A stretch of DNA of 64,000 nucleotides from contig NZ_BMPB01000018.1 in the NCBI RefSeq assembly GCF_014647375.1, forward strand, positions 1 to 64,000. The letters are read 5' to 3'. This DNA comes from Parabacteroides faecis (lineage in GTDB: Bacteria > Bacteroidota > Bacteroidia > Bacteroidales > Tannerellaceae). Positions 1 to 64,000 of this stretch are shown here, one piece after another. The position numbers and the translations under genes are program-made. Position 1 is the first letter of the stretch. Every line of letters begins with the position of its first letter. Below the pieces are notes generated by a model. That model did no database searches and had not been told where the DNA came from. It saw only the letters and a program-made list of their open reading frames with translations.

Positions 1-1
1 G

Positions 2-424
2 AGTAATATTTGTGCCGGGATCGGTAGAGGACAGATGTTCGTACTGGATGAACATATAGCACGACGTAGGGCAATACATCAGTTGTATACGGATTTATTG
101 AAAGATGTTCCGGGAATTACGGTTCAGCAAAATCCGTCGGAGGATTTCGATTCGAACTTCTGGCTGACCTGTATTCTGGTAGATTCGGAAAAGGCAGGCT
201 TTAGCCGTGAAGATATCCGGTTACATCTGGCAGAAGAAAATATAGAAACACGCCCTTTGTGGAAACCGATGCATCTGCAACCGGTATTTAAGCAATCACC
301 TTTTTATGGTGACGGGGCATCGGAGAGATTGTTTGATAAAGGGCTTTGTCTACCTTCCGGTCCGACACTGACGGATGATGATATTTGCAGGGTGGTGGAT
401 GAGATAAAGAGTTTGGCTAAATAA
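2..424 (+). CDS. DegT/DnrJ/EryC1/StrS-family PLP sugar aminotransferase, C-terminal part (partial)
   Basis: The reading frame is open from the window edge, so the N-terminus with the PLP-binding lysine lies outside. About 140 C-terminal residues are visible. They begin SNICAGIGRGQ, the loop that follows the active-site lysine region in sugar aminotransferases, and contain ETRPLWKPMHLQPVF and CLPSGPTLTDDDI, which are typical of the PglE/WecE-type C-terminal lobe. The family transfers an amino group to nucleotide-linked keto-sugars for capsule or O-glycan precursors. Its place next to Wzi, SLBB and Wzz genes agrees with the end of a capsule synthesis operon. The exact sugar cannot be told. The next genes converge on it from the opposite strand. 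Confidence 0.88.
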   Translation, partial: SNICAGIGRGQMFVLDEHIARRRAIHQLYTDLLKDVPGITVQQNPSEDFDSNFWLTCILVDSEKAGFSREDIRLHLAEENIETRPLWKPMHLQPVFKQSPFYGDGASERLFDKGLCLPSGPTLTDDDICRVVDEIKSLAK

Positions 425-496
425 GCTATCTTTAGTATTGTATAAACAGAAAGTCTGCTATTTCCACCCTTTTGTGAAAATAACAGACTTTTTTGC

Positions 497-799
497 TCAT
501 CCGATCAACAATTTATACAGACTCCCGATCATTCCGAAAGCCATCAGGCATAAACCGGCAATCTCTATAGGTTCGACATGGTGTTTGTCTCCCCAGTCTC
601 CCTGGACGAGAGCGATAGTATCGCCCCGATGCAAGTCAGGGTCACTTCCGTTTCCCGCATCAGAAGGGAGAGAAGGCTCAGGAGGAGCAGGCATAGGATC
701 AGGACAGGGGCAGTCACCGGCTGCCGGTTTTCGCTTGCGGGGAAAGATGATCCGGGCAAGCTGGGTGAGGAAGGTGAGGATCGTTTCAAGGTACTTCAT
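497..799 (-). CDS. Small hypothetical protein with C-terminal membrane segment
   Basis: I do not recognise a family. The 100-residue product has a hydrophobic N-terminus followed by a basic patch (FPRKRKP), a Pro/Asp-rich middle with CPCPDP, and a hydrophobic C-terminal stretch from about residue 78 to 100 that could span a membrane. It is the last gene of a minus-strand cassette after a glucosaminidase and an HU-like protein, which suggests a small membrane partner of that cassette. The A+T-rich repeat at 803-838 sits directly before its start codon. Other overlapping frames exist here, but this one fits the spacing of the cassette. Function is unknown. Confidence 0.55.
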   Translation of the reverse strand: MKYLETILTFLTQLARIIFPRKRKPAAGDCPCPDPMPAPPEPSLPSDAGNGSDPDLHRGDTIALVQGDWGDKHHVEPIEIAGLCLMAFGMIGSLYKLLIG

Positions 800-802
800 G
801 TT

Positions 803-838
803 AATTGAAAATTATAAATTGAATATTGAAAATTAAAG
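803..838 (-). repeat. A+T-rich TTTTCAAT-type repeat before a start codon
   Basis: Read on the minus strand, this stretch is a run of ATTTTCAAT-like units ending a few bases before the start at 799. Similar runs lie before the starts at 1751 and at about 10449, in the same orientation relative to the gene. It may act as an unstructured A+T-rich 5' leader, which is inference. Confidence 0.5.
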
Positions 839-1288
839 AGATGAGTCGGTTAGCTTGGTAATCGATTGAGAAATCGAGACCAGCATCCGCCTGTAGGCTT
901 CCCGGTTATCGCCGTTTACTTCGCTGATGTATTTGCTGTAACCGATTTTGAGGGCAAAAGCTGCAGGTTTGTAGCTGACGTCGGCGGCATCGGTGTAGGC
1001 GTGGCGGATCAGGCGACCATAGTCCATGAAAGAGTGTAACGGGGCGGGATACGTACGGAAGGAGAGGGAGTCGGCACTTAGTTGTGCGGAGGTCCCTGTC
1101 CACCAGACGTTCTTTTTCCCGTAAGCGGTGATACCGAAAAAGTTATGATACCGCAGGCAAAGGTCACTTTGTCCCCAACCTGTTTCGATGGCCGCTTGTG
1201 CCAGGATAACAACCGGATTGATCCGGAAAGCTTCCCCCGCCTTTTGGGCCAGGGGAAGATACTTGGTGATAAAATCCTTTTTAGTCAT
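833..1288 (-). CDS. Glucosaminidase-domain protein (peptidoglycan hydrolase family)
   Basis: The 151-residue protein is almost entirely a Flg/LytG-type N-acetylglucosaminidase domain. PVVILAQAAIETGWGQS contains the conserved glutamate of AQAAIETGWG, and HNFFGITAYG and FRTYPAPLHSFMDY are further family motifs. The family cleaves peptidoglycan glycan strands. No signal peptide is visible, so export would need a holin-like partner or lysis; the small membrane-segment protein encoded just after it is a candidate. It lies 13 bp after the HU-like gene in the same direction. This HU/hydrolase pairing is common near Bacteroidales capsule loci and may be of phage or plasmid origin. Confidence 0.85.
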   Translation of the reverse strand: MTKKDFITKYLPLAQKAGEAFRINPVVILAQAAIETGWGQSDLCLRYHNFFGITAYGKKNVWWTGTSAQLSADSLSFRTYPAPLHSFMDYGRLIRHAYTDAADVSYKPAAFALKIGYSKYISEVNGDNREAYRRMLVSISQSITKLTDSSL

Positions 1289-1301
1289 AGCCTATAGGGG
1301 A

Positions 1302-1751
1302 TTATTCGATTTCCGGTCTGTCACTGCCACCTTCTTCTTTCTTTTCTTCCGGGTCGGAGAAGGCATCGAGGCGGTCGTAACTTGTACCGGAGATCAGCTG
1401 GCGTAACATGGCGCCGGGGGTAAAGACGATACGAGGTTTCTTGAACATCATAGGGTCGAAATCTTTCAGGGTATTGGAACCCTTACTTCCGGCTACCATG
1501 CGGAAGTTACCGAATTCTCCCATTTGAATCACATTGCCGCTTTCGAGCAGCATACAGAGAACATAAATCAGACCATCGATAACCAGTTCTACTTCACCGG
1601 GTTTGGCGGTGCAATAACCGGATACCAGTTTACACAGTTTTTTGAAAGTAGTCTTCTCCATCGAACGGATCTGACCGTAATACAACTGAGCGCCTTGGGC
1701 TGCTCCTTTGCTCATGTCCTTTTTGAGGACGATTCGATACTTTAATGGCAT
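1302..1751 (-). CDS. HU-like DNA-binding protein
   Basis: The 149-residue protein matches the Bacteroidetes HU/IHF-like family. It starts MPLKYRIVLKKDM, has a helical N-terminal half, a MGEFGNFRMVAGS beta segment, KPRIVFTPGAMLRQ like the HU arm region, and an acidic tail ending GGSDRPEIE. These proteins bind DNA with little sequence preference and may compact or regulate it. The start is supported by the A+T-rich leader directly upstream and by the usual family N-terminus. It is first in the HU-glucosaminidase-small protein cassette. The same DRPEIE ending occurs in a short open frame at 23999-24127, about 22 kb away. Confidence 0.85.
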   Translation of the reverse strand: MPLKYRIVLKKDMSKGAAQGAQLYYGQIRSMEKTTFKKLCKLVSGYCTAKPGEVELVIDGLIYVLCMLLESGNVIQMGEFGNFRMVAGSKGSNTLKDFDPMMFKKPRIVFTPGAMLRQLISGTSYDRLDAFSDPEEKKEEGGSDRPEIE

Positions 1752-1793
1752 AACTTTTTAATTGAAAATTGATAATTGAAGATTGAAAATTAG
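1752..1793 (-). repeat. A+T-rich TTTTCAAT-type repeat before the HU-like gene
   Basis: On the minus strand several TTTTCAAT/TCTTCAAT units run up to the start codon of the HU-like gene. It is the second of three such leaders in the first 11 kb. Confidence 0.5.
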
Positions 1794-1995
1794 TGATGAA
1801 TTCGGAAGGAATTAACCGGTGTTTTCTCTTGAATTCATTACAAATATACGATGCTGATATAAGGTGAATGAACCGGATGGAACTCAATGAGTATTTAGGG
1901 GAACTTTTTGTTGATTTTATTTCATAATATAGTTGGTATGTCAGGATTGTTTTGTACATTTAGGGAGTGATAAAACAATTTAAAATCATATTATT

Positions 1996-2217
1996 ATGAA
2001 AGAACTATTTCAACAAAAAGCATACGGATGGCAAGAATTGGCCGTCCTTTATGCTCCGGGATTAACTCCTCATTCTGCATCGAGAAGACTTACACATTGG
2101 GTGATAATAAATAAAGAACTGTACGAACGTCTGATACGTTCCGGGTGGATTAAAGGAGTCCGTATTCTTTCTCCTTTGCAAGTTGCAATTATTGTGGATT
2201 TTTTAGGCGAACCATAA
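1996..2217 (+). CDS. DUF4248 family protein
   Basis: The 73-residue product has the DUF4248 pattern: a short N-terminus, YGWQELAVLYAPGLTPHSA, then RRLTHWVIINKELYERL and a C-terminal SPLQVAIIVDFLGEP. The family is restricted to Bacteroidetes and has no established function. Its size and helical layout resemble a small helix-turn-helix protein, which is inference. In this window it stands directly before an array of 22-bp-spaced dyads and a set of replication-type genes, so it is a candidate binder of the array. The start ATG follows an A+T-rich leader. Confidence 0.8.
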   Translation: MKELFQQKAYGWQELAVLYAPGLTPHSASRRLTHWVIINKELYERLIRSGWIKGVRILSPLQVAIIVDFLGEP

Positions 2218-2230
2218 TACCTTGTGTATG

Positions 2231-2314
2231 CAAAAAAACAATTGTTTTTGATTTCGAATACAACTGTTTTTGCTTACAAATACAATTGTTTTTGTGACTG
2301 AATACAATTGTATT
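2231..2314. repeat. Array of four dyads with exact 22-bp period (iteron-like)
   Basis: Four copies of an A-rich/T-rich dyad around the core ACAAyTGT occur, with the hexamers CAATTG, CAACTG, CAATTG and CAATTG beginning at 2239, 2261, 2283 and 2305. The first copy, at 2234-2249, is a perfect 16-bp palindrome. The constant 22-bp pitch puts all dyads on one DNA face. Placement before a helicase/primase set suggests replication iterons or a multimeric operator. The rest of the 2218-2472 gap is A+T-rich without a gene. Confidence 0.8.
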
Positions 2315-2472
2315 TTATTTAATCGATAAATTTTAATAATCAAAACGCATAAAAAGAATGAATCCTTTTTCTTTTATTCTTATATATAATGTAGGGATTT
2401 GACAACCTTCAGGCAGGAGGTGGTGTATAGGGTTGATTTACTGTATTTTATGTGTGACAAACAAACGGCATT

Positions 2473-3036
2473 ATGGAAATAGCTGAAAATGAGAATGTTT
2501 ATACGGATGTTAAGGCCTTGATCTATTTTGGAAAATCTTATTTAAAAATACCTCGTGTAATCATAGAACGGATGTCCTCATCCAATAATAGTGAACGTAT
2601 GATCGGAATAGTACATTGGTTGCTGTTTTGTTTTTGCAATTATGCCGATGGCTATGTGTCGATCAAAGGAAAACAAGAAGTTTGCCATAGAGGAGAATGC
2701 ATCATCACTTACGAAAAGTTAGCCCGGTTAATGATGGTGGATAGCCGTTCGGTCAGAAGGTATGTCCACTCGCTGGAAAAGGAATCTTTGATAGAAGTGA
2801 AACGGGTAGCAAACTGTAGCTGCTTCCGTGTTTGTGGTTATAACTGTTTTACGGCTTCGGATGTCCCTGCGGAAATACCGCAAGAGAGCAAGAGAACCAG
2901 AGTGACAAAGAAAACGGTTGAGCCGGATGCGATAGCTGCGCGAAGAGTGGAGGCCGAACTGAAGATTAGTCACGGGAATGTGCCTCGTACCGACCTTCTA
3001 AAAAACTGCTGTGAATATGGAAAAGAATGTAATTGA
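2473..3036 (+). CDS. Winged-helix-like replication-associated protein
   Basis: The 187-residue protein has no family name that I can give with certainty. Residues of about 20-60 resemble the N-terminal domain of plasmid or phage replication adaptors (KIPRVIIERM, RMIGIVHWLLF). Residues of about 75-115 (CIITYEKLARLMMVDSRSVRRYVHSLEKESLIEV) read as a winged helix-turn-helix, here quoted in pieces: CIITYEKLARLM, then DSRSVRRYVHSLEKESL. The C-terminal 60 residues are basic and probably flexible. Its end overlaps the DnaB-like helicase gene by 20-26 bp, so the two are likely translated together. A helicase loader or origin-binding role, acting on the nearby dyad array, is plausible but unproven. Confidence 0.65.
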   Translation: MEIAENENVYTDVKALIYFGKSYLKIPRVIIERMSSSNNSERMIGIVHWLLFCFCNYADGYVSIKGKQEVCHRGECIITYEKLARLMMVDSRSVRRYVHSLEKESLIEVKRVANCSCFRVCGYNCFTASDVPAEIPQESKRTRVTKKTVEPDAIAARRVEAELKISHGNVPRTDLLKNCCEYGKECN

Positions 3037-4363
3037 AAGGGCTTTGCTCTGTTCTTTGTTTCTGGACCAGGTGGCGATTCTGGAAGTGGTCGGGTTGTTG
3101 CGTCCGGAGATGTTTTCCGATCCGGATCATGGGTTTATTTACGAGGCTTTTACCGATTTGTTTAATCGGAATAAACGTCCTGACCTGATCCTGGTGGAAG
3201 AGGAAATGAAAAAGAAAGACCCGGAGCGTTACCTGAAGATGGGAGGCATAGCGTACTTGTCGGATGGAATGGAGACGGTTCGCCTGGAATATAATGCCGT
3301 TGAGTATGCGCGCGAAATCCTTCGTCATTATCTGTTGGCTTGTATGCACAAACTGTTTGTACAAAAAGCATCGGAATGCCTGCAATACGGTACGGACTAC
3401 CAGAAAGTGATAGAAGACTGCGAGCGCGATTTACTGCGTTTGCGAATGGATAATTCGGAGTCAGACTCGCTTCAGCCGCTTAGTGAAGTGATGAAACAAT
3501 CTATAGACATTCATCTCGACCGGATGAGCCATAAGGACGATCCGGTGCGCATGCTGACCGGTATCAGCGGGCTGGACGGACTGACGGGAGGACTTTACCG
3601 GAAAGAAGTGCTGGTGTTGGGCGGTCTTCCGAGCGATGGAAAGACGGCGTTGGCGATGTTTATGGCGATGAATTTGGCTTGCAAGGGGAAGCATGTGCTT
3701 CATTTTAGTTTTGAAATGACCGGGGATCAGACTGCCGCTCGTTTTTTTGCCGGTTATGCCGATGTGGAGGCAGCCCGACTGCGTATCGGGGGACTTCGTG
3801 AGGAGGATATCGATCGGATGAAACGGTATGCCTCCGGTATGGAAAGAATGCCTTATTATTTTGCGAATGTTTCTTCTATGAGCCTCGAGGCATTGCGGGC
3901 GGAGGTGATGCTCCGGAGCCGGAAGGGCGAATGCGATGCTGTCGTGATCGATTACCTGCATACACTTGCTCCACCGACGAAAAAGGGGGAGACGCAGGAG
4001 TCTGTGATCCGTAATACCATAACGGCATTGAAACGTATTGCAGTGGAGGCTAATTGTGCCATGTTGGTCGTTTCGCAGTTGAACCGCGAGGTGTTGAAAC
4101 GTGCTGAGAATGGTTTTGTTCCGATGATGAGCGATTTACGTGATTCGGGAGCCATTGAGTTTGTGGCGGATTGTGTGGTGATCATCAATCGTCCGGAACG
4201 TTTCGAGAAGAATCTGGACAAATACGGAGAGAATGCCTCACACCTGGTCAAGTTGTATGTCCTGAAAAATCGTAACGGATCGACAGGTATTGCCGAACTA
4301 TACAGGAATGATACCTATACGTCTTTTGTGAATCCGGGTGGTAACTTACATTTTGAAGATTGA
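3011..4363 (+). CDS. DnaB-like replicative helicase
   Basis: The 450-residue protein has the DnaB layout. An N-terminal DnaB_N-like helical domain covers roughly residues 5-110 (IERALLCSLFLDQVAILEVV), and a RecA-type ATPase domain runs from about 180. Walker A is GLPSDGKT with Lys at about 211; VVIDYLHTLAP is Walker B; VSQLNREV and SDLRDSGAIEFVAD are conserved later motifs. The family unwinds DNA as a hexamer at replication forks. The frame opens with GTG at 3011; an ATG at 3017 is an alternative. Its stop overlaps the primase start. It is more divergent than a chromosomal DnaB would be, which suits a plasmid- or phage-derived module. Confidence 0.9.
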   Translation: MNMEKNVIERALLCSLFLDQVAILEVVGLLRPEMFSDPDHGFIYEAFTDLFNRNKRPDLILVEEEMKKKDPERYLKMGGIAYLSDGMETVRLEYNAVEYAREILRHYLLACMHKLFVQKASECLQYGTDYQKVIEDCERDLLRLRMDNSESDSLQPLSEVMKQSIDIHLDRMSHKDDPVRMLTGISGLDGLTGGLYRKEVLVLGGLPSDGKTALAMFMAMNLACKGKHVLHFSFEMTGDQTAARFFAGYADVEAARLRIGGLREEDIDRMKRYASGMERMPYYFANVSSMSLEALRAEVMLRSRKGECDAVVIDYLHTLAPPTKKGETQESVIRNTITALKRIAVEANCAMLVVSQLNREVLKRAENGFVPMMSDLRDSGAIEFVADCVVIINRPERFEKNLDKYGENASHLVKLYVLKNRNGSTGIAELYRNDTYTSFVNPGGNLHFED

Positions 4364-5832
4364 TGAACAGACTGGAAATTTCATCATTCAAGGAACGGGT
4401 TGATCTGGTAAAGGTGGTCGGCCATTTCCTGACACTCGAAAAGAAAGGGGCGGCTTATCTGGGATTGTGTCCTTTCCATGACGATCATCATCCCTCGTTG
4501 CGGGTAGATCCGGTAAAAGGGGTATACCACTGTTTTAGTTGCGGGGCAGGAGGGGACGTTTTTCGTTTTGTACAGGAAAAGGAAGGATGCGGTTTTAGTG
4601 AGGCGGTCCGTATCTGTGCGGATATCTGTCGTTTGTCCGTTCCCGTACCTGATGCGGGAGTACGGAAGCTGGTAAAGCAACCGGCCGGAAAGGATAGTTC
4701 CCGTGCGGTTTCACATCTGGTGAAGAGGCAGGCTGTTGCTCCTACGGTTGAAGAGAATCGACAGTATGGGCAGACGTTACTGCTGTATGATCCGGGGATG
4801 GAAGAGTTGGTGAAGACGTATGTTGCTTTTGGAGTGGGTATTGCACCGGCTGTCGTGCCGGATGCCTGGAAGTTTACACGCGGGCGGATTGTCTTCCCGA
4901 TTCATAATGCCGGAGGGGAATTGGTCGCTTTTGCAGCCCGTTACAAGGGGGAATTGCCTTCCAAAAAGATCGCAAAGTATCTGAATAGTGAGACCTGTAC
5001 TATTTATAAAAAAGATGAATTACTTTATGGTTGGCACCGAGCGGTAGAGACTGTGCGTGAAACAGGAGTGGTTTTCCTGACTGAAGGATATAAGGATACG
5101 TTGGCGATGCATGCGGCTGGTTTTACTAATACGGTTGCTATATGTGGCACGAATTTGTCGGAACATCATATTGCCATGCTTCGGAAGGTGACTTCTACGG
5201 TTTGTTTGTTTCTGGATGCCGACGAAGCAGGACGGAAGACGGTGGCGGAGGTTATTCCAAAACTGTATAAAGCCGGTTTGCAAGTGGTGGATATACTTCC
5301 GGAAAGCGGAAAGGATGCGGATGAGATGTTCCGCCTGATGGGGCGTGAGGTATTTATCCGGTGGGTGAAAAAAGGGATGCTATCTCCGGCGAGACGGAGA
5401 GCGGAGTCGTTGTTGGTTGCTGCCTGTCACCGTTGGCCGGATACATGTTGCCTGACGGAAGAAGGGGAAGAAGTTCTTTATGTGGATAGTATCCGGAAGA
5501 TTCTTTCCTGTGACGATTTGTTACCGGGAGATAGTCTGGTATCTTTGCCTGATGCAGAACTGCAAAGCCTCCGGGCGGAGGATAAAGAGCTGGATAAACA
5601 GTATGCTTTGCATACGGATCCGCTGCATAGTGACCGGGTGCGTCGCAGTGAATTGGTCCGTTATCTTTTTCTGGGTTATTTGGAGGTACGCCTGGTTGAC
5701 CGTGTCCGGCAGGACCTCTATCGTTTATCCCATACTTTTGCCGATGAAGAGTCGCGTGTTCTTTTATTATCTGATTTACAGTATCAACGAAATTATTTAA
5801 GTAGCGTCTCCTGTGAATTGGGCAGGAGATAA
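4363..5832 (+). CDS. CHC2 zinc-finger / TOPRIM primase (DnaG-like)
   Basis: Residues 36-60 form a CHC2 zinc finger: C36-x2-H39 and C57-x2-C60, with CPFHDDHHPSL and CFSCGAGGDVF. A TOPRIM domain follows at about 215-315, with VVFLTEGYKDTLAMH supplying the catalytic Glu and CLFLDADEAG the DxD-like acidic pair. DnaG-type primases make RNA primers for replication. About 150 C-terminal residues are not recognisable and may contact the helicase. The ATG at 4363 overlaps the helicase stop (TGATG), so the pair is translationally coupled. With the upstream helicase, winged-helix protein and dyad array it forms a compact replication set without visible recombinase or transfer genes. Confidence 0.9.
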   Translation: MNRLEISSFKERVDLVKVVGHFLTLEKKGAAYLGLCPFHDDHHPSLRVDPVKGVYHCFSCGAGGDVFRFVQEKEGCGFSEAVRICADICRLSVPVPDAGVRKLVKQPAGKDSSRAVSHLVKRQAVAPTVEENRQYGQTLLLYDPGMEELVKTYVAFGVGIAPAVVPDAWKFTRGRIVFPIHNAGGELVAFAARYKGELPSKKIAKYLNSETCTIYKKDELLYGWHRAVETVRETGVVFLTEGYKDTLAMHAAGFTNTVAICGTNLSEHHIAMLRKVTSTVCLFLDADEAGRKTVAEVIPKLYKAGLQVVDILPESGKDADEMFRLMGREVFIRWVKKGMLSPARRRAESLLVAACHRWPDTCCLTEEGEEVLYVDSIRKILSCDDLLPGDSLVSLPDAELQSLRAEDKELDKQYALHTDPLHSDRVRRSELVRYLFLGYLEVRLVDRVRQDLYRLSHTFADEESRVLLLSDLQYQRNYLSSVSCELGRR

Positions 5833-5860
5833 TCAGCATCTTATTTTATATCTGAAATAA

Positions 5861-7324
5861 ATGAAAATAATATCAGACTTAATTCTTTTGGGAAGTATGT
5901 GTATACTTCCTTTAACTTCTTATGCTCAGTTTACCAAAGGTTTGAGCTACCGGGCGGAGACTGGCGTCAGTTTTAGCGGAGGGGAACATACACCTTTCTG
6001 GCTGACAGCGAACAAACAAGGTCTTTCCTCTATCGAAAAGAATAACGGTTATCTGCGTGCCGGGATTTTCCGGGAGATGGAAGAGGATAAACGCTTTTCG
6101 TATGCTTTCGGGGCGGATCTGGCTGTAGCCTATAATTTTACGTCGACATTCATTGTTCAGCAATTATATGCCGATTTGAAATATCGCTGCCTGGGACTGA
6201 GTATAGGTAGTAAGGAACGGTATAGTGAATTCAATAATCCGCTTTTAAGTAGCGGGGGATTGACGTTTTCGGGGAATGCCCGACCGATTCCGCAAGTGCG
6301 TATCGGTATTCCGGAATATACCGTTGTACCGGGGACGAAAGGGTGGCTGGCCTTCAAAGGGCATGTTGCTTATGGCATGTTTACGGATGATGGTTGGCAG
6401 AAGGATTTCGTAGTTCCGGGGAATAAATATACGGAACATGTGCTTTATCATTCCAAAGATCTGTATGTGAAGGTTGGCAATCGGGAGAAACTCCCACTGA
6501 TCTTTGAAGGAGGACTGGAGATGGCTGCACAGTTTGGAGGGAATGCGTTTAGAGGGAATGAAAAGATTGATATGCCGAATGGGATAAAGGATTTCTTTAA
6601 AGTGTTTATTCCGAGCGGAGGTGGTAGTGATACTCCAATGGGAGAGCAAACGAATATCTATGGCAACCATTTGGGTAGTTGGAATTTTTCACTCACCTGG
6701 TATGCTCCGCAGGACTGGACGGTTCGCCCTTATTATGAACATTATTTTGAGGATCATTCACAGATGTTCGGGGAATATGGCTGGAAGGACTGCCTGGCTG
6801 GGATAGAAATAACGTTTCCTGAAAATCCTATCGTTAGCAGTTTTGTTTACGAATATATTTCAACAAAGGATCAGACAGGTCCTGTTTATTGGGATCATAC
6901 ACCGGAGATACCGGAACAGGTGAGTGGATCTGATAATTATTATAATCATGGTATCTACACCGGCTGGCAACATTGGGGAATGGGTATTGGAAATCCTCTT
7001 ATAATGTCTCCTATATATAATGAGGATGGGAGCATCAGTTTTAAAAGTTCACGTATGCAAGGACATCATTTGGGAATAATGGGAAATCCTTGTGCCGATT
7101 TGCAATACCGTGTCCTTTTATCCGTTACACGTAATTGGGGAACCTATGCATTGCCATTTTATGAAATCAAAAAGAACGGAAACGCTTTAGCCGAATTAAA
7201 ATATACTCCCCATAAGTTGAAAGGCTGGGATTTTACCGCATCATTGGGACTAGACCGAGGTGCTATGTTGGGTAAAAGTGTCGGTGGAATGTTAACAATC
7301 AGAAAAACAGGATGGATACGATGA
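5861..7324 (+). CDS. Wzi-family capsule assembly outer-membrane protein
   Basis: A signal peptide ending SYA before QF opens the 487-residue protein. The mature part is rich in alternating beta strands with aromatic girdles, and the family pattern HTPFWLTANKQG near the N-terminus plus FSLTWYAPQDWTVRPYYEHYFED and GIYTGWQHWGMGIGNPL are typical of the Bacteroidetes capsule assembly Wzi family. Wzi proteins sit in the outer membrane and help attach capsular polysaccharide to the cell surface. The gene is followed with a 4-bp ATGA overlap by a small lipoprotein, then by SLBB export and Wzz genes, which agrees with a capsule role. The barrel lacks an obvious C-terminal Phe, ending GWIR. Confidence 0.85.
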   Translation: MKIISDLILLGSMCILPLTSYAQFTKGLSYRAETGVSFSGGEHTPFWLTANKQGLSSIEKNNGYLRAGIFREMEEDKRFSYAFGADLAVAYNFTSTFIVQQLYADLKYRCLGLSIGSKERYSEFNNPLLSSGGLTFSGNARPIPQVRIGIPEYTVVPGTKGWLAFKGHVAYGMFTDDGWQKDFVVPGNKYTEHVLYHSKDLYVKVGNREKLPLIFEGGLEMAAQFGGNAFRGNEKIDMPNGIKDFFKVFIPSGGGSDTPMGEQTNIYGNHLGSWNFSLTWYAPQDWTVRPYYEHYFEDHSQMFGEYGWKDCLAGIEITFPENPIVSSFVYEYISTKDQTGPVYWDHTPEIPEQVSGSDNYYNHGIYTGWQHWGMGIGNPLIMSPIYNEDGSISFKSSRMQGHHLGIMGNPCADLQYRVLLSVTRNWGTYALPFYEIKKNGNALAELKYTPHKLKGWDFTASLGLDRGAMLGKSVGGMLTIRKTGWIR

Positions 7325-7701
7325 AAAGATATATAATAGCCGTGCTACTAATGTTGATAGTTAGCGCTTGCGGAAAAATGCCGATTAACGGAGACCTGGA
7401 TGGTCGTTGGCAAATTATGAAGATAGAATATGTTTCCGGAGAAGAAGAAACACCGGAACGGGCTTATTATAGTGTGGCATTGCATACGATCAACCTGATG
7501 CAAGTCGGTGTTACGAGCCAAACAGGAAATATGGAATATACCGGAGATTCGCTATTTGTCGAAATGCCGGTCAGTAAAATTGAAGATCTATTGCCTTTCG
7601 GCATGAATGATACGAAGCAACGTTTCGGAGTAAAAGAATTAACGTCGAAACATCTGGTATTACAATCGGATTATGCTCGGTTGGAGTTCAGAAAGTTTTG
7701 A
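7321..7701 (+). CDS. Small lipoprotein, lipocalin-like
   Basis: MKRYIIAVLLMLIVSACGK is a lipoprotein signal with lipobox VSAC and Cys17. The mature part of about 110 residues opens LDGRWQIMKIEYVSG, a pattern of lipocalin-like domains, and continues as beta strands to the end. The start at 7321 is chosen because it lies behind the signal and overlaps the Wzi stop by ATGA; an ATG at 7312 would add three residues. It is probably translated together with Wzi and placed at the inner face of the outer membrane. Its exact role is unknown. Confidence 0.75.
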   Translation: MKRYIIAVLLMLIVSACGKMPINGDLDGRWQIMKIEYVSGEEETPERAYYSVALHTINLMQVGVTSQTGNMEYTGDSLFVEMPVSKIEDLLPFGMNDTKQRFGVKELTSKHLVLQSDYARLEFRKF

Positions 7702-7751
7702 TTCAGAATTTATCAAAATTGAACTATCCTATAATCAAAGTGACATGACTA

Positions 7752-7923
7752 TTACAGGTTCATTTGCCGTTGGTTTTAACCAACGGTCTACAGATTGTAT
7801 CCCTTTTTTGGCTTTAGCCGCATTTCTCTTAAATAGCGAGACCGTTTAAAATGGGACTAAAGTCCAATGAGATAGATCATTTACCAATCCGTCAGCTGAA
7901 GCAGACGGCAAATGAACCTGTAA
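7752..7923. repeat. REP-like palindromic element with 19-bp inverted ends
   Basis: The ends at 7752-7770 and 7905-7923 are perfect 19-bp inverted repeats (TTACAGGTTCATTTGCCGT and complement). Inside are smaller hairpins: CCGTTGGTT/AACCAACGG at 7768-7787, GGCTTTAGCC near 7810 and GGACTAAAGTCC near 7855. This composite of nested palindromes in an intergenic gap is typical of REP/BIME-type elements. It fills the space between the lipoprotein and the SLBB gene. Confidence 0.75.
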
Positions 7924-8009
7924 CTAAGTATGTCTTATTGATGACTGAGACTTATGCTCAGATAGGTTCACTTCTTTCTAATCTTGAAATAACAAAAACA
8001 AATAACAAT

Positions 8010-10406
8010 ATGAATACCGTAATCAGAAATGTATTATTAGGGGGATTACTGTGGCTGGCTGTACCACTGGCTGCACAGGTACCCCAGGATGTGATTGACA
8101 AGGCGAAAGCCGCTGGTATGACGGATGACCAGATCCGTCAGGAGATAAATAAGCGAATGGGACAATCGGGTACGACCCCGGCAACCGGGGCAGCCTCTGA
8201 TGCAGTCGTTACCGACCGTGTCGTTGCTACTACCCCGGGAAAGGAAGTCCTTCCCCTGGAGCAGCAGCGCGATATGAACCGTCCGGAAAAGGCTTTGAAA
8301 GAAACCGTTTTCGGACGTGAGATCTTTTCAAACAAGAACCTGTCTTTCGAGCCTGACCTCAATCTGCCGACACCCAAGAATTATATATTGTCTGCAGGAG
8401 ATGAATTACTGATCAATGTCTGGGGAGATTCCGAACTGAACCTGAAACTGAAAGTTTCTGCCGAAGGGGTTATCCTGATCCCTAATCTGGGACCTGTATC
8501 GGTTAGCGGCCTTACGATCGAAGCAGCGGAAAGCCGTATCCGTCAGGAGTTGGGACGGATCATGGCCACGTTGTCCGGTAATACGGACGGAGGAAATACG
8601 TTTGTCTCTGTCAGCTTAAGCCAGATACGCAGCATCAAAGTAAATATAGTGGGCGAGGTCGTTGCTCCGGGAACCTATACGTTACCTTCTTTTGCTACCC
8701 TGTTCAATGCGCTGTATGCTGCAGGCGGTGTAAATGAGATCGGTTCGCTTCGTGGTATCAAAGTCTATCGAAACAGTAAAGAGGTAGCCAGCCTCGATGT
8801 GTACGATTACTTGTTAAACGGTAAATACAAGACCAATATCCGCCTGGAAGAGAACGATATGATAATAGTACCGACATATGACCAGTTGGCGGTAGTGCAG
8901 GGAAAGGTAAAACGCAACCGTATCTTTGAAATGAAGAAAGGGGAGACGTTGCAACAGTTACTTCGTATGTCGGGAGGTTTTACGGGAGATGCTTATACGA
9001 AAGATGTTCGCGTAAAGCGTAAAGCAGGCAGTCGGTATCAGATCGCCACGGTAAAGGAAGAGTCTTATCCTACCTTTGCCATGATGGACGGTGATTCTTT
9101 GCTGGTGGATTCGGTCATTCCTTTTTATGAAAACCGTTTAACGATCCTGGGTGCTGTCTGGCGTCCGGGCGAATATGAGTTGAATCCGTCGGTACATACT
9201 GTGAAACAGCTGGTCGATCAGGCAGCCGGTCTGAAAGGTGATGAGTTTGCGGGTCGTGCGCAGATCACCCGTCTGAATCCGGACTTTACTACGACATTGA
9301 TCGCAGTGGATATCCGTGGAATACTGAACGGAACGTCTGCGGATATAGAATTGAAGCCGGAAGATCAGTTGAATGTCCTTTCTTTATTCGATCTTCGTGA
9401 GCCTTATACGATCAAGGTTAGCGGTGCTGTGAATTTTGTTGATACGGTTCTTCCTTACCGGAATAACCTGACGGTGGAAGATGCTATAATGATGGCCGGT
9501 GGTTTGAAGGAATCGGCAGCCACCGTGAATGTGGAAGTGGCTCGCCGCATCAAAGATCCTAAAACAGAAGAGAACAGTAACCGTACGGCTGATGTCTTTA
9601 ACTTTACTTTGAACGATAACCTGGGGTTGGTTCCTGCCGGTGGAAAGACAACGGATACTGTTTTTACGTTGGAGCCGTTCGATGAGGTATATGTCCGCTT
9701 TTCTCCGGGTTATCAGGAACAGCAGGTGGTACGTATAGATGGCGAGATCACTTTCTCGGGTGATTATGTGCTTGCAGAAAAGAATTCTCGCCTGAGTGAT
9801 ATCATCGCTAAGGCCGGTGGGGTCACTCCAGATGCCTATATAAAAGGAGCGAGCCTGAAGCGTCAGCTGACTGAAGATGAGATGCGGCGGTTGGAGACCT
9901 TGCTGGAATTGAGTTCGAACAAGGAGAGTCGTGACTCGGTGGCATTGTCGCTGGCTAATATCAAGGACTATTCAGTGGGTATCGATCTGGAGAAGGCATT
10001 GGCCAATCCCGGGAGTGCACATGATGTGGTCCTGCGTGACGGGGATGCCCTTTATATCCCGCAGTTACAGAGTACGGTGAAGATAAACGGTGCGGTAACT
10101 TATCCGAACAGCGTCACTTACACAAAGGGTATGTCAGTGGGTAAATGTCTTTCTCAGGCGGGAGGTTATAACGATATCGCCCGTAAATATCCGATCGTGA
10201 TCTACATGAACGGAAAGGTAGCAACCACGAAAAAGACTTTTATCTTCTTCAAACGTTATCCGAAGGTAGAGCCCGGCTGCGAGATCGTAGTTCCGAGCAA
10301 GACACAGCGTGACCGTAAGACCAGCCTGGCTGAAGTCCTGAGTATTGCCAGTTCAACGACATCGATGGCTGCCATGGTTACCTCTATCATCAATACACTG
10401 AAATAA
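8010..10406 (+). CDS. Polysaccharide export protein with poly-export and SLBB domains (Wza-like)
   Basis: From the ATG at 8010 the product has 798 residues and a signal peptide ending LAAQ. A short helical segment (DVIDKAKAAGMTDDQIRQEI) precedes a Poly_export domain (YILSAGDELLINVWGDSE) and several SLBB domains, recognisable by repeated units such as VVAPGTYTLPSFATLFNAL and WRPGEYELNPSVHTVKQL. A C-terminal membrane-like stretch ends the protein. Wza-type proteins form the outer-membrane channel for capsule. An upstream in-frame ATG at 7851 is rejected since that extension lies inside the REP-like element and would hide the signal peptide. It is larger than enterobacterial Wza (about 380 residues), as usual in Bacteroidales. 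Wzz follows. Confidence 0.92.
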   Translation: MNTVIRNVLLGGLLWLAVPLAAQVPQDVIDKAKAAGMTDDQIRQEINKRMGQSGTTPATGAASDAVVTDRVVATTPGKEVLPLEQQRDMNRPEKALKETVFGREIFSNKNLSFEPDLNLPTPKNYILSAGDELLINVWGDSELNLKLKVSAEGVILIPNLGPVSVSGLTIEAAESRIRQELGRIMATLSGNTDGGNTFVSVSLSQIRSIKVNIVGEVVAPGTYTLPSFATLFNALYAAGGVNEIGSLRGIKVYRNSKEVASLDVYDYLLNGKYKTNIRLEENDMIIVPTYDQLAVVQGKVKRNRIFEMKKGETLQQLLRMSGGFTGDAYTKDVRVKRKAGSRYQIATVKEESYPTFAMMDGDSLLVDSVIPFYENRLTILGAVWRPGEYELNPSVHTVKQLVDQAAGLKGDEFAGRAQITRLNPDFTTTLIAVDIRGILNGTSADIELKPEDQLNVLSLFDLREPYTIKVSGAVNFVDTVLPYRNNLTVEDAIMMAGGLKESAATVNVEVARRIKDPKTEENSNRTADVFNFTLNDNLGLVPAGGKTTDTVFTLEPFDEVYVRFSPGYQEQQVVRIDGEITFSGDYVLAEKNSRLSDIIAKAGGVTPDAYIKGASLKRQLTEDEMRRLETLLELSSNKESRDSVALSLANIKDYSVGIDLEKALANPGSAHDVVLRDGDALYIPQLQSTVKINGAVTYPNSVTYTKGMSVGKCLSQAGGYNDIARKYPIVIYMNGKVATTKKTFIFFKRYPKVEPGCEIVVPSKTQRDRKTSLAEVLSIASSTTSMAAMVTSIINTLK

Positions 10407-10440
10407 TTTTCAATTTTCAATCTTTAATTTTCAATTAACA
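10407..10440 (+). repeat. A+T-rich TTTTCAAT-type repeat before wzz
   Basis: The stretch is a run of TTTTCAATTTTCAATC-like units on the plus strand that ends a few bases before the Wzz start. It is the same element type as at 803-838 and 1752-1793, again oriented with the gene it precedes. Confidence 0.5.
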
Positions 10441-10448
10441 AGGTGGAC

Positions 10449-11564
10449 ATGATTCAAATGAACGCTCCTGATATGGATACTAACGAGCAGGAGATAGATT
10501 TAATAGAGTTAGCTAAACGGTTATGGGGGGAACGTAAGTTCTTGTTCAAATGCTGTGGAGTCGCGATAGTTGTAGGATTGGTTGTTGCTTTCAGCATCCC
10601 TAAAGAATATAGTACGACGGTGAAGCTGGCACCTGAAACGTCTGACCCGTCTAAGAAGATGGGGAATCTGGGTGGTTTGGCAGCAATGGCAGGCATAAAC
10701 TTGGGTTCTTCGGCAGGTTCGGATGCCATCTCTCCGGATCTTTATCCGGATGTGGTACAGAGTATTCCTTTTCTGTTGGAGTTGTTTCCGGTACAGGTTA
10801 AGAGTGAAAAAGGCGATTACTCATCGACATTGTACGAATATATGGATGAGCATCAGAAAAGTGCGTGGTGGAGTTATGTGATAAAGGCTCCTTTCAAACT
10901 ACTTGGCTGGATAAAAGATCTGTTTTTGAAAGAAGAGATAAATAGTAATGGAGAATTGACTTCTTTCAGGTTAACAAAAGAACAGGCAGATGTGATAAAA
11001 GATATGCAGAAGCGTATCTCTGCCTCCGTGGATAAAAAGACATTGGTAATAACTGTCTCCGTTCAGATGCAGGATCCATTGATCTCAGCAAGCCTTACTC
11101 AGATAGTCCTGGAAAAGCTTCAGGGGTACATAACCAATTATCGTACGCAGAAGGCCAAACAGGACCTGGAGTTTACAGAGAAAGTATTCGGCGAAGCCCG
11201 TGAGTCTTATTACAAAGCTCAACGTGCGTATGCCGCTTTCGAAGATGCGAACAAAAACATCATCTCTGCCAGTTACCGTACGGAACAGGAGCGTTTGAAG
11301 AATGAAATGACGCTGACCTTCAATGTTTACAATACATTAGCTCAGAAGCTGGAACAGGATAAGCTCCGTGTCCAGGAACAAACTCCTGTTTATACGGTGA
11401 TCAGCCCGGCTACGGTACCGTTAAAGCCTGCTTCACCTAAGAAATCCCTGATACTGGTTGGCTTTGTCTTTCTGGCTCTGTTTGGGGGAATCGGGTATTT
11501 GTTTGTAAAGGATATGTTTGAAAAAAATAAATTAGTAGAGGAGGATTATTTGCCGGTGGAATAA
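10449..11564 (+). CDS. Wzz-type chain-length determinant protein
   Basis: The roughly 371-residue protein has the Wzz layout. EIDLIELAKRLWGERKF opens an N-terminal Wzz domain, a first membrane helix lies near residues 35-55, a long periplasmic helical part follows (VFGEARESYYKAQRAYAAFED), and a proline-rich PATVPLKPASPKKS precedes the second membrane helix. Such proteins set capsule or O-antigen length from the inner membrane. No tyrosine kinase domain is attached. A GTG at 10443 is an alternative start two codons upstream. It lies 42 bp after the SLBB gene, and the two are likely cotranscribed and form the export machinery with Wzi. Confidence 0.9.
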   Translation: MIQMNAPDMDTNEQEIDLIELAKRLWGERKFLFKCCGVAIVVGLVVAFSIPKEYSTTVKLAPETSDPSKKMGNLGGLAAMAGINLGSSAGSDAISPDLYPDVVQSIPFLLELFPVQVKSEKGDYSSTLYEYMDEHQKSAWWSYVIKAPFKLLGWIKDLFLKEEINSNGELTSFRLTKEQADVIKDMQKRISASVDKKTLVITVSVQMQDPLISASLTQIVLEKLQGYITNYRTQKAKQDLEFTEKVFGEARESYYKAQRAYAAFEDANKNIISASYRTEQERLKNEMTLTFNVYNTLAQKLEQDKLRVQEQTPVYTVISPATVPLKPASPKKSLILVGFVFLALFGGIGYLFVKDMFEKNKLVEEDYLPVE

Positions 11565-11752
11565 ATCTGCTCCCCCTGATTTTATGGGCATGACATATAC
11601 GTTTATATTCTTTATTTTGCATTTTATCGTGCAATAAAGGTTGTCTACAAATAAAATTTTATCAATTTATGTTTTTTCGATAATTTTATGATCGTTAGTA
11701 AGAGATGAATGATATTTGATTATATTTTGATAACTAATTAAAACGAACAAAA

Positions 11753-12742
11753 ATGGGAAAGAACAAGTATGTAATTGAAGTAAAAACAGGGGGGCGTGAT
11801 AACGCAGGAACTGATGCTGGAGTATTTATCCAATTAACGGGTGATAAAGGCATCAGCGGTGAAATAGAATTGGATGACTCAAAAGATAATTTTGAGAAAA
11901 ACATGTTGGATAAATTTACTATTGAAACAGAAGATGTAGGTCGTTTACGTAAAATTAAGCTTTTTCATAATAATAAAGGGAGAAATGCAGGTTGGTTTGT
12001 TGATTATGTAGCAATCACAGATAAAAATAGGAACCTGACATGGAAAGTGGATATTTATTCGTGGTTGGAAAAAGAAAACCTGTCTGTTGTAAAAGATATA
12101 CCGCTAGGACAATTTACGACAGCCCCCTCTAAATCATATGAAATCATAGACCGAATATATGTAAAACCGTTTATAAATGAAAGTTCTTCGAAAATAACAG
12201 TTAAAGACTGCTTTAAACATACATATCATCAGGGATATATTGTTGATTTGAAAAGTGCTACAACAGCAAAAACAGGTGTGGCGATTGACGCTTCTTTTTT
12301 TGGAGTTGGTACAAGTTTTTCAGCAGAGTTGACGAAGGAACTATCAAAGCAGAAGCATGTAGAAGAGAAAAATATGTTAACAAAAACGGTTGATTATTCA
12401 TTTGATTTACCTGCTAATTCAAAGGTTACAGTAGTGTCTATATTTTATCAGCACTGTGAAGATGGTTTTATTGACATTGATGGTGTGAAAATAAAGTATA
12501 GTGGTAAATTAGAAATGGATAGAAATATTTGTATTTTAGAAGGGATAAAGTCGGAACAAGAGGCGCTGAATATAATAGAAGAGTATAAAGGAGGACCAAT
12601 TGCTAAAAGAATGACTGTTGGCCACTCTTCTTTGTTGGAAGCAAAAGAATACACTTATAAAAGTACTGTTAAACAGATGATGTCTAGAGCTGAAATGACA
12701 GGAATTGTACAAAACGTTCAGATTAGTTCTTCAGAGAAGTAA
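11753..12742 (+). CDS. PLAT/LH2-domain protein with possible aerolysin-like C-terminus
   Basis: Residues of about 4-110 form a clear PLAT/LH2 domain: YVIEVKTGGRDNAGTDAGVF, IQLTGDKGISGEIELDD, KIKLFHNNKGRNAGWFVDYV and WKVDIYSWLE. PLAT domains bind lipids or membrane proteins. The C-terminal 220 residues are not assigned with certainty. A stretch at about 165-230 alternates polar and non-polar residues (TGVAIDASFFGVGTSFSAEL) and leads to YSFDLPANSKVTVVSIF, which recalls beta-hairpin pore-forming proteins of the aerolysin/ETX-MTX2 type; this is inference. No signal peptide is seen. The gene is visibly richer in A+T than the capsule genes before it and stands alone between a 188-bp leader and a terminator, suggesting acquisition. 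Confidence 0.7.
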   Translation: MGKNKYVIEVKTGGRDNAGTDAGVFIQLTGDKGISGEIELDDSKDNFEKNMLDKFTIETEDVGRLRKIKLFHNNKGRNAGWFVDYVAITDKNRNLTWKVDIYSWLEKENLSVVKDIPLGQFTTAPSKSYEIIDRIYVKPFINESSSKITVKDCFKHTYHQGYIVDLKSATTAKTGVAIDASFFGVGTSFSAELTKELSKQKHVEEKNMLTKTVDYSFDLPANSKVTVVSIFYQHCEDGFIDIDGVKIKYSGKLEMDRNICILEGIKSEQEALNIIEEYKGGPIAKRMTVGHSSLLEAKEYTYKSTVKQMMSRAEMTGIVQNVQISSSEK

Positions 12743-12788
12743 ATAGCCGGGACTTGTTAAAGCACTTCTGTTTAAATGAATGTTTATA

Positions 12789-12828
12789 AAAAGCCTGTTC
12801 TACATTGGTAAGGAGAACAGGCTTTTTT
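12789..12828. terminator. Bidirectional terminator between convergent genes
   Basis: Arms AAGCCTGTTCT and AGAACAGGCTT enclose a short loop, with A-rich and T-rich flanks so that it serves both the PLAT gene and the opposite DUF1080 gene. Confidence 0.85.
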
Positions 12829-12833
12829 GATTG

Positions 12834-13583
12834 TTATTTCAACTCTTTTAAACGTATATTTTTATATTCAATTTTCATGGGAGGTCCGACATGAACCTGT
12901 ACACCTATTAAACCATCCATTCTTCGGCCGTCAGGATCATCGTCTATGATTATACTCATAACTTTTCCGTTGATAAGATGTATGATGACATTGTCTCGGG
13001 CAATGATGTGAGCTTCGTTCCAACCGTTCTTGTTTATAGTATTCCACATTTCATCTTTATCTCCTAGTTGTGAAATGACTTGAGGCGTTTTTCCGGTACG
13101 TATTTGGGTCATTTGGCCTCTCAAAGCAAGCCATTCCCGACCTTTTTCTTCATAATTCTGTCCAGTCCAGGCACCCTCACCGTCAATGTCTAACTGATAA
13201 CCTTTCAGTGCATATTTTTGTCCCTTTGGAGAATAGGAGACACTTCGGTAATTGATTCCGCTGTTTCCTTTGTCTGAAACGCGGTACTGCATTTTTAATT
13301 CGAAATTACGAGGTGTTCCTCCCTGCCAGATGATAAATGAATTCTGTTGCAGTAAAGTCTCAGGAGTTACGACTCCGGTGAGAACACCGTCTTTGACACT
13401 CCAGTATGTGGGATCTCCCTTCCATCCGTTTAATGTTTTACCATCGAAAATAGAAACAAAACCCTCCTCATCTGTGTTTTCGACAGGAAAGATGGGATCG
13501 GCAAATATTGCTATCGGTGTAAATGCTAGTCCGATACAAAAGACTTTGAATAGTTTGGAAATTTTTTTTGTAGAATGTTTCAT
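12834..13583 (-). CDS. DUF1080 (3-keto-disaccharide hydrolase-type) secreted protein
   Basis: The 249-residue protein has a signal peptide (about residues 1-28, ending IAIFA) and one concanavalin-like DUF1080 domain. Diagnostic motifs are FVSIFDGKTLNGWKGDPTYW near the N-terminus, FELKMQYRVSDKGNSGINYR in the middle, and the C-terminal GLIGVQVHVGPPMKIEYKNI. Members of this family act on 3-keto-glycosides or bind glycans outside the cytoplasm. Here it is a single gene without sugar oxidoreductase neighbours, so its substrate is open. A further Gfo/Idh/MocA oxidoreductase lies about 30 kb away and need not be related. Confidence 0.88.
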   Translation of the reverse strand: MKHSTKKISKLFKVFCIGLAFTPIAIFADPIFPVENTDEEGFVSIFDGKTLNGWKGDPTYWSVKDGVLTGVVTPETLLQQNSFIIWQGGTPRNFELKMQYRVSDKGNSGINYRSVSYSPKGQKYALKGYQLDIDGEGAWTGQNYEEKGREWLALRGQMTQIRTGKTPQVISQLGDKDEMWNTINKNGWNEAHIIARDNVIIHLINGKVMSIIIDDDPDGRRMDGLIGVQVHVGPPMKIEYKNIRLKELK

Positions 13584-13726
13584 AAAAATTGAGTTTAGAT
13601 TTTATCTTTACCACAAAGATAAGATTAAAAAAAGGAAAGAGGAATGGATGGTAATATAATAGTTATAAATAAGCTATTTAGAGTAAATTTCGAGGGAGAG
13701 TAAATCTGGGTAGATTTTCTGTAAAA

Positions 13727-13766
13727 TAAAAAAGACGATGTACATTGACTGTACGTCGCCTTTTAT
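13727..13766 (-). terminator. Terminator of the first initiator tRNA
   Basis: On the minus strand a hairpin GGCGACGTAC/GTACATCGTC with a 7-base loop is followed by TTTTTT. It lies 18 bp beyond the tRNA 3' end. Confidence 0.75.
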
Positions 13767-13783
13767 GCTTATTCTTCAAATTG

Positions 13784-13855
<72 letters not shown>

Positions 13856-13886
13856 ATATAGTTGCTATCATTCCTGATTGCGAGTG

Positions 13887-13917
13887 CAAAGGTATGAATT
13901 ATTTCTTATAATCCAAA
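13887..13917 (-). promoter_or_regulatory. Bacteroidetes promoter of initiator tRNA copy 1
   Basis: On the minus strand TTTG (13914-13917) is followed after exactly 19 bp by TACCTTTG (13887-13894), matching the Bacteroidetes housekeeping promoter. Confidence 0.8.
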
Positions 13918-14031
13918 TTATTTTACAAAAAGTTTTTCCTTTTCGGTTGAAAACTGAGGAATGAGGATGATTTTGGTAACAAAATGACACATCTACCAGG
14001 TTGAATGTAAGGTAGATGTGTCGTTTTTGTT

Positions 14032-14346
14032 TTATAATTCATTTTCTTCAAAATCTTTTGCCTCATATACATGGAGCATCTTCTTCAGATGACCGATCTG
14101 CTGCTGCATGGACTCGATACGGTTCAGTAGATGGTGGATAGCATCGATTCCCTCGAAGTTGATCGCCAGGTCGTAATACATACGCGTATACCTTTCGATG
14201 TCGTACAATTGTTCCGCTTTCAAATATTTCTCACCTTCGACGATGCGGATTTCAATTAGTCCGCCTTCTTCCAGCCTGAAGATGAAAGAAGGTTCGATAT
14301 GGCATATCCGGCAATATTCGTTGACTATAATTAAATCTGTTTGCAT
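14032..14346 (-). CDS. cbpM: Chaperone modulator CbpM
   Basis: The 104-residue protein resembles CbpM, a MerR-like small partner of the DnaJ homologue CbpA. It starts MQTDLIIVNEYCRICHIEPSF with the family opening, has YDIERYTRMYYDLAINFEGI, and closes with a coiled helix (LLNRIESMQQQIGHLKKML). CbpM binds the J-domain of CbpA and inhibits its co-chaperone activity. It lies 12 bp downstream of cbpA on the same strand, as in other bacteria, so the pair forms one unit. It ends in an acidic tail. Confidence 0.85.
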   Translation of the reverse strand: MQTDLIIVNEYCRICHIEPSFIFRLEEGGLIEIRIVEGEKYLKAEQLYDIERYTRMYYDLAINFEGIDAIHHLLNRIESMQQQIGHLKKMLHVYEAKDFEENEL

Positions 14347-14358
14347 AGTACTCGTGTT

Positions 14359-15276
14359 TTATTGATTAAGACTCTGTATTTCGCGGAACAACTCTTTCTG
14401 TTTTTCCGTCAGATTCGTCGGTATCTCGATAGAGTAGGTGACGATCAGGTCGCCGAATTGTCCGTCTTTTTTATAGACGGGGAATCCTTTGCCTTTCAGC
14501 CGTACCTTGCTGTTGTTCTGCGTACCGGGAGCCACTTTCAGTTTGACCTTACTTTCCATCGTTTCGATGATCTGTTCGCCACCCAGGATGGCGGTGTACA
14601 GGTTCAGCGGAGCTGTTACGTACAGGTCGTCGCCAACCCGTTTGAAGCGGCCGTCTTCACCTATGCTGAACGTGATGTATAAGTCACCTGCCGGTCCGCC
14701 GTTTACGCCCGGACCACCCTGGCCTTTCAGCTTGATGGTTTGTCCGTCGGCTATACCGGCCGGTACGGTGATACGCAGGTTCTTGCCGTTAACGGTAATG
14801 ACCTGTTTGTGCGTTTTGGCAGCATCTGCCAAAGAGACATGCAATTCTGCATTATAGTCCTGGCCACGGAATGCATAGTTGCCTCTGCCGCCGCTTCGAC
14901 CGCCTCCGCCGAACATGGACTCAAAGAAGTCAGAGAAACCGCTTCCGTCGTCTGAAGCGCTCCACTGGGCACCTCCGCCGTTACCGCCAAAACCTCCGAA
15001 GCCACCCTGGTACTGCCCGTACTGATTCTGTTGAGCCTCGAATTGATCGGCATGTTTCCAGTTTTCACCGTATTGATCGTATTTCTTTCGTTTTTCCGGA
15101 TCGCTCAAAACTTCATTGGCTTCGTTGATCTCCTGAAATTTCCGGTGGGCATCCGGGTCATTCGGGTTCAGGTCCGGATGATATTTACGGGCTAGCTTCT
15201 TATACGCCTTTTTGATATCGTCCTGCGAAGCGCCTTTGTTCACCCCAAGAATGTTGTAATAGTCTATATAAGCCAT
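14359..15276 (-). CDS. cbpA: DnaJ-like co-chaperone CbpA
   Basis: The 305-residue protein has an N-terminal J-domain (about 1-70) with the essential HPD in [10 protein letters not shown], a Gly/Phe-rich linker ([11 protein letters not shown]), and a DnaJ C-terminal substrate-binding region from about 135. It lacks the cysteine zinc-finger of DnaJ, which separates CbpA from DnaJ. CbpA stimulates DnaK and also binds DNA in some bacteria. The adjacent cbpM gene supports the call. The pair is framed by two initiator tRNA genes. Confidence 0.92.
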
Positions 15277-15397
15277 ATTATTTATATTGTTAAATCTTTT
15301 GTCGGTTGATATCCATACATCTACATTACAATAAACATGCCGGGGGGTAATTTGATCTTTTAATTTTGGCTAATAAAGATTAGAGAAGATGAAAAAT

Positions 15398-15433
15398 AGA
15401 AAAAGGCCTTCAGTTTTTACTGAAAGCCTTTTT
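15398..15433 (-). terminator. Terminator of the second initiator tRNA
   Basis: On the minus strand GGCTTTCAGT/ACTGAAGGCC with an AAAA loop is followed by TTTTT, seven bases beyond the tRNA. Confidence 0.85.
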
Positions 15434-15439
15434 GGATAG

Positions 15440-15511
<72 letters not shown>

Positions 15512-15544
15512 ATATTGTTTACAATTATTTCGTGATTGCGAGTG

Positions 15545-15575
15545 CAAAGGTATGGATTTTCTCTTACAAAACAAA
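15545..15575 (-). promoter_or_regulatory. Bacteroidetes promoter of initiator tRNA copy 2
   Basis: TTTG (15572-15575) and TACCTTTG (15545-15552) on the minus strand are spaced by 19 bp, as in copy 1; the sequence between the -7 box and the tRNA is nearly the same in both copies. Confidence 0.8.
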
Positions 15576-15662
15576 TTTATTGCAAGTTTTTTTTAATATA
15601 CTTGGTAAAACCAATCTTTTTTAGGTACTTTGCGCACAGTTTTAATCAAAATGTGCAATACA

Positions 15663-16256
15663 ATGCCGATGACAGTTTCTAAAACACGCGATATGTTGGT
15701 GGATGTGGCCAGGCAATTGTTTGCCCGCATGGGGGTTGATAATACGACAATGAACGATATTGCACAGGCTTCCAAGAAAGGCAGACGTACGTTATATACG
15801 TATTTCAAGAGTAAGAATGAGATTTATCTGGCCGTGGTAGAATCGGAGCTGGATCAATTATATAAAATGCTGCTTGATGTTGCCGGAAAGGATTTGCCAG
15901 CTGATGAGAAGTTGATGACATTCATCTATTCCAGATTGGATGCTATCAAGGCACTCGTGTTTCGTAACGGTACACTGAAAGCAAACTTTTTCCGTGATAT
16001 ATGGCGGGTAGAGAAGGTTCGTAAGAGCTTCGATATACGTGAGACAGAATTATTGAAGGGAATTTTGGATGCAGGAGTAAAGGAAGGCATTTTTGCAATG
16101 CCGGATACGGAAATTACAGCAGTTGTGCTACATCATGCCTTGAAGGGACTGGAAGTTCCTTATATAAGGGGTATTATGGGAGATAATATCAGCCAGCGGA
16201 TTAAGCGGAGAGATAATGTAATGAATTTAATATTCAACGGAATAAAGATAAAGTAA
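15663..16256 (+). CDS. TetR/AcrR-family transcriptional regulator
   Basis: The N-terminal 50 residues form a TetR helix-turn-helix: TRDMLVDVARQLFARMGVDN, then TTMNDIAQASKKGRRTLYTY and FKSKNEIYLAVVE. The remainder is the all-helical ligand domain. It stands 7 bp before a ketoacyl-ACP synthase III gene and leads the operon with fabG and a pseudouridine synthase, so it may sense an acyl chain and control fatty acid genes; this is inference. ATG codons at 15651 and 15669 are alternatives; I chose 15663 as an intermediate. A promoter-like TACTTTG lies about 30 bp upstream. Confidence 0.88.
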   Translation: MPMTVSKTRDMLVDVARQLFARMGVDNTTMNDIAQASKKGRRTLYTYFKSKNEIYLAVVESELDQLYKMLLDVAGKDLPADEKLMTFIYSRLDAIKALVFRNGTLKANFFRDIWRVEKVRKSFDIRETELLKGILDAGVKEGIFAMPDTEITAVVLHHALKGLEVPYIRGIMGDNISQRIKRRDNVMNLIFNGIKIK

Positions 16257-16263
16257 ACCAGAG

Positions 16264-17208
16264 ATGTTTATTAATGCAACAGGGTTTTATGTGCCTGAAG
16301 AGCGGGTGCACAACCAACATTTTTTGGAATTAAACGGGTTGACAAGTGAGTGGATTGAACAGCGTACGGGTATTAAAACCCGGTCCAAGGCCAAACCGGA
16401 AGAGAATATTTGTACAATGGGTATAGAAGCCGTACGTAATGCACTGCCAAAATTGCCGTATGATATTACGGAAGTCGACTTGATTATTTCGGCATCCTAT
16501 TCTCCGTACGATACAGTTGCTACAGCGGCTCATTATACGCAGCGTGAGTTCAATATTACAGAGGCGAAAGCGCTGTATTTGTCTTCCGCATGTTCCTCTT
16601 TTTTGAATGCGCTGGAAGTTGTGGAAGGTTATTTTGCTATGGGCAAGGCGACAAAGGCTTTGATCCTTTCGGCAGATAAGAATTCAGCTTATTATAACGA
16701 GACAGATCCGAAAGCCGGTCACCTCTGGGGAGATGCGGCAGCGGCATTCTTTATCTCTAAAGAGCGTGTGACTGAGAATGATCCTCATATCATTGAGATA
16801 TTTACACAGGGCCTGGGACATTTGAGTAAAGGTCCGGAAGGTGTCCAGCTACGTCCCCGCGACGGTGGTATCCTGATGCCGGAAGGTCGCGACGTCTTTA
16901 TCCAGGCTTGTACCTATATGCCTAAGAATGCGTTGTATCTGCTGGAAAAGAACGGGTTTAAGCTGGATGACCTGACTTACTTCATCGGTCACCAGGCAAA
17001 TATGCGCATCATGTCGAATATTGCCAAACAACTGGGGTTGCCGGAAGAAAAGTTCCTGCATAATATCGAAGAGTTGGGTAATACCGGTTCTGTAAGTTCT
17101 GCTTTGGTGTATGCCCAGAACGATCATTCATTCAAGAAAGGCGACCTGGTTTGCCTGACGGTATTCGGTGGCGGTTATTCTGCCGGTGCTTGTCTGATAC
17201 AGTGTTAA
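16264..17208 (+). CDS. 3-oxoacyl-ACP synthase III-like ketosynthase (FabH-like)
   Basis: The 314-residue thiolase-fold protein has the KASIII catalytic triad: Cys110 in LSSACSSFL, His243 in GHQANMRI and Asn273 in NTGSVSSA. The N-terminal GLTSEWIEQRTGIKTR is a FabH signature and FGGGYSAGACLI the C-terminal glycine loop. KASIII condenses an acyl-CoA starter with malonyl-ACP to begin fatty acid synthesis. With fabG 22 bp downstream it could carry out condensation and reduction. Whether it is the main FabH or a second enzyme for a branched or special starter cannot be decided from one window; the TetR regulator in front favours a specialised one. Confidence 0.9.
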   Translation: MFINATGFYVPEERVHNQHFLELNGLTSEWIEQRTGIKTRSKAKPEENICTMGIEAVRNALPKLPYDITEVDLIISASYSPYDTVATAAHYTQREFNITEAKALYLSSACSSFLNALEVVEGYFAMGKATKALILSADKNSAYYNETDPKAGHLWGDAAAAFFISKERVTENDPHIIEIFTQGLGHLSKGPEGVQLRPRDGGILMPEGRDVFIQACTYMPKNALYLLEKNGFKLDDLTYFIGHQANMRIMSNIAKQLGLPEEKFLHNIEELGNTGSVSSALVYAQNDHSFKKGDLVCLTVFGGGYSAGACLIQC

Positions 17209-17230
17209 TATAAACGTAAAAAGAAATAGT

Positions 17231-17977
17231 ATGAAATTATTAGAAGGAAAAGTAGCTATTGTAACCGGTGCTGCACGCGGAATCGGTAAAGCCATCGCTT
17301 TGAAGTTTGCCTCTGAAGGTGCTAATATTGCATTTACAGACCTGGTTATCGATGAAAACGGTGAAGCAACACAGAAAGAAATCGAAGCTTTAGGTGTAAA
17401 GGCAAAAGGTTATGCTTCTAACGCAGCCAATTTTGAAGATACTCATAATGTAGTGGCAGAGATCGCGAAAGACTTCGGTCGTATCGATATTCTGGTAAAC
17501 AACGCCGGTATCACGAAAGACGGTCTGATGATGCGTATGAGCGAAGGCCAGTGGGATGCTGTTCTGAATGTGAACCTGAAATCTGCTTTCAACTTCATCC
17601 ATGCCTGTACTCCGATCATGATGAAACAACGTGCAGGTAACATTATCAATATGTCTTCTGTTGTCGGTGTTCATGGTAACGCAGGCCAGAGCAACTATTC
17701 TGCCTCAAAGGCCGGTATGATCGGTCTGGCTAAATCGGTCGCTCAGGAACTGGGTTCACGCGGTATCCGTGCGAATGCGATCGCTCCGGGCTTCATCATT
17801 ACGGATATGACAGCAAAACTGCCGGAAGAAGTGAGAGAAGAATGGAACAAGAAGATTCCTTTGCGTCGTGGCGGTACTACCGAAGATGTGGCAAATGTGG
17901 CTACATTCCTTGCTTCTGACCTGTCTGCTTATGTATCGGGCCAGGTGATCCAGGTAGATGGCGGCATGAATATGTAA
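17231..17977 (+). CDS. fabG: 3-oxoacyl-ACP reductase FabG
   Basis: The 248-residue protein is a classical short-chain dehydrogenase. TGAARGIGKAIALKF is the NADP-binding glycine motif, NNAGITKDGLMMRM is the FabG-specific NNAG region, and the catalytic Ser-Tyr-Lys are in NMSSVVGVHGNAGQ and SNYSASKAGM. It ends in VSGQVIQVDGGMNM, the standard FabG C-terminus. It reduces 3-oxoacyl-ACP in the fatty acid elongation cycle. It follows the KASIII gene and precedes a pseudouridine synthase by one base. Confidence 0.95.
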   Translation: MKLLEGKVAIVTGAARGIGKAIALKFASEGANIAFTDLVIDENGEATQKEIEALGVKAKGYASNAANFEDTHNVVAEIAKDFGRIDILVNNAGITKDGLMMRMSEGQWDAVLNVNLKSAFNFIHACTPIMMKQRAGNIINMSSVVGVHGNAGQSNYSASKAGMIGLAKSVAQELGSRGIRANAIAPGFIITDMTAKLPEEVREEWNKKIPLRRGGTTEDVANVATFLASDLSAYVSGQVIQVDGGMNM

Positions 17978-17978
17978 T

Positions 17979-18653
17979 ATGGAAGTTATCTACGAAGACA
18001 ATCATATCATCGCGGTAAATAAAACGTGCCGTGAGATTGTACAAGGAGATAAAACCGGTGATACTCCTCTTTCGGAAATGCTCAAGGCATGGCTGAAAGA
18101 GAAGTATTGTAAACCGGGAAACGTTTATATCGGTGTAACTCACCGGTTGGACCGTCCCGTTAGCGGGGTCGTTCTGTTTGCCAAGACAAGTAAGGCATTG
18201 CCCCGTCTGAATGAAATGTTCCGGCTGGGAGAGGTGAAAAAGACGTACTGGGCAATCGTAAAAAACTGTCCTCCTGCGGAAGAAGGCGAGTTGGTAGACT
18301 GGCTGGTCCGTAACGAGAAACAGAACAAGAGTTACGCTTACGATACCGAACGTCCGGATTCCAAGAAAGCGATTTTGCATTATAAGGTGATTGCCCGTTC
18401 GGATAATTATTTCCTGCTGGAGATAGACCTGAAAACAGGACGCCATCACCAGATACGTTGCCAGCTGGCTAAAATGGGATGTCCGATCAAAGGGGATCTT
18501 AAATATGGGGCGGACCGTTCGAATAAAGACGGTGGTATCAGCTTGCATTCCCGTAGTGCCGAATTTATCCATCCGGTATCTAAACAAAACATACAGATCA
18601 TAGCTCCCGTGCCTGACGATAATTTATGGAAAAGTATATCCGAGAGGTTATAG
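17979..18653 (+). CDS. RluA-family RNA pseudouridine synthase
   Basis: The 224-residue protein has the RluA core without an S4 domain. VTHRLDRPVSGVVLFAKTSK holds the catalytic Asp of HRLDRPVSG, and KTGRHHQIRCQLAKMGCPI is the second family motif. It isomerises uridine in rRNA or tRNA; the target cannot be told from sequence. One base separates it from the fabG stop, so it is certainly in the same transcript, an arrangement common in Bacteroidales. A terminator follows. Confidence 0.92.
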   Translation: MEVIYEDNHIIAVNKTCREIVQGDKTGDTPLSEMLKAWLKEKYCKPGNVYIGVTHRLDRPVSGVVLFAKTSKALPRLNEMFRLGEVKKTYWAIVKNCPPAEEGELVDWLVRNEKQNKSYAYDTERPDSKKAILHYKVIARSDNYFLLEIDLKTGRHHQIRCQLAKMGCPIKGDLKYGADRSNKDGGISLHSRSAEFIHPVSKQNIQIIAPVPDDNLWKSISERL

Positions 18654-18680
18654 CGGAATAAAAAGAGATAAAATAAAAAA

Positions 18681-18728
18681 AAGCCGTATTCAATATGAAT
18701 TTACTCATTTGAATACGGCTTCTTTTTT
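18681..18728 (+). terminator. Terminator after the tetR-KASIII-fabG-rluA operon
   Basis: Arms AAGCCGTATTCAA and TTGAATACGGCTT (13 bp, perfect) are followed by CTTTTTTT. Confidence 0.92.
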
Positions 18729-18736
18729 TATCTTTG
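18729..18736 (+). promoter_or_regulatory. -7 box of the GH43 gene
   Basis: TATCTTTG fits the Bacteroidetes -7 consensus TAnnTTTG, 36 bp before the GH43 start. It begins right at the end of the preceding terminator. Confidence 0.55.
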
Positions 18737-18771
18737 TTTTCCGTTATGTGTTATTAATTAATGAATAGACC

Positions 18772-20310
18772 ATGAAAAAGCTATTGACAATACTATTGTG
18801 CTCGGCATCCGCTACTTTCGGGCTGGCACAGCAGCAGACTTATTTTTCCAACCCTGTTATTCACGGAGATCTGGCAGACCCATCTGTCATGCGGATCGGG
18901 GAGACTTATTATGCAACCGGAACTTCCTCGGAATGGGCTCCTTATTATCCGGTATTCTCTTCTTCCGATCTGGTCAACTGGAAACCGGAGGGACATGTAT
19001 TCGACCGGAAGCCGGACTGGACCAAATCTTCTTTCTGGGCTCCGGAGTGGTATTACCACAAAGGGAAAGTGTATGTTTATTATACAGCCCGTAAAGAGTC
19101 TGATAATATATCGTGTATCGGGGTGGCTGTAGCCGATTCTCCGACGGGAGAGTTCAAAGATTTCGGTCCGGTTGTCGAGTTCGGCAAGGAAGCGATCGAC
19201 GCTTTTATCCTGGAAGATAACGGGCAGCTTTATATCAGTTGGAAGGCATACGGGCTGGACCAGCGTCCGATTGAGTTGCTCGCCTGTAAACTGACCGACG
19301 ACGGTCTGCGTTTGGATGGGGAACCTTTCTGTTTGCTCCGGGATGACGAAAGACGGGGTATGGAAGGACAGCACTGGTTTAAAATGAACGGGTATTATTA
19401 CATTATATATTCCGTGAACGGATGTTGCGGTCCGGATAGTGATTATGCGGTAGCGGTGGCACGTTCCAAAAAGCTGGCTGGCCCGTATGAGAAGTATGAA
19501 GGTAATCCCATTCTGCATGGAGGAAAAGATATCCTGTCTATCGGACATGGTACGCTGACGACAACTCCTGACGGGCGTATGTTTTATCTTTGCCATGCAT
19601 ACAGCAATGGGAATAATTTTTATCAGGGACGTCAGCCGCATCTGCAGGAAATGAGGATGGGGGGCGACAACTGGCCTTACTTTGTTACGGGTGAATATGC
19701 CAGCATGGTACAACCGATGCCGTTTACCGATTGTGTACAAAAACCGGTTTTTGATTTTGCCGATGATTTTACTGCGACCGCTCTTCGTCCCGAATGGAGT
19801 TGGAATTATCCGTATGCAGATGTGAAAGCGGAACTGAAAGCGGGAAATTTGTTTTTGAGCGGTTCTCCTAAACAGGGTGTAGGTACGGGGAATGCACTTT
19901 GCCTTCGTCCGGTGACAGCCGATTATACGTTGGAGACGGCTGTTGTAAACCGGAATGAGAGTTGGAAAGGGGTTGTTATGTATGGAGATGACAAGAACAT
20001 GCTTACACTTGGCTGTGAAGCGGACCGTCTGAAGTTGAAAGCTGTGAATGACGGAAAGGAGATGGTTCTGGCGGATATGAAACAACCTGCCTCTTCTTTG
20101 TATCTCCGGATGAGTGTGAAAGACGGTGTCCATTGTTCGTTCTCCTATAGTGAAGACGGCAGGAAATGGAAAGAATTGGAGTACTCGCTTTCGCCGGAGG
20201 CTGTAAGGTCTCTTGTCCGTTGGGACCGTATTTCCCGTCCGGGATTATATCAGCAGGGAGATATAAATAAACCGGCAATTTATGGTTATTGCCGGTTGCT
20301 GAACGAATAA
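18772..20310 (+). CDS. Glycoside hydrolase family 43 protein
   Basis: A signal peptide ending GLAQ precedes a five-blade GH43 domain (about 24-310). The catalytic set is visible: Asp36 in LADPSVMRIG, Asp143 in IDAFILEDNG and Glu198 in GMEGQHWFKM. The C-terminal 190 residues from about DFADDFTATALRPEWSWNYP form the concanavalin-like domain found in beta-xylosidase-type GH43 members. Such enzymes split arabinose- or xylose-containing side chains. The protein is exported, probably periplasmic as no lipobox is seen. It is not in a SusCD locus here; it stands alone with its own promoter, so the substrate remains open. Confidence 0.93.
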   Translation: MKKLLTILLCSASATFGLAQQQTYFSNPVIHGDLADPSVMRIGETYYATGTSSEWAPYYPVFSSSDLVNWKPEGHVFDRKPDWTKSSFWAPEWYYHKGKVYVYYTARKESDNISCIGVAVADSPTGEFKDFGPVVEFGKEAIDAFILEDNGQLYISWKAYGLDQRPIELLACKLTDDGLRLDGEPFCLLRDDERRGMEGQHWFKMNGYYYIIYSVNGCCGPDSDYAVAVARSKKLAGPYEKYEGNPILHGGKDILSIGHGTLTTTPDGRMFYLCHAYSNGNNFYQGRQPHLQEMRMGGDNWPYFVTGEYASMVQPMPFTDCVQKPVFDFADDFTATALRPEWSWNYPYADVKAELKAGNLFLSGSPKQGVGTGNALCLRPVTADYTLETAVVNRNESWKGVVMYGDDKNMLTLGCEADRLKLKAVNDGKEMVLADMKQPASSLYLRMSVKDGVHCSFSYSEDGRKWKELEYSLSPEAVRSLVRWDRISRPGLYQQGDINKPAIYGYCRLLNE

Positions 20311-20321
20311 ATAAGGTATGG

Positions 20322-21263
20322 TTATTCAGGCTTGCCCTGTGCGGCCTGATAACCTTCCAGTTGTGCTCTCGATTTGCTCTGTGTCACGATATATACGCCG
20401 GAAAATACCAGAGCAACGGCGATACCTTTCATTACCCCGAACGTATCCATTCCCCAAAGTACGGCTATCAGGGATGCCACGATCGGTTGTACATAGTTAT
20501 ACATGCAGGCTACTGTCGGGCGCAACAGGTTTTGTCCGATAGGGATAAATAAGTAGGGCAGGAATGTTCCTCCCAGTACGACATAGATGATACCCATATA
20601 TAATTCAGTAGGAAGATGCAGGAAGTCGATGCCTGCAATGTGGTTGTAGGAGAACGGTATCGTACAGATAGTTGCATATGTGAACATCCATTTCATCAAT
20701 GTGATCGGAGAATATTTGCCGATCAATCCTTTGAATAGCACGAAGTAGAATGAGAAACTGAACTGTGCGAGCAGGCAGAGCAGGTCTCCCCATATATTAC
20801 TGCTTTTCCCTCCGCCGGTACCGGTGCCCTGGCTGCTTAGGATAAGCAATAACGCTCCGGCAGCTCCTATAAATATACCGATAACCTTTTTCCCTGTCAC
20901 AGGTTCTTTCAGGTAGAAGGCTGCAATGATCATTGTGATGATGGGTGTTGTGGTCGTGACGATAGAGGCATTGATCGGTGAAGTCAGGGAGACTCCGAAG
21001 ATGAATGACCCCTGGTTCAGTACGATCCCCAGTAGCGCTGCAAAGAATAGCTTCATCAGGTCCTGATGATTGACATGTTCCTTTTTCGTAAAGAGGGAAG
21101 CGAGCCAGAATACGATTGCCGCCCCTACCATGCGAAAGGTAGTAAGCGATAATGCACTGATAGGACCTGCTGATAATACGGCTTTTGATACCGGTGACAT
21201 CAATCCCCACAAAATATTGGCTCCCAGCATGGCCAGGTGTCCTTTATAAGCTGCTGATTTCAT
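20322..21263 (-). CDS. EamA-family (DMT) transporter, copy 1
   Basis: The 313-residue protein carries ten predicted membrane segments in two EamA repeats. GHLAMLGANILWGLMSPVSK opens the first, and the second begins near NIWGDLLCLLAQFSFSFYF. EamA proteins export metabolites such as amino acids or nucleosides across the inner membrane. The start MKSAAYKGHL at 21263 is preferred over a longer frame reaching 21305, as the extra residues are not membrane-like and lie in the fbaB terminator region. It is convergent with the GH43 gene. Confidence 0.88.
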   Translation of the reverse strand: MKSAAYKGHLAMLGANILWGLMSPVSKAVLSAGPISALSLTTFRMVGAAIVFWLASLFTKKEHVNHQDLMKLFFAALLGIVLNQGSFIFGVSLTSPINASIVTTTTPIITMIIAAFYLKEPVTGKKVIGIFIGAAGALLLILSSQGTGTGGGKSSNIWGDLLCLLAQFSFSFYFVLFKGLIGKYSPITLMKWMFTYATICTIPFSYNHIAGIDFLHLPTELYMGIIYVVLGGTFLPYLFIPIGQNLLRPTVACMYNYVQPIVASLIAVLWGMDTFGVMKGIAVALVFSGVYIVTQSKSRAQLEGYQAAQGKPE

Positions 21264-21294
21264 TTTGCCTTCATTAAAACATGGGCAAAGGTAA

Positions 21295-21347
21295 TAAAAA
21301 AACACCCGAAAAACATTCCATTATCAATGGTGAGTTTTCCGGGTGTT
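21295..21347 (-). terminator. Terminator of fbaB
   Basis: On the minus strand a hairpin with arms AACACCCGGAAAAC and GTTTTTCGGGTGTT ends in TTTTTTT, 19 bp past the fbaB stop. Confidence 0.85.
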
Positions 21348-21365
21348 CTATTTAATCGTTATTAC

Positions 21366-22424
21366 TTATGCGATTGTAATTTCCGGGTCCAGATATACGT
21401 CCTGAATGGTGTGTAGCAGTTCGACGCCATCTTTCATGGAGCGTTGGAATGCCTTACGTCCGCTGATCAGGCCCATACCGCCGGCACGTTTATTGATGAC
21501 GGCTGTAGTAACGGCATCCTTTAGGTCGGAAGCTCCGTGTGATTCGCCGCCGGAGTTGATCAGTCCGACACGTCCCATATAACCGTTTGCAACCTGGTAG
21601 CGGCAAAGGTCGATCGGATGTTCGGTTGCCAGTTCGGTGTACATCTTTTTATCCACTTTGCCGAAGTTGATGGCAGTAAAACCTCCGTTGTTTGTCGGCA
21701 GTTTCTGTTTTACGATATCGGCTTTGATGGTAACGCCCAGATGGTTTGCCTGTCCGGTAAGGTCGGCTGCCGCATGATAATCGACACCCTCTTTCTTGAA
21801 ATCATTGTTTCTTAAATAGCACCAGAGGACAGTTGCCATACCCAACTCATGGGCATATTCGAATGCATCTGCAATTTCAACCAATTGGTCACGGCTTTCG
21901 GCAGAACCGAAATAGATCGTAGCACCAACGGCGGCGGCACCCATATTCCAGGCCTCCTTGACCGTGCCGAACATCACCTGATTGTAACTGTTCGGATAGG
22001 TAAGCAATTCGTTATGATTGAGCTTTACGAGGAACGGGATTTTGTGTGCATATTTACGTGCCACTACTCCTAAGTTTCCGAATGTGGAAGCTACTGCATT
22101 GCAACCACCTTCGATAGCCAGCTTCACGATATTTTCCGGGTCGAAGTAGATGGGGTTGGGGGCAAATGAAGCACCTGCCGTATGTTCTATATCCTGATCT
22201 ACCGGAAGAATGGACAAATAGCCGGTATTGGCCAGGCGTCCGCTTCCCAACATCCTCTGTAAATTATTTAATGTCTGAATATTTCTGTCGGTATTGATCC
22301 AGATATCATCCACTGTTGAAGGAGATGGAATATGTATCAGCGATTTGTCAATCGTTTTGCAGGTATGACCAAGTAAATACTCCGCTTTGTCGCCTAACAG
22401 GCTTTTAATCTTTGATGTATCCAT
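21366..22424 (-). CDS. fbaB: Class I fructose-bisphosphate aldolase, DhnA type
   Basis: The 352-residue protein matches the archaeal-type/FbaB aldolases. Family marks are [20 protein letters not shown] near residue 70, [23 protein letters not shown] with the expected Schiff-base region, and the C-terminal [11 protein letters not shown] and [13 protein letters not shown] phosphate-binding loops. It cleaves fructose 1,6-bisphosphate to the two triose phosphates in glycolysis. It forms a single-gene unit with its own terminator. Bacteroidetes often have it in place of, or beside, the class II enzyme. Confidence 0.93.
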
Positions 22425-22518
22425 AATATATGTAAGTTTTATAATCTAACACTTCCCGTTTGAAATAAGTTCCATAGTTTTTATCAATTAACAGATAGAA
22501 TATATCTATCGGCGATCA

Positions 22519-22549
22519 TTTGCCTTTTAGATTTGTTTGGTTAATTTTG
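22519..22549 (+). promoter_or_regulatory. Bacteroidetes promoter of rubrerythrin
   Basis: TTTG at 22519-22522 and TAATTTTG at 22542-22549 are spaced by 19 bp, matching the consensus exactly, 62 bp before the start codon. Confidence 0.8.
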
Positions 22550-22611
22550 TCGCAGCAAATAACAATGATTATATATACTAATAGTTTTACAACCAATAAA
22601 ATTTTACAAAG

Positions 22612-23163
22612 ATGAAAAAGAAATGGATCTGCACAGTATGTGGTTATGTTCATGAAGGTGATGAAGCTCCTGAATTCTGTCCGCAATGTAAACAACCGAA
22701 AAGCAAGTTCAAAGAACTGGTAGAAACAACAGGTGCTTTGCAGTTTGTTGACGAACATGTATTAGGCGTAGCTAAAGGTGTTGACCCTGTTATCCTTGAA
22801 GGGCTGAACGCTCACTTTATGGGTGAATGTACTGAGGTTGGTATGTATCTGGCTATGAGTCGTCAGGCTGATCGTGAAGGTTATCCGGAAGTAGCAGAAG
22901 CATTCAAGCGTTACGCATGGGAAGAAGCAGAACATGCAGCTAAGTTCGCAGAATTGCTGGGTGACGTTGTTTGGGATACAAAAACGAACCTGAAAAAACG
23001 TATGGAAGCTGAAGCTGGTGCATGCGAAGACAAAAAACGTATTGCAACGTTAGCTAAACAGCAGAACCTGGATGCTATCCACGATACTGTACATGAAATG
23101 TGTAAGGACGAAGCTCGCCATGGTAAAGGCTTCGAAGGTTTATATAATCGTTATTTCAAATAA
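22612..23163 (+). CDS. Rubrerythrin with N-terminal rubredoxin domain (reverse rubrerythrin)
   Basis: The 183-residue protein starts with a rubredoxin-like iron site (Cys7/Cys10 in CTVCGYV and Cys23/Cys26 in CPQCKQP), followed by a four-helix diiron ferritin-like domain with [13 protein letters not shown] and DEARHGKGF ligands. In ordinary rubrerythrin the rubredoxin part is C-terminal; the reversed order marks the revRbr type. It reduces hydrogen peroxide with NADH-derived electrons in anaerobes. It has its own promoter and terminator, as is usual for an oxidative-stress gene in Bacteroides. Confidence 0.95.
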
Positions 23164-23192
23164 TAACGTATAATTCGTTAACACGATAGGAG

Positions 23193-23220
23193 GGGAGTAC
23201 CGGGAGGCTACTCCCTTTTT
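23193..23220 (+). terminator. Terminator of rubrerythrin
   Basis: GGGAGTA/TACTCCC arms with a G+C-rich loop and a TTTTT tail lie 30 bp after the stop. Confidence 0.85.
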
Positions 23221-23266
23221 GCATTATAGTATCTGTCTTTTTAGGTCAGTAGTGTTATGCCCCTTG

Positions 23267-23301
23267 ACACTATAAGGCTAGTATTCATAGTATTATAGTG
23301 T
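23267..23301. repeat. Inverted repeat ACACTATAA/TTATAGTGT
   Basis: Perfect 9-bp arms at 23267-23275 and 23293-23301 lie in the rubrerythrin-tRNA gap, where AGTGTTATG, AGTGTTGCA and AGTAGTATT-like words recur. I see no gene in 23221-23396. Confidence 0.45.
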
Positions 23302-23396
23302 TGCACCAGTCAGCACAGTAGTATTCTTATTGAAAAAAAGAGCTTCCGGAGGATAACGGTATGAAATTTTTCATACATTTGTCACGCAAACGACCG

Positions 23397-23483
23397 GGAA
23401 AGCTGCCAGAGTGGTCGAATGGGCCGCACTCGAAATGCGGTGTACGGGTAACTGTACCGGGGGTTCGAATCCCTCGCTTTCCG
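23397..23483 (+). tRNA. tRNA-Ser(CGA)
   Basis: The 87-base sequence folds as a class II tRNA. The acceptor stem is GGAAAGC/GCTTTCC with discriminator G, the anticodon stem CCGCA/TGCGG holds the loop CTCGAAA (anticodon CGA), and a long variable arm (GTGTACGGGTAACTGTACCG) marks serine. CCA is not encoded. Confidence 0.96.
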
Positions 23484-23536
23484 CTTGTCTTAGCCAAATG
23501 ATGGCAATATTGTGAGAATAGAATTTAGAATAAAAA

Positions 23537-23570
23537 AGCTCCAGTTTATTATAAACTGGAGCTTTTTTTT
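23537..23570 (+). terminator. Terminator of tRNA-Ser
   Basis: AGCTCCAGTTTA/TAAACTGGAGCT arms (12 bp, perfect) are followed by eight T, about 50 bp after the tRNA. Confidence 0.92.
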
Positions 23571-23742
23571 ATTAACAGTTAAAATAAATTATCCTCTAAA
23601 GCTTGTCCGGCTCTGATATTTATAGGATATCGGAATTGTTGTATGGCAGTTAGGAGGCGAGTCGTTATTATTAGTAAATAATATATTTTTGTTTGTAATG
23701 TGTTTATATATAGATATTTATGATAGATATAAATGACTAAAA

Positions 23743-23938
23743 AAAAGGATCGTTTTTTCTCGCCGTAAAAGTAACTAAAAAATTTGCATTTCAAAACAAA
23801 TATGATAATTTTTTTCTATTTATAAAAACTCACTTATCCATTAAGTAATAAGATTATATAAGCAGGTGTGTTAAATAAATTAACACACCTGATGATCTAT
23901 AAAAATGACTAGAAAAAACGATCCTTTTTTCTAGTCAT
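23743..23938. repeat. 196-bp element with 28-bp inverted ends (MITE-like)
   Basis: The segment 23743-23770 (ATGACTAAAAAAAAGGATCG...) and 23911-23938 are inverted repeats with about one mismatch in 28. The right end is itself a perfect 14-bp hairpin (23905-23938, loop CGATCC), and a second perfect 12-bp hairpin CAGGTGTGTTAA/TTAACACACCTG lies at 23863-23891. No transposase is present. The gap 23571-23998 holds no gene I can support; this element explains nearly half of it. Confidence 0.6.
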
Positions 23939-23998
23939 TATAAAAAAGCACATAATTAACCTGGAGAATGAAAGTTCTCATCTAATAAATTAATACTT

Positions 23999-24127
23999 AT
24001 GCAAAACAAATTAAAAGGTTGGATTATCCCAAACTGTGTTACAGAGGACTTTAATGGTAAAATACTGCTCCTTGATCTCGCAGGTCGTATCGGTAACGGA
24101 GGTGGTGACAGACCTGAAATCGAATAA
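23999..24127 (+). pseudogene. Short open frame, probable remnant of an HU-like gene
   Basis: The 42-residue frame reads LKGWIIPNCVTEDFNGK near its start, like the N-terminus of Bacteroidetes HU-like/DUF4469 proteins, and ends GGGDRPEIE. The ending matches that of the HU-like protein at 1302-1751, and the last 30 bases before and with the stop agree at about 26 positions, so the tail is shared by descent. The central DNA-binding part is missing. It is either an internally deleted gene or a real small protein; a strong hairpin follows at once. Confidence 0.45.
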
Positions 24128-24136
24128 CTTTTTTAG

Positions 24137-24217
24137 ACCAAGAAGACTCCGGACATTCCTTAGTATTGACTCCGCACCGGAGTCTGTACTAGGGAAGAGG
24201 TGGAGTCTGTTCCTGGT
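24137..24217. repeat. Large imperfect hairpin upstream of the TIG/NHL-SusCD operon
   Basis: Around the perfect stem GACTCCG-CAC-CGGAGTC (24168-24184), outer arms of nearly 40 bases pair imperfectly out to ACCA/TGGT. It lies in the likely leader of the operon, 65 bp before the first start. It may be a leader structure, attenuator or REP-like repeat. Confidence 0.6.
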
Positions 24218-24281
24218 TAACCTTATTATCTGAATTCTAATTTTCCAATGTATCATAGTTAATAATTTAAATCTTTCAAAC

Positions 24282-25604
24282 ATGAAAAAACGGATGAAAA
24301 TCCTTGCCTTATTGCAAAGGTTGTGTTTCCCCTGTGTTATAGGGGGTGTGTTGGGCCTTATTTTTGCTTGTTCGGATGATGGTAATGGCGGAAACAAATG
24401 GGATAAGCCATACGATCCGAGTCTTCCTGTGAAAATCACATCTTTTACTCCCGACTCGGGAGGAATGACCACGGAAATGATTATCAGAGGTGAAAATCTG
24501 GGTAACGATCCGAAAGCTGTTAAAGTTTATTTCAATAAAAAACAGGCAGCCGTAGTTTCTACCCGTGGGGATATGTTGTATGCCATAACTCCACGTCTGC
24601 CGGGAGATACTTGTGTGATTTCAGTGGTAATAGGGAAAGATTCAGTTTCCCTGGATGATCGTTTCAGGTATTTTACAACTACTCGTGTGACCACTATCAG
24701 CGGTCATCCCGATCGTGATTCCGTAGCCAACGGGTTGCTGATTTCTGCAGCATTCAAAGATCCGCGTTTTTTAACCATTGATGCACAGGATAATATTTTT
24801 GTATGCGAATGGAGTAACCAAGCGATACGGCGCATTAATATGGAAAAGGGAGAAGTTACGACCTTGATAGGGGAAGGAGGCATGATTGGCGGATCGCCGA
24901 ATGCCCCGGACGTTGACTCTGACGGCAAAGTCGTGATTGTGCCGATGGACTCTAAATTTACCTTTTATGAATTCGATCCGGAACGCTTGTGGGAAGCTAA
25001 GAAGTTTGAAATGTTAAAGGCTGATGATTCGGATAATTTTACATGTGAATGGAAACATGGAGTCGCTTCTTGCCAGATAGACGGCATGATGTATACCCGG
25101 TCGCATGCAGGCGAAATTATAAAGTTCGATCCAAAAACTAAAAAAGCCTGGCTGGTGTCTAAAGATATCGAAACTGGTAATGATTCCTTCCTGGCATTCC
25201 ATCCGTCAAAGCCGGAACTATTGTATATCTCATTGTACAACAGTAAGAAAATCGGAATCTTCAATGTGCAGACGAAAGAATATAAACAGTATTCGAATGG
25301 TATCTACGGTTATCAGGACGGCGACATAAAGGATGCACGTTTCAAAGAATTGCAACAGATCACTTTTGATGCAGACGGCAATCTGTATGTAGCGGACGCT
25401 GGAAACCGATGCATCCGGAGAATTTCTCCCGATGGGATTGTCACCACGGTTGTCGGCCTGCCTAACGAAGATGCCGGTTATAAAGACGGAGATCCTTCCG
25501 AGGCCCTGTTCAAGTGGCCCTCCGGAGTTGCGGTAGACAGCGAAGGCACGGTTTACGTAGCCGATCGCGATAATAATTGTATCCGCAAACTTTCGATCGA
25601 ATAA
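24282..25604 (+). CDS. TIG/IPT and NHL-repeat surface lipoprotein
   Basis: A lipoprotein signal with lipobox IFAC (Cys30) precedes an acidic SDDGNGG stretch, of the kind that directs lipoproteins to the surface in Bacteroidetes. Residues of about 50-130 form an IPT/TIG domain (ITSFTPDSGGMTTEMIIRGE). From about 155 to the end are NHL propeller units, each with a pattern like FLTIDAQDNIFVCEWSNQAI and ITFDADGNLYVADAGNRCIR. Such proteins occur beside SusC/SusD pairs and probably bind ligand at the cell surface. It is the first gene of the operon, 29 bp before SusC. Confidence 0.9.
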   Translation: MKKRMKILALLQRLCFPCVIGGVLGLIFACSDDGNGGNKWDKPYDPSLPVKITSFTPDSGGMTTEMIIRGENLGNDPKAVKVYFNKKQAAVVSTRGDMLYAITPRLPGDTCVISVVIGKDSVSLDDRFRYFTTTRVTTISGHPDRDSVANGLLISAAFKDPRFLTIDAQDNIFVCEWSNQAIRRINMEKGEVTTLIGEGGMIGGSPNAPDVDSDGKVVIVPMDSKFTFYEFDPERLWEAKKFEMLKADDSDNFTCEWKHGVASCQIDGMMYTRSHAGEIIKFDPKTKKAWLVSKDIETGNDSFLAFHPSKPELLYISLYNSKKIGIFNVQTKEYKQYSNGIYGYQDGDIKDARFKELQQITFDADGNLYVADAGNRCIRRISPDGIVTTVVGLPNEDAGYKDGDPSEALFKWPSGVAVDSEGTVYVADRDNNCIRKLSIE

Positions 25605-25633
25605 ATGAAGTATTTATTTTTTATGCATTGATT

Positions 25634-28600
25634 ATGAAGAAACAATTTATAATAATACAGCTGATAATGTTGTGTGTGGGCATGTCGTTGCATGCTCAGT
25701 CAGGTGGTAAGACGCTGACTCTTTCGGGTATTGTACTGGATACCTCCTTGGATGATGAACCGATGATCGGGGTAAACGTATACCTGCGTGACGAACCGGG
25801 TGTCGGTACTTCTACCGATACAGACGGACGTTTTAATATAAAGGCAAAAAAAGGCGATGTGATTGTGTTTAAATATCTGGGTTACGACAATTACGAACAT
25901 ATTGTCATGAAAAGTGAAGGGAATCTGGTCGTGAAGATGCAGACCTCTTCCGTGCAACTGGAGGAAGCTGTAGTTGTCGGTATGGGTAAACAACGAAAAA
26001 TCAGTGTTTCGGGTGCTATCACGGCTGTGGATGTGAACCAGCTCCAGACGCCTGCCACATCCCTCAACAATATGCTGGGAGGCCGTGTTGCCGGTGTGAT
26101 TTCCATGCAAAGTAGTGGCGAGCCAGGGAAGAATATCTCCGAGTTTTGGGTACGCGGTATCGGTACATTTGGTGCCAACAGCAGTGCCTTGGTACTGATT
26201 GACGGACTGGAAGGCCGTTTGAGCGATATCGATCCGGCGGATGTGGAGAGTTTCTCCATCCTGAAGGATGCTTCTGCTACAGCAGTATATGGTGTGCGTG
26301 GAGCTAATGGGGTTGTGCTGGTGACTACCAAGCGCGGAAAGAGCGACCGTTTACGTGTTACGGCACGTGTCAACTTTACCGTTTCTCAATTGAAGCATCT
26401 GCCCGAATACCTGGGAGCTTATGATTATGCGAAGCTGGCTAACGAAGCACGCGTGGTTTCGGGAATGACTCCGTTGTACGATGAAACAGCCTTGAACCTG
26501 ATCCAGTACGGGTTGGATCCAGACCTCTATCCGGATGTAAACTGGCAGGACGAGATATTGAATAAGACATCCTTGCAGCAGACTTATTATGTCAGCGCGC
26601 AGGGGGGAGGTAATGTAGCCAAGTATTTTATCAGTTTGAATGCTTCGAATGAAGGATCGGCTTATAAGCAGGATCCGAGTTCAAAATACAAGAGTAATGT
26701 GGCTTATCAAACCTATGGTTATCGTTCGAATCTGGATATCAGTGTGACCAAAACAACCGATTTATATTTGGGTGTAGACGGCTTCATCTCTTCTACAGGC
26801 TATCCGGGAGGTGCGAATACTGATTATATCTGGTATGCACAATCTTCTCTTACCCCGTTGACAATCCCGACAATGTATTCCGGAGGTATTTTCCCGTCAT
26901 ATGACAAAAATATGTATTCTCCTTATATCGTGTTGAACCATACCGGGTTCGGAAAAAAGGAAGAGTATAAGAATATGGTGACCCTGGCATTGAACCAGGA
27001 TTTGTCGATGATTACTCCCGGCTTGAAAGTCTGTGTGCAAGGGGCATTGAATACGACTGCGAACAAGGAGGAATATCGCCGGTTATGGCCCGAAATGTAC
27101 AATGCGAGCGAACGTGATGTGAATGGTGATCTGGTGTTAGTCAAAACTATCGAAGCACAGCCTGTCGTGTATGGAGAAGAAAAATATTTCTACAGGAAAT
27201 TACATTTTGAGACTATGGTCAATTATGAACGGCTGGTAGCCAATGACCATCGTTTCACAGGATTGCTTTATTATTATATGAGTGATGAAACTGATACAGG
27301 ATATAAAATGGAAGAATCCCTGAAAGCCATCCCGCGCCGTTATCAGGGGATTTCTGCACGAATTACTTATGGGTTGAAGGATACCTATTTCCTGGATGGT
27401 AATTTCGGATATACTGGTTCCGAAAACTTCGAGCCGGGCAGGCAGTTCGGTTTCTTCCCTTCCGTCTCTGTCGGTTGGGCACCCTCACAGTACAAATTCG
27501 TAAAGAAAGCACTTCCTTGGCTGGACTTCCTCAAGATACGAGCCTCTTACGGTAGTGTGGGGAATGACCGTATTTCGGATAAACGCTTCCCGTATCTGAC
27601 ACAGATGAATCCATTGGCTGGTACCGGATGGGGAGCCAATATGATCGGTGTTTCAGAAAGTGTAATGGGAGCCGACAATCTGGAGTGGGAGCGTGCCACT
27701 AAGGCTGACCTGGGTATTGAGGGGAGACTTTTCAATGAAAAGGTTTCTTTCGTTGTCGATATCTTTCAGGATAAACGTAACGGTATTTTCCAACAACGCA
27801 CTAATATCCCCGATTATGTCGGTATTCCGGTCGGATTTCCTTATGGTAACGTTGGAAAGATGAAGAGCTATGGTTCCGATGGCAATATCTCCTTTACTCA
27901 ATCTGTAGGAAAAGATTTCTATTTTACGCTCCGTGGCAATTATACCTACTCCAATAATAAGGTGAAAGAATGGGAGGAAACGAATCTTCCTTACGATTAT
28001 TTGTTCCGAAAAGGATGGCCTCATAATGTAACGCGCGGTTTTATCTCTTTGGGATTGTTCAAAGATGAGGCCGATGTGAAGTATAGTCCTAAGCAGTTCG
28101 GTGAAGTGCGTCCTGGAGATATTAAATACAAAGATGTGGACGGTAATGGTGTGATCAATGACGATGATAAGGTGCCTCTTTCTTTTTCTAACTATCCGCG
28201 GTTTATGTACGGTTTCGGTGGCGAGTTCGGTTATAAGAATTGGAGTCTCAATGTACTCTTCAAAGGGACGGGACGTGTCGATATTTTCCGGACGGGAGTG
28301 GCTGATGGCAACGGCAGGTTGAACGATCAGGGATGGGTTCCTTTTAATGAAGGGAAAACGGGGAATGTTCTGAGCATCGTGAATGATCAGGCTAATCGTT
28401 GGACTCCCGCTTCTTATTCAGGCGATCCTTCTACCGAAAATCCCAATGCCATGTTTCCTCGCCTGAGTTACGGAAGAAATGAGAACAATACAAAGTTATC
28501 CACTTTTTGGATGGACAACGCCCGCTATCTGCGCCTGGAAGAGGTCAGCCTGACCTATCGTTTGAAATCGGGACGGTTTCTCAAGTCGTTGGGGGTAAGT

Positions 28601-28747
28601 TCAATGGATTTTCAGTTAATCGGATATAACCTGTTCGTATGGGATAAACAAAAGGTAAATATATTCGATCCTGAACAGACCGAAAGAAACGGACAATCGT
28701 ATCCTATTCCGGCACGGTATGCCGCTCAAATCTATGTAAACTTTTAA
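25634..28747 (+). CDS. SusC/RagA-family TonB-linked outer-membrane transporter
   Basis: From ATG 25634 the product is 1037 residues with a signal peptide ending LHAQ. A carboxypeptidase-regulatory-like domain (LSGIVLDTSLDDEPMIGVNV) is followed by the plug with VVVGMGKQRKISVSGAI and the SusC hallmark LKDASATAVYGVRGANGVV. The 22-strand barrel ends IPARYAAQIYVNF with terminal Phe. It imports a ligand across the outer membrane using TonB energy, with the next gene as lid. The frame extends upstream to 25577 inside the previous gene, but the signal peptide fixes the start. The substrate cannot be deduced since no enzyme gene is in the operon. Confidence 0.96.
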   Translation: MKKQFIIIQLIMLCVGMSLHAQSGGKTLTLSGIVLDTSLDDEPMIGVNVYLRDEPGVGTSTDTDGRFNIKAKKGDVIVFKYLGYDNYEHIVMKSEGNLVVKMQTSSVQLEEAVVVGMGKQRKISVSGAITAVDVNQLQTPATSLNNMLGGRVAGVISMQSSGEPGKNISEFWVRGIGTFGANSSALVLIDGLEGRLSDIDPADVESFSILKDASATAVYGVRGANGVVLVTTKRGKSDRLRVTARVNFTVSQLKHLPEYLGAYDYAKLANEARVVSGMTPLYDETALNLIQYGLDPDLYPDVNWQDEILNKTSLQQTYYVSAQGGGNVAKYFISLNASNEGSAYKQDPSSKYKSNVAYQTYGYRSNLDISVTKTTDLYLGVDGFISSTGYPGGANTDYIWYAQSSLTPLTIPTMYSGGIFPSYDKNMYSPYIVLNHTGFGKKEEYKNMVTLALNQDLSMITPGLKVCVQGALNTTANKEEYRRLWPEMYNASERDVNGDLVLVKTIEAQPVVYGEEKYFYRKLHFETMVNYERLVANDHRFTGLLYYYMSDETDTGYKMEESLKAIPRRYQGISARITYGLKDTYFLDGNFGYTGSENFEPGRQFGFFPSVSVGWAPSQYKFVKKALPWLDFLKIRASYGSVGNDRISDKRFPYLTQMNPLAGTGWGANMIGVSESVMGADNLEWERATKADLGIEGRLFNEKVSFVVDIFQDKRNGIFQQRTNIPDYVGIPVGFPYGNVGKMKSYGSDGNISFTQSVGKDFYFTLRGNYTYSNNKVKEWEETNLPYDYLFRKGWPHNVTRGFISLGLFKDEADVKYSPKQFGEVRPGDIKYKDVDGNGVINDDDKVPLSFSNYPRFMYGFGGEFGYKNWSLNVLFKGTGRVDIFRTGVADGNGRLNDQGWVPFNEGKTGNVLSIVNDQANRWTPASYSGDPSTENPNAMFPRLSYGRNENNTKLSTFWMDNARYLRLEEVSLTYRLKSGRFLKSLGVSSMDFQLIGYNLFVWDKQKVNIFDPEQTERNGQSYPIPARYAAQIYVNF

Positions 28748-28765
28748 AAAAGAGGAGATTCGAAT

Positions 28766-30736
28766 ATGAAATATATAAAGCATGTATTACTGACCATTAT
28801 AGTTGCCGTATGGGGATGTTTCAGTTCCTGTAATTATCTGAACGTCGACGATTATTTCCTGGATACGTTTAGCTATGATTCTATTTTCGCCAGTGAGGTC
28901 AATGTGGAACGTTACTTATGGACAATCCCTACCTATTTTGATGATGAGGGAGCAGTTTTCGGTAATTGTCGCACTCCCGGTGTCGGAGCTACCGATGAAT
29001 GTATACCGACCTGGGATACAGATGAGTTTCTGGGTACTAAATATGCCCGTGGACTGATTACCGCAGATAACCAGACTCGTTTTTTTGATACATGGATCAA
29101 TATGTACAGGGTGGTCCGTAAAGTCAATGTGATCCTGGCGAACATCGGGCAGGTTCCTGACTTGTCGACACAGAAGAAATCGGAAATGTTGGGGTATGCC
29201 TACTTCATGCGGGCATATGCCTATTATCAGATACTGGTGGATTACGGGCCGTTGCTGATTCTCGACGACGATGTGCTTGCGATGAATGAGGAAATGGGAT
29301 ATTACGACCGGGCACGGTCTACATTTGACGAATCGGTCGAATATGTATGTACTGAATTTGAAAGAGCAGCGAGGTATCTGCCGGATCGGGGTAGTTTGGC
29401 CGTTAACCAGTTCGGACGCCCTCACCGCGATGCCGCTTATGCCTTGGTGGCACGTTTGCGCCTGCTACATGCCAGCGAAGCATATAACGGAGGAGAAGCT
29501 GCACGACGTTATTTTTCGGGTTGGAAACGACAGACAGACGGGGTGGACTATGTTTCGCAAACTGAAGACAATAAACGATGGGCTGTTGCTGCCCATGCAG
29601 CCAAACGATTGATTGATAAAGGATATACACTTCATACAGTGCCACGCGACGAGTTGACACCCGAGTTACCGTCTAACGTTTCGAATGCTAATTTTCCGGA
29701 TGGCGCCGGGGATATCGATCCGTATAAATCCTATAAAGACATGTTTTCGGGTGAAGCTATCGGCTATAAAAATCCAGAATTTATCTGGGCGATGACTTCT
29801 GCGAGTGTCAGGAATTATGTCCGTCATAGCTTTCCGGTAGGAACGCTTAGCGGATGGGGTGGACTGGGTATCACTCAGAAGGTCGTGGATGCTTATTATA
29901 TGGCTGATGGCACAGAATATACGGCTGCCGGGGTCGATGAACAGGCGAAGATAGGAGCCGGTAAAGCATTCTCCGGTTATCAGTTATTGGCGGGTACATC
30001 GGAAATGTATAATAATAGAGAAATGCGTTTTTATGCAAGCATTGGTTTTCAGAACCGCCTATGGATATGTAATTCTACGACAGATAATGGAAAGAGAAAT
30101 TTTGTAGCTAATTTCGCTCTGGATGGAAATTGTGGTAAATTACAAGCATTACCGTCGCCTACCGATTTTCCGCTGACCGGCTATCTGTCAGTAAAATATA
30201 CCCATGATGATGATGCCTATACGGGAAATGGCGCAACCCAGACACAAAAGTATTTTCCGATTATTCGTTATGCAGAGATTCTGCTTTCTTATGCGGAAGC
30301 ACTTAATAACATCGAAGGATCTTATACGGTGACCGATACCCTTGGACAGTCAGGTAGCTATACACGTGATTACAATGAAATCGCCCGGTGTTTTAACCAG
30401 GTTCGTTATCGTGCCGGACTACCAGGCATTCCACAAGGTTTGTCGAAAGATGCAATCAATAAATTGATACAGCGGGAGCGGATGGTCGAATTCTTCCTGG
30501 AAAACCGTCGTTATTATGATGTACGGCGTTGGGGTATTTATGATAAAGTGGATGCGGAACCGATAATGGGTATGAACATCGAAGGTGCAGGCGACGCTTA
30601 TTTCCGTCGGGTTCAGCCTCGCCACGTGAATGTAAGGACACGTATCACTGCACCAAAACTGGTTCTACTTCCTATCTGGAAAAATGAGTTGAGGAAAATG
30701 CCTCTGTTGGACCAGAATCCGGGTTGGACAAGATAA
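28766..30736 (+). CDS. SusD/RagB-family surface lipoprotein
   Basis: MKYIKHVLLTIIVAVWG leads to a lipobox with Cys22, followed by NYLNVDDYF. The 656-residue protein has the SusD helical repeat core (YAYFMRAYAYYQILVDYGPL) and the C-terminal SusD region (IRYAEILLSYAEALNN and LIQRERMVEFFLENRRYYDV, RRWGIY). SusD closes the SusC barrel and captures ligand. It is 18 bp after SusC. The long insert of about 100 residues in the middle makes it larger than a typical 500-600 residue member. Confidence 0.95.
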   Translation: MKYIKHVLLTIIVAVWGCFSSCNYLNVDDYFLDTFSYDSIFASEVNVERYLWTIPTYFDDEGAVFGNCRTPGVGATDECIPTWDTDEFLGTKYARGLITADNQTRFFDTWINMYRVVRKVNVILANIGQVPDLSTQKKSEMLGYAYFMRAYAYYQILVDYGPLLILDDDVLAMNEEMGYYDRARSTFDESVEYVCTEFERAARYLPDRGSLAVNQFGRPHRDAAYALVARLRLLHASEAYNGGEAARRYFSGWKRQTDGVDYVSQTEDNKRWAVAAHAAKRLIDKGYTLHTVPRDELTPELPSNVSNANFPDGAGDIDPYKSYKDMFSGEAIGYKNPEFIWAMTSASVRNYVRHSFPVGTLSGWGGLGITQKVVDAYYMADGTEYTAAGVDEQAKIGAGKAFSGYQLLAGTSEMYNNREMRFYASIGFQNRLWICNSTTDNGKRNFVANFALDGNCGKLQALPSPTDFPLTGYLSVKYTHDDDAYTGNGATQTQKYFPIIRYAEILLSYAEALNNIEGSYTVTDTLGQSGSYTRDYNEIARCFNQVRYRAGLPGIPQGLSKDAINKLIQRERMVEFFLENRRYYDVRRWGIYDKVDAEPIMGMNIEGAGDAYFRRVQPRHVNVRTRITAPKLVLLPIWKNELRKMPLLDQNPGWTR

Positions 30737-30757
30737 TAACTTATAAAACGAAAAGGT

Positions 30758-31678
30758 ATGAAATTAATAAAGATAGCAGCTGCCTTCTTATGTCTCTTGC
30801 TGACATCCTGTGAAGGTTACGAAATTTTTGAGAAAGAATTATATGAGAAGATTGTATATGTGTTGGCTGAAAACGATGAATTTTATGAAGTGCATTCATT
30901 GGATAGCCTCGTTTCGACAGGGCGCGTCGTTGTTGCGGTTTCTGGCACGGAACCTGTGACAGAGCTGGTTACCGTTGAGTTCGAATATGATGCGGAAACG
31001 GTGGAGGAATACCGGAAAAAGGAAGGTGCGACCACACCGAATGTTTATATGGATCTGACAAACCCACATATCGAAATACCTTCGATGATCACGACAATCG
31101 ATCCGGCTGACAATCCTCCTCGGGGATTTCTAACGATCAATGTCAAACCGGAAGGGTTATCACCTGATTCCACCTATTATGTTCCGCTGAAGATCAAGAG
31201 TTCTTCGCTTGACAGTATAAGTGTTGAGAACGATCATGTCATGTATCGTATATACATCAAAAATCGTTTTGCGGATCAGGAGGAGGCAACGAGATATTCA
31301 GCAAGTGTAACATTCGATGAATCGATGCCGTATGTTCTCGATAAGACCGTGTTACCTCTTTCTAAAGATGAAATTCGCACGACGGTTGGTACTGAAACAT
31401 TCGAAGCGACTATTGCTTCTATCGCTACCCGCTGTATGGTCATTAAAATAAAGGCGGATAATTCATTGGTTTTATCTGCCTATGATCCGGATTATATGGA
31501 ATTGGAAATGTTTGATGATGAAGAATACAACAACCAATACCGTAGGGATGTAGCTGGAGAGAGTCGTTTTTATTACGCCTATCGTTACCGGGTACGTACG
31601 ACACCGGATGAGGAATGGGGTGAATGGAAGACTGTTCGTGAAAACATGTTGCGTTTTAAGAAAGAAGAATTAGAGTAA
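30758..31678 (+). CDS. BT_3044-like (DUF4361-type) lipoprotein
   Basis: The signal ends in LTSC with Cys18, so the product is a lipoprotein. The 306-residue protein shows a DUF1735-like N-terminal beta domain (about 50-170, with GRVVVAVSGTEPVTELVTVE and LSPDSTYYVPLKIKSSS) and a C-terminal domain like BT_3044 proteins (YYAYRYRVRTTPDEEWGEW near the end). It takes the SusE position after SusD and is likely a surface ligand-binding protein. A weak hairpin follows its stop, so the two genes after it may be partly uncoupled. Confidence 0.78.
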   Translation: MKLIKIAAAFLCLLLTSCEGYEIFEKELYEKIVYVLAENDEFYEVHSLDSLVSTGRVVVAVSGTEPVTELVTVEFEYDAETVEEYRKKEGATTPNVYMDLTNPHIEIPSMITTIDPADNPPRGFLTINVKPEGLSPDSTYYVPLKIKSSSLDSISVENDHVMYRIYIKNRFADQEEATRYSASVTFDESMPYVLDKTVLPLSKDEIRTTVGTETFEATIASIATRCMVIKIKADNSLVLSAYDPDYMELEMFDDEEYNNQYRRDVAGESRFYYAYRYRVRTTPDEEWGEWKTVRENMLRFKKEELE

Positions 31679-31683
31679 ATGCT

Positions 31684-31721
31684 TTACCCAGGCAGCTGGT
31701 AACTGTCTGGGTAATTCTTTT
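31684..31721 (+). terminator. Hairpin with short T tract between the lipoprotein and DUF6057 genes
   Basis: TTACCCAGGCAG/CTGTCTGGGTAA arms are followed by TTCTTTT, ten bases before the next start. It is a possible partial terminator. Confidence 0.6.
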
Positions 31722-31731
31722 ATACGAAGTA

Positions 31732-33498
31732 ATGAAGAAATTAGATATACATGTACCATTCGGGTTGATCTTAATCATTACGGAAGGATGTTTTATTGTC
31801 GGTTTGTTACAATATCGATATGTTTTTCATCTGTTCTTCCTTGAACAATATCAATTATTTTTAGAAGGAAAAGAATATGCTGCAGAATTATTGTCCAGAC
31901 CGGGAGGATTTATAGAATATATAAGTGAATATTGTGTTCAGTTCTTTCACATTGATTTTGTCGGATGTGTCAGTATTGCGGTTATTCTGTTGTTGATAGG
32001 ATGGCTTCTTCATTGTTTACTGAAGGAGAAAAGGGAGCAGGATATTTATTTCTTATTTGAAGGCATTATCGTGTTCTTTTTGTTGTTGAATATTTTGGAT
32101 ATTGCTTTCTTTTTGCGGGGGATGGTAGGTTATTTGTTTTGTATAGCTTGTCTTTATGTTTATAGACAGATACAAAACCGTTTATTTTCTGTTCGACTCC
32201 TATGGGGAATAGGGTTGGGATGCGCTTTATTCTGGATTGCGGCGCCTTTTCAAACATTGTTTTTGATTACGGCTGGTTGTCTGGAATTGAAGGAACATGG
32301 TTTTAATAAAGGGAGGAGTTTAATATGGCCTATATGTACCGGAGTAATAGTCTGTTCCGTTTATTATTGGGGAGGGAATGGAGTATGCCGGATCTATATG
32401 CTTCCGGATGGGATTTGTTCTTTCCAGATTATTCTCGGTTGGACAAAATATGTATCATGGGTACTATTGCCGGTTGCCGTACTTTTAATGCCGTTGTTTA
32501 ATAAGTTGGTAGGGAAGATTGGAAATATTTATCATATAAGGATCATACAAATGTCTATGTTAATGGTGATTTTTATATTTGTTCTGCCGAAGTATGACGA
32601 TGGAGGATCTCTCCCGTATAAACGACTGAATCATTATGCTGTTAACGAAAAATGGGATGAAATACTCGATTACTGCAAAAAATATCCCCCGGAAGATTTT
32701 AGGTGTTTGAATTATCAGAATCTGGCTCTTGCAAAAAAAGGTATATTGACTGATTCTTTGTTTGCATACAACCAAAAAGGTGGAAAAGGTTTGTTTGCTC
32801 CCTGGGATAGAACTGTGTATACAGCTTTTGTTTTACAGAAAGTTTGTTATTACTACGGTAATATAGCTTTTGCTCAGAAATATGCTTTTGAAGGAAATGT
32901 GTGTTCTACATCAAGGGGATTTCCGGAAACAATGAAAATGCTTGTACGTACAAATCTTCTTCAAAAAGAATATCGTGTGGCAGCGAAATATATCTATTAC
33001 TTACAGCAGACGAGTTTTTATAAAGATTGGGCTGACCGTCAGTGTCGTTATTTGTCGGTCCCGGACGCTGTAGAAGAGGATCCTCAATATGCAGGAAAAC
33101 GGCAATTTTTGTGGCAAAAGAATCATTTTGTTCTCTCGAATGAGTTTCGGATGCTGGCAAGCAGAAATAAAGATGACCGGCAATTAAGGAATTTTGTATT
33201 ATGCTTTTATTTATTGGAGAAAGATCTGGCAGGATTCCTCGAATGGTTTAACTATTATTATGCAAGTTCGGAATATGAAGATATACCCGATGTATATTAT
33301 GAAGCCCTGATGGTATGTTCTATTGATATACCTGAAGTGTTGGATCGTTACCGGATACCGGATTCTGTCAAGAACGATTTTGAGATGTACAATTTGATCT
33401 ATCGGAGTGCGAAAGACCTGAAGGAACGGAAATACAGGCTTTCTTTGTACCATGCCGATAGTTATTGGTTTTACTTCCATTATGTAAATAAACAATGA
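31732..33498 (+). CDS. Polytopic membrane protein, DUF6057-like
   Basis: The 588-residue protein begins with about nine hydrophobic segments up to residue 290 (for example VSIAVILLLIGWLLHCLL and LFWIAAPFQTLFLITAGCL). A C-terminal 290-residue soluble part of short helical pairs follows (ILDYCKKYPPEDFRCLNY, CYYYGNIAFAQKYAFEG), resembling TPR-like repeats. I believe it belongs to DUF6057, whose function is not known. The stop overlaps the next start by ATGA, so it is coupled to the CxxCH propeller lipoprotein; the two probably act together in the envelope. Base composition is more A+T-rich than in the SusCD genes. Confidence 0.7.
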   Translation: MKKLDIHVPFGLILIITEGCFIVGLLQYRYVFHLFFLEQYQLFLEGKEYAAELLSRPGGFIEYISEYCVQFFHIDFVGCVSIAVILLLIGWLLHCLLKEKREQDIYFLFEGIIVFFLLLNILDIAFFLRGMVGYLFCIACLYVYRQIQNRLFSVRLLWGIGLGCALFWIAAPFQTLFLITAGCLELKEHGFNKGRSLIWPICTGVIVCSVYYWGGNGVCRIYMLPDGICSFQIILGWTKYVSWVLLPVAVLLMPLFNKLVGKIGNIYHIRIIQMSMLMVIFIFVLPKYDDGGSLPYKRLNHYAVNEKWDEILDYCKKYPPEDFRCLNYQNLALAKKGILTDSLFAYNQKGGKGLFAPWDRTVYTAFVLQKVCYYYGNIAFAQKYAFEGNVCSTSRGFPETMKMLVRTNLLQKEYRVAAKYIYYLQQTSFYKDWADRQCRYLSVPDAVEEDPQYAGKRQFLWQKNHFVLSNEFRMLASRNKDDRQLRNFVLCFYLLEKDLAGFLEWFNYYYASSEYEDIPDVYYEALMVCSIDIPEVLDRYRIPDSVKNDFEMYNLIYRSAKDLKERKYRLSLYHADSYWFYFHYVNKQ

Positions 33499-34925
33499 AT
33501 AAATTAAGCCTGTTACTATCCGTTATTTTGTTAATGGTTGTATATGCATGCGATTATGCACCGGCCTGTATGCCTGTATATCTTTCAAACTCATTTATTT
33601 ATCCGGATTATTCCGGGGTAACTATTCCTCGGAATATTGCTTCGCTTTCATTCCGGGTCGGTACGGAGAAAAAGGAGGTGAAGACGATATTTCATACAAA
33701 AGATTATTCAGTTACCGTAAAGGGTAAAGAGGTGGTTGTTCCTACCCGTAAATGGAAAAAACTTTTGCGTTCCGAAGAAAAGGTACAGGTCGATATTTTA
33801 GTTAAAGAAAGAGCGAAATGGGAGCCTTTTTATTCTTTTTTGCTCCATATATCTGCTGATGAAATTGATCCGTATATAACTTATCGGTTGATAGCGCCCG
33901 GCTATGAAGTGTGGAATTGCATGGGTATTTATCAACGTAGCCTGTCTTCCTTTGAAGAATCACCAGTTTACGAAAACAACACGATGAGTCATTTTTGTGT
34001 GAATTGCCATACGGCTAATAAGGGAAATCCGGAAGAGTTTATTTTCCATCAACGTCCGAAACCCAGTGGTACGATATTGGTCAAAGGGGGAACTGTACAA
34101 AAATTAAATACTTGTTACAGTGAGAAAATACCGGCTTTAGTGTATCCGTCCTGGCACCCATCGGGTAATTATATTGCTTTTTCGGTTAATAAAACTGTGC
34201 AAAGTATTCATTCGGCAGATGCGAATCGTATTGAAGTTTGGGATGCATATTCTGATATTGTGATAGTGGATATTAGAAACAATACATTGATTACTACTCC
34301 TTCTTTGATGTCTGAAGAATCTTTTGAAACATTTCCGTCTTTTTCTCCGGATGGGAAGACTCTTTATTTTTGTTCGGCTCGTTCGATGCAATTGCCGGAT
34401 TCTCTTTTAAGGCTTAAATACGATCTTTGTTCGATTGAAGTCGATATGGATAATTTGATATTTGGGCAACGAGTAGATACTGTTATAAAAGCATCAGAGG
34501 ATGATTATAGTATTTCTTTTCCCCGATTGTCTCCGGATGGTCGTTTTTTACTCTATACCTGGCATAAGTATGGAAACTTTTCCATTTGGCACAGAGAGGC
34601 CGATTTAAAAATGTATGATTTGGAAAAAAAACATCCTGTCGATATTGAAATTGTGAACTCCTCGGAAGCCGAAAGTTATCACTCCTGGTCTTCTAACGGC
34701 AGATGGATTATTTTTAGTAGCCGTAGAGGAGATGGATTATATACCCGTCCTTATATTGCTCATATCGATACGAATGGTATTGCCGGAAAGCCTTTTTTAT
34801 TACCTCAGAAAAGCAGTTCTTATTATCTTTTCCAGGATCGGTCATATAATATTCCGGAGTTCATGACGGGAAAAATTAAAAACTGTAGAACAAGGATTGA
34901 AAAGGTTGTGGAAGGTAGAGATTAA
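33495..34925 (+). CDS. TolB/PD40-type beta-propeller lipoprotein with CxxCH haem motif
   Basis: A lipobox VYAC (Cys19) is followed by a beta-rich N-terminal domain of about 130 residues. CVNCH (Cys168, Cys171, His172) fits a c-type haem attachment site. From about 210 four PD40/WD40-like blades appear: YPSWHPSGNYIAFSV, FPSFSPDGKTLYFCSA, FPRLSPDGRFLLYTWH and YHSWSSNGRWIIFSSR. The protein would sit in the outer envelope. One haem would make it an electron-transfer or sensing protein, but the distal ligand cannot be named. It overlaps the DUF6057-like gene by 4 bp. That the motif truly binds haem is inference. Confidence 0.75.
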   Translation: MNKLSLLLSVILLMVVYACDYAPACMPVYLSNSFIYPDYSGVTIPRNIASLSFRVGTEKKEVKTIFHTKDYSVTVKGKEVVVPTRKWKKLLRSEEKVQVDILVKERAKWEPFYSFLLHISADEIDPYITYRLIAPGYEVWNCMGIYQRSLSSFEESPVYENNTMSHFCVNCHTANKGNPEEFIFHQRPKPSGTILVKGGTVQKLNTCYSEKIPALVYPSWHPSGNYIAFSVNKTVQSIHSADANRIEVWDAYSDIVIVDIRNNTLITTPSLMSEESFETFPSFSPDGKTLYFCSARSMQLPDSLLRLKYDLCSIEVDMDNLIFGQRVDTVIKASEDDYSISFPRLSPDGRFLLYTWHKYGNFSIWHREADLKMYDLEKKHPVDIEIVNSSEAESYHSWSSNGRWIIFSSRRGDGLYTRPYIAHIDTNGIAGKPFLLPQKSSSYYLFQDRSYNIPEFMTGKIKNCRTRIEKVVEGRD

Positions 34926-34941
34926 AATAACCGTAGAAGAT

Positions 34942-34986
34942 AAAAACCGACAGATTATCGTTTATAAAGCGATTTCTGTCGGTTTC
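34942..34986. terminator. Bidirectional terminator between the PD40 gene and trpA
   Basis: AACCGACAGA and TCTGTCGGTT arms extend with ATCG/CGAT, flanked by AAAAA on one side and TTT on the other, and serve the convergent operons. Confidence 0.82.
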
Positions 34987-35005
34987 ATGTTTGGTGACTG
35001 TCTTA

Positions 35006-35779
35006 TCATTTCTTTAATGCTTCCAGCAATTTATCTACCGCGTCGGGAATAGTCTTTTCACTTTTCAGCAATTGAATAAACTTACTGCCGATGATGGCAC
35101 CGGAAGAGTTGGAGGATGCTGCATCGAAAGTTGCTTTGTTGGAGATGCCGAAACCAACTAAACGGGGGTTCTGCAGGTTCATTGCGTTGATACGGCGGAA
35201 GTATGCTTGCTTCTGATCGTCGAAACTCTGTTGTGCTCCGGTAGTGGCGGCACTCGATACCATATAAATAAAGCCGGAAGTATGTTCGTCGATCAGGCAG
35301 ATACGGTCTTCGGAAGTTTCCGGAGTGATCAGCATGATCAGTTTCAGGTCGTAGTGATCGGCTGTTTCTTTGTAGTCGGACATATAATCGGCGAATGGGA
35401 GGTCGGGGATGATCACACCGTCTATACCAACTTCCACACACTTCTTACAGAACGCCTCGAAGCCGAATTGCATAATAGGATTGAGGTATCCCATCAATAC
35501 CAGTGGCATTTGAACTTCTTTCCGTATATCCTTCAACTGGTCGAACAGGCGGTGGAGTGACATGCCGTTGCACAAAGCCTGGGTTGCAGCTTCCTGGATC
35601 ACAGGACCATCAGCCATCGGGTCGGAGAAGGGGATACCCACTTCAACCATATTAATGCCTTTTGCTTCCAACTCTTTCAGAATGGTTACCGTATCGTTCA
35701 ACTGCGGATAACCGGCTGTAAAATAAACGGACAGGATGCCGTTCTTTTTTGTTTCGAATAAGTTTGTAATACGATTCAT
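35006..35779 (-). CDS. trpA: Tryptophan synthase alpha subunit
   Basis: The 257-residue TIM barrel has [20 protein letters not shown] at the start, the catalytic Glu in [19 protein letters not shown], and Asp in [12 protein letters not shown], plus the C-terminal [11 protein letters not shown] and [12 protein letters not shown] phosphate loops. It splits indole-3-glycerol phosphate to indole, which passes to TrpB. It is the last gene of the trp operon and is followed by a terminator. It lies 15 bp after trpF. Confidence 0.97.
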
Positions 35780-35794
35780 ATCCTTATCTTTTTA

Positions 35795-36475
35795 TTATTT
35801 CTTTATCTTATCTATAAACGTTTTTATCTTTTCTGCATCCTTCATGCCCGGTTCGGTCTCAAACCCACTGTTCAGGTCGATGCCTGCCAGTTGGGGATGC
35901 CGGAAATTCCTGACGGCATCTACACTGTCAGGAGCGATGCCACCGCTGAGCAGGAACGGTGTGTTTCCTTTGTAGGAAGCGAGTATCGACCAGTCGAATT
36001 GTTTACCGGAACCACCATAACTGTTGCATTTGGTATCGAACAGGAAATAGTCGGCACGTCCTTCATATTCGGTCGTGGAAGTCAGGTCATCGGCCGAAGC
36101 GATAGAGAATGCTTTGATGATTGCATAACCCCGCTTTTGCAGTGCGTAACATGTGTCAGGTGATTCATTACCATGCAACTGTAAATAGTCGAGTTTATAC
36201 AGATTGGCTGTTTCCATCATGTATTCGGGAGTCGCATTGACGAAGACACCGACTCTTTTAAGTTGACGGTTGACAGTAGGCAGTTGACAGATGATAGTTG
36301 ACAGATGACAGTTGGAGGGGCTGTCAGTTTTCTTTAAACTGTCCACTGTCCACTGTCTACTGTCAATTGAGCGAGCGGAGCGAGCGTAAAAGATGAATCC
36401 CATCCAATCGATCCCTGTCATTGCCACCTGCCGGATATTTTCCGGATCCCTCATGCCACAGACTTTGATCAGCAT
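35795..36475 (-). CDS. trpF: Phosphoribosylanthranilate isomerase with in-frame repeat insertion
   Basis: The 226-residue TIM barrel starts MLIKVCGMRDPENI with the catalytic Cys of KVCGM and has FLLSGGIAPDSVDAV and GIDLNSGFETEPGMKD at the end. It isomerises phosphoribosylanthranilate. Between MGFIFYARSAR and KRVGVFVNA, where relatives carry a loop of roughly 13-18 residues, there are about 39, including WTVDSLKKTDSP and CQLPTVNRQL. These are coded by a heptad repeat (36259-36388) like the one before nadK. The frame is kept, so the protein may still be active. It overlaps trpC by 7 bp. Confidence 0.95.
   Translation of the reverse strand: MLIKVCGMRDPENIRQVAMTGIDWMGFIFYARSARSIDSRQWTVDSLKKTDSPSNCHLSTIICQLPTVNRQLKRVGVFVNATPEYMMETANLYKLDYLQLHGNESPDTCYALQKRGYAIIKAFSIASADDLTSTTEYEGRADYFLFDTKCNSYGGSGKQFDWSILASYKGNTPFLLSGGIAPDSVDAVRNFRHPQLAGIDLNSGFETEPGMKDAEKIKTFIDKIKK
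36259..36388. repeat. Palindromic heptad-repeat element inside trpF
   Basis: The plus strand shows GTTGACA-like heptads (from about 36261) followed after TTTTCTTTAAA by ACTGTCC/ACTGTCA heptads in the opposite sense, then GCGAGCGGAGCGAGCG. The two arms can form a long hairpin. The same structure occurs at 50458-50541. Confidence 0.8.
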
Positions 36476-37281
36476 GGCAGACCTCCGATAAAGGCAGCCA
36501 GGGTTTCGCCCGGTTGCTCGGTTTTCATAAATGTTTCGCCGATCAGGAAGCCTCGGAAACCGGCTTCACGTAATTGAGAGACTGTCTCTGTAGATGAAAT
36601 ACCACTTTCTGAGACCAGAAGAGGAGCAAGGTCCTTTTCTTTGACTATCTCCTGCATTTTCTCTGCCAGGCGGAAAGAGTTCGCTACATCCGTGTGGAAG
36701 GTTCCGAGGTTACGGTTATTCACCCCCAGCATGTCGATATGCGGATTCAGATAATCCAACTCTGCTTCGCTGTGGATTTCCAGCAGGGTCTCCAGTTGCA
36801 GTGTGTGTGCCAGTTCTGCCAGCTCCAGACATTGGTCCGGTGTGAGGCAGGCGGCGATCAGCAGAACAGCATCGGCCCCCATGACGCGGGCTTGATAAAG
36901 CTGGTATTCATCGATGATAAAATCTTTCCGCAACAGTGGGATATCGACCAGTTTACGTGCCGCGCACAGGTCGCCCAGCGAACCGCCGAAGAACTGCGGG
37001 TCGGTGAGGATAGAACAGGCCGATGCCCCGGCTTCCTTATAGGCAGGGATTACCTCTGCAACGGCTGCATCAGGATGTAACCACCCCTTTGACGGACTTT
37101 TGCGTTTGAACTCGGCGATGATACCGGATGAGGAAGCCGCCAGTGACGCACGCATCGAGTAGGTGGTACGTTCCAGACGCTCACCGCCCAATGCCAGCAG
37201 AGTTTGAAGACGGACGGCTTGTTTCTGGCGGTCTACTTCAATACGTTTGTTGGCTATGATATCTTGTAATATATCTTTCAT
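36469..37281 (-). CDS. trpC: Indole-3-glycerol-phosphate synthase
   Basis: The 270-residue protein has the TrpC catalytic motifs: IIAEFKRKSPSKGWL with catalytic Lys, GASACSILTDPQFFGGSLGD, PLLRKDFIIDEYQLYQA with the general acid Lys, and the phosphate-binding LLVSESGISSTETV. It closes the indole ring in tryptophan synthesis. It is a separate protein from trpF, not a fusion as in enteric bacteria. It lies 2 bp after trpD. Confidence 0.97.
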   Translation of the reverse strand: MKDILQDIIANKRIEVDRQKQAVRLQTLLALGGERLERTTYSMRASLAASSSGIIAEFKRKSPSKGWLHPDAAVAEVIPAYKEAGASACSILTDPQFFGGSLGDLCAARKLVDIPLLRKDFIIDEYQLYQARVMGADAVLLIAACLTPDQCLELAELAHTLQLETLLEIHSEAELDYLNPHIDMLGVNNRNLGTFHTDVANSFRLAEKMQEIVKEKDLAPLLVSESGISSTETVSQLREAGFRGFLIGETFMKTEQPGETLAAFIGGLPC

Positions 37282-37283
37282 AG

Positions 37284-38279
37284 TTAATTGTTTAATGAAA
37301 TAAACTTCTTTAATGTTGCTAGAGCCTTACCGCTTTCCAACGATTCGCGGGCTTCGTCGATACAGGTTTCTATCTTCTTTTCAGGGCAGATTACCTGGAT
37401 GGCAAAAGCGGAATTAGCGATCACGCAATTCTTTTGTGCCGGGGTTGCCGTGTTGTGCATTACACTATCGAAAATGCGGGCGGCATCTTCGACAGTCTGG
37501 CCTCCGTCGAGGTCCGCTTCCGTACAACGGGTGAAGCCCAGCATTTCCGGTGTATAAAGCTTTTCTTTCTCCGGCATAGCAACCTTAAACTCTGTCGTCA
37601 GCGATATTTCATCGAACCCGTCCAGGCTATGAACGACTGCAAAGCGTGTTCCGCTTTCCTGATAAGTATAGCTGTACAGGCGGAGTAACGGCAGGTTATA
37701 TACACCTAGCAGCTGATAAGCAGGCATTACCGGATTTACCAGCGGGCCGAGCATATTGAAGAAACTACGTACTCCCAGGCTTTTACGTACCGGAGCTACA
37801 GCCTTTAATGCCGGGTTGAACAGCGGAGCATGCAGATAAGCGATATGGCAGGCGTCCATGCTCTGACGCAGTTTGTCGATATCGTTCGTGAACTTCACGC
37901 CATGTTGCTCCATGACGTTACTTGCCCCACTGACGGAAGTTGCTCCGTAGTTACCATGTTTTACCACATTGTAACCCGCTCCCGCAACAACAAAGCAGGA
38001 GGCTGTACTTATATTGAACGTGTTTTTACCGTCGCCGCCTGTCCCGACAATGTCGATAGGCTTGTAATCCGACAGATCGACCGGAACCCGCATTTCGAGC
38101 AGTGCTTCGCGGAATCCGCTCAATTCCTCTACGGCGATGTTACGCATCAGATAGACGGTGATCAGGCTGGCAATCTGTGAATCGTTATATTGTCCGGCCG
38201 CCATATTTTGAAGTATCTGCCGTGCTTCATCCCGTCCCAGATACTGATGTTCGAATAATCTGTATAATATATCTTTCAT
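37284..38279 (-). CDS. trpD: Anthranilate phosphoribosyltransferase
   Basis: From ATG 38279 the product is 331 residues. DIVGTGGDGKNTFNISTASC is the PRPP-binding loop, followed by VVKHGNYGATSVSGASNVME, both diagnostic. It joins anthranilate to PRPP. A longer frame to 38327 is rejected because MKDILYRLFEHQYLGRDEA is the usual family start and the extra residues fall in the dyad array. The 157-bp gap to trpG is unusual in an otherwise tight operon and holds the array. Confidence 0.96.
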   Translation of the reverse strand: MKDILYRLFEHQYLGRDEARQILQNMAAGQYNDSQIASLITVYLMRNIAVEELSGFREALLEMRVPVDLSDYKPIDIVGTGGDGKNTFNISTASCFVVAGAGYNVVKHGNYGATSVSGASNVMEQHGVKFTNDIDKLRQSMDACHIAYLHAPLFNPALKAVAPVRKSLGVRSFFNMLGPLVNPVMPAYQLLGVYNLPLLRLYSYTYQESGTRFAVVHSLDGFDEISLTTEFKVAMPEKEKLYTPEMLGFTRCTEADLDGGQTVEDAARIFDSVMHNTATPAQKNCVIANSAFAIQVICPEKKIETCIDEARESLESGKALATLKKFISLNN

Positions 38280-38310
38280 AACTCTTCTTCTTTTATAAAT
38301 TATCTCTAGA

Positions 38311-38392
38311 GGTGTTGTTTGTTTCACCTTAATGAAACAACTGTTTCATATTGTAGAAACAAGTGTTTCTTCATAGTGAAACAATTTGTTCT
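38311..38392. repeat. Array of 22-bp-period dyads between trpG and trpD
   Basis: Dyads TGAAACAACTGTTTCA (38333-38348), AGAAACAAGTGTTTCT (38355-38370) and TGAAACAATTTGTTCT (38377-38392) start exactly 22 bp apart. A fourth, half-conserved unit is at 38311-38326. Core and pitch resemble the array at 2231-2314. It could be an operator or regulate trpDCFA separately. Confidence 0.8.
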
Positions 38393-38436
38393 AGCATAGA
38401 AAATGGGGGGAATACTTTATCCGTTGATTCCGTTTA

Positions 38437-39006
38437 TTATGTGTTCAACCAATTTTCTATAATAGTTTTTCCTTTGGGAGTCAGTACGGATTCCGGATGG
38501 AACTGAATACCCCTTACGTCGTAAGTACGGTGGCGTAAAGCCATGATCTGTTTCTCTTCCATATCCTCGGCTGTTATTTCCAGGCAATCAGGGAAATTCT
38601 CGCGTGATACGACCCATGAGTGATAACGTCCGGCACGGAATCCGGGTTCCAGTCCGGCGAACAGCGGTTCTTTAGCTATTACTTTTATATCGGAACAAAC
38701 ACCGTGGTGTACGTCTGTCAGATTGATCAGGGTTGCTCCGAAAGCTTCGCCGATGGCTTGTTCACCCAGGCAAACACCCAGGATGCTTTTTGTCGGGGCA
38801 TATCTGCGGATCAGAGGAAGCAGGATACCTGCCTCTTCGGGAATGCCGGGACCGGGTGAAAGGAGTATCTTGTCGAAACGGTCCACTTCTTCCAGTGATA
38901 TTTTATCATTGCGGTGTACTTCAACATCTGCACCTAGTTCCTTCAGAATGTGTAATAAATTATAAGTGAAGGAATCGTAATTATCGAATAATAATATCTT
39001 GCTCAT
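38437..39006 (-). CDS. trpG: Anthranilate synthase glutamine amidotransferase subunit
   Basis: From ATG 39006 the product is 189 residues, a class I glutamine amidotransferase. LLSPGPGIPEEAGILL supplies the oxyanion region, the catalytic Cys is in SILGVCLGEQAIGEAFG, and His/Glu are in GIQFHPESVLT. It provides ammonia to TrpE. An upstream in-frame extension to 39225 is rejected as it overlaps trpE with non-homologous residues. In many relatives the motif is GVCLGHQ; here it is GVCLGEQ, a tolerated variation. It is 14 bp after trpE. Confidence 0.95.
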   Translation of the reverse strand: MSKILLFDNYDSFTYNLLHILKELGADVEVHRNDKISLEEVDRFDKILLSPGPGIPEEAGILLPLIRRYAPTKSILGVCLGEQAIGEAFGATLINLTDVHHGVCSDIKVIAKEPLFAGLEPGFRAGRYHSWVVSRENFPDCLEITAEDMEEKQIMALRHRTYDVRGIQFHPESVLTPKGKTIIENWLNT

Positions 39007-39020
39007 AATGTTGTTTGTTT

Positions 39021-40427
39021 TCAATTCTTCAGTTTTTCTGCCAGGTCGATTGCCTTTTTCAAAGCGCCCAGCTTGTTGTTCACTTCCTGCAATTCCCGTT
39101 CGTCGTTGCTTTTGGCTACGATACCGGCACCTGCCTGGTAATATAATACGTTGCCGCGGCTTACGAATGTACGGATGGTGATCGCCTGATTGAGATCGCC
39201 GTTCAGGCCGATAAATCCGATACAACCGCCGTAGGCTCCCCGGTTGTGTTTCTCGATATCCGTGATCAGTTGCATGGCACGTACTTTCGGGGCGCCGCTG
39301 AGGGTTCCTGCCGGAAAGGTGTCGATATATGTTTTCACCGGATTGCTGTCGATGTTTATTTCACCGCTGACACGGGAAACTAAATGGATCACATGGCTGT
39401 AGTATTGTACTTCTTTATAGAAATCGACCTGTACGTTGTGAGCATTACGGCTCAGGTCGTTGCGGGCGAGGTCTACCAGCATCACATGTTCGGCATTCTC
39501 TTTCGGGTCTGCAAGCAGTGCTTCGGTACGCTGTTTATCCAGGGCTACATTTCCGGTACGGAAAGCTGTTCCGGCGATCGGGTCGATACTAGCATGACTA
39601 TCCGTTACTTTGCAATGCGTTTCAGGAGAGGAACCAAAGATACGGAAGCCGCCGAAGTCGAAATAGAACAGGTAAGGCGAAGGGTTGATACTTCTCAATG
39701 CACGATATACTTTGAAATCATCCCCTTTGAACGGTTGTTCGAAACGACGGCTGAGTACGATCTGGAAGACATCGCCGCGCAGGCAATGTTTGATCCCTTC
39801 GCGAACCGATGCTCTGTATTCTTCGTCGGTGATGGGAGACGTCTCCGGTCCGGAAGTCTGGAAGTTATAGGAGGCATAGTTACGGTTTTCGATCAGTGTC
39901 TCTATTTCCTGCAGGTTGCTTTGTTCGTTTTCCTGCAACAGTTCGACCAGTGTCAGTTCGTTTTTGAAATGGTTGAATACGAGGATGTATTTATATAAAA
40001 TGTATAGCATATCGGGAGCATCGTTCTCTTCGTGGTGAGCTTCCATCACCGGGATATTTTCAAAGTAACGGACTGCATCGAATGCCGTGTAACCGAATAA
40101 TCCGCAAACTTTTTTATCCGCCCCTTCAATGCTGTAACGGCTAAGGAAGGCATTCATCGCATCTGCCACATTGTAATTTTCGGTAAGAGGGGTAACCTCC
40201 CGGCTTCCGTCGGGGAAAACCGCTGTACTCTCACCGTTGTTGATACCGATACTGGCTAGCGGACAGAGAGCAATGAAAGAAAGGCTGTTCTCATTTCCAT
40301 GAAAGTCGGAACTTTCCAGTAATGCCGACTCCGGGTAGATATCCCGTACTTTCAGATAAATACTTACGGGGGTATGCAGGTCGCCTAATACCTGCTTGCT
40401 TATAGTTTTGAAATGATAATTTTTCAT
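39021..40427 (-). CDS. trpE: Anthranilate synthase component I
   Basis: The 468-residue protein has the chorismate-utilising fold with DVFQIVLSRRFEQPFKGDDF, GTLSGAPKVRAMQLI and YYQAGAGIVAKSNDERE. SALLESSDFHGNENSLSF in the N-terminal part includes the LLES motif used for feedback inhibition by tryptophan, so allosteric control is expected. With TrpG it makes anthranilate from chorismate and glutamine. It follows trpB by 3 bp. Confidence 0.97.
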   Translation of the reverse strand: MKNYHFKTISKQVLGDLHTPVSIYLKVRDIYPESALLESSDFHGNENSLSFIALCPLASIGINNGESTAVFPDGSREVTPLTENYNVADAMNAFLSRYSIEGADKKVCGLFGYTAFDAVRYFENIPVMEAHHEENDAPDMLYILYKYILVFNHFKNELTLVELLQENEQSNLQEIETLIENRNYASYNFQTSGPETSPITDEEYRASVREGIKHCLRGDVFQIVLSRRFEQPFKGDDFKVYRALRSINPSPYLFYFDFGGFRIFGSSPETHCKVTDSHASIDPIAGTAFRTGNVALDKQRTEALLADPKENAEHVMLVDLARNDLSRNAHNVQVDFYKEVQYYSHVIHLVSRVSGEINIDSNPVKTYIDTFPAGTLSGAPKVRAMQLITDIEKHNRGAYGGCIGFIGLNGDLNQAITIRTFVSRGNVLYYQAGAGIVAKSNDERELQEVNNKLGALKKAIDLAEKLKN

Positions 40428-40430
40428 CGG

Positions 40431-41618
40431 TTACTTTCTGTTTTTGTATTCAATATACGTATCCATATCCTTATCTCCACGTCCGGAAACGGTCAATACC
40501 ACTACGTCTTCCGGTTTGAAGTTCACCTTACTGAGCGCTCCCAGCGCATGCGCACTTTCCAATGCAGGAATGATCCCTTCCAGCCGTGTCAGCTCGAAAG
40601 CCGCTTCCAACGCTTCATCGTCGTCGACTGCCAGGATAGAAGCCCGGTGAGTAACGGAAAGATTCGCATGGATCGGACCGATGCCCGGATAATCCAGTCC
40701 GGCGGAGATCGAATAAGGTTCTTCTATCTGTCCGTCTTCGTTTTGCATCACCAGGGTCCGTGCCCCGTGGATAATACCTTTCTTTCCCAATTGGATGGTA
40801 GCAGCACTCTGACCCGAACAAATCCCTTTTCCTCCGGCTTCCGCCAGCACGAGCTTCACTCGTTCGTCATCGACAAAATGGTAAATAGTCCCGGCAGCAT
40901 TACTGCCTCCCCCTACACAAGCGATCAGATAATCCGGATGATCCCGTCCTTCTTTTTCCTGTAATTGTTTTTTTATCTCTTCGCTGATAACGGATTGCAG
41001 GCGTGCAACCATATCGGGATAAGGATGAGGACCTACGGTAGAACCGATGATATAATACGTATCGGAAGGATGACAACACCAGTCGCGGATCGCTTCGTTC
41101 GTCGCATCTTTCAGGGTCATGTTACCGGAAGTGACCGGAACGACCGTTGCACCGAGCATCTCCATCTTCTGTACATTGGCATGCTGGCGTTCCACGTCCG
41201 TTTTACCCATATAGACAATACACTCCATGTTCATCAGGGCGCAGACGGTAGCAGTTGCTACTCCATGCTGTCCGGCGCCTGTTTCTGCGATGATACGTGT
41301 TTTACCCATGCGGCGTGCCAGCAAGATCTGCCCGATCGTGTTATTGATCTTATGGGCACCCGTATGATTCAGGTCTTCCCGTTTCAGATAGATCTTGCAG
41401 CCGTACTTTTCGCTTAACCGTTTGGCCAGGTAAAGGGGAGAGGGGCGGCCTACATAATCGCGGAGTAACAGATTGAACTCCTGTTTGAAACTTTCACTTT
41501 CCAGTACTTCCAGATATGTGTTCTGTAACTTTTCGACACACTGGTGAAGTATCTCGGGGATATACGCTCCGCCGAACTCTCCATAATAACCGTTTTTGTC
41601 AACTTGATACGTTTTCAT
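40431..41618 (-). CDS. trpB: Tryptophan synthase beta subunit
   Basis: From ATG 41618 the product is 395 residues. The PLP lysine is in [15 protein letters not shown], the phosphate-binding loop is [15 protein letters not shown], and [13 protein letters not shown] is the usual N-terminus. It joins indole and serine to tryptophan. A longer frame to 41726 runs through the attenuator and is rejected. It is the first structural gene of the operon, behind the trpL attenuator. Having trpB at the front and trpA at the end is the Bacteroidetes order. Confidence 0.97.
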
Positions 41619-41663
41619 CTTTTTGCTATGTTGTTTTAATTGTATTCCGTAAAATGCTTTAAA

Positions 41664-41697
41664 AGAAAAAAGGCCTGTCGCAAGTGCGACAGACCTT
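41664..41697 (-). terminator. trp attenuator terminator
   Basis: On the minus strand AGGTCTGTCGC/GCGACAGGCCT with an ACTT loop is followed by TTTTTT. It lies between the leader peptide and trpB, 43 bp after the leader stop. CCTGT in the interval before it can pair with ACAGG in its 3' arm. Confidence 0.88.
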
Positions 41698-41739
41698 TCT
41701 ATGATATCTTGATTTAGTATATACACAGGACTGCGTTCC

Positions 41740-41802
41740 TTACGACCGTTTGAGGAGTAAAGAGCGCCACCACCAAAATGTATTTACTATAAATGTTCTC
41801 AT
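41740..41802 (-). CDS. trpL: trp operon leader peptide with three Trp codons
   Basis: On the minus strand ATG at 41802 opens a 20-codon frame, [20 protein letters not shown], ending with TAA at 41740. Three consecutive tryptophan codons (TGG TGG TGG) directly before a terminator hairpin and the trp genes are the signature of transcription attenuation by a stalled ribosome. It lies about 25 bases after the predicted transcription start. When charged tRNA-Trp is scarce, ribosomes stall at WWW and the terminator should fail to form; I did not resolve the alternative antiterminator fold in full. Confidence 0.9.
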
Positions 41803-41825
41803 TGCTTTTTTTGTTATTACGGCAG

Positions 41826-41856
41826 CAAATATAGATATTCTCTGACAAACTGCAAA
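41826..41856 (-). promoter_or_regulatory. trp operon promoter
   Basis: On the minus strand TTTG (41853-41856), 19 bp, then TATATTTG (41826-41833) fit the Bacteroidetes promoter exactly, just upstream of trpL. Confidence 0.87.
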
Positions 41857-41903
41857 TGATTCGCTACTTTTTTTTGAAAAAATCTACATACGGTAATTCT
41901 TCT

Positions 41904-41911
41904 TATCTTTG
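41904..41911 (+). promoter_or_regulatory. -7 box immediately before the methyltransferase start
   Basis: TATCTTTG ends only four bases before the ATG at 41916. If used, transcription would start at or next to the start codon, giving a leaderless or nearly leaderless mRNA. Confidence 0.5.
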
Positions 41912-41915
41912 CGGA

Positions 41916-43103
41916 ATGAAACAGACTGAAGAGTTCCGGAAATTTGTAAAAGAGCATGCAGGGGATGATCTGACTCGTCTCTTGTTGAGTGCTTCCCGCT
42001 ATCCCTCGATCGATGTTCCTTTTGCGGCAGACCAGATTGCTGCCCGCCGCCAGATCAGGGAGAAGTTGCCTTCATGGTATGCCAACGATGCCTTGTTGTT
42101 TCCTTCGAAGATATCCGCCGAACAGTGTTCGTCCGAGCAGACGGCTTTGTATAAACAACGGTTGGTTGCTGAAAGCGATACCTTATGCGATCTGACCGGC
42201 GGTTTGGGAATCGACAGTTATTATTTCTCCCGAAAAGCCCGCCAGATCACCTATATAGAACGTTTCCCTGCCTACTGTGATGCGGCTCGCAATAATTTTT
42301 CCGCCCTTGGGGTTGATAATATCACTGTTGTGGAAGGCGACAGTTCGGAATTGGCTTCCCGTTTACCCCGGGTCGATGCCTTTTATATTGATCCGGCCCG
42401 TCGCGGTGAAGGCAATAAGCGTGTTTATGCCTTGCAGGATTGCGAACCGGATTTACCGGCACTTTTACCCGAACTCTTCCGGCATGCTCCCAAAGTAATA
42501 GCGAAGTTATCCCCCATGGCCGATATTCAGCAAACCCTCGAATTGCTGCCTGGGACGACAGAGGTACATGTCCTGTCCGTAAAGAATGAATGTAAGGAAC
42601 TTTTATTTGTTATGGAATGCGAGACTGCTGTTACGTTACCGGTTATCCATTGTATTAATTATGATAGCAGCGGGAGGGAAGAGGCTTTTGCTTTTACATT
42701 ACAGGATGAACGTTCCGAGGTTTTACAGTTGGCGGATCAGATCGGTCGTTTCTTTTACGAACCCAATGCTTCTTTACTGAAAGCCGGAGCTTTTAAGAGT
42801 GTGGCTGTCCGTTTTGGATTGGCGAAACTGCATGTAAGCAGCCATCTCTACACCTCGGATACCGTGGTCGAAGACTTTCCCGGCAGATGTTTCGTTGTCG
42901 AGGAGGTCTATCCTTTTTCCGGAAAACTATGTAAAAGTTTATCCAAAGACATCCCTCAGGCGAATATGACTGTCCGCAATTTTCCGTTGTCCGTCGAAGA
43001 ATTACGCAAACGAACAAAGATAACGGATGGGGGAAATGTGTATCTTTTTGCTACGACACTAGCCGATAGCAGCAAAATTTTGGTTAAATGTAGCAAGTTG
43101 TAG
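41916..43103 (+). CDS. SAM-dependent methyltransferase with THUMP-like domain
   Basis: The 395-residue protein has a class I methyltransferase core with motif I LCDLTGGLGIDSYYFSRKA, followed by VDAFYIDPARRGEGNKRVY, and a C-terminal THUMP-like RNA-binding region (about 300-395). Proteins of this Bacteroidetes family are thought to methylate RNA, but the target is not known. The start MKQTEEFRKFVKEHAGDD at 41916 is taken rather than a longer frame to 41856, which would overlap the trp promoter and the -7 box. It is divergent from the trp operon. Confidence 0.85.
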   Translation: MKQTEEFRKFVKEHAGDDLTRLLLSASRYPSIDVPFAADQIAARRQIREKLPSWYANDALLFPSKISAEQCSSEQTALYKQRLVAESDTLCDLTGGLGIDSYYFSRKARQITYIERFPAYCDAARNNFSALGVDNITVVEGDSSELASRLPRVDAFYIDPARRGEGNKRVYALQDCEPDLPALLPELFRHAPKVIAKLSPMADIQQTLELLPGTTEVHVLSVKNECKELLFVMECETAVTLPVIHCINYDSSGREEAFAFTLQDERSEVLQLADQIGRFFYEPNASLLKAGAFKSVAVRFGLAKLHVSSHLYTSDTVVEDFPGRCFVVEEVYPFSGKLCKSLSKDIPQANMTVRNFPLSVEELRKRTKITDGGNVYLFATTLADSSKILVKCSKL

Positions 43104-43146
43104 TATCATAAATCTTTTCATTTCTTTTATCTCCGGATTTTATCCC

Positions 43147-43154
43147 TATATTTG
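43147..43154 (+). promoter_or_regulatory. -7 box of the doxX-oxidoreductase operon
   Basis: TATATTTG matches TAnnTTTG, 23 bp before the DoxX start. Confidence 0.65.
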
Positions 43155-43177
43155 CGAGGTTAAATCAAATACATGAA

Positions 43178-43684
43178 ATGATACAGAAAGATTCTTACAC
43201 TTCTGCGCAGCTGACCGCGATGGTTGTCCTGCGATTATTCATTGGCTGGCATTTTGCCTACGAAGGACTGGTGAAGATCCTGAATCCTAAATGGACATCG
43301 CTTCCTTACCTCCTGGATTCCAAAGGTTTTATGTCTGACTTTTTTGCTGGATTGGCTAGTGATCCGGCTATGATGAACATGGTTAATGCGCTGAACGAAT
43401 GGGCGCTGCTGTTAATCGGTCTCGGACTGATAACAGGTGCTTTCAGCAAACTCTCTTCTATCGGAGCAATGATATTGCTTGCGTTTTATTACCTTTCCCA
43501 CCCTTCTTTTATCGGTGCACAATATATGATGCCGTTTGAAGGTTCGTATCTGTGGATAGACAAGAATCTGGTCGAGATGGCTGCGCTGGCGGTACTGTTG
43601 GCTTTCCCCACCTCTCATATTATCGGGCTGGACCGTTACCTGAAAAAGGCGATCCCCTTATTGTCTAAACTCAAATTAATGTAA
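43178..43684 (+). CDS. DoxX-family membrane protein
   Basis: The 168-residue protein has four membrane segments. MVVLRLFIGWHFAYEGLVKI is the DoxX N-terminal pattern, and the second and third helices hold LNEWALLLIGLGLITGAF and LSSIGAMILLAFYYLSHPSF. DoxX proteins are small inner-membrane proteins linked in some cases with quinone or redox chemistry. The ATG is 4 bp after a two-codon false start, and the next gene begins 4 bp after the stop, so it is cotranscribed with the Gfo/Idh/MocA oxidoreductase. A shared function in sugar oxidation is possible. Confidence 0.88.
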   Translation: MIQKDSYTSAQLTAMVVLRLFIGWHFAYEGLVKILNPKWTSLPYLLDSKGFMSDFFAGLASDPAMMNMVNALNEWALLLIGLGLITGAFSKLSSIGAMILLAFYYLSHPSFIGAQYMMPFEGSYLWIDKNLVEMAALAVLLAFPTSHIIGLDRYLKKAIPLLSKLKLM

Positions 43685-43688
43685 TATC

Positions 43689-45338
43689 ATGGCAACAGAG
43701 AACAATAACAATACTCCGAAAGATAATAAAGGGCCTGAATCGGAAGGCCGTCGTAATGCCCTGAAAACATTGGCAACCATCCCTGTGCTGGGGGCGTTGG
43801 GTTATGGCGTCTACAGGAAACAGAAACACGATAAGGAAGCGAAGAGCCTGGGTAGCGCTTTCCGTTTCGATCAGGAACATCGTATGATTCCCGCCCAGCC
43901 GGATGGGAAAAAGATACGTATCGGGATGATCGGTTTCGGTATCCGCGGTAAACAGTTGATGCGTGCGGCAGGTTTTGCCGAACCTTCCTGGATCGACGGA
44001 TTGATCGAAGGGGCTAAAAATGATAGTAAAGATAAACGTTACGAGCAGTTCCTGGAACAGGACGACCTGAATATCGAAGTGACCGGCGTATGCGATATCT
44101 TCGATGTGTATGGCGAAGCGGCTGCACTGACGGCTTCTAATATTCACAGGGAAGGTTCGAACGGCAAGTTCGGTAAACGTCCGACACGTTACAGAACCTA
44201 TAAAGAATTGTTGGCGGCAGACGATATCGATGCCGTGATCATTGCTACTCCCGACCATTGGCACAGTACGATGGCGATGGAAGCAGCCAAAGCCGGTAAG
44301 CATGTCTATGTAGAGAAACCGCTTTCATGGACGGTTCCTGAAACGTATGCGGTTCGTCAGGTGGTGAAGGAGACCGGTATCGTGTTCCAGTTAGGCCATC
44401 AGGGACGACAGACCGACAGTTATATCCGTGCCAAGGAGATCATCGACAAGGGGCTGATCGGTAAAGTTTCGTTGATCGAGGTTTGTACCAACCGTAACGA
44501 TCCGAACGGAGCCTGGGTCTATCCGCTGATAGAAGGTGCTTCTCCCGATACGATCGACTGGAAACAGTTCGAGGGACCGGAAGAACGTATCAAGGAATAT
44601 ACCGACTATATGACATCGAACAACCTGCAGCGGTATATCGGTCCTGATCCCCGCGACAGGTTCAGCCTGGAACGTTTCTTCCGCTGGCGTTGCTGGTGGG
44701 ATTACAGTACGGGACTGAGCGGTGACTTGCTGACACACGAATATGATGCGATCAACCAGATATTCGGTGTAGGTATCCCTCATTCGGCTACCTCTTCCGG
44801 TGGTGTCTATTTCTTCAAGGACGGACGTACCGTGCCGGATGTATTGCAGACCACCTTTGAATTTCCCGACCGCGATATGACGATGTTGTATAGTGCCACG
44901 TTGGCAAGCAACCGTCCGCGTGGAAAAGTGATCATGGGACACGATGCCCAGATGGAATTGTCCAATACGATCACATTAAAGGCTGATCCTGCTTCCGAGA
45001 TTTATAAAGACAAGATCGACAAGGGGATCATCAAACCGAACGAACCGTTCTATACCTATATACCGGGACAAAATTCGGTGGATGCCATTACGTCGCCTAC
45101 GGAGTTGTACTTCGCTCAACGCGGTCTGCTTTATACATATGTAAGCGGTAAGCGTTACGACACGACTCACCTCCATATCCGCGAATGGCTGGAATGTATC
45201 CGCCAGGGAAAACAACCCAGCTGTAACATCGATGCTGCATTCCAGGAAGCCATGACTGCCCACATGGGTACACATGCTTATCTGGAAGGACGTACGATGT
45301 ACTGGGATAAGGAAAAAGAAGAGATCGTGAAAGGGTAA
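43689..45338 (+). CDS. Gfo/Idh/MocA-family oxidoreductase with twin-arginine-like N-terminus
   Basis: The 549-residue protein starts with a polar stretch and RRNALKTLATIPVLGALGYG, a twin-arginine-like signal followed by a hydrophobic core, so it is probably exported folded or anchored in the inner membrane. The NAD-binding motif is IRIGMIGFGIRGKQLM; AVIIATPDHWHSTMAMEAAK and HVYVEKPLSWTVPETY are family marks. Gfo/Idh/MocA enzymes oxidise or reduce sugars and related compounds, or act as glycosidases via NAD. It is longer than the usual 350-480 residues. Its DoxX neighbour may serve as membrane electron partner, which is inference. Confidence 0.9.
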   Translation: MATENNNNTPKDNKGPESEGRRNALKTLATIPVLGALGYGVYRKQKHDKEAKSLGSAFRFDQEHRMIPAQPDGKKIRIGMIGFGIRGKQLMRAAGFAEPSWIDGLIEGAKNDSKDKRYEQFLEQDDLNIEVTGVCDIFDVYGEAAALTASNIHREGSNGKFGKRPTRYRTYKELLAADDIDAVIIATPDHWHSTMAMEAAKAGKHVYVEKPLSWTVPETYAVRQVVKETGIVFQLGHQGRQTDSYIRAKEIIDKGLIGKVSLIEVCTNRNDPNGAWVYPLIEGASPDTIDWKQFEGPEERIKEYTDYMTSNNLQRYIGPDPRDRFSLERFFRWRCWWDYSTGLSGDLLTHEYDAINQIFGVGIPHSATSSGGVYFFKDGRTVPDVLQTTFEFPDRDMTMLYSATLASNRPRGKVIMGHDAQMELSNTITLKADPASEIYKDKIDKGIIKPNEPFYTYIPGQNSVDAITSPTELYFAQRGLLYTYVSGKRYDTTHLHIREWLECIRQGKQPSCNIDAAFQEAMTAHMGTHAYLEGRTMYWDKEKEEIVKG

Positions 45339-45360
45339 TCTGATAAAAACAGATAAAATA

Positions 45361-45398
45361 AAAAGGGCAGCGTCTTTTATATGACACTGCCCTTTTTA
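45361..45398 (+). terminator. Terminator after the doxX-oxidoreductase operon
   Basis: AAAGGGCAGCGTC/GACACTGCCCTTT arms with an A-rich left and T-rich right flank lie 22 bp after the stop; it can serve both strands. Confidence 0.85.
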
Positions 45399-45426
45399 TT
45401 TTTTTATAGACGACCGGAAGTTGTCT

Positions 45427-46338
45427 TTAACGGATCAGCGTCCTGCGTAAACTACGCAAGGTTTTTTGTATTGTTTTGGAGAGGATGATCATCGTTACGG
45501 CGATGATAATAAGCAGAATACCGGTAGCCAGATTGAATGTGAACGGCTCGCCGAACACCAGCACGCCGACGAAAACGGCGGTGACGGGCTCCATTGCCCC
45601 CAGTACGGCTGTGAGTGTCCCACCGATATTATGGACGGCGAGTACGAGTGTGATATTGGAGATGACGGTCGGGACAACGGCCAGCAATATCAGGTTGACG
45701 ACCGACACGGCGTCGGGGATGGGCTGGATGCCTTCGTTGGTACTTGCTTTAACGGCAAACAGGAGGGTGCTGACAATGAATACATAGAATGTCAGTTTCC
45801 TCCCTGTCATATTGTGTACTCTCGATTTATTGACCGTAGTGATATAAAGGGCGTAACCGACAGCCGACAGCAGTACGATAAAGACCCCCAATGCGCTGAG
45901 CTTCATTTCCCCCTCGTTGATAGACAGGCGTGCGACCCCGCAGATCGCTAGGCAGATCGCCAGCAGCGTGACCCACGATGTCTTTTCGCGGAAAAACACC
46001 AGCATGACAAGGGTGACGAATATCGGATAGGTGAAATGTAATGTTGTGGCTATCCCTGCCGACATGAAATTATATCCCCAGAAAAGGAACATGGCGGATG
46101 CCGTGTAAAAGAAGCCGAGCAGGATCAGTACGGGAATATCTCTTTTATCGATGCGCATGGATTCTTTTTTCACTGCCATAATACCGATAAGGGCTATCGA
46201 CGCAAAAAGAAAACGATAGAACAGGATCGAATCGAACTGCATCCCCTTTGCCATAAGCGGCAAAGTAAATAATGGTATCAAACCGAATGTTGCCGAAGTG
46301 GCAATGCCGTATACGAATCCTTTCAAATTATTGTTCAT
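45427..46338 (-). CDS. EamA-family (DMT) transporter, copy 2
   Basis: The 303-residue protein has ten membrane helices in two EamA repeats. GFVYGIATSATFGLIPLFTL opens the first; LGVFIVLLSAVGYALYITTV and GGTLTAVLGAMEPVTAVFVG belong to the second. The latter is the conserved GAMEPVTA signature of this exporter type. The start at 46338 (MNNNLKGF) is preferred; a longer frame to 46404 lies in the preceding terminator. It is not closely alike to copy 1 at 20322-21263. The substrate is not known. Confidence 0.88.
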   Translation of the reverse strand: MNNNLKGFVYGIATSATFGLIPLFTLPLMAKGMQFDSILFYRFLFASIALIGIMAVKKESMRIDKRDIPVLILLGFFYTASAMFLFWGYNFMSAGIATTLHFTYPIFVTLVMLVFFREKTSWVTLLAICLAICGVARLSINEGEMKLSALGVFIVLLSAVGYALYITTVNKSRVHNMTGRKLTFYVFIVSTLLFAVKASTNEGIQPIPDAVSVVNLILLAVVPTVISNITLVLAVHNIGGTLTAVLGAMEPVTAVFVGVLVFGEPFTFNLATGILLIIIAVTMIILSKTIQKTLRSLRRTLIR

Positions 46339-46373
46339 CTTTTTACCTTTTGCTAAAACGGCTGCAAACATAC

Positions 46374-46408
46374 AAAAAAGCCGTGATATGTATAGAAATA
46401 TCACGGCT
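46374..46408 (-). terminator. Terminator of the pdxJ-exbBD-tonB-DJ-1 cluster
   Basis: On the minus strand AGCCGTGATAT/ATATCACGGCT (11 bp, perfect) is followed by TTTTTT, 21 bp after the DJ-1 stop and just before the EamA gene. Confidence 0.9.
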
Positions 46409-46429
46409 CTTAAATATTATTTCAGATGA

Positions 46430-46975
46430 TTAAATCAATAGTCCTGCGGCAACCTCTTCGGCTACGGCTTCTCCTTTGAGGGCTGTAACGATAGCCAGGG
46501 CAAAATCCATGACCAGTCCCGGGCCTTTGCCGGTGATGACGTTGTCGGAAACTTCCACGATCTCGCCGGTCGCATTGGCGCCGATCAGCTTCGGTTCGAA
46601 TCCGGGGTAGCAGGTAGCGTTACGACCTTTCAACAGGCCCAGTCCACCCAGTACCATCGGAGCTGCACAGATGGCGGCTATGGTGCGGCCTTCACGGTAT
46701 TGCTGCAATAAGGCTTCTTTTACCGGTTCCGAGTCGTTCAGGTTGGATGCTCCGGGCATGCCACCGGGCAGTACAAGTGCATCGGCTCCGGCCAGGTCTG
46801 CTTTTCCCAGCGTCGTATCGGCAGTAACCGGAACATTGTGTGCCCCCGTTACAACAGGATTGTCTGTGATGGAAACAGTTGTTACTTCGATACCTCCGCG
46901 GCGCAGGATATCGACTGTGCCCAGGGCTTCCATTTCTTCGAAGCCGTTGGCTAAAAATACAATTGCTTTCTTCAT
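46430..46975 (-). CDS. DJ-1/PfpI-family protein
   Basis: From ATG 46975 the product is 181 residues. It shows KKAIVFLANGFEEMEALGTVD with the DJ-1 glutamate, LPGGMPGASNLND, and the reactive Cys103 in TIAAICAAPMVLG. DJ-1-type proteins act as oxidation-sensing chaperones or deglycases; the reaction is debated. An upstream in-frame extension to 47080 overlaps tonB and is rejected. It follows tonB by 10 bp, so it belongs to the envelope-energy cluster by transcription, though not obviously by function. Confidence 0.9.
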   Translation of the reverse strand: MKKAIVFLANGFEEMEALGTVDILRRGGIEVTTVSITDNPVVTGAHNVPVTADTTLGKADLAGADALVLPGGMPGASNLNDSEPVKEALLQQYREGRTIAAICAAPMVLGGLGLLKGRNATCYPGFEPKLIGANATGEIVEVSDNVITGKGPGLVMDFALAIVTALKGEAVAEEVAAGLLI

Positions 46976-46985
46976 ATTACTTCCT

Positions 46986-47822
46986 TTATTTAAGTTTATA
47001 TACATAGGTGATCGTACCGCTCTGGTTGTTCGCTCCGCTGATGCTATTGAACTTCGCACGTTTGGCGGCATCCAGGGCACTCTTACGCATGGAAGCGTTG
47101 TCGATGTTGGTACCTCTTCCTATTTCTGCAAATATCACATTCCCTTTCGGGTCTACCGTAATGTTGATCACGATCTTTCCTTCTTCCTGGATCGTGTAAG
47201 CGGGACGGGGCAAGCCTCCGGCTCCGATAGAACGACCGTTCAGGTTGAATGAACCGTAACCGCCTACGCCTTCGTTGGCTCCGTGGTCGGAGTTGCCGAA
47301 CGGACTTCCCTGGTTACCTGTACCGCTTTCTGCATCGCCCTGGCTGTTCCCTTCAGCGCCGCCGATGCCGAATGCTCCGGCTACACGGTTGCTGATGGCC
47401 TGCTCTTTCTTGCGACGTTCTTCTTCCAGGCGTTTCTTTTCGGCCTCTTCCCGTTTGCGGCGATCTTCTTCCTCTTTCCGTTTACGCTCTTCTTCTTTCT
47501 TGCGTTGCTCTTCTTTTTTCTTAGCGTCTGCTATGGCAACACTTTCTTCGATGTCCTGCGTGATCACTTCCTCTTTCGGTGTTTCTACCGGCGGAGTGGG
47601 TGGAGGTGGAGGAGTGGTCGTCTCCTGGGGCAGTTCCTGTCCGGTGTATTTCGGTTCGAAGGTACCGGCGGCGGAGTTTACATTCCCGAAGTTGACAAGG
47701 ACACCCCCGTCTTCTTCTGGAATTTCTGTACGTAGTACCGTGAACAACAGGATCAGGAAGATCGCCAGGTGGAATGCGACCGAACCGGTTATACTGTATA
47801 TGTCATCTTTGTTGAATTTCAT
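46986..47822 (-). CDS. TonB-family energy transducer with long coiled coil
   Basis: The 278-residue protein has one N-terminal membrane helix (SITGSVAFHLAIFLILLFTV), a proline stretch (TTPPPPPTPPVETP), a highly charged Lys/Glu/Arg coiled coil of about 60 residues, a Gly-rich spacer, and a C-terminal TonB/TolA-like domain with GKIVINITVDPKGNVIFAEI. The charged helix recalls TolA more than TonB. It links the ExbB/ExbD proton channel to outer-membrane SusC-type transporters, or performs a Tol-like task. It sits 5 bp after exbD, confirming the trio. Confidence 0.92.
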   Translation of the reverse strand: MKFNKDDIYSITGSVAFHLAIFLILLFTVLRTEIPEEDGGVLVNFGNVNSAAGTFEPKYTGQELPQETTTPPPPPTPPVETPKEEVITQDIEESVAIADAKKKEEQRKKEEERKRKEEEDRRKREEAEKKRLEEERRKKEQAISNRVAGAFGIGGAEGNSQGDAESGTGNQGSPFGNSDHGANEGVGGYGSFNLNGRSIGAGGLPRPAYTIQEEGKIVINITVDPKGNVIFAEIGRGTNIDNASMRKSALDAAKRAKFNSISGANNQSGTITYVYKLK

Positions 47823-47827
47823 ATCTG

Positions 47828-48238
47828 TTATTTCTGCGCACGGGTGGCAAGCACCATCTTGAATTTATTTTCGTTCGCTATGTTCAGGATCTTTACGATT
47901 TCTTTATAAGGAACTGTCTCGTCTGCATAAAGGGCGACGAACATTTCGGGCTCTTTTGCGTAACTGTCTTGCAGGAACGGGGTGATCTCGTCGAACGTGA
48001 CCTGCGTTTCCCGCTGGTTACCGAATGCTACGTAGTAATTCAGGTTGGCATCGATGGTAACCCGCGTGAGCGGTTTGGCTGCCGTCTGCTTCTTCGCCTG
48101 CGGCAATGTTACCTTGATGGCATTCGGAATGACTACCGTAGAGGTGACCATAAAGAAGATCAACAGCAGGAATATGACGTCGGTCATGGATGCCATGCTG
48201 AAGGCTTCGTTTACTTTTGTTCTTCGTTTTAGTGCCAT
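47828..48238 (-). CDS. exbD: ExbD/TolR-family proton channel subunit
   Basis: The 136-residue protein has a single membrane helix near residues 17-37 (MTDVIFLLLIFFMVTSTVVI), in which the Asp of the SMTDVIF motif is the proton-carrying residue, and a periplasmic ExbD domain. It works with ExbB and TonB to power outer-membrane import. It lies 8 bp after exbB and 5 bp before tonB. ExbD and TolR cannot be separated by sequence alone. Confidence 0.95.
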   Translation of the reverse strand: MALKRRTKVNEAFSMASMTDVIFLLLIFFMVTSTVVIPNAIKVTLPQAKKQTAAKPLTRVTIDANLNYYVAFGNQRETQVTFDEITPFLQDSYAKEPEMFVALYADETVPYKEIVKILNIANENKFKMVLATRAQK

Positions 48239-48246
48239 TCGCTTTG

Positions 48247-48957
48247 TTAATTAGCCGGTTCGTTCAATAAATCCATAAATTCCATGGTGCGGGCTTCCAT
48301 CTTGTTCACCACGTTGTCGACCTGAGAAACCAGGTAGTTGTAAGCGAACAGGGTGATGATACCGACTACCAGACCACCGACGGTTGTTACAAGTGCTTCA
48401 TAAATACCTCCTGACAGTAAGGAAACGTCTACGTTCGTTCCGGCATTCGCCATATCGAAGAAGGCACGTACCATACCGGTTACCGTTCCGAGGAAACCCA
48501 ACATAGGAGCTCCGGCAGCTGTCGTAGCGATCAGCGGGAAGCCTTTTTCGAGTTTCGCAATTTCCAGGTTACCCACGTTTTCGATAGCAACGAGTACATC
48601 GTTCATCGGGCGGCCCAGGCGGGTGATACCCTTTTCGATCATACGGGCGGAAGGGGTGTTGGTGCTGCGGCACAGATTCAGTGCCGAATCGACTTTCCCT
48701 TCGTGGATATAGTCTTTGATACGGTTCATGAAATTCTGATCTTCTTTACCCGCACGGCGGATAACTAATAAACGCTGGATAAAGATGTAACCTGCCATTA
48801 AGGATAACAGCAATAGTACAATCATGATCCACCCTCCTTTGAACGCAAGGTCTATTACATTGATCTCTGCTTCAGTGGGGACTGTTACTGCCGTCAGATC
48901 CGGCATCTGCTCTGCTGTCTGTGCCCCTACTGCTTGTAGGGAAAGTAAAATGCTCAT
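48247..48957 (-). CDS. exbB: ExbB/TolQ/MotA-family proton channel protein
   Basis: The 236-residue protein has an N-terminal export-like segment (MSILLSLQAVGAQTAEQ), a first membrane helix GGWIMIVLLLLSLMAGYIF, and the two later helices with the ExbB signature LIATTAAGAPMLGFLGTVTG and GGIYEALVTTVGGLVVGII. It forms the pentameric channel of the TonB motor. It is first of exbB-exbD-tonB and 36 bp after pdxJ. The many SusC-type transporters in such genomes rely on motors of this kind. Confidence 0.95.
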   Translation of the reverse strand: MSILLSLQAVGAQTAEQMPDLTAVTVPTEAEINVIDLAFKGGWIMIVLLLLSLMAGYIFIQRLLVIRRAGKEDQNFMNRIKDYIHEGKVDSALNLCRSTNTPSARMIEKGITRLGRPMNDVLVAIENVGNLEIAKLEKGFPLIATTAAGAPMLGFLGTVTGMVRAFFDMANAGTNVDVSLLSGGIYEALVTTVGGLVVGIITLFAYNYLVSQVDNVVNKMEARTMEFMDLLNEPAN

Positions 48958-48993
48958 AGATTTGTATACTTATTCGTTAATATTAGTTCGTTA

Positions 48994-49710
48994 TTATTGT
49001 TGCAAGCATGCTTTGTATAATGAAATGGTTTCCTGTAATCCGTGATACAACGCATCGCAGATCAGGGCATGGCCGATGGATACTTCTTCCAGCCAAGGTA
49101 TGTTCTGACTGAACCAGGCCAGATTTTCCAGGCTCAGGTCATGGCCTGCATTGACTCCCATTCCCAGATTCTTTGCCAGTTGTGCGGCAGCAACGAAAGG
49201 AGCGACGGCTTCTTCCTTGTTCACCGGGTAATTGGTTGCATAAGGCTCTGTATACAGCTCGATGCGGTCGGTGCCTGTTTTTGCCGCCAGTTCGATGTTG
49301 GCCAGGTCGGTTCCTACGAAGATAGAGGTGCGGATTCCCTGTGCGGTGAACGTATCGACCAGTTCACTCAGCAGGTCGAAGTTTGCCTTTACATCCCAGC
49401 CGGCATTGGAGGTGACGGCATCGGGTGCATCCGGAACCAGTGTTACCTGTGTCGGCTTCACCTTTAATACCAGGTCTATAAAATTGTTACAGGGATACCC
49501 TTCAATGTTAAATTCTGTCCTGATAAGAGGTTTCAACGCGTACACGTCACTGTATTTGATATGTCGTTCGTCCGGACGTGGATGGACCGTAATTCCTTGT
49601 GCACCGAAATTTTCGCAATCCTGAGCTACTTTTAAAATGTCAGGCATGTTACCTCCGCGTGCGTTACGGATGGTTGCAACCTTGTTAATGTTTACACTTA
49701 AATTTGTCAT
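48994..49710 (-). CDS. pdxJ: Pyridoxine 5'-phosphate synthase
   Basis: The 238-residue TIM-barrel protein matches Pdx[41 protein letters not shown], and [18 protein letters not shown], with the conserved His and Glu active-site residues in these segments. It condenses 1-deoxyxylulose phosphate and 3-amino-2-oxopropyl phosphate to pyridoxine phosphate. It leads the cluster with exbB-exbD-tonB and is divergent from the CBS gene. This arrangement is found in many Bacteroidales. Confidence 0.96.
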
Positions 49711-49739
49711 CGTATATCGTTATATCTTTTTTCTTTCAT

Positions 49740-49757
49740 TACATTTGCACAAAAGTA
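49740..49757. promoter_or_regulatory. Divergent promoter boxes for pdxJ and the CBS-nadK genes
   Basis: TACATTTG on the plus strand (49740-49747) and TACTTTTG on the minus strand (49757-49750) both fit the -7 consensus and lie two bases apart, so the two transcripts probably compete. Confidence 0.55.
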
Positions 49758-49795
49758 TCGGCAAATTTAGCAGAATTAAGGGAATTAACAGAATA

Positions 49796-50455
49796 ATGTT
49801 GGTGAAAGATTTCATAACGAAGGAACTTCCCGTGTTAAAAAGTTTTGACACAGGGGAATACGCATTAGCATTGATGGATGATTTTAAGTTAAAACATCTG
49901 CCTTTGTTGAGCGAAGGGATATACCGTTGCCTGATCTCGGAAAAGGATCTGATGGCTATGCCTGATCTTGCGGCAACGATTGGCGAGCCGGTTCTGTTTG
50001 CTCCCAGTGTGATGGAGAATACACATATCCATGAGGCGCTTGCACTGATCGCCCGCTATCAGTTGAGCCTGCTGCCGGTGGTCAGTCCGGAGGGTGAATA
50101 CCGGGGAGCGATTACGAGAGAGAAACTGATCGATATTCTTTCGGAATTGTGTAATGCCGAGACTTCAGGCAGTGTGTTTGTCCTCGAGGTGATGCCGCAG
50201 GATTATTCGCTGACGGATATTGCGCGTTTGGTCGAATCGAACAATGCACATGTATTGAATCTGCTTTCGTACACGGATAAAGATACCGGAAGGTTGCATC
50301 TTATTATTAAGATCGACCTGGAGGATGCTTCGCCGGTGATCCGTAGTTTCGAGCGTTTCAATTATACCGTCCTGTATTATTTTATGGAAAAAGGGATGGT
50401 GGATGATCTGTTGCAGCAGCGGATGAACGAGTTGTTGCATTATATGAACATTTAA
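49796..50455 (+). CDS. CBS-domain protein
   Basis: From ATG 49796 the product is 219 residues. It has a tandem CBS pair: VKDFITKELPVLKSFDTGEY begins the first, and APSVMENTHIHEALALIARY with LSLLPVVSPEGEYRGAITRE forms the second. The last 80 residues show an ACT-like pattern (SVFVLEVMPQDYSLTDIARL). CBS domains bind adenosine nucleotides and would sense energy state. It is directly before nadK, suggesting control linked to NAD(P) levels; this is inference. A longer frame to 49637 is rejected because it enters pdxJ. Confidence 0.85.
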   Translation: MLVKDFITKELPVLKSFDTGEYALALMDDFKLKHLPLLSEGIYRCLISEKDLMAMPDLAATIGEPVLFAPSVMENTHIHEALALIARYQLSLLPVVSPEGEYRGAITREKLIDILSELCNAETSGSVFVLEVMPQDYSLTDIARLVESNNAHVLNLLSYTDKDTGRLHLIIKIDLEDASPVIRSFERFNYTVLYYFMEKGMVDDLLQQRMNELLHYMNI

Positions 50456-50457
50456 TC

Positions 50458-50541
50458 AGTTGACAGTTGACAAGTGACAGTTGACAGTTTATTAGAAGAA
50501 CAATATAAAACTGTCAACTGTCAACTGTCAACTGTCAACTT
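50458..50541. repeat. Palindromic heptad-repeat element before nadK
   Basis: Left arm 50458-50490 is made of AGTTGAC/AGTTGACA heptads, and the right arm 50507-50541 of ACTGTCA heptads, with a loop ATTAGAAGAACAATAT. The arms pair over about 33 bp with one or two mismatches. It is the sister of the element inside trpF. Confidence 0.85.
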
Positions 50542-50554
50542 AAAAGACTGTTTT

Positions 50555-51430
50555 ATGAAGGTAGGTATTTTTGGCAGCGAGTATCAGGTTGAGAAACAAA
50601 GCCAGATAAAACGGCTGTTTGAAAAGTTGATATCGCAGGAGGCGGAGATCTATGTGGATGTCCGTTTTTATAATTTTCTGGCTGATGGTCTGAATTATGA
50701 ACCTCCCGTTGCGGGATTGCTGACGGACGATCATTTTGATCTCGATGTTGCCCTGAGTGTAGGTGGCGACGGTACGTTCCTGCGGACGGCTGCCCGTGTG
50801 AACCGTCAGGATATCCCTATCCTGGGTATTAATACCGGACGGTTGGGGTTTCTTGCCGATGTGGGAGGAAATGACATCGAGGATACACTGGACGAATTGT
50901 TCAAGAACTATTATAAGATAGAAGAGCGCACCTTGTTGCGGCTTCATACGGAAGGGCGGGTGTTTCGCGGTTATAATTATGCCCTGAATGAGATTGCGAT
51001 CTTAAAGCGCGATACCTCTTCGATGATCACGATCCATACTTCTCTGAATGATGAATACCTGGCTTCTTATCAGGCCGACGGTCTGCTGATCGCAACGCCG
51101 ACTGGCTCGACGGCATATTCCATGAGTGTGAACGGCCCGATCATCATTCCTCAAAGCAAGAATCTGGTATTGAGTCCGGTCGCGCCTCATTCTCTGAATG
51201 TGCGCCCACTGATCATTCCGGATAATTATACGATCACGCTAGGGGTGGAAAGCCGGAACAAATCTTTTCTGATCTCCTTGGACGGCCGTTCGGAAATCTT
51301 TCCGACAGGCATCCAGTTGACGATAACGAAAGCCGATTATACCACGAAAGTGATAAAAAGATATAATCATACCTTCTATCAGACACTTCGCGAGAAGTTG
51401 ATGTGGGGAGCCGATGCACGAATGAAATAG
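50555..51430 (+). CDS. nadK: NAD kinase
   Basis: From ATG 50555 the product is 291 residues. The kinase motif is ALSVGGDGTFLRTAARV, with GINTGRLGFLADVGG, LNEIAILKRDTSSM and TPTGSTAYSMSVNGP following, all diagnostic for NadK. It phosphorylates NAD to NADP. An in-frame ATG at 50474 would add 27 residues coded by the heptad repeat (TVDSLLEE, CQLSTVN); I reject it as primary start since MKVGIFGSEYQ is the usual family opening. The hairpin only 14 bp before the start may affect translation. Confidence 0.95.
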   Translation: MKVGIFGSEYQVEKQSQIKRLFEKLISQEAEIYVDVRFYNFLADGLNYEPPVAGLLTDDHFDLDVALSVGGDGTFLRTAARVNRQDIPILGINTGRLGFLADVGGNDIEDTLDELFKNYYKIEERTLLRLHTEGRVFRGYNYALNEIAILKRDTSSMITIHTSLNDEYLASYQADGLLIATPTGSTAYSMSVNGPIIIPQSKNLVLSPVAPHSLNVRPLIIPDNYTITLGVESRNKSFLISLDGRSEIFPTGIQLTITKADYTTKVIKRYNHTFYQTLREKLMWGADARMK

Positions 51431-51520
51431 GGATATAGGGCGTAAGACTGCTCTAAAAAGATGTTTTACAGCATGTATTTGTTAAACGTGGTTAAATAAA
51501 TGAGATTTCCAAGTGAAACG

Positions 51521-51552
51521 TTATGCTGCATAACATAAAACCTCTATATTTG
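51521..51552 (+). promoter_or_regulatory. Promoter of sRNA copy 1 with palindromic operator
   Basis: TATATTTG at 51545-51552 is a perfect -7 box. In place of the -33 TTTG is the palindrome TTATGCTGCATAA (51521-51533), which could be an activator site. Confidence 0.75.
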
Positions 51553-51557
51553 CATCG

Positions 51558-51627
51558 TGTTTTTCATGGTATTAGATTTAAGGTTAACAATGAAGATTGG
51601 CTGTCCGTGATGGATAGCCTTTTTTGC
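51558..51627 (+). ncRNA. Predicted small RNA, copy 1
   Basis: A transcript starting near 51558 would run TTTTTCATGGTATTAGATTT, then AAGGTTAACAATGAAGATT, and end at the hairpin GGCTGTCC-GTGAT-GGATAGCC with TTTTTT (51599-51625). No long reading frame is present. The approximate length is 70 bases. Tandem paralogous small RNAs are known from Bacteroides, where some control polysaccharide-uptake genes; kinship is inference. Confidence 0.75.
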
Positions 51628-51734
51628 GTTTATAGGGTTCCTTGTCTTATGCTCATGCTTTATGCTTATAAAATATGTTTTGCAGCAGGTTTTTGTTAAA
51701 CTGTATTAAATAGATGAGAAAAACAAGCAAAACA

Positions 51735-51766
51735 TTATGCTGCATAACATAAAACCTCTATATTTG
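51735..51766 (+). promoter_or_regulatory. Promoter of sRNA copy 2 with palindromic operator
   Basis: TATATTTG at 51759-51766 and the palindrome TTATGCTGCATAA at 51735-51747 repeat the arrangement of copy 1 with the same spacing. Confidence 0.75.
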
Positions 51767-51771
51767 CACTG

Positions 51772-51841
51772 TGTTTTTCATGGTATTAGATTTAAGGTTA
51801 ACAATGAAGATTGGCTGTCCGTGATGGATAGCCTTTTTTGC
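51772..51841 (+). ncRNA. Predicted small RNA, copy 2
   Basis: The predicted transcript is essentially the same as copy 1, with the same terminator at 51813-51839. Only the first bases after the -7 box differ (CACTGTG against CATCGTG). Its 3' end points toward the end of the opposite-strand hybrid kinase gene. Confidence 0.75.
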
Positions 51842-51870
51842 GTTTTATACATACCGGTCTGACAGGCCGA

Positions 51871-54800
51871 TTACAGCAGGATCATTCTCGATTGTATGAT
51901 ATCGGATAGCTGTTCCTTTAATTTATTCGCTTGTACAGGTTTAGCCATATAGCCATCAAATCCGTTTGTCATGACTCTCTGTTCATCCGATGCATAGGCA
52001 AAGGCCGTAATAGCGATTATCGGGGCAAGAGGATCTATTTTTCGTATTTCCAAAGTGGCATCGTATCCATTCATGACAGGCATGTTCAAATCCATCAGTA
52101 CGATATCAGGAGATTCGTTTTTAAACATATCTACTGCTTCTTTTCCATTCCATGCGTGTATGAGGTAATAGTCATCTTTGAGTATAGTCTGGAATAATTT
52201 GTAGTTACTGTCATTATCCTCTGCTATAAGGATTGTAAGATGTTTTGTTTTGGATTTGACCTGTTTTTGTTTTTCTTCAATCTTTATTGTTTGCTTGACT
52301 GGTTCATAAGGTAATGTGAACCAGAAGATGGAACCTTTACCTTCCTCACTTTCAACACCTATCTGTCCGTTCATATTTTCTACGAGCATCCGGCAAATAG
52401 ATAATCCCAGTCCTGTTCCCTGAGCGAAACTGTTTAATTTAACAAATCGTTCGAAGATATCATTCTTTTTTTCTGCAGGAATTCCTATTCCAGTATCTTT
52501 GATAAAGAAATACAGTCTTTTATCTCTGATCTCATAGCCAAAGCGGATATATCCCTCTTTTGTAAACTTGATTGCATTGTTTACCATATTAATCACTAAC
52601 TGGGAAATTCTGTTTTTTTCTCCATGGATACAACATTGAGGATTTCCGGGTTCAAAAACCAGGTGTACTTTGTCGTTATGGAGTTTTAATCTTAAACTGT
52701 TCTCTAAATCCTGCATTAACTGGTTCAGTTCGAATTCTGTATAATTGAACTCCATAGTACCTGCCTCTATCTTTGATAGGTCAAGTATATCTCCGATAAG
52801 TTGTAGCAGCAGTGTATTATTGTTCTCGATAATGTTGATATATTCTTCTTGTTCGGAAGGTTCTTTGACCGAAGGGAGTAATGTGGAGAAACCTACGATC
52901 GCGTTTAACGGCGTACGGATTTCGTGGCTCATATTGGCTAAGAAGGCAGATTTCAATCTGTTTGATTCTTCGGCTTTGTTTTTCGCATCGAGCAGACTGT
53001 TCTCCATTTTTTTACGTTGGGTAATTACCAGGGACGATCCGACCAATGTAATAGGGAGTCCATTTTCATCGCGGCTGTCTACTGCAGCCTGAGCCTCGAC
53101 CCAATCCACTTGAATGCCCCGATCTGTGTGGCTGACTACACGATACTCTTCTTTTACCTTTGTGCATTTACCTTCTATCAGGTCATTGTAGGAATGTTGT
53201 ACCCGCTGGCGGTCTTCTTTATATATCTTTGCGAAGTATTGCGACTCGGGAACAGACAACAGCTTTTCACTCTGTTCATTATCTGTAATCGCGAGTTCAA
53301 CCTGGCGATTTACGTCACACAGGATCGTATGTTCACGCAGGTCCCATTTCCAGGGAACGATATTTGCAATGTCGAGTGCCATTGCAAGTTTATGGTTGAT
53401 TGAATCCAGTTTCACTTGCGTGTGATGAAGGTCGGTGCAATCGACACCAAAAATATCCACGTAGTCAGACTGGATAGAGAAAGTTAGTATTATGTTGAAA
53501 TAGGTGGAAGATTGCTTGAGATAGTAAGTGAAACTGATTGTTTTTTTCTCTGTCTCCATGAGTTGAAAATAACGTATAAACATTGTCAACTCATCGTCGG
53601 GGAGATTGCTCATCTTTTGACCGATAATATCTTTGCCCTGGTGCATTGCATTCAGATATCGGTTGTTCACTTTATGAATGATGGCGTCAACCACTTCTCC
53701 TGTCTGATTACGTATCAAGCGTACTTTACAATAAAGTACCGGCATATTCTCAAAAAGATTGCTTAATTCCGCATTGGCTTCAATCTCTTTTTGCTGGGCA
53801 GTCTTCAACGCTTTAAGAGATTTTATGCGGCTGAACTGATATAGTGTATACAATATCAATATAATAAATAAGATACCGAGGGCTGCCAGGTGATACTTGT
53901 ACTTTTCCAGTGCTGTTTTTGGAAGGTTCAGAAAAATAGAACCGGCAGGACACAAATATGTATTCACTTCTTTTTGCAAAAGTGCCGGATAATCAAATAT
54001 AGGTTCTCCGTCGGGGATATAAAAAGGTATGTCTCTGGGTGCTTTGCCGGATAGGACAGCATTCAATGTCGCTTTTAACTGCTTGTTGAATGTTTGTTGC
54101 TGATAAAAATAGCCGCCGATCATCCTGCTGTTGGGCATGATTGCATCTCCTAATGCAAAGATCGGAATGGTCGTATTGGAGATTACCTGAAATGTATTTG
54201 CCATTAACAGGTCTCCTCCGGCAAAGGTTTGGCGGGTGAACCAGGAAGAAAAGAGGACTCCTGTAGTGTTTATATCAGCAGAGTTAAGCTTATGTAGCAA
54301 AGAATCTGTCGTCATTTGTGCAGCAGAGAGGAATTCGTACTTTAAATCCGGATATGATTTTTTTAATAAAAGACGCAGATCGTGATCTAGTTGCTGATTG
54401 ATATAACGTCCGTCTCCGATAAAAGTCAATGTTTTCATACCGGGGATTATTTTTTGCATCAGGTCTACATTTTCAGGCAAGTAGTTTTTGGTTTCCAGCA
54501 TTGTAAGGTTGTAACTTTCCGTTAATTGTTCCAATGGTACTTGCATGGTGATTTCTACCGGACGTTTTTTTATGTAGTTTTCGATTGGGCTTAAATAAGG
54601 CAATTCAGCACACAGAACCAGAGGGATATCATCGCCCCAATGTTTTTTGCAATCGTCACACATTATGAACGAACTGTTTCCCAGCAGTAAAATGGCTTTG
54701 GGCGCATGTGTGTATCTGGGGAAAAAAGATTCTTTAAATTTATTCAGTTTAGTAGAATCATCGATCATTAACATGTTCATATTCTCGACATAAAAATCAA

Positions 54801-54999
54801 GATTTGAACCTGCTACCAATTCCTGTTGTATAGGGGTAATGAGTGCATTACTCCAGGTAGCATCGGATGTGTAACTGTTCAGAACCAATAAATAATCTTT
54901 ATTGGAATCTGAATTTTGGGCAACTAAATTTATAGCGCAGGCAAGCTGTAAGCCTGCAAAAATTGCTAAAATCGTGTTGAGGCGCATATTAGATTTCAT
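51871..54999 (-). CDS. Hybrid sensor histidine kinase/response regulator with periplasmic substrate-binding-like domain
   Basis: The 1042-residue protein has a signal peptide, a periplasmic part to about 360 resembling an ABC-transporter substrate-binding fold ([39 protein letters not shown]), a membrane helix ([20 protein letters not shown]), two PAS-like domains (about 410-660), a HisKA with His692 in [15 protein letters not shown], an HATPase_c ([26 protein letters not shown]) and a receiver with Asp970 in [15 protein letters not shown]. There is no DNA-binding output domain, so a partner should receive the phosphate. ATG 54999 is chosen; 54987 and 55035 are alternatives. It has no adjacent regulator gene on its strand. 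Confidence 0.92.
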
Positions 55000-55179
55000 A
55001 ACAATACAATATGAAATTTTTAAAAAACTGGGCAAATATAATCTTTTTTTCGATCTGAGTTATTCCTTTTGATTTTTATTGCTTCTTTGGTCTTAAAAAT
55101 GATGTTTGTGTGTCGGTTTAGTTAATAAATGTTTCCTGATTTTGTTAATTGTCGCTTTGGTGTATGACAATAGAGAATA

Positions 55180-55205
55180 AGCCAAGCACAGATGCATGCC
55201 TGGCT
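55180..55205. terminator. Hairpin after the minus-strand barrel gene
   Basis: AGCCAAGCA/TGCCTGGCT arms with one mismatch lie 55 bp past the end of the barrel gene. T-runs are weak, so the role as terminator is uncertain. The rest of 55000-55259 holds no gene that I can see. Confidence 0.45.
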
Positions 55206-55259
55206 CTTACTTTTTGAGTGTTTGTGATTTGTGGTGACTTTTTTAAGTTTATAAAACTC

Positions 55260-56408
55260 TTAAAAAGCTTCTGCGAAGTTGAATACAAATCCTCCTGTAT
55301 CTTTCCCAAAACCGTAATCTATACGGGCATTTACATTATGTTTAAATTCGATTCGTAATCCCAGCCCGTAGTTGGGTAAGATATTCTTACAGTTGAATTT
55401 TTTCAGTTCAGGAAATACGCTGCCGGTTCCAATCCACGCCACACAACCCAGGCGATTGAATATGTGTTGGCGTAATTCCACTTGGGCAGTCAGCTGATTA
55501 CAATCGATGTAACGTCCCCCGTAATAACCACGCATACGGAAACCGCCGCTACCTAGTTCTTCCCGTAAAGGCCAGGGTGTGTTCTTTTTATTGAATTGTC
55601 CGTAAATATCTCCGGCTATTATACCTCCGGGCCATACTTTCTGATAGATATCGAATATAAAGTTGGTACTGAACAGTGTTTTATTGAAACTGCCTAAGAA
55701 CTCAGGATATATCACTTCTTTGAACATGATATAAATGCCCCTTTTCGGATTTAGTATAAAATCGCGGGTATCATACTGAAGTGAAATACCCAGACCTGTG
55801 AAAAAATAACTCTGCTTTTGCCCTTCCAGGTAAGAGATGTCTTTTATATCGGATAAATCTGCATAATTGAGATTGAAGGCGGCTCCGATATAGAATTGTT
55901 TACTTAGTTTATAAACATAATCGGATTCCCATCTTATCTGTTGCCGGGTATATTCGGATAAAGGATTCATGGCACACCCTTCATAAGAAACTCCCCAGAA
56001 GTTAAGCGTTTTACGGGCAAATTCAAGACTATAGGATAAGCGCGACCTGTTTCCTTTGAAATGGTTGTTGCCTGTCGCTGTAAGTGTATAGAAGCCGTTT
56101 ATAGAAATATTGCCTGTCAGGGTAATGTCGGAAGGCTGCATGATCGAATCCTTACGGTCCAGACGATATAATCCGGTAGCCATTCCTCCGACTCCAAAGC
56201 TGCCTTCGCGGGTATAGGAGGGAGCTACGGCATAACTCATATCTATCTTTCTTTCAAAAGTGCGGTCTACATTACCATATATAAAGCTATTCCAGTATTT
56301 TTTCAAAGCGCCGTCCTTTTTCTCTATATAGATACTATCTTGTTGTGAATAAAGAGGCATGGCCATAGAAGCGGAGAAAATAAAAAGAAATAAAAACTTA
56401 AGTTTCAT
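55260..56408 (-). CDS. BamA/TamA-type outer-membrane barrel protein without POTRA domains
   Basis: A signal peptide ending LYSQ is followed by a 16-strand-like barrel of about 350 residues. GLGISLQYDTRDFILNPKRG and LGSGGFRMRGYYGGRYIDCN are Omp85 C-terminal barrel motifs, including the RGY-type loop; the chain ends in Phe. There is no room for POTRA repeats, so it is a barrel-only member of the bacterial surface antigen family. It may be a lipid or protein translocator, or a pore. It is followed upstream by a second barrel gene, 29 bp away, in the same direction. Confidence 0.85.
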   Translation of the reverse strand: MKLKFLFLFIFSASMAMPLYSQQDSIYIEKKDGALKKYWNSFIYGNVDRTFERKIDMSYAVAPSYTREGSFGVGGMATGLYRLDRKDSIMQPSDITLTGNISINGFYTLTATGNNHFKGNRSRLSYSLEFARKTLNFWGVSYEGCAMNPLSEYTRQQIRWESDYVYKLSKQFYIGAAFNLNYADLSDIKDISYLEGQKQSYFFTGLGISLQYDTRDFILNPKRGIYIMFKEVIYPEFLGSFNKTLFSTNFIFDIYQKVWPGGIIAGDIYGQFNKKNTPWPLREELGSGGFRMRGYYGGRYIDCNQLTAQVELRQHIFNRLGCVAWIGTGSVFPELKKFNCKNILPNYGLGLRIEFKHNVNARIDYGFGKDTGGFVFNFAEAF

Positions 56409-56437
56409 CTTTTGTGTGTTTGGATGTTGGTTTACTT

Positions 56438-57130
56438 TTATTTCCGGAAACAGTAGGCGAAGCCCAGGCTAAATGTTTGTGGGTGCAATGCCGCAGAACT
56501 TTCATTCGCATCCAGCAGATTGGATATGCTTATCTTGTAACTTACATTTATCAGAAGTCCGAAAGGAAACTCGTAACTGTTTATAATACCGAAGCCTGAG
56601 TTTGAATCCCGCATGACAGGTGTTCCGCTTTCTGTATTTTTTTCGTAGAGGTCGATTTTTTCCCCTTCTCTTTTTAATGAAGCGTCGAGGCCGAACTCCG
56701 TATAAGGGCCAATCCCGATGTGGATGCGGTGCCCATTCTTTAATTTAGTGTGATACATCGCATAAATAGGAATTTCCATTCCCCAATAGCGATAAATGCC
56801 GTTTTGGTTGTTACGGTCGAATTCAGATTCTTTGTAGTGGAGTAAAAGTTCCGGTTGGATTGAGAAATGTTTGGAAATTCCCAGATTCAGAAATCCTCCT
56901 GTCGTTACGCCCGGCTTCATTACGCTTTTTCCACCCCCTATTCCGGAATGGACGAAGCTGGAATAGTTGCTTTCTACCAGGACTCCGCCGGATATTTCGA
57001 TCTTTTTATTCTGTTTGCCTTCTTGTGTTCCCTCTTCAGGCTTTTGATTGTTCGTAGTTTGCGCACTGCCGGATATCATGTTTATTCCGGCCAGGAGTAA
57101 CGCGAGCATTAACATTTTCTGTCTTCTCAT
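56438..57130 (-). CDS. PorT-family outer-membrane beta-barrel protein
   Basis: The signal peptide ends SGSAQ. The 230-residue mature protein is a small eight- to ten-strand barrel with ISGGVLVESNYSSFVHSG, GGFLNLGISKHFSIQPELLL and the closing LHPQTFSLGFAYCFRK, as in the PorT/outer-membrane-beta-barrel (OMP_b-brl) family. The function is unknown; family members are common in Bacteroidetes envelopes. It is first of a two-gene unit with the Omp85-like barrel and is divergent from the AraC regulator, which may control it. Confidence 0.82.
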   Translation of the reverse strand: MRRQKMLMLALLLAGINMISGSAQTTNNQKPEEGTQEGKQNKKIEISGGVLVESNYSSFVHSGIGGGKSVMKPGVTTGGFLNLGISKHFSIQPELLLHYKESEFDRNNQNGIYRYWGMEIPIYAMYHTKLKNGHRIHIGIGPYTEFGLDASLKREGEKIDLYEKNTESGTPVMRDSNSGFGIINSYEFPFGLLINVSYKISISNLLDANESSAALHPQTFSLGFAYCFRK

Positions 57131-57281
57131 TTTTGTTTTATTTATTCGTTTTTAAACTTGTGCAAAAGTAGAGCGGGGGATAGGATGGCAAAAGGTCTTT
57201 TAGATTGAAAGTTGGACGAAAATGCCGATTTATGAATTTATGCAGTTGAAATATTTATCTTTGTTGTTCTAATTTACGGAT

Positions 57282-58142
57282 ATGGGAAATGTGACCTCTT
57301 TGGATTGGCATGCTAAGCCTGGAGAAATAGAACAGGCTGATTTTATAAATGACGATTTTTATATGTATAAGAATACGTTGATAAATCCGCTCAACCATCC
57401 TTTCAAAGCAAATAAGACAATTTGTTGTATTTGTCTGAAAGGAGAAATAAGGGGAAGGATAGACTTGATGCCTTATTGTGTGAAAGCACCTGCTATTTCT
57501 ATCACTTTACCGGGGCAAATATTGGAATATGAATCCAATACATCTGATTTTGAAGCTGTATTCGTTCTTATGTCGGAGCAGTTTAACGATAGTCTGCATT
57601 TGCCGGATCGTTTTTCCACTTTTCTTTCGGTTCGTAATAATCCGGTTATTTCATTAGGCCCCGGTCAGTTAGAGGCTATACAAACTTATTGTACCATGAT
57701 TCAACGGGTGATTCGTGTGAAAGATAATCCTAACCGTATGGAAATTGTGAAGCATCTCACAATTGCATTCTTTTATGGTCTGGGATATTATTTCCATAAA
57801 TCATCGGAGATAGAAAAGATAACAAAAAGTGAAATGCTGGTGAGAGACTTCTTGAAGCAGGTACAGTTATTCCATAAAAAAGAAAGACGTATAGATTTTT
57901 ATGCAGACAAGTTACAGCTGAGTTCTAAATATCTTTCTCAGGTAATCAAAAATTATAGTGGAAAGTCGGCAGCAGACTGGATCGATGAGTATGTCGTGCT
58001 GGAAGCGAAGGCTTTATTGAAATCTACCAATATGACTATACAACAAATCAGCGACGAGTTGAACTTTCCTTCCCAATCGTTTTTTGGAAAGTTCTTTAAA
58101 AGGATTTCGGGAGTATCTCCCAAAACATATAGGGATCGGTAA
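57282..58142 (+). CDS. AraC-family transcriptional regulator
   Basis: The 286-residue protein has a cupin-like N-terminal sensor (about 30-140, CCICLKGEIRGRIDLMPYCV) and a C-terminal double helix-turn-helix with RIDFYADKLQLSSKYLSQVI, then STNMTIQQISDELNFPSQSF and FGKFFKRISGVSPKTYRDR, the standard AraC ending. The -7 box TATCTTTG lies at 57256-57263. It is divergent from the two barrel genes and may regulate them, or act elsewhere; the effector is not known. Confidence 0.9.
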   Translation: MGNVTSLDWHAKPGEIEQADFINDDFYMYKNTLINPLNHPFKANKTICCICLKGEIRGRIDLMPYCVKAPAISITLPGQILEYESNTSDFEAVFVLMSEQFNDSLHLPDRFSTFLSVRNNPVISLGPGQLEAIQTYCTMIQRVIRVKDNPNRMEIVKHLTIAFFYGLGYYFHKSSEIEKITKSEMLVRDFLKQVQLFHKKERRIDFYADKLQLSSKYLSQVIKNYSGKSAADWIDEYVVLEAKALLKSTNMTIQQISDELNFPSQSFFGKFFKRISGVSPKTYRDR

Positions 58143-58247
58143 ATAGCTTCGGATCGTTTTTATATTTATAGGCGGATCGGTCTTTATATCCGTAGAAAAA
58201 AACTTATCTTTGTACCCCTGTTAAACGTAAATGCTTCAAATAAAGAT

Positions 58248-58790
58248 ATGAAAAGAATATTCTGCCCCAAATGTGATAATCAGTTGTCGTTCGATGAAAC
58301 CAAATATCCGGATGGAAAGATACTGGCTTTTGTGTGTCCGCAATGCGGGTCGCAATTTAAGATAAAGCTGGGACGCAAGACCGTCCGTACGGAATCAGGC
58401 CAGGAAAAAGAGGTGAAGGAACCCGATTTCTCCTGCGGCCATATTACCGTGATCGAGAATACGTTCGGTTTTAAGCAGGAACTGCCGCTTGTGATGGGCG
58501 ATAATATGATAGGACGGAGGAATAAGGATACGGAAGGTGTGGATGTTCCTATCATTACGAGCGATCCGAGTGTGGGACGTAAACATTGTATTATTAATGT
58601 AAAGGAGGATAAGCAGGGGAAATTGGTTTATACCCTGCGTGATAACCAAAGTATGACCGGCACCTTCCTGCGCAGTGTGCTTTTAGGAAAAAAAGAACAG
58701 GTACGTATCGGTGAGGGAGCTATTGTGACGATCGGTGCGACTACTTTTATACTTCATGTTCCGGAAGGGGAAGAAGAGGAGGATTTTTAA
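58248..58790 (+). CDS. Zinc-ribbon FHA-domain protein
   Basis: The 180-residue protein has an N-terminal zinc ribbon (Cys6/Cys9 in IFCPKCDNQ and Cys30/Cys33 in FVCPQCGSQF) and an FHA domain from about 80, with NMIGRRNKDTEGVDV, DPSVGRKHCIINV and DNQSMTGTFLRS, the conserved Arg, Ser-His and Asn-Gly-type positions. FHA domains bind phosphothreonine, so a Ser/Thr kinase partner would be expected; none is in the window. A -7 box TATCTTTG lies at 58205-58212. The tail is acidic. Confidence 0.87.
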   Translation: MKRIFCPKCDNQLSFDETKYPDGKILAFVCPQCGSQFKIKLGRKTVRTESGQEKEVKEPDFSCGHITVIENTFGFKQELPLVMGDNMIGRRNKDTEGVDVPIITSDPSVGRKHCIINVKEDKQGKLVYTLRDNQSMTGTFLRSVLLGKKEQVRIGEGAIVTIGATTFILHVPEGEEEEDF

Positions 58791-58791
58791 A

Positions 58792-58926
58792 TTAAACTTA
58801 GAAACTGCTCCGGAGTGAATGATCTCTTACATCAGGGCGATAAGGGAGATAGGGGGAATTGGCGTAGGTTTCGGGAGAGATGGATACAAGATTACCTTTC
58901 ATCTCCGGCGCAGTTCTAAAGTTTAA
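58792..58926. repeat. Inverted repeat TTAAACTT...CTCCGGAG around a 90-bp centre
   Basis: Arms 58792-58815 and 58903-58926 pair over about 20 of 24 bases, directly after the FHA stop. It may be a large terminator or a repeat. The rest of the 58927-59224 gap is A+T-rich without a gene that I can support. Confidence 0.5.
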
Positions 58927-59224
58927 ATCTCATTATTCATGTTTTTTATTTAGTTGTTCAACGATAAAACAACTATAAGGCTATTTGGCTCACGGCAATT
59001 TACGTAAAGAATCAAAAAGAACTGAAAGAAAAGTTTTGTTAAAAAGTGGCTAAACTGAAAGTCTGATTATGAGAAATAAGGCGTGCGGGAAATTTTTAGA
59101 AACAAATGTAAATGTTAATTGATAGTTTTTTACAACTCGAAAAAACAAAGAAATACAGTATTTCCCGGTAAATTCATCTGTAAATAAAAAAGTGGCGATG
59201 TTAGTAATCCGTTGTTTTTATATG

Positions 59225-59232
59225 TAATTTTG
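59225..59232 (+). promoter_or_regulatory. -7 box of the MFS gene
   Basis: TAATTTTG fits TAnnTTTG, 27 bp before the start of the transporter. Confidence 0.55.
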
Positions 59233-59259
59233 CGGTCCAATAGGCAATAAGGTTAACAA

Positions 59260-60477
59260 ATGGGACAAAATAGAGTAGAGCCGGTTAGTGGTATTACTTT
59301 CCGGATATTGGTGGCATTAAGCATTTCACATTGTATAAATGATTCGTTGCAGTCTGTTATCACAGCCGTTTATCCACTATTTAAGGATGATTTAGCGTTG
59401 ACATTTGCGCAGATCGGATTGATTACGCTGGTCTATCAATCGGCGGCATCCGTGTTTCAACCGCTTACCGGATTATATTTCGACAAACATCCGTCTCCGT
59501 GGTCGTTACCTATCGGGATGAGTTTTACGCTGATCGGTTTGCTTAGCCTGGCATTTGCAAATTCTTTACCCTGGGTTTTATGTTCTGTGGCTTTGATTGG
59601 TGTCGGTTCGTCGATATTCCATCCGGAGGCTTCGCGGTTGACTTCGTTGGCATCCGGAGGGAAAAGGGGACTGGCGCAATCTTTATTCCAGGTGGGGGGA
59701 AACCTTGGAGGATCATTAGGGCCGTTGCTCGTAGCTATCCTGGTGGCTCCTTACGGGCGAAGCCATATTGCTTTTTTTTCTATCCTGGCTTTTATCGCGA
59801 TTCTTATCATGACCTATGTGGGGCGTTGGTACAAAGGGTTGCTTCAGCGGTTTAAGCGGGAAGACATAGGAACATCCCAACGTCATGTAGAAATGCCTTT
59901 GTCGCTGGGGAAAACTGTTTTTTCCATCTCTATCCTGCTGATCCTGATCTTTTCCAAATACATTTATATGGCGAGCCTCAACAGTTACTACACTTTCTAC
60001 CTGATAGAGAAGTTCGGGGTGAGCGTGCAATCTTCGCAGTTGTTCTTATTTGTATTCCTGATCGCGACTGCTCTCGGCACATTGATGGGCGGTCCGATAG
60101 GTGACAAGGTGGGACGTAAATATGTTATTTGGGCATCTATCCTGGGAGCGGCACCTTTTTCACTGATAATGCCGCATGTGGATAGTTTATATCTGACAGC
60201 TGTATTGAGTTTTTGTGTCGGTCTGACATTATCCTCTGCATTTCCGGCTATTCTTGTGTATGCGCAGGAGTTGTTGCCTTATAAACTGGGACTTATTTCC
60301 GGCTTATTCTTCGGTTTTGCTTTTGGGGTGGCGGGGATCGCTTCGGCTGTGCTGGGGAATCTGGCGGATCATTACGGTATTGAGACTGTCTATAATGTCT
60401 GTGCCTATATGCCGCTGATCGGACTGGTCACCTGGTTCTTACCGGACTTAAAGAAAGCGACCCAAAAAGGAAGTTAG
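59260..60477 (+). CDS. MFS transporter, Fsr (fosmidomycin resistance)-like
   Basis: The 405-residue protein has twelve membrane helices. ALSISHCINDSLQSVITAVY and YPLFKDDLALTFAQIGLITL are the Fsr-type opening; GVGSSIFHPEASRLTSLASG and KRGLAQSLFQVGGNLGGSLG are the conserved central motifs, and GGPIGDKVGRKYVIW is the MFS loop signature. Members export drugs or sugars; the fosmidomycin link is known for the E. coli homologue only. It has its own promoter and precedes the TolC operon by 72 bp. Confidence 0.9.
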   Translation: MGQNRVEPVSGITFRILVALSISHCINDSLQSVITAVYPLFKDDLALTFAQIGLITLVYQSAASVFQPLTGLYFDKHPSPWSLPIGMSFTLIGLLSLAFANSLPWVLCSVALIGVGSSIFHPEASRLTSLASGGKRGLAQSLFQVGGNLGGSLGPLLVAILVAPYGRSHIAFFSILAFIAILIMTYVGRWYKGLLQRFKREDIGTSQRHVEMPLSLGKTVFSISILLILIFSKYIYMASLNSYYTFYLIEKFGVSVQSSQLFLFVFLIATALGTLMGGPIGDKVGRKYVIWASILGAAPFSLIMPHVDSLYLTAVLSFCVGLTLSSAFPAILVYAQELLPYKLGLISGLFFGFAFGVAGIASAVLGNLADHYGIETVYNVCAYMPLIGLVTWFLPDLKKATQKGS

Positions 60478-60549
60478 CCCGCTGAACAATCCCGGAGAAG
60501 GGGTTGTTATTAATCATAAATTTCGCTCAAACTAAATTTAAACGTATTT

Positions 60550-61983
60550 ATGATTAATAACTTAACGCATTTCAGTATTGGCTTGCTATTCCTTTTTCCT
60601 GCCATAGCATCTGCTCAGACAACGAAGGTCGACCTGAGCCTGGAGCAGTCGATGGAGCTGCTTCAGAAAGGAAACCGGAGTATCCGGATGGCAGGGAAGG
60701 AGGTGGAACTGGCAAAGAACGAACATCAGAAACTCAACTCGTTCTGGTATCCGTCGGTGGGTGCAGCCGGTGCCTTTGTTCACATGTCGAACCCGGTCGA
60801 GGTCCGTCAACCGCTGGACCAGTTTACCGATCCTGCCAAGGATTTTGTTCATTCCATTTTACCCGACGACCAGTTTATTTCTTCTATCCTGGATAAAATC
60901 GGCCAGAATACGCTGACACTCCCGCTTATTTCACAGAATATTACTTCTATCGATGCCAGTGTGACCTGGCCTGTCTTCACCGGAGGGAAACGTATTTTCG
61001 CCAATAAGATCGGGAAAACGATGGTCGGTATCGCCGAAGTAAACCGTGAGCAGGTCAACGCCGACCAGCAATCGAAATTGATCGAATGTTATTTCGGCCT
61101 GCGTCTTGGCCAGCGGGTCGTGACGGTGAGAGAAGCTACTTATAATTCGCTGAAAACCCATTATGACCAGGCTCTTAAACTGGAACATAACGGGATGATT
61201 AACCGGGCGGAACGTCTTTTTGCCCAGGTGAGCATGGATGAGGCCAAACGCGAACTCGAATCGGCACGCAAAGACCTGGAGGTGGCGCAACAGGCATTGA
61301 AAAGTCTGATAGATGTCGATGCCGATAGCGAGATCAGTACGACTACCTCTCTTTTTATCAATGAAAATATTCCTTCAGCCGATTATTTCAAAGAATTGGT
61401 TCCGGTCAATAATTATCTGGTCAACCAGTTGAAACTACAGGAGAATATTGCCGGTAACGAATTGAAGATCGGACGTACCGGATACTTGCCTACCATTGCC
61501 TTGTTCGGCAAACAGACACTTTATTCGAATGGTGTGGATAAATATCTTATGCCCCGTACGATGATCGGGGTCGGTTTTACCTGGAATATCTTCGACGGTT
61601 TGAACCGGGAGAAGAAAATCCGGCAGGCACGGCTGACCAGTCAGACATTGGCGATCGGAAAGGATAAAGCCGTTACCGAGTTGAAAGTCGGTGTTGATAA
61701 ATATTATACCCAGTTACAGAATGCCCTCGATAATGTAAAGGCGCTGAATACAACATTGGAAATGAGTGAGGAACTGGTTCGTATCCGTCAGAAATCCTTT
61801 CAGGAAGGGATGGCTACTTCTACGGAAGTGGTCGATGCCGAAGTCATGCTCTCAAAAGTAAAGACAGCTTTCCTGCTGGCCTATTACCAGTATGATGTGG
61901 CACTGATCAACCTGCTGTCGATCTGCGGTATACCGGAATCGTTCCAGCAATATCGCCAGGAAGGAACAACGGAGATCATATAG
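60550..61983 (+). CDS. TolC-family outer-membrane efflux protein
   Basis: A signal peptide ending AIASAQ precedes the 450-residue TolC channel domain. The two repeats are visible as VDLSLEQSMELLQKGNRSIR and the long helices with QALKLEHNGMINRAERLFAQ; MIGVGFTWNIFDGLNREKKI is the mid-chain motif of the second. It is the exit duct of an efflux system with the HlyD-type adaptor and ABC-2 permease that follow. A G+C-rich inverted repeat lies between it and the adaptor gene. Confidence 0.93.
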   Translation: MINNLTHFSIGLLFLFPAIASAQTTKVDLSLEQSMELLQKGNRSIRMAGKEVELAKNEHQKLNSFWYPSVGAAGAFVHMSNPVEVRQPLDQFTDPAKDFVHSILPDDQFISSILDKIGQNTLTLPLISQNITSIDASVTWPVFTGGKRIFANKIGKTMVGIAEVNREQVNADQQSKLIECYFGLRLGQRVVTVREATYNSLKTHYDQALKLEHNGMINRAERLFAQVSMDEAKRELESARKDLEVAQQALKSLIDVDADSEISTTTSLFINENIPSADYFKELVPVNNYLVNQLKLQENIAGNELKIGRTGYLPTIALFGKQTLYSNGVDKYLMPRTMIGVGFTWNIFDGLNREKKIRQARLTSQTLAIGKDKAVTELKVGVDKYYTQLQNALDNVKALNTTLEMSEELVRIRQKSFQEGMATSTEVVDAEVMLSKVKTAFLLAYYQYDVALINLLSICGIPESFQQYRQEGTTEII

Positions 61984-62011
61984 AAAATATTGAACCTAAA
62001 TGACAGGTTTT

Positions 62012-62089
62012 GTAGGGGCGGGGTTTACCCGCCCTTTGCGACAATAATATAACAACCGATGGAGAGGGGCGGGCAGACCCCGCCCCTAC
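62012..62089. repeat. G+C-rich palindromic repeat between tolC-type and hlyD-type genes
   Basis: Arms 62012-62034 and 62067-62089 (GTAGGGGCGGGGTTTACCCG and complement with two changes) pair over 23 bp in an otherwise A+T-rich gap. The word GTAGGGGCGGGG is typical of interspersed palindromic repeats in many bacteria. Confidence 0.8.
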
Positions 62090-62150
62090 CAACGACACTA
62101 CATTCAATTCTGATAAATATTGAATTAACAATAAACACAAATAAATAATT

Positions 62151-63143
62151 ATGGACAAGACTAAGAAATATCTGACGATCTCTTTTATAGTGGTACTGAT
62201 CGCCGTAATAATCATATCTGTCGTCGGGATGCTGTTGCTGAAAAAGAAACCGGTTGTCCTCCAGGGACAGATTGAAGCTACCGAAATACGCATCTCCGGT
62301 AAGTTGCCCGGTAGAATAGATACTTTCCTTGTGAAAGAAGGGCAAAACGTGAAAGCGGGTGACACACTCGTAGTTATCAACAGTCCCGAAGCGCAGGCTA
62401 AATACCAGCAGGTGAATGCCCTCGAAGATATTGCCAAATACCAGCACCAGAAGATTGACGACGGTACGCGTAAACAAATCATCGCCACTGTCGAACAGCT
62501 TTGGAACAAAGCAAAATCAGACCTGCAACTGGCTAAAACAACCTACGACCGTATCCAGGCCCTTTATAAGGACAGTGTAGTCACTTCACAGCGAAAAGAT
62601 GAAGTAGAGGCTCTTTACAACGCTGCTGTAGCAAACGAACGTGCCTGCCACAGTCAATACCAGATGGCTCTCGACGGGGCACAGATACAGGATAAGGAAA
62701 GTGCCCGTTCATTGGTAACTGCCGCCCAGGGAACCGTCAACGAGGTGGAGGCCCTTTTGCAGGATGCCCGTCTGGTTGCTCCCGAATCCGGACAGATATC
62801 GACTATTTTCCCGAAACGCGGTGAACTGGTCGGTGCAGGTATGCCGATCATGAACCTGGTGGTAATGGATGATGTGCATGTCGTATTGAATGTTCGCGAA
62901 GACCGCTTACCCTTATTTAAGATGGGTGGAACTTTCCGTGCCGATGTTCCGGCGATTGCCACGAATGATATCGAATTCAAGATCAATTACGTTAGTCCGC
63001 TGGGTAGTTTCGCTACCTGGAAATCGACCAAACAGACAGGTAGCTACGATTTGAGAACGTTCGAGATCCATGCCCTCCCGGTAAAACCGGTCGACGGATT
63101 ACGTCCGGGCATGTCGGTGCTGGTTAATTTAGGAGAACAGTAA
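62151..63143 (+). CDS. HlyD-family periplasmic adaptor protein
   Basis: The 330-residue protein has an N-terminal membrane anchor (LTISFIVVLIAVIIISVVGM), a biotinyl-lipoyl-like segment (IRISGKLPGRIDTFLVKEGQ, NVKAGDTLVVINSPEA), a long helical hairpin (about 75-190) and a beta-barrel part (LVAPESGQISTIFPKRGELV). It resembles YbhG/YhiI-type adaptors that join an ABC-2 permease to TolC. The substrate is unknown. It is 13 bp before the permease gene. Confidence 0.93.
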   Translation: MDKTKKYLTISFIVVLIAVIIISVVGMLLLKKKPVVLQGQIEATEIRISGKLPGRIDTFLVKEGQNVKAGDTLVVINSPEAQAKYQQVNALEDIAKYQHQKIDDGTRKQIIATVEQLWNKAKSDLQLAKTTYDRIQALYKDSVVTSQRKDEVEALYNAAVANERACHSQYQMALDGAQIQDKESARSLVTAAQGTVNEVEALLQDARLVAPESGQISTIFPKRGELVGAGMPIMNLVVMDDVHVVLNVREDRLPLFKMGGTFRADVPAIATNDIEFKINYVSPLGSFATWKSTKQTGSYDLRTFEIHALPVKPVDGLRPGMSVLVNLGEQ

Positions 63144-63156
63144 TAGAGGATAGTCT

Positions 63157-64000
63157 ATGAGTACCAATAAACAACATAGTCCTTTTTACAATGTGCTTCA
63201 ACGCGAACTACACCGGATGGTTTCACGCAGGCTCTATTTCGGGGTCTGTATCGTGTTGCCGCTGTTTTGTATCTTCTTTATGTCCACGATCTTCGGTAAC
63301 GGACAAATGGAAAATATTCCGGTAGCCATTGTCGATCAGGACCAGACTGCTTTATCCCGCGAATTGATCCGCCAGGTCGAAGCTGTCCCGACTTTCCGTG
63401 TCACGCATCATTATGTAGATGCCGAAACTGCCCGGAAAGCGACGCAAGCCAAAGAAATATACGGTTATCTGGTGATTCCGAACCGTTTTGAAGAAGACGT
63501 GACAGGTGGGAGACAAGCTACTTTATCCTATTATTACCATTATGCATTACTGAGTGTCGGAGGAGAGGTCAGGGGTGCTTTTGAAAGTTTGCTACGCACG
63601 TTTTCAATGGCTCCGATTGTGGTGCAGGCAACGGCTATGGGGATCAGTCAGAAAGAAGTATCCACCTTCCTGGTTCCCATCCGGGCACAGAACCATCCGT
63701 TGTTCAACCCGGATCTGGATTATTCCGTTTATCTGAGTAATCCGTTTTTCTTTATTTTCTTCCAGGTAATCATCTTGCTGACGACGGTCTATGCGGTAGG
63801 TAGTGAAATAAAGTTCCGTACCGGTGATGAATGGCTGGCAACGGCGAAGATGAATATGGTGACGGCGCTTTTCGGAAAATTATTACCTTATACCATTATC
63901 TTTTCCCTGATGAGCATTTTGGGAAATTATGTCATGTTCGGTATAATGAATATTCCTTTCTCGTGCGGATTCTGGCCTCTGAACCTGACTTCGATCCTGT
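63157..64000 (+). CDS. ABC-2 type transport permease, N-terminal part (partial)
   Basis: The frame opens with ATG at 63157 and is still open at the window end after 281 codons. MVSRRLYFGVCIVLPLFCIF is the first membrane segment, followed by a periplasmic domain of about 150 residues with ENIPVAIVDQDQTALSRELI, which is typical of ABC-2 permeases of the YhgE/YbhSR type, and later helices near the edge (FFFIFFQVIILLTTVYAVGS). It is the inner-membrane part of the exporter whose adaptor and TolC precede it. The ATPase gene, if separate, lies outside the window. Confidence 0.9.
   Translation, partial: MSTNKQHSPFYNVLQRELHRMVSRRLYFGVCIVLPLFCIFFMSTIFGNGQMENIPVAIVDQDQTALSRELIRQVEAVPTFRVTHHYVDAETARKATQAKEIYGYLVIPNRFEEDVTGGRQATLSYYYHYALLSVGGEVRGAFESLLRTFSMAPIVVQATAMGISQKEVSTFLVPIRAQNHPLFNPDLDYSVYLSNPFFFIFFQVIILLTTVYAVGSEIKFRTGDEWLATAKMNMVTALFGKLLPYTIIFSLMSILGNYVMFGIMNIPFSCGFWPLNLTSIL

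Follow-up and report, generated by a model that had tools for sequence, protein, structure and literature searches.

HU proteins are the textbook example of nucleoid proteins that bind DNA without sequence specificity. The HU-HIG family (PF18291), which combines an HU domain with a winged helix-turn-helix (wHTH), an Ig or a glycine-rich motif, is already known as a named family, as are operator arrays as a kind of element, and to our knowledge no binding site or array has been described for this family. Its members that possess a C-terminal winged helix are referred to here as HU-wHTH proteins. A structural model of one of them was matched by Foldseek (E-value 7.8e-05) to BVU_2165 (PDB 4FMR), a putative DNA-binding protein from Bacteroides vulgatus, although the latter has a longer chain and shares 10% identity with the model; we know of no DNA site for BVU_2165. 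In a classification of HU proteins, only about 60% of the HU-family sequences from Bacteroidetes aligned well and the others were left out (PMC5683647). Searches of the open-licence literature returned no description of dyad arrays at a 22-bp pitch, of their location upstream of HU-wHTH genes, or of the sequence variants (dialects) in which they occur.

Among described elements, the iterons of plasmid origins share with the array reported here the form of direct repeats about 22 bp long in A+T-rich sequence, next to genes for a helicase loader, a helicase and a primase; unlike such iterons, the dialect and the class of this array recur on the chromosome at places without replication genes. The sites of Lrp/AsnC octamers also resemble the arrays in containing about four phased dyads each, but the products of the genes that follow the arrays are HU-wHTH proteins and not Lrp proteins. 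Lastly, REP, BOX and other small interspersed palindromic repeats are dispersed, intergenic and palindromic, as the arrays are, whereas the arrays differ from them in their strict pitch across unrelated sequences and in the presence of an HU-wHTH gene behind one copy.

Position and Genomic Context of the Array

The array lies at positions 2231..2315 (no strand assigned) of a 64,000-nucleotide stretch from Parabacteroides faecis (contig NZ_BMPB01000018.1), referred to below as the window, and consists of four dyad units of dialect A (AAWACAAYTGTWTTT) at a pitch of 22 bp. When the 64-kb window was searched by pattern, ACAAYTGT cores were found at 2238-2245, 2260-2267, 2282-2289, and 2304-2311, and a repeat search returned four copies with spacings of 22, 22, and 22; both searches confirm the preliminary description, which had placed CAAYTG starts at 2239, 2261, 2283, and 2305 with a spacing of 22 bp held three times. 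The region 2231-2314 is 76% A+T. The array, with three ACAAYTGT pairs at 22 bp, is beyond chance, as none of 20000 dinucleotide shuffles of positions 2201-2360 held even one such pair. By a motif-free score, which adds dyad symmetry to unit-to-unit identity, the array reached 46, as compared to a maximum of 34 over pitches 17-31 when the 2 kb around it were shuffled 500 times. The ACAAYTGT core alone is less telling, since 2 of 100 shuffles of the window attained its 11 matches.

The array occupies the space between a gene for a DUF4248 protein of 73 aa (1996..2217, forward strand; PF14053, E-value 3.4e-23), 3' of whose stop codon it is located, and a gene for a DnaD-like helicase loader (2473..3036, forward; phrog_2514, E-value 2.4e-8), which begins 158 bp beyond it. 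These are followed by genes for a DnaB-like helicase (3017..4363, forward; PF03796, E-value 3.7e-55), a DnaG-like primase with a CHC2 zinc finger and a Toprim domain (4363..5832, forward; PF01807, E-value 7.8e-29) and, next after the primase, a Wzi capsule assembly protein. On the other side, beyond the DUF4248 gene, an HU-HIG protein of 149 aa that lacks a winged helix is encoded on the reverse strand (1302..1751; PF18291, E-value 3e-22). This HU-HIG neighbor and a second array near 38337 were absent from the preliminary description; its DUF4248, DnaB-like and CHC2 primase assignments hold, whereas the gene at 2473-3036, which it termed winged-helix-like, matches DnaD-like helicase loaders.

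The second array (38319..38391, no strand assigned) also has a pitch of 22, is of dialect B (GAAACAACTGTTTC) and occupies the putative trpG-trpD gap; sister arrays of it are present at ten matched places in the same genome. The names menF, menD, trpG, and trpD used in this work were read from translations, and an Rfam match to the Bacteroid-trp leader at 41688-41822 (reverse strand) fits a trp operon. Elsewhere in the window, the sRNA family BTncRNA_FopS is represented by two tandem copies with equal scores (51557-51629 and 51771-51843).

A replication origin had been suggested by this context, and replication genes are indeed adjacent to the array. The order of DUF4248 stop codon, array, and loader, helicase and primase genes is also kept in three genomes (the window, L320 of G076 and L322 of G014), so that the placement beside these genes is upheld, but no general tie to them was found. 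Of seven other DUF4248 stretches in the P. faecis genome (L066-L072), two contain strong 22-bp arrays (L071 and L072, score 44), both before an HU-HIG gene; L069 and L070 have weak arrays behind DUF4248 (score 34 versus shuffle maxima of 29 and 31), and no 22-bp array was found in the other three. Dialect A is not restricted to the replication locus, as it also occurs in the menF-menD gap and at sites that lack DUF4248. Because the dialect as well as the class recur at unrelated chromosomal loci, including those without replication genes, neither an origin nor a link of the array to DUF4248 and replication genes is supported as a general account.

A Class of Arrays with a Pitch of 22 bp

The 22-bp dyad arrays constitute a large class in gut Bacteroidales that is apparently undescribed. 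Counted on both strands, the P. faecis genome contains 93 ACAAYTGT pairs spaced by 22 bp when as many as two mismatches are allowed, compared to 7 for the backward pattern. When 31 genomes of the genus were searched without mismatch at spacings of 12-42, 85 match rows were obtained, of which 70 by hand count were at exactly 22 bp (palindromic pairs being listed twice), and the backward controls gave 13; a pair was present in 18 of these genomes and one at exactly 22 bp in 15. A motif-free scan (score of at least 34) of 462 kb of the P. faecis genome, comprising the 398-kb contig C1 and the window, detected 12 arrays at pitch 22, between 0 and 3 at each of the other pitches in the range 17-31, and no array at 22 once the sequence had been shuffled. 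Related genomes preserve the pitch, and the array therefore passes the test of conservation that the preliminary description had set for it.

The sequences of the arrays differ from locus to locus (GAAACAACTGTTTC, CGGTTGATAATTATCAGCC, GCCACAGTTATGGC, AAAACATATATGTTTT, and others), and it is these variants that we call dialects. A three-unit ACARYTGT pattern matched at least 120 stretches in named genomes; among the matches listed, 80 loci are mostly titled Parabacteroides, Tannerellaceae, Bacteroides, Bacteroidaceae or Prevotella, with L117, L155, and L161 as outliers. In these 80 loci, five arrays are inside an ORF and 22 at the edge of one. One exact dialect does not extend across the order, as the triple ACARYTGT was present in 2 of 198 genomes and this motif is not general, a rarity that we ascribe to the differences between dialects. 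A viral origin was rejected after the three-unit pattern gave no match among viral contigs.

Several individual arrays deserve mention. The arrays of L117 (titled Spirochaetaceae) and L155 (titled Verrucomicrobia) are on records assigned to other phyla, and the former resembles the array of L273 in G014 (dialect similarity 0.95), so that mis-binning is possible. L237 of G014 is letter-identical to L116 from Parabacteroides acidifaciens. The array at 4723-4811 of L013, between two co-oriented genes, has four nearly identical 22-bp units (GCCACAGTTATGGCACAAGACT), whereas the units of other arrays have diverged, and it looks recent. In G077, pairs of arrays in opposite orientation are separated by a few tens of bases (C43:12506-12713 and C2:127398-127581), and in the P. 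faecis genome two arrays of different dialects (C1:258006 and C1:258255) lie less than 250 bp apart in one gap 5' of a predicted lipoprotein-like gene.

Arrays Preceding Genes for HU-wHTH Proteins

The strongest association of the 22-bp arrays is with genes for HU-wHTH proteins. Clustering of the 509 ORFs in the 80 loci placed an HU-family protein directly behind the array in four loci, and a profile search found an HU-HIG gene starting right behind it in seven of these array-selected loci (L117, L120, L142, L143, L165, L176, and L192; in two of them the end of the locus truncates the gene). The proteins behind the arrays are members of PF18291, with E-values from 2e-23 to 3e-35 for five of them. 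The P. faecis genome contains 34 matches to PF18291, and nine of its HU-HIG genes encode a C-terminal winged helix. An array of pitch 22 was recognized by eye within 300 bp upstream of seven of the nine, the exceptions being L262, whose array fits a pitch of 21, and L244, which has none; a score based upon dyads only was passed by three of the nine. Upstream of two short HU-HIG genes without a winged helix (L258 and L261), repeats are seen that by eye look spaced by 23 bp and not 22.

Forty further HU-wHTH upstream regions were chosen by protein match alone, in order of E-value and with some rows skipped by hand before the DNA was viewed. A pitch of 22 was the top pitch among 17-31 in 38 of them, and in 36 no more than 1 of 100 shuffles attained the score at this pitch, as compared to 0-3 of the 40 regions for other pitches between 18 and 26; four regions failed this test, and the top pitch of L367 is 21. 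These regions are not independent, because several are from one genome and two (L335 and L338) are near-identical. Nine of 200 ordinary upstream regions from contig C1, used as controls, passed at 22 (1-6 at other pitches), and these nine include one HU-wHTH gene and arrays already listed. Outside the family, 21 loci from the order were considered, of which two could not be placed and two had too little upstream DNA; 12 of the 17 that were scored passed, in four families, although the gene starts of three of the 17 (L410, L415, and L429) are doubtful and the arrays with which L423 and L430 passed were unconvincing by eye. The dyad-only score gave a weaker result, as 17 of 36 HU-wHTH loci (including L286, whose gene was not placed) passed, the best pitch being 22 in 14.8 and 33 in 5.8 when ties were split.

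The anatomy of these arrays was examined in a set of 59 with a score of at least 33 and an even dyad. They contain three recognizable units in 28 cases, four in 21, five in nine and seven in one, and the median distance from the end of the array to the start codon is 70 bp. In 38 of the 59, the 60 bp that precede the first unit contain a TAnnTTTG box, which we take to be the Bacteroidetes -7 promoter element, compared with 3 of the 59 for an equal stretch farther up; the most frequent offsets of the box (-34, -23, and -1) are separated by multiples of 11. In the half-site averaged over dialects (TTGTC), the strongest positions, counted from the center, are G3 and T4 (0.62 and 0.74), giving AC-NNNN-GT dyads; these are the most constant part of the averaged dyad GACAATTGTC. 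In a structure model of the protein of L142 (six sequences, mean pLDDT 83), the HU domain extends from about residue 32 to 119 and the winged helix from about 133 to 197. Both modeled domains are near solved examples and the sequence profiles agree, and an HU domain followed by a winged-helix fold is thus predicted for the HU-wHTH proteins.

Correspondence Between Dialects and Proteins

Dialect similarity tracks winged-helix identity better than HU-domain identity. Among 34 HU-wHTH proteins, with odd dyads and scores below 31 dropped and L244 kept without a clear array, its correlation with winged-helix identity was 0.29 (0 of 2000 permutations). This became a partial correlation of 0.21 (13 of 2000) with the HU domain held constant, versus 0.11 (187 of 2000) for HU-domain identity with the winged helix held constant, shared ancestry being only partly removed from these values.

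Arrays are also dispersed at places away from HU genes. Of 25 distinct dispersed arrays in the P. faecis genome (27 entries), five matched the upstream array of an HU-HIG gene in the same genome with similarities of 0.81-0.98, viz. L024 and L025 to L256 (0.98 and 0.94), L026 to L241 (0.95), L027 to L242 (0.94), and C1:258006 to the capsule-type L246 and L249 (0.81). The remaining 20 had similarities below 0.5 to any array of their own genome or were outranked by arrays from other genomes; L016 and L023, which by eye look like the dialect of L254, scored 0.23 and at most 0.22 against own arrays. In G014, the array C68:93121, which precedes the HU-wHTH gene C68:93269, has four sister arrays elsewhere. 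When the arrays inside or at the edge of an ORF are set aside from the 80 named loci, the 48 without an HU gene are located in 29 tandem, 11 divergent and 8 convergent gaps, whereas the other gaps in the same loci number 72, 33, and 16, respectively; as they are spread over gap types like the background, they are not apparently placed as promoter operators.

Dialects A and B match no HU-HIG upstream array of their own genome. The orphan HU-wHTH protein L244 was considered as a reader of dialect B and rejected, because the genomes containing its orthologs with at least 74% identity (G000, G062, G072, G074, and G076) and those with dialect-B matches (G000, G063, G066, G072, G076, and G078) do not coincide.

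The array of the window, which has four dyads at an exact pitch of 22 bp and a core (ACAAYTGT) of the AC-NNNN-GT form, belongs to the class described above, but it is not directly upstream of an HU-wHTH gene. We have classed it as a dispersed relative and not as a leader array, because the nearest HU-HIG gene (1302-1751) starts 480 bp away and lacks the winged helix. Additionally, no TAnnTTTG box was found in its gap, so that the array does not resemble an operator in a leader and could be a dispersed site.

Dialect A is clear in 4 of 39 genomes of the genus (G000, G014, G074, and G076), and a hit with two mismatches in G078 resembles dialect B. It has two sites in the P. faecis genome, of which that in the menF-menD gap (L009) has a similarity of 0.98 to the window array, and four in G076. 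One copy is directly behind DUF4248 in G000, G014, and G076, whereas this gene is missing from the site in G074 and from the three others in G076. Orthologs of the window HU-HIG protein with at least 68% identity were detected in G000, G014, and G076 alone among the 39 genomes, which are the genomes with dialect A behind DUF4248; in G074, which has dialect A, the best ortholog is not above 46%. The co-occurrence may reflect co-inheritance, as protein and array share one locus, and no array is present in the 400 bp upstream of this HU-HIG gene. The capsule-type HU-HIG genes L246 and L249 are preceded by AAAACATATATGTTTT arrays that share the outer half-site with dialect A, although the similarity over the whole unit is only 0.46. 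Based upon the coincidence of genomes and the arrays of these capsule-type paralogs, the HU-HIG protein 1302-1751 is the best candidate for a reader of the window array, a role that it could quite possibly have, although we stop short of calling it probable.

Proposed Function and Alternative Explanations

The reading that best fits these sequence patterns is the one raised in the preliminary description, namely a protein that would line up along the DNA with one contact per two helical turns. We consider it fairly probable that an array is a binding site for several dimers of an HU-family protein, and that an HU-wHTH protein reads its own array as well as dispersed arrays of the same dialect. 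In Bacteroidales, an array of about four dyads at the 22-bp pitch separates the start codon of an HU-wHTH gene from a promoter-like box. One dyad would be contacted by the winged helices of one dimer, and neighboring dimers, two helical turns apart, would be aligned on one face of the DNA. The HU bodies would bend the DNA, so that four dimers could compact or bridge about 88 bp. Occupancy of the leader array would block transcription of the protein's own gene, and elsewhere the protein would occupy dispersed arrays of its dialect, thereby marking or joining chromosomal sites. DNA binding, cooperativity, autorepression and a role in chromosome organization are all inferred here from sequence. 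A more far-reaching version, that Bacteroidales possess a large set of histone-like proteins with sequence specificity, that each HU-wHTH paralog has a private dialect with one array in its own leader and others dispersed regardless of promoters, that the paralogs organize the chromosome by orthogonal codes, and that capsule-locus HU-HIG proteins without a winged helix use arrays of the same build, is put forward tentatively and is rather doubtful.

Alternatively, the arrays could be small interspersed, possibly mobile palindromic repeats of the REP or MITE type, some copies of which were taken up as control sites and thereby became linked to HU genes. They are dispersed and multi-copy, to a small extent for dialect A and to a larger one for dialect B, which gave 32 match rows in G072; the copies of some dialects share ends beyond the units, and the dispersed copies follow the background distribution of gap types. 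The abundance of dialect B and the shared ends keep the spread of mobile repeats in contention. However, the pitch of 22 is constant across unrelated sequences, arrays precede 36 of the 40 HU-wHTH genes in similar positions, and a recurrent transposase beside the arrays, looked for among the 15 widest clusters of the 509 ORFs from 80 loci (names assigned by eye), was absent. We regard this explanation as unlikely.

It is also conceivable, and in our estimation quite improbable, that a different protein reads the window array, the candidates being the DnaD-like loader, DUF4248 and unlinked regulators (e.g., an Lrp-type octamer, which four units would suit), and that the loader, helicase and primase genes have their operator or start site there. 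Its conserved place 158 bp before the loader gene in three genomes is consistent with this, but dialect A is also present at sites without these genes and the gap contains no TAnnTTTG box. A function of the arrays as hairpins in leader RNAs is very improbable: most HU-wHTH arrays are probably transcribed, as they lie between the promoter-like box and the start codon, but among the dyad mismatches the sense strand has no clear G-U excess that would support hairpins (GT:AC of 159:125, or 1.27, in units and 235:190, or 1.24, in whole arrays, where composition leads one to expect 1.16), the dispersed copies show no orientation bias, and Rfam gave no match in ten array loci, its matches in the window being away from the array.

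Significance

If the proposed reading is correct, a widespread branch of the HU proteins would have strictly phased, specific sites, which would tell which paralog binds where in abundant gut bacteria. The pairs of a protein and an adjacent array would form a large natural data set for learning the specificity of winged helices. Lastly, the link between arrays and HU proteins makes the function of many HU paralogs of the Bacteroidetes directly testable.
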